IMG/VR virus record: IMGVR_UViG_3300050821_010353
Coordinates: 1 to 25,623 of that record
From: a virus
Direction: 5' to 3' (one strand)
DNA length: 25,623 nucleotides
Shown here: piece by piece, positions 1 to 25,623 of the stretch
How positions within the stretch are numbered: the first letter of the stretch is position 1
Layout: each line of letters starts with the position of its first letter
Program-made: the position numbers and the translations under genes
The notes under the pieces: model-generated
What the model saw: the letters and a program-made list of their open reading frames with translations, nothing else
Told to the model about the DNA's origin: nothing
The model's database searches: none

Positions 1-465
1 CAGGCCCTGCCAAACCGAACGTGCCCTGCCGCGCTCTGCCGCAACCAGCCCCGCCGGCCTAGCCGTGCCCGAACTCGCCATGCCATGCCGATCACGCCGA
101 GCCGTGCCTCGCCGCTCCAGCCGAGCCATGCCCGCCTGGCCGCGCCGCGGCCAACCAGGCCTCGCCTAGCCGGATCACGCCCGGCCTCGCCCGGCCGCGC
201 CGCGCCTTGCCGGCCACCCGCGCCACGCCGAGCCGAGCCTTGCCAGGCCTGGCCGAGCCTTGTCAGGCCGGACCATGCCGGCCAAGCCGCGCCCCACACC
301 GCCAAGCCAAGCCGAGCCTTACCTTGCCCGACCACCCCGGCCTTGCCAGGCCATGTCGCGCCATGCCTCGCCGCACCTCGCCTTGCCGCGCCTGCCTGAC
401 CTCGCCTCGCCTCGCCGGACCTGGCCGTGCCAGACCAAACCAAGTCGCACCTCGCCTGCCTTGCC
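1..465. repeat. Degenerate GGCNN pentanucleotide array
   Basis: On the plus strand the sequence is a run of GCC/TGCC units spaced mostly 5 bases apart; read on the minus strand it is GGC plus two variable bases (such as GGCAA, GGCGA, GGCTC, GGCAT) repeated for about 465 bases, with occasional slips. It begins right after the TGA of the recombinase gene that ends at 466 and continues to the window edge, so its full length is unknown. A period of 5 keeps several reading frames free of stops, which produces long but low-complexity spurious ORFs rich in Pro, Ala and Arg; I do not call them genes. The minus-strand RNA or DNA has GG every 5 bases and could form two-tetrad G-quadruplexes. Function unknown. 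Confidence 0.85.
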
Positions 466-1458
466 TCAGCTTCGACCATGGCCGGGGCCTCGCGTCGAAG
501 GATCAGCCGCGGCGGGCGGGCGGGGGTTTGCTCCACCCGCCGCGGCCTCATCCGGCGGTCGTCTCTCGGCCTCTACTGGAGGAGCGGCCGAGGCGCCGGA
601 ATCTGATGCGAATTCGTCGAGCTTGTCGGCCGCCGGCTGCGCTTCCCCAGGCGGCGGCGCAAGCGGCGGAAACGTCTCATCGAGCGCCGCCATGCCGTCT
701 TGGACGGCCTTCATCATGGCGATGGCTTGGGAGACGTCGGGCGCCAACCACTCGGGCGCGGTGCGGCCTAGGACCGCCTCGACCCGCTTGATGTCGACCT
801 TCGCCTCCAGCTTGGCGATGGTCTTGGCGCGCCAGTTCGCCAGGTCTTTGCCGATCTTGCCGACCAGCGCATCCTTGGCCTCCTCGAAGGCGAAGTCAGC
901 GAAGGTCTGCAGGGCGTTGACGGTGACGTTGCGCTGGGCCTTCGACGCGCCGATCGCGAACGCGATTTGGCCCGCCCGATCGGCGTCGGTTTTTAGCGAC
1001 TTCTGCGACTTGTATTGCTGGAACGGCCGAGTCAGCGAATAGCCGGATTCGTAATCAGTGAATCGAGCGTAAAACATCCAGGAATCGCCGAAGTCGATCG
1101 CGCGCGTGTCGACCTCGCAATTGCCGTAGGTCCGGGCCAAGTCGTTGGCGAGCTTGATGGAGTGACCTTCGATGTATTCGACGACCCAGGTTTCCTTCCC
1201 AGTCTTCTCGTCCTTGATTTTTTTGCGCACTGGATAGCGGTAATACCAATCCTCGCCAGCGCGGGCGGCCAACGTCTTCAGGCTGAGGAAGATTTTCTCT
1301 ATCTCGCGCGGCACTGCGATCTTTTGCGCGCCGATGACCCGGCCGCCGGCGGTCGCAAATTCGGCGGCGGTCGCCGGCACGCTCGCCGGGGCGATGATCT
1401 CAGTCTTGGCGAAGGCGTCGAGGAGCGACGCGCGGTCCTCTGGGTCGTCTACAGGCAT
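466..1458 (-). CDS. Putative phage single-strand annealing recombinase (RecT/Rad52-like)
   Basis: A 330-residue protein probably acting as the annealing half of a phage recombination pair: it would coat single-stranded DNA made by the neighbouring exonuclease and pair it with a homologous strand. The central part (about residues 75-190) holds the pattern EGHSIKLANDLARTYGN, then a beta-rich stretch ending in QIAFAIGASKAQRNVTVNAL, which resembles phage annealing proteins with an EGPS...LA / SKA.RN signature. The last 80 residues are a low-complexity Pro/Ala/Glu tail, possibly for binding SSB or the nuclease. The start lies 2 bases after the exonuclease stop, so the pair is co-transcribed and probably translationally coupled. 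The coding strand has an A7 run (1218-1224). The exact superfamily (RecT, Erf or Sak) is uncertain; the context is the strongest argument. Confidence 0.62.
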   Translation of the reverse strand: MPVDDPEDRASLLDAFAKTEIIAPASVPATAAEFATAGGRVIGAQKIAVPREIEKIFLSLKTLAARAGEDWYYRYPVRKKIKDEKTGKETWVVEYIEGHSIKLANDLARTYGNCEVDTRAIDFGDSWMFYARFTDYESGYSLTRPFQQYKSQKSLKTDADRAGQIAFAIGASKAQRNVTVNALQTFADFAFEEAKDALVGKIGKDLANWRAKTIAKLEAKVDIKRVEAVLGRTAPEWLAPDVSQAIAMMKAVQDGMAALDETFPPLAPPPGEAQPAADKLDEFASDSGASAAPPVEAERRPPDEAAAGGANPRPPAAADPSTRGPGHGRS

Positions 1459-1460
1459 GA

Positions 1461-2459
1461 TTAGCTTCCCTTGATCGGACTGATACGCAGCACCCGCGGA
1501 TTACTCGGCTCGACGACGTGGCCTTTGCGCGGTTCGTTCTTCCACGCGATCCGCCAGCCAGGCAGGAACCCGCGCTCATGCACGCCGAGCCGGGCCTTGA
1601 CCCTGGTTTCGACGTTCTCGATCTGCTTCACCGCGTCTTTGATGAGCGTGCTCAGCGTCGCCCGGGTCGCCAGCATGCCGGGGAGATCGTTGTCGCCGCT
1701 GAGATCGAGCGGCGGCGTCTTGATCTCGGCTCTCGGATAGACCCGGCTGATTGTCTCGGCGTCGTTCTCCGGATCGAGGACCGGCATCAAGCCGGCCTCG
1801 AAGTCGGCCCAAAAGCGGCTGACCGCGGCGCGGATGCGGGCCTCGGCTGCCTCATGGCGGATGAGCTCGAAAATAACCGGCCGCCATTCGTAACGCGCGA
1901 CGACCAGGGCGGCGAGCGCGCCCCAGGCGGCGCGCGCCAGCATCATCTCGGACAAGGTCTGTAGCTGATGGCCGAGCGGCGGCCCGTCGGCCCACTCGCG
2001 CTCGAACACGCCCTCGGTCAGCATCTTGCACTGAACGACGCCGAGCCCGTCGCGCTCCGGATCGAGCGCCTCGGCGTCCGGCGTGGCGCCGAGCCGGATC
2101 GATGGATCACGCAGATAAACGCGCGGCCGGCTTACGATCCATCCCGGGCGTTCGTCGGCGAGCATCTCGAGCACCGCCGCCTCGCCCCACCGGCCGATGC
2201 GCAGCATGGAACCGTCGGCCATGCCCTCGCCGCCGAGCAGGCCCGCCTTCTCGGCCCATAGGCTGAGCCGGGTGCGGCCGTAAGGATGAGCGCCGAACAA
2301 GGCGGAGACGTCAGACGCGGTGACGTCGTGCATCCGCCATTCGAGCCATTCCGAGCGGCTCTTGATCGGCCGCCGTTCGATGAGGTCGCCGCCGGCGCTA
2401 CCGACGGCGACCATCCCGACGTCGCCGAGCGGGAGATGCTCAGCTTGGCCGGAATTCAT
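1461..2459 (-). CDS. YqaJ-type viral recombinase exonuclease
   Basis: A 332-residue nuclease of the YqaJ/lambda-exonuclease fold, expected to resect double-stranded ends to give single strands for the annealing protein encoded next. Visible motifs: VTASDVSALFGAHPYG with LW..KAG (residues about 46-72), the conserved Glu in GRWGEA (93), Asp in GATPDAEA (128), the QCK strand (143-145, where relatives have ExK) and the H.LQ helix around 164-168. These are the metal-binding and catalytic positions of the PD-(D/E)XK nuclease core. The first 35 residues are poorly conserved-looking, so the true start could be Met16; I keep 2459 because its ATG overlaps the TGA of the upstream gene (ATGA). Together with 466-1458 it forms a Red-like system. 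Confidence 0.82.
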   Translation of the reverse strand: MNSGQAEHLPLGDVGMVAVGSAGGDLIERRPIKSRSEWLEWRMHDVTASDVSALFGAHPYGRTRLSLWAEKAGLLGGEGMADGSMLRIGRWGEAAVLEMLADERPGWIVSRPRVYLRDPSIRLGATPDAEALDPERDGLGVVQCKMLTEGVFEREWADGPPLGHQLQTLSEMMLARAAWGALAALVVARYEWRPVIFELIRHEAAEARIRAAVSRFWADFEAGLMPVLDPENDAETISRVYPRAEIKTPPLDLSGDNDLPGMLATRATLSTLIKDAVKQIENVETRVKARLGVHERGFLPGWRIAWKNEPRKGHVVEPSNPRVLRISPIKGS

Positions 2460-2665
2460 GGGAGGAGCGCCTTTAGCTTGCCGAACTGGTCGGCGAGCCC
2501 GTCAATCGCCTTGCGCGTTTCGTCATGCGCATCGGCGAAGCGCTCGCCCAAATCGTCGAGCGTATCGCAAAGCTCCAGGATCGCCTCGACCATGGTCGTG
2601 TCGTGATCGTTGACGCCCTTCATGATTTCGCGTCGGGCATCCAAACGTTGGGTGCGCGTTCGCAT
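2456..2665 (-). CDS. Small hypothetical protein, predicted coiled coil
   Basis: A 69-residue acidic, helix-rich protein of unknown function. Residues about 20-65 contain heptad-like hydrophobic spacing (ILELCDTLDDL, FADAHDET, IDGLADQFGKLKALL), which suggests a short coiled coil and oligomerisation. The start is well supported: a strong Shine-Dalgarno sequence (GGGAGGGGAG on the minus strand) lies about 5 bases upstream. Its TGA overlaps the exonuclease ATG by 4 bases, so it is part of the recombination operon and could be an accessory factor of the nuclease, but nothing in the sequence proves this. Confidence 0.7.
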   Translation of the reverse strand: MRTRTQRLDARREIMKGVNDHDTTMVEAILELCDTLDDLGERFADAHDETRKAIDGLADQFGKLKALLP

Positions 2666-2678
2666 TGGCTCCCCTCCC

Positions 2679-3026
2679 TCAAGTCCAGACGATGCGTTCG
2701 AACAAAACCGCCGGCCCGGCGATCCAATCGAGCAATTCAGGGTCGCCCTCCTCGCGCAGCAACGTCGCGCGCCGATAGAGCGTGGTGGCGGCCTCGTTGC
2801 GCGGCAGGCGCTTCGGATGGCCCATCTCGTCGACGAACATATCGGCGCGCTTGAAGTTGAGGCCGCCGGCGAAGTCGGCCAGGACGGCGACGTGCTCGGG
2901 ATCGCACTCGCCGAGCAGGATCCGCAGCAGTTCGCGAAGTTCGTTGTAGGTCGGCCGCTCCGGCAGTTCGAACGTCCGCCGCTCCTCGGGCGAGCCCGGC
3001 TTCATGACGAGAAGGCGCGTCTCCAT
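2679..3026 (-). CDS. DUF3846-like small phage protein
   Basis: A 115-residue protein. The C-terminal half has the pattern FVDEMGHPKRLPRNEAA.. LYRRA followed by WIAGPAVLF, reminiscent of the DUF3846 family (an N..A.. motif followed by a G.A(V/L) strand) found on phages, plasmids and conjugative elements; function unknown there. I chose the ATG at 3026 rather than the longer upstream start because it forms a TGATG junction with the preceding gene. The gene sits between unknown small genes and the recombination pair in the leftward early operon, a position typical of host-takeover or counter-defence genes; that role is only inferred. Confidence 0.62.
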   Translation of the reverse strand: METRLLVMKPGSPEERRTFELPERPTYNELRELLRILLGECDPEHVAVLADFAGGLNFKRADMFVDEMGHPKRLPRNEAATTLYRRATLLREEGDPELLDWIAGPAVLFERIVWT

Positions 3027-3214
3027 CAGGTTTTGCCTACGGTGAGAACGGCGATCCAATGCTCCTCCGGCTTTGCCTCTGTCGGGCCGGAGAAGGTCGC
3101 CAGCCAGTTGAATTTGTCCTCCATCGCGCCCTGCCGGATGGCGAGCGCGATCTCGTATTCAAGCTCGGCGAGTCTAGCCTCGACGTCGGCCTTGCGTGGC
3201 TCGGTCCAGCTCAT
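3026..3214 (-). CDS. Small hypothetical protein
   Basis: A 62-residue protein with an amphipathic N-terminal helix (VEARLAELEYEIALAIRQG) and a C-terminal strand-like segment ending in AVLTVGKT. No family recognised. Its ATG overlaps the stop of the upstream gene (ATGA, 3211-3214) and its stop overlaps the next start (TGATG), so the reading frame is supported by operon structure on both sides. Confidence 0.62.
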   Translation of the reverse strand: MSWTEPRKADVEARLAELEYEIALAIRQGAMEDKFNWLATFSGPTEAKPEEHWIAVLTVGKT

Positions 3215-3429
3215 TCCGCGGTCGCCTCCTTGCGGCTCGGCTGCGGCGCCCGTTTGCTGTTGAGCGGCGGTCGTCGCCGGGTCACATGCAATTCCGCCTC
3301 GACCTCGACCAACGCGACCTGCGCGCCGTGCAAGGCCTCCTCAAGATGCTCGACTACGTCGGTCAGATTGGCGCGAAGCCGCTCTAGCCGCGCGGTGATC
3401 GCCTCGCCGTTTCCCCGCCTCGCCGTCAT
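3211..3429 (-). CDS. Small hypothetical protein, helical
   Basis: A 72-residue protein. The first two thirds form one long predicted helix or coiled coil (ARLERLRANLTDVVEHLEEALHGAQVALVEVEAEL); the C-terminus is basic (RRRPPLNSKRAPQPSRK), so nucleic-acid binding is conceivable. The open frame extends much further upstream, but the ATG at 3429 is preferred because it overlaps the TGA of the preceding gene by 4 bases. No family recognised. Confidence 0.6.
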   Translation of the reverse strand: MTARRGNGEAITARLERLRANLTDVVEHLEEALHGAQVALVEVEAELHVTRRRPPLNSKRAPQPSRKEATAE

Positions 3430-4043
3430 GCGCGCACCCTCGTCGCCATCGCGGCCCGCTCGATTTGCGTTAGGTCCCATTGAGCGACCACAAGCCAAAG
3501 GTCGGCCAGACCGATGCGGCGCAGCAGCAGCGGATCGGTCGGCGGCATGGGCGACCAGGTCGCCTCCCACAAAATCGAATAATTCTCCAAGCCGCGCTTC
3601 GGGCGCAGGTGCAGCGGAGGCGTCGGCACCAGCGAGGCGGCGCGCCATTTGCCTCGGTTCGGCAGCGGCGCAAACGATCCGGCCGGCCAATGAAGGATGT
3701 TGCGCGACCGCATCACGGTCCAGCCCGGGCCGCGCCGGTAGCGCGCCCGCGCGTCGTCGGCGGCCATCGTGACCGAGCCATCATGGCTCATGGTCGCGAC
3801 GCAGGTCAGCGCGTCGGCGCGGCATAGCGCCAGCTTGGGAAAGCCGACGCCTTCGCCCTCGGTATTGACCCCGGCGGCCTTCACACTTTCGAGCGCTTGG
3901 ATGACCAGCCGGCCGAGGGCGAGGAATTGATAGGCGCGCATACATTCGCGGTCGATCGGCCGCGACCAGTGCACGTGTTTCTTGTATTCGCGATAGAGTT
4001 CGCGGGCCTTGCCGCGATCAAGCTCGACGGAAACGGCGTGCAT
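3426..4043 (-). CDS. Hypothetical protein, first gene of the leftward early operon
   Basis: A 205-residue protein and the first gene transcribed from the leftward promoter. The N-terminus is charged and helical (ARELYREYKKHVHWSR..D..CMRAYQFLALG). The C-terminal half reads LENYSILWEATWSPMPPTDPLLLRRI..ADLWLVVAQWDLTQIERAAM, a segment that looks like a conserved globular domain, but I cannot name it. A GAGG ribosome-binding sequence lies about 7 bases upstream of the ATG at 4043, and the start is only about 20-25 bases downstream of the predicted transcription start. Operator 1 overlaps its 5' leader, so it should be switched off in lysogens. Confidence 0.7.
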   Translation of the reverse strand: MHAVSVELDRGKARELYREYKKHVHWSRPIDRECMRAYQFLALGRLVIQALESVKAAGVNTEGEGVGFPKLALCRADALTCVATMSHDGSVTMAADDARARYRRGPGWTVMRSRNILHWPAGSFAPLPNRGKWRAASLVPTPPLHLRPKRGLENYSILWEATWSPMPPTDPLLLRRIGLADLWLVVAQWDLTQIERAAMATRVRA

Positions 4044-4047
4044 TGAG

Positions 4048-4064
4048 GTTGCCTCGTGGCCAAC
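4048..4064. promoter_or_regulatory. Repressor operator copy 1
   Basis: GTTGCCTCGTGGCCAAC, a 17-bp dyad with outer arms GTTG/CAAC. It lies just downstream of the leftward -10 region and just upstream of the first leftward gene. It shares its length and arms with four other copies in the window. Its centre is 26 bp from that of copy 2, about two and a half helical turns. Confidence 0.75.
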
Positions 4065-4070
4065 GGGATG

Positions 4071-4099
4071 ATCGTTGGCGATAAGGCAACCTTTGTCAA
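4071..4099 (-). promoter_or_regulatory. Leftward early promoter
   Basis: On the minus strand a perfect -35 box TTGACA (4099-4094) is followed after 17 bases by a weak -10 AACGAT (4076-4071). Operator copy 2 fills the spacer. Transcription would start near 4064 and run into the leftward operon. The arrangement is that of a repressible phage early promoter. Confidence 0.65.
4074..4090. promoter_or_regulatory. Repressor operator copy 2
   Basis: GTTGGCGATAAGGCAAC, a 17-bp dyad lying between the -35 and -10 boxes of the leftward promoter. Binding here would block RNA polymerase directly. Together with copy 1 it forms a larger nested palindrome across about 47 bp. Confidence 0.78.
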
Positions 4100-4121
4100 G
4101 TGGGGCCGGCCGCGCGCCGGG

Positions 4122-4499
4122 CTATGGCTCGGATTTTGGCGGGCGCATCATGACTTCTAAAACGCTCAGATAGTGCTCGCGCTCCTCGGGCGAGAGGTGT
4201 TCGAGCATGGCGTCGGCGGACTTGAAGTCCGGCGGGAAAAAAAATTGCCACGGCTTGATCGAGAGCGCTTTCGCCAGACGGAACTGGACAAGCAGGCTGT
4301 AGGCGCGGTGGCCGCGTTCATAGCGGGAAATCTCGCCTTTGCTGGTTTTGAGCGCGGCGGCCAAGTCCTCTTGGGACATGCCGCGAAACTCCCGCCACTC
4401 CTTGAGATAAAAGCGGTATCCGTCGCGCTCGCCTTTCGGCGCGCTGATAAAAACTCGGCGCCGCCGAGGCGGCCGTGGTGGTGGCTTGGACGTTGGCAT
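4122..4499 (-). CDS. XRE-family immunity repressor (CI-like, short)
   Basis: A 125-residue DNA-binding protein. A basic Pro/Arg N-terminal arm (residues 1-15) is followed by a helix-turn-helix domain: FRGMSQEDLAAALKTSKGEISRYERGHR (about 38-64). After it come a helical segment and a C-terminal region with LEHLSPEEREHYLSVLEVMM, probably for dimerisation. There is no S24 peptidase-like domain, so self-cleavage after DNA damage is not expected; induction must use another route. The ATG at 4499 is chosen over upstream starts because the dyad operator and a -10 box overlap it and a transcript starting there would be leaderless, as with lambda cI from PRM. The coding strand contains a T8 run (4237-4244). 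Position between divergent operons and operators supports the repressor role. Confidence 0.8.
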   Translation of the reverse strand: MPTSKPPPRPPRRRRVFISAPKGERDGYRFYLKEWREFRGMSQEDLAAALKTSKGEISRYERGHRAYSLLVQFRLAKALSIKPWQFFFPPDFKSADAMLEHLSPEEREHYLSVLEVMMRPPKSEP

Positions 4500-4508
4500 A
4501 TTGCCAAC
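4492..4508. promoter_or_regulatory. Repressor operator copy 3 (autoregulatory)
   Basis: GTTGGCATATTGCCAAC, a perfect 7+3+7 palindrome and the best copy of the 17-bp operator. It covers the repressor start codon (4497-4499) and overlaps the predicted -10 box of the repressor promoter, so the repressor probably limits its own synthesis. Confidence 0.8.
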
Positions 4509-4534
4509 ATACCACGAGTCGCCGCATGGGTTAA
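4506..4534 (-). promoter_or_regulatory. Repressor promoter
   Basis: On the minus strand TTAACC (-35, 4534-4529), 17 bases, TATGTT (-10, 4511-4506). Each box matches 4 of 6 consensus bases. The start point would fall at or near 4499, the first base of the repressor ATG, predicting a leaderless message. Confidence 0.5.
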
Positions 4535-4580
4535 CCCGTTTGCCTCTGGAAATTTGGGGAGTGCGCCGCCGACGCGCCAC

Positions 4581-4609
4581 TTGACGGTTCGTTGGCGGTA
4601 ACGCAACCT
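4581..4609 (+). promoter_or_regulatory. Rightward early promoter (weak -10)
   Basis: TTGACG (4581-4586), 17 bases, CAACCT (4604-4609). The -35 is good and the -10 is poor. The layout mirrors the leftward promoter, with an operator filling the spacer. A transcript would start only a few bases before the ATG at 4617, so the first gene may be leaderless. Confidence 0.45.
4591..4607. promoter_or_regulatory. Repressor operator copy 4
   Basis: GTTGGCGGTAACGCAAC, a 17-bp dyad nearly identical to copy 2, placed between the rightward promoter boxes and ending 9 bases before the first rightward gene. Occupation would silence the rightward early operon. Confidence 0.75.
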
Positions 4610-4616
4610 TAAGGGC

Positions 4617-4877
4617 ATGGGCGCCACGTTTCATCGGGCGGGGTTGAAAGACGCGCGGCTGCGGGCCGGCTTCACTCAAGCCGAACTCGCCCGGCGGATC
4701 GGCATCTCCCGCCATTTCGTGCTCGAAGTCGAGAACGGCCATCGCGACGCCGGCTACACGACGATGATGAAGTGGGTGCACGCGCTCGGCGCCGAAGGCT
4801 CGCTCGATCTGTTCCAGCAATTGAGCCGCAAAAGTAAGCCGCCGCGAACGAAAGCAGACACCGCCGAGGTGGCCTAA
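4617..4877 (+). CDS. Cro/HipB-like XRE helix-turn-helix regulator
   Basis: An 86-residue protein made almost entirely of one XRE domain: LKDARLRAGFTQAELARRIGISRHFVLEVENGHRDAGYTTMMKWVHAL (about residues 10-57), with the turn around residues 27-31 and recognition helix SRHFVLEVE. It is the first gene of the rightward early operon, opposite the repressor, which is the usual place for a Cro-like antirepressor; the domain spacing also resembles HipB/Y4mF antitoxins, but no toxin partner is adjacent. The ATG lies 9 bases after operator copy 4 and has no well-spaced ribosome-binding site, consistent with a leaderless start. Its TAA directly touches the next ATG. Confidence 0.78.
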   Translation: MGATFHRAGLKDARLRAGFTQAELARRIGISRHFVLEVENGHRDAGYTTMMKWVHALGAEGSLDLFQQLSRKSKPPRTKADTAEVA

Positions 4878-5291
4878 ATGCCGCGCCCGGTCGCACAGCG
4901 CGACCTATTGGGCCGGCCGTTGCGGCGAGCGCCGCCGGCGCCCGAATTCGCCCTGCAATGTCTGGTCGCCGATGTCCTCCGCCGCTGGATCACGCCCGGC
5001 TGGAGGTTCTCGCATTTCCCGGCCGGCGAACTCCGCAACAAGGTGACGGCCGGCAGGCTCAAGCGGATGGGCCTCGCCCGCGGCTGGGCCGATCTGATCC
5101 TGCTCTCGCCGGCCGCGCTCGCCCATTTCCTCGAACTGAAACGGCGCGGCGAGACGCTGTCCGACGATCAGGAGGACTTCGAAAGCTACTGCCTGGCGCA
5201 TGGCTATCCGCACGCATGGACCGACAGCTTCGACGGTGCGCTGTTCATCCTCAAACGCTGGGGCGCGCTGAGAACGGGGATCAGCGCATGA
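4878..5291 (+). CDS. VRR-NUC domain nuclease
   Basis: A 137-residue single-domain nuclease of the VRR-NUC group (PD-(D/E)XK fold), known from phages and from the C-terminus of FAN1, where it cuts branched or flapped DNA. Motifs visible: FPAGELRNKVTAGRLKRMGL (about 45-65), the metal-binding Asp in GWADLILL, the ELK strand in HFLELKRRGE and the downstream Gln of SDDQEDF. All key residues are present, so it should be active. It directly follows the Cro-like gene and overlaps the next gene by 4 bases. A role in resolving recombination or replication intermediates is likely; the precise substrate cannot be read from the sequence. Confidence 0.85.
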   Translation: MPRPVAQRDLLGRPLRRAPPAPEFALQCLVADVLRRWITPGWRFSHFPAGELRNKVTAGRLKRMGLARGWADLILLSPAALAHFLELKRRGETLSDDQEDFESYCLAHGYPHAWTDSFDGALFILKRWGALRTGISA

Positions 5292-5488
5292 GCGACGATC
5301 CGTTTCACGACGACATCGGCGGCCATGCCTCATACGTGGTCAAGCACGTTCTCCCGGATATCTCCGAAAACTACAGCGTTTGCCTGCCGTGCCTCGCCGC
5401 GGAAGTCGTCCGCCAGCTTGAGGCGATGCTGAAAAAATTCGAGCCGCATCCGGCCGACGCGATCGGCCCGACGAAGGGCAGCGCATGA
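5288..5488 (+). CDS. Small hypothetical protein
   Basis: A 66-residue protein with two Cys in YSVCLPCLAAEVVRQLEAML, followed by a helix; a single CxxC is too little to call a zinc ribbon unless it dimerises. ATGA overlaps with the upstream nuclease and the downstream gene support this frame. No family recognised. Confidence 0.6.
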   Translation: MSDDPFHDDIGGHASYVVKHVLPDISENYSVCLPCLAAEVVRQLEAMLKKFEPHPADAIGPTKGSA

Positions 5489-5886
5489 GCGCCTTCAACC
5501 TCATCGACGCTCTCGCCGATCGCGCCGCCAAAGCCGAAGGCGTGTCACAGCCTCAAGCGCGACCGGCGGTCGAGGAGGCGAGTGAAGTGCTCGAGTGGCG
5601 GATGGGCCGCGAGCCGCCGCGCGGTCGGGTGTTGCGCTTGGCGCGGCTCCTGATCCACCCGGGCAAGCATCGGCGGATGCGGCGCGTCAAGGTCGAGATC
5701 GACGACATCATGCTCGCCGGCTCCGAGGGCGGCGAGGTCCCGAGCATCGCCGTCACATGCACCCGCTGCGGCGAAAGCGTCGAAATTTTCGGCCAGAGTG
5801 AAGCGTCGATCATCCGCGGCTGCGCGACGCTCGCCGACGATTGCGGCGAGTGGAATTTTTACGTCCACGACGAGGCGAGCGCATGA
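5485..5886 (+). CDS. Hypothetical phage protein with Cys-rich C-terminal domain
   Basis: A 133-residue protein. The N-terminal half is helical (ALADRAAKAEG, VEEASEVLEWRM). The C-terminal half has the pattern VTCTRCGESVEIFGQSEASIIRGCATLADDCGEWNFYV: a CxxC knuckle followed by two further Cys that could complete a zinc site. Similar CxxC...GxSE.S..R..A.L...C arrangements recur among phage proteins of unknown function. ATGA overlaps link it to both neighbours. Confidence 0.65.
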   Translation: MSAFNLIDALADRAAKAEGVSQPQARPAVEEASEVLEWRMGREPPRGRVLRLARLLIHPGKHRRMRRVKVEIDDIMLAGSEGGEVPSIAVTCTRCGESVEIFGQSEASIIRGCATLADDCGEWNFYVHDEASA

Positions 5887-6230
5887 AGATCACCGGCGAC
5901 GACGCCGCGGTCATCAAGGGCATGCTCGCGCGCGGCGACAAGCAGCAATGGATCGTCGCTTGGTTCGGCGGCGACTTTAACCCGGGCCGAGTGGCGGAGA
6001 TCAGCACCGGCGCCAAGTTCGCCCATGTTGAGCCGGCGCCGCGATCGCGCCTGCCGCCTATTGGCCCCTACGTCTCCGGCCAATCGGCGCATCGCGCGCT
6101 GCTGGCGCTCGGTCCGGTCAAGGCGGCGATCGATCGGGCGATCCGCGAACTGACGGTAATCGACGAAGAACCAGGGAGGCCCAAGCGTGGACAAGAAAGT
6201 CGAGGCGCTGAGAGCGCACCCGGCGGCTGA
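5883..6230 (+). CDS. Small helix-turn-helix-like phage protein
   Basis: A 115-residue protein. The first 40 residues (DDAAVIKGMLARGDKQQWIVAWFGGDFNPGRVAEISTG) look like the resolvase/sigma-like helix-turn-helix common in small phage proteins, where a basic helix is followed by IA.WFG..N.GR..EI. The remainder is low complexity. DNA binding is therefore likely but the target is unknown. The start at 5883 overlaps the preceding stop (ATGA). Its 3' end overlaps the next gene by 44 bases, so either the last residues are dispensable or the next gene starts later. Confidence 0.65.
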   Translation: MKITGDDAAVIKGMLARGDKQQWIVAWFGGDFNPGRVAEISTGAKFAHVEPAPRSRLPPIGPYVSGQSAHRALLALGPVKAAIDRAIRELTVIDEEPGRPKRGQESRGAESAPGG

Positions 6231-7053
6231 CGCTTATCGGTTGATGGACGCCGACGAGCTTGCGGAGCTTGTCGAATCGATCGCCGCGAACGGCCTCCGC
6301 GATCCGATCACCATCGGTCGCATCGGCCGCGAGCGCTGGATCGTCGACGGTCGTAACCGTTTCAAGGCCTGCGAGATCGCGGGCGCTCCGCCAGCCTATG
6401 AAGAAATCGAGTTCGCCGACGAGGACGCTTTGCTTGCGTTCGTGGCTGACCGCAACGAGCGGCGCAACATCACCGCTGGCCAAAAGGCGATGGGCTATGC
6501 GCGGCTGTTCCCCGACGCGAAACTCACGAACGGGCGCCGCGCCAACCTCTCAGGAAAACCTGAGAGGTTGAGCCAGGGCCATTGGCAGAATCTCGTCAGT
6601 CAGGCCCGCGCCATCCTCCGCTACACGCCAGAATTGGCGGCGAAGGTCCGCGACGGCTTTCCGCTAAGCGAAGCCTATGAGGCTGCGATGACGGTCAAGC
6701 GAGCGCCTGACAGCGACGAGTTTCTTCGCGCAAAGCTGAGCGCGGCGCCCGAGTTCATGACGCTGGTGGAAGAGGGGAAAATGAGCCTGCGCGAGGCCTG
6801 CGCCGCGCTCGATGAGCGCAAGAGCGAGGAGGAGAAGCATAAAAAAATCGCGACCGGCAATCTGATCCGCATCCTCACCGCGCTTTATCCGCAAGAGGCG
6901 TCGCCTGAGCACTACGAGGCGATGATGTTCGGCGCGATCGACCGGAAATACTGGCCGGCCGGCGATCATGAAATCCCATTGACGAGCCAAACGGTGCAGG
7001 ACTGCATCGACGTCCTCTCGTTCTTGCTCAAGCGAGTGGAGGGCATGGCATGA
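6187..7053 (+). CDS. ParB/Srx-domain DNA-binding protein
   Basis: A 288-residue protein with a ParB N-terminal-type domain (residues about 1-100): ELAELVESIAANGLRDPITIGRI...WIVDGRNRFKACEIAG, where DGRNR corresponds to the DGxxR nucleotide-binding motif of ParB CTPases. ERRNITAGQKAMGYARLFP and a helix-turn-helix-like region (about 135-165, QARAILRYTPELAAKVRDGFPLSEAYEAA) resemble KorB/ParB central domains. The C-terminal third is helical. No ParA is in the window, so it may be a regulator or a methylase partner rather than a partition protein. GTG start at 6187, preceded by GGGAGG; the start overlaps the previous gene by 44 bases. The gene contains an unusual 12-bp hairpin at 6543-6570. Confidence 0.8.
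   Translation: MDKKVEALRAHPAADAYRLMDADELAELVESIAANGLRDPITIGRIGRERWIVDGRNRFKACEIAGAPPAYEEIEFADEDALLAFVADRNERRNITAGQKAMGYARLFPDAKLTNGRRANLSGKPERLSQGHWQNLVSQARAILRYTPELAAKVRDGFPLSEAYEAAMTVKRAPDSDEFLRAKLSAAPEFMTLVEEGKMSLREACAALDERKSEEEKHKKIATGNLIRILTALYPQEASPEHYEAMMFGAIDRKYWPAGDHEIPLTSQTVQDCIDVLSFLLKRVEGMA
6543..6570. repeat. Perfect 12-bp hairpin inside the ParB-like gene
   Basis: CAACCTCTCAGG (6543-6554), loop AAAA, CCTGAGAGGTTG (6559-6570). Twelve paired bases with no mismatch inside a coding region. No T-run follows on either strand, so it is not a standard terminator. It could be an RNA processing or pause site, or a protein-binding dyad. Confidence 0.85.
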
Positions 7054-7586
7054 CCGCGCACCCTCGACACCCGGTCTATTCGCCGATCACGTTCGTTCAA
7101 AATATCGCAAAGGTTCTCGCTGACGAAAGCGCGGATGGCGCCTGTCCCGACGCGATTCTCCACATTCGGGTTGCGGAGGCGATGCGTGAGCGGCCGGACG
7201 TCATTGATTACGCCTTTATCGCGCGCCGGCTCGTCAAGCATTGGCACGCCGTTAGCAACAAAATCTCCAACCAGACCGATGGCGGCTACGTCGCCACCCT
7301 GTTCGTGAAAGTCGGCAAGGGCGTGAGCTTCCAGATGAAGCAAATGACCATTCCCGAGCTTCAGGCCTGGGATGACACGAACGCCGGAATCGTTACGCGA
7401 TTTAACACCACTATGGCGCAAAGGCACGAGCGAATCATGACTTGGATTCGCGAGCTTACGTCGCGCCGCGACTTGCCGACGCTAGGCGACGTTCAGCGTG
7501 TCTTGCACGGCTATGTCGAGAAGCTGGCCGAAGACCCGTTCGCCTTAATGCCGGCCCTTGCCGAGGAAGACAGCGAGGACGAATGA
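7050..7586 (+). CDS. Hypothetical protein, 178 residues
   Basis: No family recognised. The protein is soluble and mixed helix/strand, with segments such as DVIDYAFIARRLVKHWHAVSNKISNQTDGGYVATLFVKVGKGVSFQMKQMTIPELQ; the second half is strongly helical and the tail acidic (EEDSEDE). ATGA overlaps join it to the ParB-like gene upstream and the methylase gene downstream. It shows no membrane segment or signal peptide, and its placement suggests it works with one of those two DNA-binding partners. Confidence 0.7.
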   Translation: MTAHPRHPVYSPITFVQNIAKVLADESADGACPDAILHIRVAEAMRERPDVIDYAFIARRLVKHWHAVSNKISNQTDGGYVATLFVKVGKGVSFQMKQMTIPELQAWDDTNAGIVTRFNTTMAQRHERIMTWIRELTSRRDLPTLGDVQRVLHGYVEKLAEDPFALMPALAEEDSEDE

Positions 7587-8125
7587 GCCAGCGCGCTTCC
7601 GGCTATGACCGCCGTCCAAACGAGGACTATCCGACACCGCACTGGGTCACGGCGACCCTCGCTGACTTGTTCGGCTACCTGAAATCGCGCGCCCTTCAAG
7701 TGTGGGAGCCGGCCGCCGGCGCCGGCGCCCTGGCGAGGGCGCTGACGGCGGAAGGCTTTCGCGTCATCGCGACTCGCGATGATTTCCTCAAGCGCACCGA
7801 GCCGCCACCGCTGACTGACGCGATCGTCACGAACCCGCCCTATGGCGAGGACCGGCGGTCCGATCTGGCGTGCGCTTTCATCCGCCATGCGCTCAGGCTG
7901 GACGTTCGCATCGTCGCGATGCTGCTCCGCGTCGACTTCGATTCGGGCAAGACTCGGGTCGACATCTTCCGCGATCATCCGGCGTTCGCCGGCAAGATCG
8001 TGCTGCTCGACCGGATCAAATGGTTCGAGGGGCCCAGCGCTCCGTCCGACAATCACGCCTGGTTTTTATGGGATCGCCAGCATCGCGGCCGGCCGTGGCT
8101 CGACTATGCGGAGCGGGGCGAATGA
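7583..8125 (+). CDS. Phage DNA adenine-type methyltransferase
   Basis: A 180-residue class I SAM-dependent methyltransferase. The SAM motif is VWEPAAGAGALARAL (about 40-54) and the catalytic motif is TNPPYG (83-88), typical of N6-adenine or N4-cytosine methylases acting on DNA. The order (SAM motif before NPPY) and the short length resemble orphan phage methylases without a restriction partner; no nuclease gene with that role is adjacent. A likely job is to protect phage DNA from host restriction or to mark it for replication timing. Its target sequence is unknown. The ATG overlaps the preceding stop. Confidence 0.82.
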   Translation: MSQRASGYDRRPNEDYPTPHWVTATLADLFGYLKSRALQVWEPAAGAGALARALTAEGFRVIATRDDFLKRTEPPPLTDAIVTNPPYGEDRRSDLACAFIRHALRLDVRIVAMLLRVDFDSGKTRVDIFRDHPAFAGKIVLLDRIKWFEGPSAPSDNHAWFLWDRQHRGRPWLDYAERGE

Positions 8126-8415
8126 CCGAGCACGACGGCGACATTGTCCGCTGCCGGGACTGCGGCGAGCGATTGGAGCTCAGAACCGATTGGCGCGGCC
8201 GGCGGATCGCGCTCGACGTCGGGGCCCATCCGCTGCGCAAGCCGACTTACGTCGAGACCGAGATGGGCGAGTTCGTCGAGGTTCACCGTCATCAGTGCGA
8301 GCCGCCGCCGCCGAAGCCGCCGCCATATGACGGCCGCGACGTGCGGCCGAAGATCGACGCGCGCGGGCCTAAGCCGACCCGGCAAGCGAAACCGCAACTG
8401 GAGCTTTTCAGGTGA
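8122..8415 (+). CDS. Small zinc-ribbon-like hypothetical protein
   Basis: A 97-residue protein with a CRDCGERL knuckle near the N-terminus and a second candidate ligand set VHRHQC about 40 residues later, which together could bind one zinc. The C-terminal third is Pro/Lys/Arg-rich (PPPPKPPPY, KPTRQAKPQ) and probably disordered and basic. It overlaps the methylase gene by ATGA. Unknown function; nucleic-acid binding is plausible. Confidence 0.65.
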   Translation: MTEHDGDIVRCRDCGERLELRTDWRGRRIALDVGAHPLRKPTYVETEMGEFVEVHRHQCEPPPPKPPPYDGRDVRPKIDARGPKPTRQAKPQLELFR

Positions 8416-8418
8416 TGC

Positions 8419-9195
8419 ATGGGCCGGATGAGACTCGCGTGTCATGGCGAAGCCGATGAGGCCCGAATGCGCCAGCGCCAGGTCGCGAAACGCATGGAAC
8501 GATACGGATGCGAACGGGTCGACGGAAAGTGGCGGGTCCGCTGCAGTCAATGCGGCGCGTTTCACTTTCTCAGCTTCCCGTCAAACATGGACCCGGAGGC
8601 CTTGGCGACGAAATTTCGCCGGGCGGGGTGGGGCATTGAATGGGGCAAGCCGCCGCTGTGCCCGCTGTGCGGCAATGCCCCCGGCCAGGAGGAACGACCG
8701 ATGAAGGACATAACGCCCGGCAATTTCGACGCCAAGGGCAACCTGATCGCTCGGCCGGAACTGAGGACGCCGCCGAGCGGGGCCGCTTCAAGCTCGGCGA
8801 TGATCGTGGCGGCCCCGGTGCCGAACGAGGCTCTGTGGTTCGCTATGACCGAACTGCTAATCCGCAATTTCGACAAAGAGGCGCACAGCTACACCAAAGG
8901 CTGGTCGGACGAGCGGGTGGCTCGGGAAACTAGCGCGCCGGTCGACGCGGTCATTGCGTTGCGCGAGCGCAATTATGGGCCGCTGGCCGAGCCGGCCGAG
9001 CTGACCGAAATCCGCGATCGCCTCGACGACCTCGAAGCGCGGATGGCCAGAACCGAGGCGAAATACGAGAGCGAAGCCGCGGAAAACCGCCGGTTATTCG
9101 ACGAAGAGATGCACGGCTATCGCGCCTCGCTGGCCGACCTCCGGGGCCGGTTGGAGAAAGCCGCCCACCCTTATCAGCGGATGGCGATGCGATGA
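8419..9195 (+). CDS. Zinc-ribbon plus coiled-coil hypothetical protein
   Basis: A 258-residue frame with two parts. The N-terminal 95 residues hold two CxxC knuckles (RCSQCGAFHFLSFP, LCPLCGN), a likely zinc ribbon. From Met95 (MKDITPGNFDAKGNL) onward there is a linker, a helical domain with TKGWSDERVARETSAPVDAVIALRERNYGP that looks like a small DNA-binding fold, and a coiled coil (about 190-250). A strong GGAGGA sequence lies 8 bases before the internal ATG at 8701, so a separate 164-residue product from the same frame is likely; the long form may be a fusion. Stop overlaps the next start (ATGA). Confidence 0.65.
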   Translation: MGRMRLACHGEADEARMRQRQVAKRMERYGCERVDGKWRVRCSQCGAFHFLSFPSNMDPEALATKFRRAGWGIEWGKPPLCPLCGNAPGQEERPMKDITPGNFDAKGNLIARPELRTPPSGAASSSAMIVAAPVPNEALWFAMTELLIRNFDKEAHSYTKGWSDERVARETSAPVDAVIALRERNYGPLAEPAELTEIRDRLDDLEARMARTEAKYESEAAENRRLFDEEMHGYRASLADLRGRLEKAAHPYQRMAMR

Positions 9196-10004
9196 TCTGG
9201 GAGCCGCCCTCCGCTTTATTGCCGGCCCCAGGCCGCGTCGAGCCGCAGCAGCTTGTGGTCGAGCCCCGACGGGCCGGCCATTACGAGCGCATGGTCACCG
9301 GCGCCACCTTGCCCGCGGCTTACGAAAAGGCCGGAAGCTACTGGATCGCCAACGCGCCCGGAATGGTGTTCGTTGTTCAGGAGCGGAACGGGCGCCGCTA
9401 CGCCTATTTTGCGCTGCGTTTTAAGGTCGAGGGCAAGATGCGCCATATCGACCTCGGCGCTTATCCCAAGGTCAGCCTCGCCGACGCCCGCCGGCTCTAT
9501 CAGCGCCTCAATCCCTCGGCCCCTGGCGACGTGCGCCAACTCGACCAATTGCGCCAAGCGGCGGCGAAGGTCCGGCCGCTGACCCACAAGCCGCCGACGA
9601 TCGTGAGCGCCGAGGACGCCGAGCGGCTGCGCGAGACGCCCGGCGTTCATCGAGTCGACGGCGCAAGCCGGCTCGCCCTGGTCGTGCGCCGCAAACATCT
9701 GACCTCGCCGCTGCGCGCTTTTTTTGAATGGCGGTGGGGCTCCAGCAGTCACCTTTCGCTCGGTCCTCTCTCCTCAACCAGCGTCGGCGAGGCGCGCGTG
9801 AACGCCAATCGGTTGCTGCAATGCCTGCAAGCGGGCGGCGATCCGCGAGCGGAATGGACGCGCACGCATCCCCGCGCCGATCCCAGGCGAGGCCCCGACG
9901 GCCTGACCGAGCGCGAGCGCGATGAGGCGTTCCTGCTTAGCGCGAAGGCGTCCGGATTGATGGAGATGTTCACCAAGGGAGACGGAGGAGGAGGCGATGC
10001 TTGA
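9192..10004 (+). CDS. Tandem integrase arm-type DNA-binding domain protein, no catalytic domain
   Basis: A 270-residue protein that looks like two copies of the N-terminal arm-binding domain of tyrosine integrases (DUF4102 type). Copy 1 spans about residues 48-116 (..FALRFKVEGKMRHIDLGAYPKVSLADARRL..PGDVRQ). Copy 2 spans about 158-222 (..FEWRWGSSSHLSLGPLSSTSVGEAR..LLQCLQAGGDPRAEW). Both show the three-strand sheet plus helix signature L(G)xxPxVSLxxAR followed by GxDPR. No R..HxxR..Y catalytic core follows; instead there is a charged tail ending in GGGG. It may bind two arm sites and act as an excision or integration control factor, or as a structural DNA-bridging protein. The domain assignment is by eye. 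Confidence 0.65.
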   Translation: MIWEPPSALLPAPGRVEPQQLVVEPRRAGHYERMVTGATLPAAYEKAGSYWIANAPGMVFVVQERNGRRYAYFALRFKVEGKMRHIDLGAYPKVSLADARRLYQRLNPSAPGDVRQLDQLRQAAAKVRPLTHKPPTIVSAEDAERLRETPGVHRVDGASRLALVVRRKHLTSPLRAFFEWRWGSSSHLSLGPLSSTSVGEARVNANRLLQCLQAGGDPRAEWTRTHPRADPRRGPDGLTERERDEAFLLSAKASGLMEMFTKGDGGGGDA

Positions 10005-10467
10005 CAAGTCAATGTCGGGCGCCGGCGGGCGGCGAGCCCTGCCGACGGCGCGCGATCTGGTGGCCTGGGTGGTCAACGAATTGCCGCGCGCGAACTTGCA
10101 CGCATGGCTCAGGAGGTTCGACGAGCTTCTCGAATTCAACCCGCACTGCCAGCCGCAGGTGAACGAGCATTATTTCATCAGCCTCGAACGCGATCTGCGG
10201 GCGACCCACACCAAGGCCTCGCGCGATCAGGCGCGCGGCAAGCGGGACGTCCGGATTCGCACCGCGGCCGACGGGATGAAGCGCGACATGCTGCTGTTGG
10301 TGATGGCCAACGGCAAGCGCATGGCCGATTGCACCGGGACCGAGATGGGCGCCTTCGGCAAAGGCTTTGAGCGCATCGCCGAGGCGGTCGGACCGGACAA
10401 GCGCGTCGGCGAGGTCCTGCGCGAGGAGGACGTCCGCCGCTTGATGGTGCCGCGGCGCGGCAAATGA
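9997..10467 (+). CDS. Hypothetical phage protein
   Basis: A 156-residue protein with no named family. A conserved-looking C-terminal part reads GKRMADCTGTEMGAFGKGFERIAEAVGPDKRVGEVLREEDVRRLM, preceded by a basic central region (KASRDQARGKRDVRIRT). It starts inside the last codons of the previous gene (8-base overlap) after a very strong purine-rich ribosome-binding stretch (GGAGACGGAGGAGGAGG). Its position before the replication helicase suggests an early replication-related role, without direct evidence. Confidence 0.68.
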   Translation: MLDKSMSGAGGRRALPTARDLVAWVVNELPRANLHAWLRRFDELLEFNPHCQPQVNEHYFISLERDLRATHTKASRDQARGKRDVRIRTAADGMKRDMLLLVMANGKRMADCTGTEMGAFGKGFERIAEAVGPDKRVGEVLREEDVRRLMVPRRGK

Positions 10468-10479
10468 GGACCTGTTCGA

Positions 10480-10698
10480 GTGATCGAGCAGCCCGATCTC
10501 TTCGCGCCGCCGGCGAGGCCTCTGCCGCCGCCGCCGGCGGCCTTTGATCCGTATCGCCACCCTTGCGTCGTCTGCGGCGCTCCGCATGCCCCGTTTGGGC
10601 GCGGCTGGCCGCACGACCCGAAATTCTACTGCCGACATTGCGAGGCCTCCATGATCGCGCCTGCAGCCCGGACCGCCGTTGACCTGACGCCGCCATAA
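10480..10698 (+). CDS. Small zinc-ribbon protein
   Basis: A 72-residue protein starting at GTG (10480). CVVCGAPHAPFGRGWPHDPKFYCRHCEAS contains two CxxC knuckles about 20 residues apart, a classic zinc ribbon. The flanks are Pro/Ala-rich. Such mini-proteins are common in phage early operons; the function is unknown, though DNA or RNA binding is the usual use of this fold. Confidence 0.65.
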   Translation: MIEQPDLFAPPARPLPPPPAAFDPYRHPCVVCGAPHAPFGRGWPHDPKFYCRHCEASMIAPAARTAVDLTPP

Positions 10699-10711
10699 AA
10701 GGCCGCGCCCA

Positions 10712-10948
10712 ATGGCCGACGGCCCTGTCGCACGGGAGACGACTTTTGCCGACGCGCTCGACGTGGCGCGGTTCGATGAGCTCGCTCGCCTCGCCGAACT
10801 CGCCGCCTCGTACTGGCACAGCGTCGCCTTGGCCGCCGATCGCGGCGACGTCCATACCCTGATCCTGCATTGCCACCAGCTCGCCGCGGTCACCAAAGAG
10901 GCCTTCGCCCTGGCGCGCGCGCTCGGCTCGGCGGAGGCCGAGTCATGA
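10712..10948 (+). CDS. Small hypothetical helical protein
   Basis: A 78-residue, all-helical, Ala/Leu-rich protein (FDELARLAELAASYWHSVALAADRGD.., LILHCHQLAAVTKEAFALARALG). No family recognised. The next gene begins within its stop (ATGA), which supports the frame. Confidence 0.6.
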   Translation: MADGPVARETTFADALDVARFDELARLAELAASYWHSVALAADRGDVHTLILHCHQLAAVTKEAFALARALGSAEAES

Positions 10949-11166
10949 CCGAGCCCGACCAGGGCCGGCCGAGCGTGGCCGAGGAGCGCGAGCGCATCGA
11001 GCGCGACTTCCCGGCTGAATTCGCCGACGGCCGGCGCCGCGCCTTCATCGGCAACAAGCTTTATCCGCGCCGCTTCAAAGACTGGCCGCTCGACCGCCGC
11101 AACGCGTGGTTCGCCGGCTGGAATGTCGGCTATCTCGAACGCAAGCGGACGCTCCGCGATGGCTGA
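10945..11166 (+). CDS. RMF-like (ribosome modulation factor-like) small protein
   Basis: A 73-residue protein whose C-terminal half, FADGRRRAFIGNKLYPRRFKDWPLDRRNAWFAGWNVGYLERKR, follows the pattern GxxAxxxG...P......R..W..GW of ribosome modulation factor, the hibernation protein that blocks the ribosome's mRNA exit channel. The Cys of enterobacterial RMF is absent and an acidic helical N-terminus is added. A phage could use such a protein to bias translation, but the similarity is short and seen only by eye. ATGA overlap with the upstream gene; the helicase start lies within its last codons. Confidence 0.5.
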   Translation: MTEPDQGRPSVAEERERIERDFPAEFADGRRRAFIGNKLYPRRFKDWPLDRRNAWFAGWNVGYLERKRTLRDG

Positions 11167-12574
11167 AAAACCGCCGTGGTTGTCGGACGAAGATTGGATT
11201 GTGTTCAAGCGCGAGCACAAGCTCGACGATGGGCCCGCGCCCGACGCCGACGCACCTTCGGGCGGCTTCAATGAGAGGGTGGTCCAATTCGACCAGGCTC
11301 GAAAGCGCAAGCCCAAGCCGCCGCCGACGCCGCCGCCCGGAGGCTGGCCCGAGTGGGTGTCCCGCCTGCGCCGCGACGATCGCGGCCGGGTCATCCCCGA
11401 CCTCGCCAACGTCCTGATTGCGCTCCGCGGCGAGGAGAAGCTGATCGAGGCCTGCGCCTTCGACGAGATGCTGCAACATTCGATCGTGCAAAAGCCATGG
11501 CCGCGGCTTCCCGACGCCAAGCCGGCCCAGCCGCCGCCGCATGAAACCGACGACGACGACATCGGCCGCCTGCAGGAGTGGCTGCAACGCATGGGCCTGC
11601 CCCGGATCGGGCGCGAGATCGTCGGCCAGGCGGTCGAAGTGTTCGCCCGCGAGCGCCGCTTTCACCCGGTGCGCGATTGGCTCAACGGGCTCCAATGGGA
11701 CGGCGTGAGCCGGCTCGACCGCTGGCTGTTCGTCTATTTCGGGGCCGAGGCCGAGGACGATTCGGCGATCGAATACGTCAGCGCGATCGGCAAGATGTTC
11801 CTGATCGCCATGGTGGCGCGGGTGTTTAGGCCGGGCTGTCAGGCCGACTACATGCTGGTTTTGGAGGGCGACCAGGGCATCCTCAAGTCGAGCGCCTGCC
11901 GCGTCCTCGCCGGCGAATGGTTCTCGGACAGCCTGCCCGACAAGATCGAGGGCAAAGACGCCCGCCAGCACTTGCGCGGCAAATGGCTGATCGAAGTCAG
12001 CGAGTTGGCGGCGTTTTCGAAAGCGGAGACGGAGGCGCTGAAGGCCTTCATCACCCGGCGCGAGGAGCGCTATCGGCCGCCGTTCGGCCGGCATGACGTC
12101 GTCGAGCGGCGGCAATGCCTGTTCATCGGCACCACCAACGAGGACACGTACATCAAAGACCCGACCGGAGGGCGCCGCTACTGGCCGGTCAAATGCCTGT
12201 CGATCGACGTCGCCGGCCTCGCCGGCGTCCGGGACCAGCTTTTCGCCGAGGCCGTGATCCGATTCCGCATGGGCGACCGCTGGTGGCCGACGGCCGAGGA
12301 CGAAGCCAGATTCTTCAAGCCGCAGCAAGAGAAGCGGGAGGAAGATGATCCATGGTATCCGCCGGTGTCGGAATGGTCGCACGGCGTCATGGTGAACAAG
12401 GTCACGGTGTCGCAAGTCGCACGTGAATGTTTGGGGTTTGACGGCAATTCCCGCATCGGACCGCGAGAACAACAGCGGATCGGCAGCATTCTTAAGAAGT
12501 TAGGCTGGGTGCAGTTGAAGCGGACGATGCATGGCCGCTTTTACGGCCGGCCGCTCGGCGACGAGGACGCATGA
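11159..12574 (+). CDS. VapE-type (virulence-associated E) replication helicase/primase
   Basis: A 471-residue P-loop ATPase of the VapE family, used by phages and pathogenicity islands as a replication initiator or primase-associated helicase. After a Pro-rich N-terminus the VapE domain begins near residue 135 (RLQEWLQRMGLPRIG). Key parts: NPVRDWLNGLQWDG-like segment HPVRDWLNGLQWDGVSRLD (169-187), Walker A LEGDQGILKS (235-244), Walker B WLIEVSEL (276-283), a sensor segment LFIGTTNEDTYIKDPTGGRRYWPV (321-344) and a winged-helix-like tail binding DNA. No primase TOPRIM or Prim-Pol domain precedes it. I chose the ATG at 11159, which overlaps the previous stop, over the longer frame from 11123. 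The likely origin lies directly downstream. Confidence 0.88.
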   Translation: MAEKPPWLSDEDWIVFKREHKLDDGPAPDADAPSGGFNERVVQFDQARKRKPKPPPTPPPGGWPEWVSRLRRDDRGRVIPDLANVLIALRGEEKLIEACAFDEMLQHSIVQKPWPRLPDAKPAQPPPHETDDDDIGRLQEWLQRMGLPRIGREIVGQAVEVFARERRFHPVRDWLNGLQWDGVSRLDRWLFVYFGAEAEDDSAIEYVSAIGKMFLIAMVARVFRPGCQADYMLVLEGDQGILKSSACRVLAGEWFSDSLPDKIEGKDARQHLRGKWLIEVSELAAFSKAETEALKAFITRREERYRPPFGRHDVVERRQCLFIGTTNEDTYIKDPTGGRRYWPVKCLSIDVAGLAGVRDQLFAEAVIRFRMGDRWWPTAEDEARFFKPQQEKREEDDPWYPPVSEWSHGVMVNKVTVSQVARECLGFDGNSRIGPREQQRIGSILKKLGWVQLKRTMHGRFYGRPLGDEDA

Positions 12575-12693
12575 CGCCATGACGCTAGATGACACGATTC
12601 CTATAGAGACTCTGTAATGCGCGCGCGGCCATACGAAGGACAACATAGGGGGGCTCTATATAGGACACGTGTCATCCCGCGTCATCGCGTCAT
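12571..12693. repeat. Large imperfect inverted repeat with TGAC boxes (candidate replication origin)
   Basis: The left arm (12571-12595) is three boxes, ATGACGC, ATGACGC and ATGACAC; the right arm (12669-12693) is their mirror image, GTGTCAT, GCGTCAT and GCGTCAT, with the same 1- and 3-base gaps. Adding one flanking pair, 23 of 26 positions match. Inside it lies a second pair, CCTATAGAG (12600-12608) and CTCTATATAGG (12654-12664). The first box includes the helicase stop codon. The iteron-like organisation next to a VapE gene suggests an origin, though an operator for an unknown regulator is also possible. Confidence 0.7.
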
Positions 12694-13046
12694 GGAGGCC
12701 GTCACCCGGCGCTCACGCGATAGGTTTCTCGGATCACATCGGCTCACGAAGACGTTATGCCGTCGTCCACAGGATTGCCGTCCTCGACACATTTGGATGT
12801 TGACATATCGCAAACCAAAGCCTTCCCGCGCGATCCTGATTCTCGGCCGAAAACGTGCGGAAAAGTTGACGCCGTTTGGCGTTGACGAGGGCTCAAAAGT
12901 CGCGCTTGAGTGACATCCAACATTCTCAATAGTGTCACTCGTCCGTCACGTCGAAACCCGGATGCGCGATGCAGTCGCCCCGTTTCAGGGGCAGGGCGCA
13001 CAGCCAAGAACAGGGGGACGACAAACCCAGGGAAGGGCGCCAAGCC
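12694..13046. other. Non-coding stretch with further TGAC motifs
   Basis: No convincing gene in about 350 bases; the one open frame here (12617-12913) lacks codon bias and domains. The stretch is less GC-rich than its surroundings. It holds TTGACAT (12797-12803), a repeated GTTGACG around 12866-12887 and a second dyad, GAGTGACA (12908-12915) with TGTCACTC (12933-12940). It may extend the candidate origin or hold the promoter for 13047. A clear -35/-10 pair was not seen. Confidence 0.5.
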
Positions 13047-13508
13047 ATGACCGAGCCACGGCCGTCCGAATGCTGTCCGCAAATCGTCGCCGAGCGCGAC
13101 CAGGCCATTGTGAAGCTCGACCAGGCGATCGCCGAATGCGACCGTCTGCGAAACTATTTGCAGGAGATGTGCGCGGCGCTCAGGGTCACGTTCGACTTTG
13201 AAGCGACGGCGCGCGCCCGCGACGAGGCCATCGCCGAGCGCGACGAGGCCATCGCCGAGCGCGACTTCGTCTTGGATTTTTTGCAGGAGCTAGGCGAGGC
13301 GTTCGGCACAAGCCAGCGGCTCGGGTATCGGCCCGCGGCGCGCGGCGCCGTGTGGATCCACGCGCTCTATCCGTCGCCGGCCGCCGCCGCAGACGTCACG
13401 CTGTTGATCACCAGACTACGCGCCATGGTCGGCATGACCCAGGCGCCGTGGCGCGTGAGGGCGTTCGAGACATTTCAGGCGAGAGTCGCCGCTCAACAGC
13501 GCATCTGA
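13047..13508 (+). CDS. Coiled-coil protein with heptapeptide repeats
   Basis: A 153-residue protein. Residues about 13-80 form a long coiled coil with repeated DxAIAExD units, including two identical adjacent 7-residue copies of DEAIAER that are also identical at the DNA level (21-base tandem repeat near 13220-13262). The C-terminal part (GYRPAARGAVWIHALYPSPAAAADVTLLITRLRAMVG) is globular-looking. The ATG at 13047 is chosen because GGGAAGGG lies upstream; an open frame extends to 12969. The 21-base repeat may change copy number. No family recognised. Confidence 0.62.
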   Translation: MTEPRPSECCPQIVAERDQAIVKLDQAIAECDRLRNYLQEMCAALRVTFDFEATARARDEAIAERDEAIAERDFVLDFLQELGEAFGTSQRLGYRPAARGAVWIHALYPSPAAAADVTLLITRLRAMVGMTQAPWRVRAFETFQARVAAQQRI

Positions 13509-13521
13509 GGGCCGCGGCGCT

Positions 13522-13764
13522 ATGTTTGGATTGGGATGGCGGGAAGATTCGCCGCTCGACTTTGTGCAAACCGTCGGGCTCATCGTGATAACGGGCGTTT
13601 TGATCTATGCCGTCGCGATGCTCCGGCGCGCCATCAAAGCCGCGTTGGTGGTGCTTATGCGCGACAACGAGCGAATGAATAAACAGGTCTCCGCGGCCTG
13701 CGAGCGGATCGAGGCGCTCGAAGCGCGCGTGGCCGCCGCGGAGGCGGAGAAGGCCGACCGATAA
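13522..13764 (+). CDS. Small membrane protein with coiled-coil tail
   Basis: An 80-residue protein: a short N-terminal region, one membrane helix (residues about 14-35, VQTVGLIVITGVLIYAVAML), then a basic segment and a coiled coil (ACERIEALEARVAAAEAEKA). Topology would place the coiled coil in the cytoplasm. It is the last gene before the terminator at 13840. Such proteins occur in phages as membrane anchors or superinfection factors; no specific assignment is possible. Confidence 0.6.
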   Translation: MFGLGWREDSPLDFVQTVGLIVITGVLIYAVAMLRRAIKAALVVLMRDNERMNKQVSAACERIEALEARVAAAEAEKADR

Positions 13765-13839
13765 GAAGGCGGACACCAAGGGCCGCAGCACCCGGACGCG
13801 GGTGATTAGAGGGCGCACCGTTAAGATGCGCAAAAGTCG

Positions 13840-13870
13840 AAGGGCCGGGGCTCACACCCCCGGCCCTTTT
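13840..13870 (+). terminator. Rho-independent terminator of the rightward early operon
   Basis: AAGGGCCGGGG (13840-13850), loop CTCACAC, CCCCGGCCCTT (13858-13868), then the end of a TTTT run. An 11-bp perfect stem; the adjoining AAAAG upstream gives partial symmetry. It closes the operon that starts at 4617. Confidence 0.88.
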
Positions 13871-13874
13871 GCAT

Positions 13875-13880
13875 TTGACA
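13875..13880 (+). promoter_or_regulatory. Isolated -35-like box upstream of operator 5
   Basis: A perfect TTGACA directly after the terminator. At 17-19 bases downstream there is no good -10 (GCAGGT or similar), so it may need an activator or may not be a promoter. It is recorded because operator copy 5 lies where the -10 and start point would be. Confidence 0.3.
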
Positions 13881-13901
13881 CGCCGGCCGGCGATCGGGCA
13901 G

Positions 13902-13918
13902 GTTGCCATACCGCCAAC
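13902..13918. promoter_or_regulatory. Repressor operator copy 5 (remote)
   Basis: GTTGCCATACCGCCAAC matches the 17-bp GTTGSC-N5-SSCAAC dyad of the immunity region, about 9.3 kb away. It sits between the early terminator and the parS-like site, before the second rightward operon. This suggests that the repressor also silences that operon. Confidence 0.68.
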
Positions 13919-13956
13919 GCTCGCACCTTCCGCGGATGTAACCCGACGGCCAGCAA

Positions 13957-13972
13957 AGTTTCACGTGAAACA
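13957..13972. other. parS-like centromere site
   Basis: AGTTTCACGTGAAACA matches the widely conserved bacterial chromosomal parS consensus TGTTTCACGTGAAACA at 15 of 16 positions, with a perfect 14-bp palindrome (13958-13971). ParB proteins of many phyla, including alphaproteobacteria, bind this sequence, load as CTP clamps and spread. It is intergenic, between operator copy 5 and the next promoter. Whether the host ParB or the phage ParB-like protein (6187-7053) binds it is unknown. Confidence 0.8.
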
Positions 13973-13984
13973 GGCCTGTATCTA

Positions 13985-14013
13985 TTGCGCCCTAGGGCAG
14001 CGTGCCCTATATC
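13985..14013 (+). promoter_or_regulatory. Promoter of the second rightward operon
   Basis: TTGCGC (13985-13990), 17 bases, TATATC (14008-14013); each box matches four of six consensus bases. The spacer and downstream part contain short GCCCTA/AGGG symmetries. The start near 14020 would give a leader of about 40 bases before the GTG at 14061. It begins 12 bases after the parS-like site. Confidence 0.5.
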
Positions 14014-14060
14014 AGGGTGCGGGCGCCTTGCCCGCTTCATAGAGCAATGGAGCAACCCTA

Positions 14061-15029
14061 GTGGCCCTCAATCTCACCAAAACCTTCACCCTAAAATCCA
14101 ACGCCCAAGCCGACGTGCGGAAGGCGATCAAGCGCGGCGAATGCGCCGAAGGCGAATTCACGGTCGTCGCTCTCAGCGGCGGCTTCCGTATCGTCGCGGC
14201 GGCGCCCGACGCGTGGGCAGACGGCGAGGCCGCCAAGATCGTCATCGCGGGCGGGATCAACACGGCCGTCGTCAAGCCGGCGGAGGAGGCCGAGGACGTT
14301 CCGCTCGGCCGCTGGCCGGCCGGCGCGGTCCCGGGCCGCACCCGCGAGGAGTCGGCCGCCGCAGACGCGGCGGACATGGTCGCCCCGACGGCCGAGGCGC
14401 TGACGGCCGCTCTCGCCGCCGATCGCGACGCCGCGGCCGCTGAGGTCGAGGCGGAGCTAGAAGAGGCCCGCCGGGAGCTTCTCACCGACCCGCAGGTTCG
14501 GATCGGCTCGGCGGTTATGGCCGACTGGGAGGCGGAGCGCGCCGCCGTTGCGCGCGACGTCACCCCCGGGCTCGCCCGGCTCCGGGCCGACGAGGGCGCC
14601 GACGCAATCCGCGCCGCCGTCGTCGCTGATCAGGAGCGGGCGCTCGCCGAGGCCTCCGTCGTCGTCACCGCGCGCAAGGCCAAGGTCGAACGCGCCAAGC
14701 AGGACCGCGCCACGAAGGCGCGGCGAGTCGAGCGGGCGATCGCCAAGCTCGACCCGCCGAAGGCCGCCAGCGAGGCTCCCAAGCCCGCCAGCGCGCCAAA
14801 GGCGGCCGGCCTCTCGGCCGGCGCGACGCTGATCCTTCGCGCCCTGCTCGACGTCGCCGGCGCCGCCGGGGTGTGGGTCGACCAAAAGGCCATCCCGCAC
14901 AACCTCGGCCGCGCCGCTGCGGGCTTTCTCTCCGGCCTGCAGAAGCGCGGCTTGGCGGAGCTTCGCGCGGACAAGGGCGGCAAATTCTCCGCCCGCGCCA
15001 CCCTCGCCGGATGGGAGGCGGTTCGATGA
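14061..15029 (+). CDS. Hypothetical protein with C-terminal winged-helix-like domain
   Basis: A 322-residue protein, first gene of the second rightward operon, starting at GTG. The N-terminal 70 residues form a small domain (LTKTFTLKSNAQADVRKAIKRGECAEGEFTVVALSGGFRIVAA). The middle (about 100-235) is a very long Ala/Glu/Arg-rich coiled coil. The C-terminal 75 residues (LSAGATLILRALLDVAGAAGVWVDQKAIPHNLGRAAAGFLSGLQKRGLAEL..) resemble a winged helix with a beta-hairpin wing, as in DNA-binding regulators. It could be a nucleoid-like or transcription-control protein. Being next to the parS-like site makes DNA binding interesting, but no family match is claimed. Confidence 0.68.
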   Translation: MALNLTKTFTLKSNAQADVRKAIKRGECAEGEFTVVALSGGFRIVAAAPDAWADGEAAKIVIAGGINTAVVKPAEEAEDVPLGRWPAGAVPGRTREESAAADAADMVAPTAEALTAALAADRDAAAAEVEAELEEARRELLTDPQVRIGSAVMADWEAERAAVARDVTPGLARLRADEGADAIRAAVVADQERALAEASVVVTARKAKVERAKQDRATKARRVERAIAKLDPPKAASEAPKPASAPKAAGLSAGATLILRALLDVAGAAGVWVDQKAIPHNLGRAAAGFLSGLQKRGLAELRADKGGKFSARATLAGWEAVR

Positions 15030-15352
15030 AACTCGCCATCCACTACATGCGGCCGGAGTGGTTCCGCGACGGGATTATGGGCGCCAAGCCCGACCCGGCG
15101 AACCTCTCCGCCACGCACGCCTTCCTGACCACCTTCGAGGCCCAGGAAGGCCAACCGATCGACCACGCGCTTGAGGACGTGTTCCTCCACTTTCAAGCCG
15201 AGGTCTGGTCGCCGAATGGCGAGGCCCGGGCGCTGATCGAGCGTGTGGGCCTCGGTCATACGTCGATGTCGGTCGGCGACGTGGCCGTGGTCGACGGCAA
15301 GGCGTTCGTCGTCGCCTCGTTTGGCTTCGAGCCATTGGAGGCGGTCCGATGA
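15026..15352 (+). CDS. SMSVGDV-motif (YodL-like) plasmid/phage protein
   Basis: A 108-residue protein. Its C-terminal half (HTSMSVGDVAVVDGKAFVVASFGFEPLE) carries the SMSVGDV signature, followed by a beta-hairpin and a GF.PL end, seen in small YodL-like proteins of plasmids, ICEs and phages; their role is not established to my knowledge. The N-terminal part includes the acidic helix DHALEDVFLHFQAEVWS. It overlaps the previous gene by ATGA and the next by ATGA. Confidence 0.65.
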   Translation: MKLAIHYMRPEWFRDGIMGAKPDPANLSATHAFLTTFEAQEGQPIDHALEDVFLHFQAEVWSPNGEARALIERVGLGHTSMSVGDVAVVDGKAFVVASFGFEPLEAVR

Positions 15353-15648
15353 GCGGCCCTGACGACAGCTTCATCGAGGTCAGCAAAGGCGCGACAACCT
15401 TTGCCGGGCCGGACGCCGTCCTCTTGTTCGCCGCGCAGACGTTGCGCGGCGCGATCGGCCTCTATCTCAAAACCGGGATGAAGGCCGGCCGGCTCTACAC
15501 CGTCACCAACATGTGCGAGGCGGCGAGCCGGGTGACCGGCAAGCGGTACAAGCGCACCGAACTCGCCAAGGCCCAGGCCGATCTGACGACCTGGATCGAG
15601 GCCATGAAGGCGGCGCTGCCGGTGATCGACCGGGAGGCCGGCCGATGA
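15349..15648 (+). CDS. Small hypothetical protein
   Basis: A 99-residue protein, largely helical, with a basic second half (AASRVTGKRYKRTELAKAQADLTTWIEAMKAALP). No family recognised, no membrane segment. Overlaps at both ends by ATGA support the frame. Confidence 0.62.
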   Translation: MSGPDDSFIEVSKGATTFAGPDAVLLFAAQTLRGAIGLYLKTGMKAGRLYTVTNMCEAASRVTGKRYKRTELAKAQADLTTWIEAMKAALPVIDREAGR

Positions 15649-15791
15649 CCGAACTTCAATTCCACGCGGCCTGCATTTTGACGCTCGGCCTTGGCGGGCT
15701 CGCCAACGCATACGCCAACTATCTGCTGGCAAAACGCATCCGCCGGTTAGAGGCCAGACGCAAAGTGATGTTTTGGGAGGAGGGCCGATGA
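15645..15791 (+). CDS. Very small single-pass membrane protein
   Basis: A 48-residue protein with one membrane helix near the N-terminus (ACILTLGLGGLANAYANYLLA) followed by a basic helix (KRIRRLEARRK), which predicts a cytoplasmic C-terminus. It is supported by 4-base overlaps with both neighbours. Unknown role. Confidence 0.58.
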   Translation: MTELQFHAACILTLGLGGLANAYANYLLAKRIRRLEARRKVMFWEEGR

Positions 15792-16069
15792 AAAAGGCCT
15801 TCCGCCTCGGTCAGTTGGCGGCCACGCCGGGCGCGCTGCGCGCGCTCGACGCGGCGTACATGACCGAAATCCTGGGGCGTCACGCCCGCGGCGATTGGGG
15901 CGTGGTCGACCGTGACGACGCCCGCATGAACGACAGGGCGCTCGCCGGCGGCGACCGCATCCTCTCCGCCTATCCGCGCAATCCCGCCGAGCCCAACGGC
16001 GAGCGCGTCTGGATCATCACCGAGCGCGACCGAAGCTCCACAACCATCCTGCTACCCGAGGAATATTGA
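15788..16069 (+). CDS. Conserved plasmid/phage small protein (TPGAL...ADRSxTTILLP type)
   Basis: A 93-residue protein with the pattern TPGALRALDAAYMTEILGRHARGDWG...LSAYP...VWIITERDRSSTTILLPEEY. This closely follows a family of uncharacterised proteins that is very common on plasmids, ICEs and some phages of proteobacteria. It is near full length, with both signature ends intact. No function is established that I know of. ATGA overlap upstream, and one base before the next gene start. Confidence 0.72.
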   Translation: MKKAFRLGQLAATPGALRALDAAYMTEILGRHARGDWGVVDRDDARMNDRALAGGDRILSAYPRNPAEPNGERVWIITERDRSSTTILLPEEY

Positions 16070-16070
16070 C

Positions 16071-17012
16071 ATGTCTGAAATGCCCAAACCCCGCGATCCG
16101 TTCGCCGATCTGATCGACGATCTCGACGGCGGCGCCCCAGCGCCCGCCGATCCCGCCGCGCCCGAATGGCGCGGCGATCACCCGCGCTTCGAGAACGAGC
16201 AGGCGCCGCCGGAGGATTTCATCACTCCGCCGGCGCCGCGCGCGACCTTCCGCGAGACGTGCAAGAAGTGCAACGGCCGCGGCCGGTTCATCGGCTATAA
16301 GGGCCGCGATTTCGGCGCGTGCTACGCCTGCAAGGGCGTCGGCCATTTCGACCGCCTCACCAGCCCGGCCGAGCGTGAGCGCAAGCGCGATCGCGCGGTC
16401 CAGCGCAAAGCCAACGTGAAGAACGAGCGCCGCGAGGCGTTCGCCGCGGCGCATCCGGCCGAATGGGCGTGGATGCTGGCGCATTCCGGCCGGCCGACCT
16501 TCACCTATCCCGACGACATGCTGCGCGCGATCGAGGAGTGGGGCGACCTGACCGAGGCCCAGCTTGCCGGCGTTCAGCGCCTCATGGCCGCCGACGCCGA
16601 GCGCGTCGCGGCCAAGGCGGCGCGGATCGAGAACGCGCCGACCGTCACGACCGATCTGCTGATGGCCGCCTTCAATGCGGCGGTGAGCTCCGGAATCGAG
16701 CGGCCGAAGCTGCGCTTCGACGGCTTCGTCGCCAGCCTCGCGCCGGCCACCGGCCGCAACGCCGGCGCCGTCTATCTGCGGTCCGGCGACCAGTTCATCG
16801 GCAAGATCGCGGGCGGCAAGTTCGTCGCCTCGTTCGAGGCCACGCAGGAGCAACAGGCGGCCGTCGTGGCGGCCATGGCCGACCCTTTGGCGGCGGCAGT
16901 CGCCTTCGGCCGCAGGACCGGCCAGTGCTCTTGCTGCGGCCGGGAATTGACGAACGCCGAAAGCGTCGAGCTTGGCATCGGGCCAATCTGCCGGGAAAGG
17001 TTTGGACTATGA
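16071..17012 (+). CDS. DnaJ-type zinc finger and DUF6011-like zinc-binding protein
   Basis: A 313-residue protein with two zinc regions. Near residues 64-92 are two CxxCxGxG motifs (CKKCNGRGRF, CYACKGVGHF), the DnaJ cysteine-rich type with half the usual number. At the C-terminus, GQCSCCGRELTNAESVELGIGPICRERFG matches the C..CGR.L....S...GIGP.C pattern of DUF6011, common in phage and plasmid proteins. Between them are a basic linker and a helical domain. No J-domain is present, so it is not a co-chaperone of the usual kind; nucleic-acid binding is more likely. The next gene overlaps its stop. Confidence 0.7.
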   Translation: MSEMPKPRDPFADLIDDLDGGAPAPADPAAPEWRGDHPRFENEQAPPEDFITPPAPRATFRETCKKCNGRGRFIGYKGRDFGACYACKGVGHFDRLTSPAERERKRDRAVQRKANVKNERREAFAAAHPAEWAWMLAHSGRPTFTYPDDMLRAIEEWGDLTEAQLAGVQRLMAADAERVAAKAARIENAPTVTTDLLMAAFNAAVSSGIERPKLRFDGFVASLAPATGRNAGAVYLRSGDQFIGKIAGGKFVASFEATQEQQAAVVAAMADPLAAAVAFGRRTGQCSCCGRELTNAESVELGIGPICRERFGL

Positions 17013-17203
17013 CCATCACCAACGACACCATTGTCGATCTCAACAACGGCGAGTGGATCGGTCCATTCGCCGATTTCTGCGCCTCGAACAAATTCGAGGA
17101 TGACGAGTTCGCTGAGATCGAGACGGCGCTCAACGCCGATGGCGTATTCGAAGGCGGCGGCGGAGCGCTCGCCGAATTCTCGCTCAAGGTGATCACGCCA
17201 TGA
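17009..17203 (+). CDS. Small acidic hypothetical protein
   Basis: A 64-residue, strongly acidic protein (NGEWIGPFADFCASNKFEDDEFAEIETALNADGVFEGGGGALAEFSLKVI). Its charge and size resemble DNA-mimic inhibitors, but that is speculation. ATGA overlaps at both ends support it as a real gene. Confidence 0.55.
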   Translation: MTITNDTIVDLNNGEWIGPFADFCASNKFEDDEFAEIETALNADGVFEGGGGALAEFSLKVITP

Positions 17204-17418
17204 CCGGCTACGTGATCGCCTTCGGGCCGTGCATCGGCTGTCGTCGGCCGTTCGGCTTCAATCCGGTTCATGTGCCGTCGCTGCCCGTCAACGGCACGCG
17301 CGAGCCGATCTGCCGCGACTGTGTCGCGATCGCCAATCCTCGGCGCAAGGCCAACGGCCTAGCGGAGATCGTGCCGCATCCCGAGGCCTACGAGCCGCTG
17401 CCGGAGGCCGAGCTATGA
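17200..17418 (+). CDS. Small zinc-ribbon protein
   Basis: A 72-residue protein with GPCIGCRRPFGFNPVHVPSLPVNG...PICRDCVAIANPRR: two CxxC knuckles around a strand-rich insertion, a treble-clef or zinc-ribbon arrangement. The pattern FNP..VPS....G...PIC..C recurs in small proteins of actinobacterial and proteobacterial phages. Function unknown. Overlaps both neighbours by 4 bases. Confidence 0.65.
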   Translation: MTGYVIAFGPCIGCRRPFGFNPVHVPSLPVNGTREPICRDCVAIANPRRKANGLAEIVPHPEAYEPLPEAEL

Positions 17419-17666
17419 GCGGCGCCTGGAAGGCCGGCGCCGGCCAGAAGATCGAGCGCCTTTACGCCTGGGTGGCGACCGAGCCGGACGGCGGCGAGGG
17501 CGTCTGCTCGATGCTGCTCGGCGGCGTCCAAATGCCGCTGATCGGCGCCGACATGGCGCGCGTCGAGAGCCTGCGCGACCACGCGGCGTTCGTCGCCCGC
17601 ATGAGCGGCTATCCGGTCCGGCTGGTCGAGTTCTCGGCCCGCAAAGTGCTCAGGGAGGCCCCATGA
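17415..17666 (+). CDS. Small hypothetical protein
   Basis: An 83-residue protein with strand-rich N-terminus (KIERLYAWVATEPDGGEGVCSMLLGGVQMPLIGADMARVESLRDHA) and a C-terminal VRLVEFSARKVL strand/helix. No family recognised. Overlapping start and stop codons with neighbours. Confidence 0.58.
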   Translation: MSGAWKAGAGQKIERLYAWVATEPDGGEGVCSMLLGGVQMPLIGADMARVESLRDHAAFVARMSGYPVRLVEFSARKVLREAP

Positions 17667-17962
17667 AGCGCGACAAAGCCAAGCGATACCGCACCGCCGT
17701 TGCTCAGGCCGACGAGGTCATGGCGCTGGTCGAGGCGGTCCGGCCGCTGTTCAAAGGCAAAGCGCCGGAAGTCCAAGGCGCGGCGCTCGCCGATCTCCTG
17801 GCCATGTGGCTGGCCGGCCATTTCGACGCCAACGATCCCGAAAGCGCGGCGACCGAGCAAATCCGGGAGACGATGCTCGAGCTGCATCTCCGAGCGGTCC
17901 GCGACCTTATCCCGGTCAACTATCTGGCGCTGATCGAGCCGCAGCTACCGAGGCGGCGATGA
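17663..17962 (+). CDS. Small hypothetical helical protein
   Basis: A 99-residue all-helical protein (VMALVEAVRPLFKGKAPEVQGAALADLLAMWLAGHF..TEQIRETMLELHLRAVRDLIPVN). The LADLLAMWLAGH...L.LH...V.DLI pattern looks like a conserved small domain of alphaproteobacterial mobile elements, but I cannot name it. Overlaps both neighbours by 4 bases. Confidence 0.6.
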   Translation: MKRDKAKRYRTAVAQADEVMALVEAVRPLFKGKAPEVQGAALADLLAMWLAGHFDANDPESAATEQIRETMLELHLRAVRDLIPVNYLALIEPQLPRRR

Positions 17963-18531
17963 CGCTCGTCATCAACACGCGAGAGGGCCGGCCGACGCGT
18001 CAATGCGGCGACTGCCAATTGTGCTGTCGCCTCTTGCCCGTGCGTTCGCTCGGCAAGGGCGCGGGCGAACGGTGCCGCCATCAGAGCCACGCCCGCGGCT
18101 GCAAGGTCTATGCGACGCTCGCGCGCGTCTCGCCGGAATGCCGGCTGTGGTCCTGCCGTTGGCTGGTCAATGACGACACGGCCGATCTTAGGCGCCCCGA
18201 TCGGAGCCATTACGTGCTCGACATCATGCCCGACTTCGTCACGCTCCGGGACGACAAGACGGGCGAAAAGCAGCACGTCCAGGTCGTCCAGATTTGGGTC
18301 GACCCAAAATTTCCCGACGCACACCGCGATCCGGCGCTGCGGGCCTACCTTGAGCGACGCGCCGAGGAGAACATCATCGGCCTGGTGCGGTGGGACAACG
18401 AGAACGCGGTCGCGCTCTTTCCGCCCGCACTCTCAAGCGACGGCCAATGGCATGAGACGGAGAGCAACTTTCGCGTGAAGGCGCACAGCCCCGCGGAGCT
18501 TGTCGAGGCGCTCGGAGGAGGGAAACCCTAG
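17959..18531 (+). CDS. YkgJ-like cysteine-cluster protein
   Basis: A 190-residue protein whose N-terminus carries the CGDCQLCCRLLPV cluster (CxxCxxCC), followed by GERCRHQ, GCKVYA and SPECRLWSCRWL. This pattern belongs to the YkgJ/zinc- or iron-chelating family, whose members bind metal through 6-8 Cys. All Cys are present. The second half is a mixed strand/helix domain (HVQVVQIWVDPKFPDAHRDPALRAYLERRAEE). Such proteins are found in cellular genomes and in phages; the biochemical role is not settled. It is the last gene of the ATGA-coupled block begun at 14061. Confidence 0.72.
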   Translation: MTLVINTREGRPTRQCGDCQLCCRLLPVRSLGKGAGERCRHQSHARGCKVYATLARVSPECRLWSCRWLVNDDTADLRRPDRSHYVLDIMPDFVTLRDDKTGEKQHVQVVQIWVDPKFPDAHRDPALRAYLERRAEENIIGLVRWDNENAVALFPPALSSDGQWHETESNFRVKAHSPAELVEALGGGKP

Positions 18532-18575
18532 GGCGGCTTGCCCGGGGGTGAACAAACGGATAGGAAAGAACGGAT

Positions 18576-18773
18576 ATGGAACCTGCGACCAAACAAGACC
18601 TTGATTCGGCGATCGATGGCGCCGAGCGGCGAATTGAGAAAAAGCTCGACGAGCTTAAGGCCTGGATGCTCGACCGCGAGGTGGCCTCGATCCGCTGGTT
18701 CGTCGGCACCCAGGTCGCCTATTTCGTCATTACCCTCGGCGCGATGTATTTCATCGCCGGGCACGTGAAATGA
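18576..18773 (+). CDS. Small coiled-coil membrane protein (XhlA-like)
   Basis: A 65-residue protein: an N-terminal coiled coil (KQDLDSAIDGAERRIEKKLDELKAWML) and one C-terminal membrane helix (VGTQVAYFVITLGAMYFIAGHV). This layout resembles XhlA-type haemolysin/lysis-accessory and DUF1640-like proteins. AGGAAAG lies 10 bases upstream of the ATG. It may be a lysis accessory, but no endolysin is nearby in the window. Confidence 0.6.
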   Translation: MEPATKQDLDSAIDGAERRIEKKLDELKAWMLDREVASIRWFVGTQVAYFVITLGAMYFIAGHVK

Positions 18774-18774
18774 C

Positions 18775-19074
18775 ATGAGCCGCGCCAAGCCTCACCAATT
18801 CACCCCCCATTTGACGCCGACCGGCCGCGGCCCCGGACGGCCGCGGAGGCCGCTCGCGCCTGACGACATGACGCCGACCGAGTTCGCCACCGTCATCGAG
18901 GAGCTTGGGCTGTCGCAACAAGCCGCGGCCCGCCTCTTGGGAATCAACGAGCGCACCCCTCGCCGCTGGATGGAGGGCGTACCGATCCCGCAGCCGGTCG
19001 CGCGCTTCCTGCGCTTCCTCCTCCGCGCCAAAATCTCGCCCATGACCGTCATGGAGACGCTCGCGGCGGAATGA
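18775..19074 (+). CDS. Small helix-turn-helix regulator
   Basis: A 99-residue protein with a helix-turn-helix near the middle: TPTEFATVIEELGLSQQAAARLLGINERTPRRWMEGVPIPQPVARFLRFLL (about residues 33-83). The pattern LS.QAAARLLGI..RT.RRW..G..P.P is that of short XRE/DUF2083-type phage and transposon-linked regulators. The N-terminus is basic with a GRGPGRPRRP (AT-hook-like) stretch that may add minor-groove contacts. It starts one base after the preceding stop and may control the following non-coding region or the late genes. Confidence 0.7.
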   Translation: MSRAKPHQFTPHLTPTGRGPGRPRRPLAPDDMTPTEFATVIEELGLSQQAAARLLGINERTPRRWMEGVPIPQPVARFLRFLLRAKISPMTVMETLAAE

Positions 19075-19080
19075 TCCGCC

Positions 19081-19099
19081 GCGGCCCCAGGCGGGCCGC
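19081..19099. repeat. GC-rich hairpin after the regulator gene
   Basis: GCGGCCC (19081-19087), CAGGC, GGGCCGC (19093-19099): a perfect 7-bp stem just after the stop at 19072-19074. No T-run follows, so it may attenuate transcription or stabilise the 3' end rather than terminate strongly. Confidence 0.55.
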
Positions 19100-19174
19100 A
19101 GGACCGCCTTCGCGGCTTCGTCCGCTATCCTACCGTCCGATCCGAGACGGCCGTCCTGGAGCTACGCTAGGCCC

Positions 19175-19441
19175 ATGTGCGAGGACAAGCTCAAGCCGGG
19201 ATCGTTCTATTGGGTGATCCCTGAGTTTGACGTCGATTTCACGCCGCCCGGCTTCGAGGGCCGGGAATACGATCCGTCGATGTTCGAGGCGATGCGGGCG
19301 CATTGGACGCAGCAGCATCAACCGGCGCGGTTCGAGCGCTACGATGAAGCCGGCAACGAGGTCTGGCTCTACATCGGCGTGGACAAGGCCGATCCGCCTT
19401 GGCCCGTCTGCTGGATCGGCGCAGAGATCGTGAGAGACTAA
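19175..19441 (+). CDS. Small hypothetical protein
   Basis: An 88-residue protein: KLKPGSFYWVIPEFDVDFTPPGFEGREYDPSMFEAMRAHWTQQHQPARFERYDEAGNEVWLYIGVDKADPP. The Trp- and Tyr-rich beta sequence suggests a compact globular domain, and it ends in a Trp-Pro-rich strand (WPVCWIGAEIV). No family name is claimed. It is separated from the previous gene by 100 bases and followed by 515 non-coding bases, so it may have its own promoter. The ATG lacks an obvious strong ribosome-binding site. Confidence 0.58.
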   Translation: MCEDKLKPGSFYWVIPEFDVDFTPPGFEGREYDPSMFEAMRAHWTQQHQPARFERYDEAGNEVWLYIGVDKADPPWPVCWIGAEIVRD

Positions 19442-19838
19442 AGCGCTCCGCAACCGTCGCTTGTAACAACCGAGAAGGCGCTGGCGGCAATACTTCAAAA
19501 GTCAAAGCACTTGGAAAGCACGTTTTAGGTATTCGTGACGCGTTTCGACCTCGGCGAGGCCGAGGACAGTTGACGCACCGGAATGCACCGTAAATTATGA
19601 GATTTTCGCAAGCACACGGGGCAAGTAACGCCCTGGCGCGCTCGACCTTCCCATTATGTCAATGTGGCTTTTGCTGCCTCGCAGGCGGCCCGCAGGCGCC
19701 CGAAAAAAACGGCCGACCGAGATTATCTAAAAAATTGCAACCACGTCTGCGTGCTTCCTGGGCGATTTAACGGCCTATCGCCTTTCATCGCTTTTTGCCC
19801 GCAGCCCCTTGACCTTTCAGCATTTCAGGCATTGAAAA
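19442..19838. other. Non-coding region upstream of the terminator and the NusG-like gene
   Basis: About 400 bases with no credible gene; the small open frames here (19399-19593 and 19664-19858) lack coding bias. The base composition is lower in GC than around it. It contains a perfect 7-bp hairpin (CCTCGGC-GAG-GCCGAGG, 19549-19565) and, just after it, a promoter-like site. The stretch 19605-19873 could be a short RNA that ends at the terminator (see next entries). Confidence 0.5.
19570..19598 (+). promoter_or_regulatory. Possible promoter of a short RNA or NusG leader
   Basis: TTGACG (19570-19575), 17 bases, AATTAT (19593-19598; four of six consensus bases). Start near 19605. No gene begins between it and the terminator at 19839, so the product would be a non-coding RNA of about 270 bases, or a leader that the NusG-like protein lets RNA polymerase read through. 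Confidence 0.42.
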
Positions 19839-19873
19839 GGCGGCGGCTCACCTCCTGAACCGCCGCCCTTTTT
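19839..19873 (+). terminator. Rho-independent terminator upstream of the NusG-like gene
   Basis: GGCGGCGG (19839-19846) pairs with CCGCCGCC (19860-19867); an inner TCA/TGA extends the stem around a CCTCC loop, and the sequence continues CTTTTT. A typical strong terminator 84 bases before the antitermination gene. Confidence 0.88.
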
Positions 19874-19956
19874 CGGCCTTGCCGGCCGGGTCCATCAAAC
19901 CACTGCCTGCGGCGAGGTCAAGCCTATCGCATTGACCGCCTCTGGAAAAGCGGGCC

Positions 19957-20466
19957 ATGGCATTTTGGGCGGTTGCGCGGTGCGTGACTCGGCATGAAGG
20001 CTTCGCCGCCCAACAGCTCGAGGCGGCCGGCTTCACCGTCTTTTTGCCCCGAACCACGCTCGGCGCGTTATTTCCGAGCTATGTTTTCGTGCGTGTGATC
20101 GATCGTTGGCGCCGCATCGACCGCACGGTCGGCATTCTCGGCGTGGTCCGGTTCGGCGACGTTCCGGCGAAAATGCCCGACGCCGATATCGCCGCTTTGC
20201 AGAGTCGGATCGACTCCCACGGCCTGATCCGGCTGCCGCCTCCACCACCCACGCCCGCCCGGCGCAAGAGGATCATCCCGATCGGCGCCAAGGTGAAGGT
20301 CGCCAGCGGCCCGTTTCGCGGCTTCACCGGCATCTATGCCGGCCAGACCGCGCGAGAGCGCGAGCGGATCCTGATCGATATGCTCGGCCGCAAGGCCCCG
20401 GTCGAGTTGCTTCGAGGCCAACTGGCCCCACAAGCGGACCTTGCGGAAAACCCGCGTCCACGTTAG
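19957..20466 (+). CDS. NusG/RfaH-type transcription antitermination protein
   Basis: A 169-residue NusG paralogue. The N-terminal NGN domain (about 1-90) shows AFWAVARCVTRHEGFAAQQLEAAGFTVFLPR...LFPSYVFVRVIDRWRRIDRTVGILGVVRFGDVPAKMPD. The linker is Pro-rich. The KOW domain (about 110-155) shows IGAKVKVASGPFRGFTGIYAGQTARERERILIDMLGR. This is a specialised elongation factor, not the host NusG, which lies beside secE/rplK and is usually longer. It would bind RNA polymerase and help read through terminators. It is the first gene after a terminator and precedes the packaging genes, the expected place for a late antiterminator. Confidence 0.85.
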   Translation: MAFWAVARCVTRHEGFAAQQLEAAGFTVFLPRTTLGALFPSYVFVRVIDRWRRIDRTVGILGVVRFGDVPAKMPDADIAALQSRIDSHGLIRLPPPPPTPARRKRIIPIGAKVKVASGPFRGFTGIYAGQTARERERILIDMLGRKAPVELLRGQLAPQADLAENPRPR

Positions 20467-20535
20467 ACATCCACGCCGCGAGCGAGTCGAAATAGGGCTG
20501 GGAAGCAACTTTCCCCGACGCGCGGAGCGTTTCCC

Positions 20536-20865
20536 TTGCATCGTCGAAACCTCGACCCGGGCGGGTCGCTCCATTGGCGCGAATGGTACGGGCTCGGAAG
20601 CTGGAAGCGCCGGGCTCAACATCAATTGCGGGCCGAGCCGCTCTGCCGCGCCTGCCTCGCCAAGGGCCGGATCATCCCGGCGACCGTCGCCGACCACGCG
20701 CAACCCCACGGCGGCAATTGGAACGCCTTCCGCCTTGGCCGCTTACAATCGCTGTGCGCCGACTGCCACAATCGCAAATGGGCTAACGATCGGCTGGGCT
20801 ACCGCGGCGATATCGACGACGACGGCCTGCCGACCGACCCGAACCACCCGTTCAACAGGGCCTAA
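20536..20865 (+). CDS. Phage HNH endonuclease
   Basis: A 109-residue HNH nuclease. WYGLGSWKRRAQHQLRAEPLCRACLAKGRI is the conserved phage N-terminus; the Cys pairs CRAC (37, 40) and CADC (74, 77) bind the structural zinc. The catalytic core is ADHAQPHGG (His54, His58), then LQSLCADCHNRKW with His78/Asn79. All residues for activity are present. HNH proteins coded next to terminase genes assist specific cutting at cos sites during packaging. The start is TTG at 20536, 8 bases after GGAGCG; I see no better ATG upstream. Confidence 0.85.
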   Translation: MHRRNLDPGGSLHWREWYGLGSWKRRAQHQLRAEPLCRACLAKGRIIPATVADHAQPHGGNWNAFRLGRLQSLCADCHNRKWANDRLGYRGDIDDDGLPTDPNHPFNRA

Positions 20866-20868
20866 GCC

Positions 20869-21210
20869 ATGCTCGCCGAGTTCCTCAAGGCGGCCAAAAA
20901 GCCCCGTTTCATCGACATTCAGCTTGAACGGGTGAAACCGAAGCCGTGCGCCAATCCACGCTCGAACACCGAGACGCGTTATCGCGTTCTCTTTCATGGC
21001 AAGGCGATCGGCGTCTGGCGCGACCCGGAGTGCTCCGCCGCCCGTTACCTTGTCGACCAACGCATCGTCGCCCGCAAAGACATCTTGCGGGCGTATCACG
21101 GCGACAAGTTGTGCCTGAGCGGCGGCGTCGGCTGGTTCGCCGATCATATCGTCGTCGAGACGCCTTCGCTCCGTGTTGCTCGATGGCGTCCGCATCCCTT
21201 CGCTGCGTGA
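20869..21210 (+). CDS. Hypothetical protein
   Basis: A 113-residue basic protein (RFIDIQLERVKPKPCANPRSNTETRYRVLFHGKAIGVWRDPECSAARYLVDQRIVARKDILRAYHG). A strand-rich middle part with VLFHGKAIGVWRDPECSAARYLV looks like a small conserved domain, but I cannot name it. It starts 3 bases after the HNH stop, so the two genes are co-transcribed. Confidence 0.62.
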   Translation: MLAEFLKAAKKPRFIDIQLERVKPKPCANPRSNTETRYRVLFHGKAIGVWRDPECSAARYLVDQRIVARKDILRAYHGDKLCLSGGVGWFADHIVVETPSLRVARWRPHPFAA

Positions 21211-21660
21211 GTCCGTATTGGCAAAAAACTGGCCTCGGGGCGGTCGCCTGGTAGTGGGGGGCCAAGCCGGGGCGCCGCGGGTCCTACGCCAGCCCCGCGC
21301 GCCGTACCGCCCCGCGCGACGGGCGGGGGGGCTCTGATCAAATTTCGGCCCTGCAGGGACGCGGGCGCCGGTGTAGTTTCGCTCTCGCGGCTGCACATTC
21401 CGGGGGTGTCGATAGTTCGCTCTCGCGCCCGCACATTCGGGGGTGTCGATAGTGGAGCCGATCCGCTCTTGACGCCGGGGCTCATTATCGTCATCGCTGT
21501 GTTGCTTAGTTGGCTCATTTGTTCGGGACCGCCCGTCGGTCGTGAAGGCGTCGCTGGCCGCGGTTTATGCAGCGGACGCGGCGGTTAGGCGCGAGGTGGC
21601 GGGCGTTTGAGCCGGGTTGGCGCGGGTTGCTATTCGGACAACTTATGGAGAGGCCGGGAC
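21211..21660. other. Non-coding region with tandem repeat, upstream of the PEP-CTERM gene
   Basis: About 450 bases without a credible gene. It contains G-rich tracts, a GC-rich dyad near 21305-21330 (CCGCCC with GGGCGG), the 38-base tandem repeat described next, and ends in the ribosome-binding site of the PEP-CTERM gene. Lying between the HNH nuclease and the terminase genes, it is a candidate for a packaging (cos/pac) region. No convincing promoter was found. Confidence 0.5.
21378..21452. repeat. Two tandem copies of a 37/38-base repeat
   Basis: Copy 1 is 21378-21415, copy 2 is 21416-21452. Both start TTCGCTCTCGCG, share GCACATTC in the middle and end GGGGGTGTCGATAG. They differ by one base deletion in the G/C run and two substitutions. 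No third copy follows and no spacer separates them. Confidence 0.85.
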
Positions 21661-22227
21661 ATGAACAAATTACTATTGACTAGCGCATTTATTGCCGCCT
21701 TCGGCGCCGCGCCGACAAAGGCGGCGACCGAGATCACGGTCGAGAACATTGGCTCGATCCTCAACCAGTCTCTCGCGCTCCCGGCCCAGGACACGCCTGG
21801 CGGCGGCATCGGCTTCGAGCAATTTTTCGAGTTCAGTTTGCCGACCAGGGAAACCGTCACGGTGTCGATGAGCGACAGCGCCATCGGCCTGCAACGGATC
21901 ACCGGCGGCGTGCTTTCGCTCAACGATTTTACTTCGAGCGCGCCGACTTCGCCCTTCCAACCGATCGGGGCGCTGATCGAATCATCGCCGATCCTCAATG
22001 TCACTGGCGGCCAGGAAGCGACGGTCAGTCCTGACATCTTGAGCGCGGGCTCATACTTTGCTGAGCTTTCCGGCGCGAGCGGCCTGGCGCCGATCCACAT
22101 TGCGATCGACGGCACCATCACCGCGGTCTCGACGCCCGAACCTTCGACTTGGGCGATGTTGGCGCTCGGTTTCGGCGCGATGGCGTTCCTCGGCTTGCGG
22201 CGCAAGTCGGCCCGGTTTGCGTTCTAA
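21661..22227 (+). CDS. PEP-CTERM-tagged exported protein
   Basis: A 188-residue secreted protein. An N-terminal signal peptide (MNKLLLTSAFIAAFGAAPTKAA) is followed by a beta-rich extracellular domain (TETVTVSMSDS..., FFEFSLPTRETVTVSMSD). It ends in a sorting tag: STPEPSTWAMLALGFGAMAF (PEP motif then membrane helix), followed by RRK. Host exosortases recognise such tags and remove them during export, usually linked to exopolysaccharide. The start at 21661 is supported by GGAGAGG 8 bases upstream and by the signal peptide. The first codons are AT-richer than in neighbouring genes, hinting at separate acquisition. Its place among packaging genes is unusual and suggests a cargo (moron) gene. Confidence 0.85.
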   Translation: MNKLLLTSAFIAAFGAAPTKAATEITVENIGSILNQSLALPAQDTPGGGIGFEQFFEFSLPTRETVTVSMSDSAIGLQRITGGVLSLNDFTSSAPTSPFQPIGALIESSPILNVTGGQEATVSPDILSAGSYFAELSGASGLAPIHIAIDGTITAVSTPEPSTWAMLALGFGAMAFLGLRRKSARFAF

Positions 22228-22244
22228 GTTAGCGGACCTCTGAC

Positions 22245-22308
22245 GGCGGACCGGCAGCAGGCGAGCTAAGGGAGAGGCGAGCCCGGTCCGCCCCGGCGAA
22301 CCTCTCCC
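22245..22308. repeat. Two interleaved inverted repeats (pseudoknot-like)
   Basis: Stem 1: GGCGGACCGG (22245-22254) with CCGGTCCGCC (22283-22292). Stem 2: GGGAGAGG (22270-22277) with CCTCTCCC (22301-22308). All 18 pairs are perfect and the stems cross in order 1-2-1'-2', the topology of an H-type pseudoknot, with loops of 15, 5 and 8 bases. It lies just after the PEP-CTERM gene. Confidence 0.8.
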
Positions 22309-22329
22309 GGTCATCTTGAGCATGGGCTC

Positions 22330-22596
22330 ATGGGCGACATCGTCAAATTCGAGCCGACCAAGCCGGCCAAGCCGAAGCTGGTCTATCGGGACGACAAGCC
22401 GGACCTCGACTGGTGGTCGACCGCCCGGGACGATTACAGCGTCCTGCTCTCGATCACCGGGCCGTCGAGCATGACGGGCCTATCCATGCCGCCGCACCGG
22501 GCGCGGGCGCTGGCGGCCGAGCTTGTGCATTGGGCCGACGCAGTCGAGGTCGGCCAAGGCGAGCTTTGCTTCGAGGACCTCGGCGATGCGAGCTAG
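22330..22596 (+). CDS. Small hypothetical protein
   Basis: An 88-residue protein. IVKFEPTKPAKPKL, then DWWSTARDDYSVLLSITGPSSMTGLSMPPHRARALAAELVHWADAVE. The strand-helix arrangement is compact and soluble; no family recognised. Its last codons overlap the next gene. Confidence 0.62.
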   Translation: MGDIVKFEPTKPAKPKLVYRDDKPDLDWWSTARDDYSVLLSITGPSSMTGLSMPPHRARALAAELVHWADAVEVGQGELCFEDLGDAS

Positions 22597-22861
22597 GGTG
22601 AAAAACGCAACGGTTGCGCATTTGTTCGCCGCTGTTCTCGCTCTCGGCCTCATCGGCGCGGGCGCGGAGGCGAAGGCGGCTGTCTGCGGCGCCGGCGCTT
22701 ATCACGCGGGCTGCGTCGGGCCGCGAGGCGCGGTCGGCGTGCGTCGGCCTGTTGGCGGCGCGGCGGTCGTTCGGCGGCCCTATGGCGCCGCAGTCGTTCG
22801 GCCGGTGGCCCGCCCGGGCGTCGCCTGCGTCTGGCGCGCCGGCGTCCGCATCTGTCGATGA
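22586..22861 (+). CDS. Small exported protein with two Cys pairs
   Basis: A 91-residue protein with a signal peptide (VKNATVAHLFAAVLALGLIGAGAEAKAA). The mature part has AVCGAGAYHAGCVGPRGAVGVRRP, an Ala/Val/Arg-Pro repeat-like middle (VVRRPYGAAVVRP) and ends CVWRAGVRICR; two Cys near each end could form disulphides. Similar short, arginine- and glycine-rich exported proteins are common in Bradyrhizobium-like genomes. A GTG start at 22598 gives a better signal-peptide start; the ATG at 22586 overlaps the previous gene by 11 bases. Either start is possible. Confidence 0.62.
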   Translation: MRARVKNATVAHLFAAVLALGLIGAGAEAKAAVCGAGAYHAGCVGPRGAVGVRRPVGGAAVVRRPYGAAVVRPVARPGVACVWRAGVRICR

Positions 22862-23151
22862 GGGCTGACCCGCTCAGCCTGACGATCGCGATCGAGGCTG
22901 AATTGCACAGCCTAACGCCGATTCCGGTCGACACGATCACCATGCAGGCCGCGAACGGGCAGCGGATCGTTATCCATCTTGCGACCGGAGAAGTGGACCT
23001 TTGCGGGCTGACGCCGAGCGAGGGCGCCCGCCTCTTTTGGGACGCCGTCCAGCGTCACTTGGGGAGATTTACCGATGCGCACCGGCAAGCCGCCGATGCC
23101 GACGCACCTGAAATTGCTGCGGGGCAATCCGGGCCAGCGGGCGCTCAATAA
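22858..23151 (+). CDS. Small hypothetical protein
   Basis: A 97-residue protein. IAIEAELHSLTPIPVDTITMQAANGQRIVIHLATGEVDLCGLTPSEGARLFWDAVQRHLGR has a beta sandwich-like start and a helical end. Its ATG overlaps the previous stop by 4 bases. Its 3' end overlaps the small terminase gene by 77 bases in another frame, so the C-terminal tail (rich in Ala, Gly, Pro) may be unimportant. Confidence 0.58.
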   Translation: MRADPLSLTIAIEAELHSLTPIPVDTITMQAANGQRIVIHLATGEVDLCGLTPSEGARLFWDAVQRHLGRFTDAHRQAADADAPEIAAGQSGPAGAQ

Positions 23152-23578
23152 GCGCGAGCCGGAGCCGACGCCGCCGACCGAGCCGCCGGAGCCGCCGGCC
23201 GATCTGGGCCCCTACGCCAAAGAGGAGTGGAACCGGATCATCGTCGAGGCCTTCCGCCTCCGCTTGGTGACCGTGGTCGATATCCAGCCGCTCGCCGCCT
23301 ATTGCGACGCTTACGAGCGCTGGCGGAAGGCGCGCGAGATGATCGCCGCGATGGCGGCGCGCGATCCGGTCTTGCAGGGCTTCATCGTCAAAACGCAGTC
23401 GGGCGGCGCGGCCCCGAATCCCTTGGTCTGGATCGCCCAAAACGCCGCGCGCGATATGGTGAGATACGCGAGTGAGTTTGGACTTACCCCTGCCGCCCGA
23501 ACGCGGCTCACGGCGGTCGAAGCGATCGGCCAAGGCAAATTCGCCGGCCTTCTCGGCGGGACCTATCCAGCGGACTGA
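23075..23578 (+). CDS. Terminase small subunit, P27 family
   Basis: A 167-residue DNA-recognition subunit of the packaging motor. It starts with the family signature KPPMPTHLKLLRGNPGQRALNKREPEP, followed by a Pro-rich linker (PPTEPPEPPADLG), then EEWNRIIVEAFRLRLVTVVDIQPLAAYCDAYERWRKAREMI and the conserved C-terminal part EFGLTPAARTRLTAVE. Small terminases bind the packaging site and hand DNA to the large subunit. The start is supported by GGGGAGA upstream. It overlaps the large subunit frame by 107 bases. Confidence 0.88.
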   Translation: MRTGKPPMPTHLKLLRGNPGQRALNKREPEPTPPTEPPEPPADLGPYAKEEWNRIIVEAFRLRLVTVVDIQPLAAYCDAYERWRKAREMIAAMAARDPVLQGFIVKTQSGGAAPNPLVWIAQNAARDMVRYASEFGLTPAARTRLTAVEAIGQGKFAGLLGGTYPAD

Positions 23579-25133
23579 CCGCGGCAAGCAGCTCGCCGAC
23601 CGGGTCATCCAGTTCATTCAGACGCTATCGGTCCCGAGCGGTCATGGACAGGGCAAGCCGTTCGTGCTCATGCCCTGGGAACAACGGTTTATCCGCGACA
23701 TTTACGAACCGCAGCGCGGCGGGCGCCGGGTGGTCCGCCGGGCCATCCTCTCGATCGCCCGGAAGAACGGCAAGAGCGCGCTGATCGCCGCGCTCGCGCT
23801 TTCGCACCTGGTGGGCCCGGCGGTCATTCCCAACGGCGAGATTTATTCGGCCGCCAACGATCACGAACAAGCCGGCATTATCTATAAGTTTGCTAGACAA
23901 ATGGTGGAGCGCGAGCCGGAGCTTATGGCCCGCCTCGACCTCATCCCGTCGACCAAGACGATGATCGACCGGCCGAGCGGCTCGGTGTACCGAGCGGTGT
24001 CAAGCGAGGCCTCGACCAAGCACGGTTATTCGCCCTCGGTCGTGATCTATGACGAGTTGGCGCAGAGCAAGAGCCGCAACCTTTACGACGCCTTCGACAC
24101 CGCCTTCGGCGCCCGCATCGAGCCGCTGTTCATCGCCATCTCGACGCAGTCGAACGACCCGGAGCATATCCTCTCGAAGCTGATCGACGACGGCGTGCTG
24201 GGCCTCGATCCGTCGATCATCTGTCACCTCTACTGCGCCGACGAGGGCTGCGCGCTCGACGACGAGAAGCAATGGGCGAAGGCGAATCCAGCGCTCGGCG
24301 TGTTCAGGGACCGCGAGGATCTGGCGACCGCGATCCGCAAGGCCATCCGCATGCCGGCCGAGGAGCCGAAGGTCAGGAACCTCTTTCTCAATCAGCGGGT
24401 GTCGCCGCTCGCGCCGTTGGTGTCGCGGGCCGAATGGCTTGACTGCATCGGCCCGGCCGAGTTCGTCGCCGGCGAGGAGGTCTATCTCGGGCTCGATCTC
24501 GCGTCGGTGATCGACCTCGCGGCCCTGGTCATGGTGTCCGTCGCTGACCCGGCCAAGGTCGCGCCGCTATTCTGGAAGCCAGCGGCGCTGCTCGCCGAGC
24601 AATCGCAACGCGATTTCGGCAGCGGAAACAACCGCTATCAGGAATGGGCTAACGCTGGGCTTCTGCGGCTCAGCCCCGGCCGTTCGATCGATCCGGCGGT
24701 TATCGCCGCGGCGATCGCCGAGCTTAGCCAGCGGTTCAATATCCGCGGCCTGGCCTATGACCGCTGGCGGATCGAGGAGTTGCTGCGGGCGTTCGACAAC
24801 ATCGGCTTGCAGGCGTTCAACGGCGACAAGGATAAAAAGGGCGTCGGCTTGCGCCTCGTTCCATGGGGGCAGGGCTATCGCGACATGGGGCCGAGCGTCG
24901 ACGCGCTCGAACTGGCGATCTTCGAGCATCGGCTGGTCCACCCGAGCCACCCGATCCTCAATTGGAACATGGCGAACGCGGTGGCCAGCCTCGACCCGGC
25001 CGGCAACCGCAAGCTGAACAAGGACAAGGCGAGATTCCGCATCGACGGCGCCGTCGCCCTGGTCATGGCGATGGGGCTTCGAGGACGCGATCGCGCCGGG
25101 CAGATGATCGATATCGCCGCTTTGATCGGCTGA
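23472..25133 (+). CDS. Terminase large subunit
   Basis: A 553-residue packaging ATPase/nuclease of the Terminase_1 type. The ATPase part has Walker A IARKNGKSALI (about 95-105) and Walker B VVIYDELAQ (190-198), with a sensor IAISTQSNDPEH (221-232). The nuclease part has the first catalytic Asp in GLDLAS (342), further acidic positions in LAYDRW (about 424) and near the C-terminus in FRIDGAVALVMAMG. Length and motifs are complete. The GTG at 23472 is the only start before residue 67, but it lies deep inside the small subunit gene; the true start could be a later non-ATG codon. It docks on the portal and pumps DNA into the capsid. Confidence 0.92.
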   Translation: MSLDLPLPPERGSRRSKRSAKANSPAFSAGPIQRTDRGKQLADRVIQFIQTLSVPSGHGQGKPFVLMPWEQRFIRDIYEPQRGGRRVVRRAILSIARKNGKSALIAALALSHLVGPAVIPNGEIYSAANDHEQAGIIYKFARQMVEREPELMARLDLIPSTKTMIDRPSGSVYRAVSSEASTKHGYSPSVVIYDELAQSKSRNLYDAFDTAFGARIEPLFIAISTQSNDPEHILSKLIDDGVLGLDPSIICHLYCADEGCALDDEKQWAKANPALGVFRDREDLATAIRKAIRMPAEEPKVRNLFLNQRVSPLAPLVSRAEWLDCIGPAEFVAGEEVYLGLDLASVIDLAALVMVSVADPAKVAPLFWKPAALLAEQSQRDFGSGNNRYQEWANAGLLRLSPGRSIDPAVIAAAIAELSQRFNIRGLAYDRWRIEELLRAFDNIGLQAFNGDKDKKGVGLRLVPWGQGYRDMGPSVDALELAIFEHRLVHPSHPILNWNMANAVASLDPAGNRKLNKDKARFRIDGAVALVMAMGLRGRDRAGQMIDIAALIG

Positions 25134-25162
25134 CTCAAATGAAGGTTTGACGGGAGGCGGAA

Positions 25163-25399
25163 ATGCTGAGCCTCGGCGGAATTCTCCTCGGCTTGATCGA
25201 CATCGCCATCGCGGTCGCGATCCTGCTCTTGATCGGCGCGATTGTCCTATGGGTGCTGCAATGGATTTTCCAGGTCGCCGTGCCGTGGAACGTCCAACGG
25301 CTTTACATCGGCGTCGTCGCGCTGATCGCGCTTTACATGCTGGTCGAGCTATTGCTCGGCGTGCCGATCCATTTGTTCGTCGGCCGGCCGATCACATGA
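25163..25399 (+). CDS. Two-helix small membrane protein, possible holin
   Basis: A 78-residue protein with two membrane helices, about 5-38 (long, LGLIDIAIAVAILLLIGAIV) and 47-70 (LYIGVVALIALYMLVELLLG), joined by a short loop (WNVQRL). The N-terminus and both ends are nearly uncharged. GGGAGGC lies 7-8 bases upstream of the ATG. Size and topology fit a class II holin, but no lysis gene is visible next to it, and it could be another phage membrane protein. Confidence 0.62.
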   Translation: MLSLGGILLGLIDIAIAVAILLLIGAIVLWVLQWIFQVAVPWNVQRLYIGVVALIALYMLVELLLGVPIHLFVGRPIT

Positions 25400-25615
25400 C
25401 GGCACTTCGTCGCCGATCATGAGCAGGACCGCCTTGGCCGCTTCGCGATCGATGCGGAAGCATTCGCGGCCGACCATTGCGGCCACCTCGGCGAGTTCGG
25501 GAGACATTCTCCGTCTGGCCGCGGCGTCGAATTCGCGCCGGACATTACGCGAGCGGAAATGCTCAAGCACCAGCGCCTCCGCGGTATGGCGATCGTCGAC
25601 ACGGACGACGCACAC
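25349..25615 (-). CDS. Possible partial gene at the right edge, minus strand
   Basis: A minus-strand open frame that reaches almost to the window edge and may begin outside it. Its central sequence (EALVLEHFRSRNVRREFDAAARRRMSPELAEVAAMVGRECFRIDREAAKAVLLMIGDEVP) looks like a genuine helical protein with good alphaproteobacterial codon usage. Its last 16 residues overlap the convergent membrane-protein gene. No family recognised. If real, it marks a change of transcription direction; it may start at GTG 25615 or further upstream. Confidence 0.42.
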   Translation of the reverse strand: MCVVRVDDRHTAEALVLEHFRSRNVRREFDAAARRRMSPELAEVAAMVGRECFRIDREAAKAVLLMIGDEVPSCDRPADEQMDRHAEQ

Positions 25616-25623
25616 GGTGCGGA

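Follow-up and report, generated by a model that had tools for sequence, protein, structure and literature searches.

ParB in its CTP-bound form is described to load at parS and subsequently to slide (PMC12704722), and the sequence of its target was reported as TGTTTCACGTGAAACA for Hyphomonas and as t/cGTTt/cCACGTGAAAca for Caulobacter (PMC7022226). In Pseudomonas aeruginosa, the chromosomal ParB represses promoters located beside the intergenic sites parS3 and parS4 (PMC5521831; PMC7022226), and in Caulobacter the harm caused by extra parS depends on their place (PMC5815017). Mimics of parS on the mobile element SGI1 bind a plasmid ParB and stabilise SGI1 (PMC10954446). A lone parS of the host type on a phage is described neither in the titles and abstract openings of the papers listed from the PMC literature, a collection where subscription journals are mostly outside, nor in the accessible portions of PMC10197239, PMC12704722, PMC13190303, PMC11652158, PMC7157519 and PMC7022226.

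A site of this sequence type is found in the DNA investigated here, a virus record from IMG/VR that comprises 25,623 bases, with genes for terminase, VapE-like and RecE-like proteins, and whose entire length is referred to as the window. The features that are relevant for its description, with their counterparts in the related phages G305 and G001, are as follows:

4122-4820, minus strand: regulator with family matches to HTH proteins of the Cro/C1 type, a putative repressor
6187-7053, plus strand: ParB_N-domain protein (PF02195, E 7.3e-5; its 23.2 bits fall short of the curated cut-off of 26.3)
13840-13870, plus strand: terminator-like GC-rich hairpin with T-run, 3' of ORF 13522-13764, read by eye
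13875-13880, plus strand: TTGACA, resembling a -35 element with no clear -10, 6 of 6 positions the same in G305
13902-13918, unstranded: operator-like inverted repeat GTTGCC-N5-GCCAAC, 13 of 17 positions the same in G305
13955-13972, unstranded: 18-bp block AAAGTTTCACGTGAAACA, 18 of 18 positions identical at the same place in G305
13957-13972, unstranded: parS-type site AGTTTCACGTGAAACA, with the perfect 14-bp palindrome GTTTCACGTGAAAC at 13958-13971
13985-14013, plus strand: promoter-like TTGCGC-17-TATATC with operator-like GCCCTAGGGCA...TGCCC inside, 12 bp past the parS-type site
14061-15029, plus strand: gene downstream of the parS-type site, with orthologues in G305 (69% amino acid identity) and G001 (53%)

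The agreement of AGTTTCACGTGAAACA with the parS consensus TGTTTCACGTGAAACA at 15 of 16 positions and the perfect palindrome, both stated in a preliminary description of this DNA, were confirmed, with the single mismatch residing at position 1 and all 14 positions of the core being preserved, so that the site conforms to chromosomal-type parS in its 16-bp consensus and its intact core. It is the sole site in the window within three mismatches of TGTTTCACGTGAAACA, and 100 dinucleotide-preserving shuffles of the window contained none within the same distance of the 16-mer. As many windows had been read when this site was selected, its rarity in 25 kb is weak evidence on its own, and the case is carried by its conservation in G305 together with the counts obtained from phage collections. 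The site is located between ORFs 13522-13764 and 14061-15029, with the only overlapping ORFs being ones without further support, and it showed no match in Rfam. The proximity to parAB or oriC that characterises chromosomal-type parS was not found in the window, where no ParA was detected and the sole ParB_N match remains below its cut-off. The site belongs to the parS sequence type, and is not the host's own centromere.

Its surroundings are in line with the claimed intergenic position between a repressor operator and a promoter, as an operator-like repeat and a promoter-like element were both found. The inverted repeat at 13902-13918 is perfect in its G305 version, and two similar repeats are present at 4048-4064 and 4074-4090. 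Since the HTH gene (4122-4820, minus strand) ends before the latter, which in turn precede ORF 3426-4043 on the same strand, we can only infer that these repeats would constitute operators of the HTH protein. A strict sigma-70 scan of 13600-14200 listed no promoter, TTGCGC-17-TATATC included, and the hairpin at 13840-13870 is missing from a program-made scan for terminators and promoters. A terminator hairpin as general reason for the palindrome was rejected by argument, because any hairpin would do, yet the sequence stays constant. The protein encoded by 14061-15029 matched no Pfam or PHROG family at E 0.001.

The related phage G305 was found in a scan for the parS core followed by the promoter motif, in which one other record matched. 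Whereas the window is a fragment, G305 (67,749 bases) looks nearly complete, because its ends overlap by 248 bases at 99.6%. It contains one site within two mismatches, which resides at the same intergenic place ahead of the orthologue of 14061-15029, so that the 16-mer recurs at the proposed location as part of the identical 18-bp block. Outside the elements, only 47 of 112 positions are identical in the alignment of 13872-14054, whereas the promoter-like element is preserved at 28 of 30 positions (13985-14014). The 12-bp spacer between parS block and TTGCGC is constant in length and identical at 5 of 12 positions. With positions treated as independent, the chance of 18 identical bases is about 1.6e-7 at the observed background, and it would rise to about 5.6e-3 were the true background 0.75. 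The site is thus conserved above the neighbouring DNA, as in chromosomal-type parS, in one phage. Besides G305, only G001 was found to encode an orthologue of 14061-15029, and it carries no exact site; its one-mismatch site is contained inside a gene, and there is one further site with two mismatches. The former was dropped as support since it is coding sequence (codons VARET) and is absent from the orthologue in the window. The site is therefore kept in two of the three phages known to carry the downstream gene, and apart from the window a single phage attests it at precisely this position.

Further searches defined the range of this conservation. Among seven stretches with the promoter motif, of which three are from, or apparently the same as, G001, a parS within two mismatches was present only in that of G305 in the DNA fetched. 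Four further records that are related through another protein contained no site within two mismatches, and 33 more records none within one mismatch. As a query, the window protein of 14061-15029 alone found no relatives, a three-protein alignment including the orthologues recovered only G305 and G001, and an alignment search of the downstream gene in 298 genomes of the host family, with at most seven first-look candidates per genome scored and no positive control, provided none among the matches listed. A VapE search found two distant relatives only, and the DNA of 13000-15100 showed no similarity to named phages. Family scans of 55 among the 85 ORFs picked in G305, and of 40 among the 71 in G001, identified a match to the phage integrase family in each. 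Both phages also contain one PEP-CTERM match, an unusual phage cargo, and the window gene 21607-22227 ends in a PEP-CTERM-like sorting signal, as recognised by eye. The window region 19957-20466 matches a gene-bearing stretch of G305, which has one NusG-domain protein; if the two genes correspond, the region possibly encodes a phage antiterminator. The record end at 1-468 is GC-rich and looks low in complexity, with similar stretches found several times between 13.5 and 17.9 kb of G001.

The preliminary description of a lone parS without ParA is supported by PF13614, which matched none of the three records (window, G001 and G305) but all 14 controls. A partnership of the site with the ParB-like protein of the window gained no support, as G305 keeps the site without a counterpart of this protein, which G001 lacks as well (no tblastn hit better than E 0.36 in the pieces of the two phages). 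We consider such a partnership unlikely also because the protein shares only 28% identity with Roseiarcus ParB over the aligned part and leaves the GHAR stretch of the host protein unmatched. Its best solved relatives are ParB-family chains. For G305 itself, the scan of 55 proteins yielded two ParB_N matches. Since 6187-7053 is without a counterpart in G305, the host ParB appears the likelier ligand of the site. A phage-encoded parABS cassette of the P1 or RedRock type was not found, with no PF13614 match in the three records and the ParB_N gene about 7 kb away from the site. What the window, itself a fragment, displays is a lone parS that matches the one of another replicon and is not accompanied by parAB of its own, as in the centromere mimicry of mobile elements such as SGI1.

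The probable hosts, as judged from one neighbouring phage protein, are relatives of Roseiarcus and Rhodoblastus. This protein has relatives at 13 loci in 11 genomes, with the four strongest (54-60% identity) located in Rhodoblastus (two), a Rhizobiales MAG and Roseiarcus, and the weaker ones in other Rhizobiales and also in Psychromonas, Vibrio, Ferrimonas, Syntrophales-type and Acidimicrobiaceae contigs. The consensus TGTTTCACGTGAAACA was present in all five Rhizobiales genomes that were searched out of these 11, relatives of Roseiarcus and Rhodoblastus, and in each of them one or more exact copies are located within about 1.3-5 kb of the best match to parB. In the Roseiarcus family, the 14-bp core was detected in 278 of 298 genomes, mostly in one to three copies, whereas a control palindrome read backward was found in none among the rows listed. 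The phage site thus shares its core with the parS of its probable hosts. Eight of the 298 genomes (G006, G152, G180, G206, G229, G244, G257 and G264) contain 10-61 exact cores, an expansion beyond the usual one to three, with the 17 cores of the Rhodoblastus MAG G006 being scattered across many contigs and several of them intergenic.

The same motif recurs in named phages, where the 16-mer, flanked by A/T on one side or both, was found in 198 of 50,697 records at 578 places (the palindrome being counted on both strands), whereas two control palindromes had no match. Its frequency in phages at large is thus far above that of the controls. The presence of the full 16-mer in all 198 was deduced from the matches listed (17 or 18 of 18 bases), which leave about one third of the rows aside, and from the E-value limit. 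With C..G flanks it was found in 34 records and with T..A flanks in 117, but these three sets have records in common and contain closely similar phages as well as RefSeq duplicates, and thus do not count independent events. The matches listed comprise Bacillus phi29-like, Listeria, Lactobacillus, Gordonia, Microbacterium, Arthrobacter, Ruegeria and Butyrivibrio phages, as well as microviruses and inoviruses. Many sites are placed inside annotated genes (Listeria A511/P100, Microbacterium, B103), and many records are here explained by the common descent of a single coding sequence, and part of the 198 that is unannotated (gut contigs and 'LM' Listeria contigs) could be host DNA. A second variant, TGTTCCACGTGGAACA, which we take to be the Pseudomonas-type parS, was contained in 41 records, ten each from Pseudomonas and Klebsiella, with a baseplate wedge gene named in three of the Klebsiella rows. 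Enterobacterales are not known to have a chromosomal parABS, and the Klebsiella matches would therefore reflect chance, shared descent or another function. That they are as frequent as those of Pseudomonas leaves host specificity unproven and argues against simple host matching. Mycobacterium phages, though well sampled (182 records matched terminase), are absent from the ten commonest names among the 198, which emphasises that the pattern is not universal, although they or enterobacterial phages may be included in the 12 minor organism names, of which ten are listed. The parS of the Mycobacterium host has the same core (PMC7022226). In two phages the arrangement is distinct: the inovirus bajarodino virus 3 (L240, 6183 bases) contains six full 16-bp sites, and in Gordonia phage Woes (L239) the sites at 2581-2596 and 3002-3017 are embedded in longer perfect palindromes and belong to an intergenic cassette that is repeated, with gene starts following after 56 and 69 bp.

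In IMG/VR, the core was found in at least 120 stretches, compared to a single one for a control 16-mer across the whole collection. Among the matches listed, the full 16-mer was present in 71 of 120 core-bearing loci, where about eight are expected from composition, and the core is flanked by T..A, as in host parS, at 94 of 148 sites in these loci. Of the sites with the full 16-mer listed, 35 of 94 are located outside called ORFs, compared to about nine for random positions. A ParB match was found in one of the 120 loci listed, which are parts of records, with nine of the ten queries used for this purpose being valid and the one from L188 corresponding to an antisense ORF. When one large protein each from 20 loci, hand-picked from 36 listed and thus not random, was compared to PHROGs, all 20 matched, 13 of them to head, packaging or tail families. 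In nine of 28 loci with a related large terminase, among the 120 listed, the core precedes the estimated start of the terminase by 37-160 bp, and these cores are perhaps tied to the packaging region. Their terminases (L015, L034, L045, L047, L071, L075, L100, L110 and L117) are 56-90% identical to the query, and in L100 and L117 the 14-bp core alone is exact.

Our best explanation is based on the sequence, the identity of its core with host parS, the conservation in G305 with diverged flanks, the absence of ParA from the records scanned and the excess of the 16-mer. These features make it quite likely that the site functions as a host-type parS that is carried alone, and that host ParB would load there and slide onto neighbouring phage DNA. 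In such a mechanism, host ParB as a CTP-dependent clamp would enter at the phage parS and spread onto the adjoining DNA, where it might tie this DNA to the segregation and SMC machinery of the host during the stay of the phage in the cell and might modulate the adjacent promoter. Since the site is found just upstream of a promoter-like element in both the window and G305, ParB would probably serve one of these roles or both. Binding and all subsequent steps are here predicted from precedents and from the anatomy of the locus. If ParB binds, we see an about even chance for a role in partition or positioning, regard promoter control as a tentative possibility, and hold another role, such as SMC loading, a decoy or a function linked to packaging, to be unlikely. 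The earlier proposal of a plasmid-like prophage has no advantage over other roles, as G305 and G001, each with a match to the phage integrase family, appear to integrate and would have less need for partition in the style of a plasmid.

Other explanations have to be weighed against this view. With many windows read, a match in one phage might have arisen by chance, a given 14-mer having, at even composition, an expected spacing of about 270 megabases, but this appears barely credible in light of the site at the same place in G305 despite its diverged flanks, and of control palindromes that are nearly absent from phage collections and were not found among the rows listed for the 298 host-family genomes. 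The palindrome could instead serve a regulator of the phage, or the ParB-like protein that the phage encodes, as an operator with mere resemblance to parS. Its location in regulatory intergenic DNA, where the promoter-like element follows after 12 bp and another inverted repeat is adjoining, would be compatible with such a role, as would the HTH and ParB_N proteins encoded in the window and the two ParB_N matches among the 55 proteins scanned in G305. We nevertheless consider it improbable, since the exact 16 bp recur in phages as different as an inovirus (six sites), microviruses, phi29-like podoviruses and siphoviruses, which are unlikely to share a regulator, whereas ParB is common in hosts. 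The bias of the core flanks towards T..A at 94 of the 148 sites listed from IMG/VR, as in host parS, and the lack of a G305 counterpart of the window's ParB-like protein point in the same direction, as does the single copy in both the window and G305, with phage operators being usually repeated.

The two remaining alternatives both assume that ParB is recruited. It might act mainly as a transcription factor for 13985-14013, by repression or anti-silencing, with no role in segregation. Transcription is estimated to start about 55 bp after the centre of the parS, the distance of 16 nt between the conserved block and GCCCTAGGG is the same in the window and G305 despite the divergence of the spacer, and P. 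aeruginosa ParB represses promoters adjoining parS3 and parS4 (PMC5521831). Three elements like TTGCGC-17-TATATC in G001 are, however, all without parS and many sites of other phages are found in annotated genes, which renders a purely transcriptional role rather doubtful. Alternatively, the extra parS on replicating phage DNA might be a decoy that titrates or misplaces host ParB and disturbs the host cell cycle, as could be expected from the harm that is inflicted on Caulobacter by an extra parS on a plasmid or mid-arm in the chromosome (PMC5815017). We regard this as very improbable, given that the window and G305 contain one site each and that an integrated prophage would pay the cost as well.

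We return to a parS that host ParB would recognise. The occurrence of the 16-mer at the same spot in a relative and in many other phages suggests that phages may borrow this protein. We are inclined, with some reservation, to extend the proposal to lone copies of host centromeres as a recurrent and convergently acquired feature of tailed, filamentous and microviruses from several host phyla, of which the site in the window would be one alphaproteobacterial case, and where the loaded clamps of host ParB would control position, segregation, packaging or expression of phage DNA. If true, phages without a partition cassette would plug into the chromosome segregation of their host by a sequence of 16 bp, which would constitute a new interface between host and phage and a reason to look for effects of ParB and SMC during infection, with Bacillus subtilis and the phi29-like phage B103, Ruegeria and DSS3P8, and Caulobacter ParB in vitro offering models.

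Compared to the systems described so far, as documented in the accessible portions of the cited work, the locus combines features of several. With extrachromosomal prophages such as P1 and the actinophage RedRock it shares a parS on a phage genome, but both encode parA and parB, with RedRock repeating an 8-bp motif, whereas in the window no ParA was found and the sequence is the host's own (PMC7157519). With parS3 and parS4 of P. aeruginosa it shares the intergenic position upstream of a gene whose expression could be set by ParB, but these sites are chromosomal and their regulation was measured, whereas the site in the window is located on a phage and known from its sequence (PMC5521831). To the parS of chromosomal ParABS systems it corresponds in its palindromic nature, the same 14-bp core and the agreement at 15 of 16 positions (PMC7022226), although it is found on a phage, as a single copy and with neither parA nor a canonical parB beside it. 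In SGI1, finally, two copies mimic the parS of a plasmid and their binding was shown, whereas the phage carries a site of the host-chromosome type recognised from its sequence; what SGI1, with its relation to the parABS of IncC plasmids, and the phage have in common is a mobile element that carries the centromere sequence of another replicon's system (PMC10954446).
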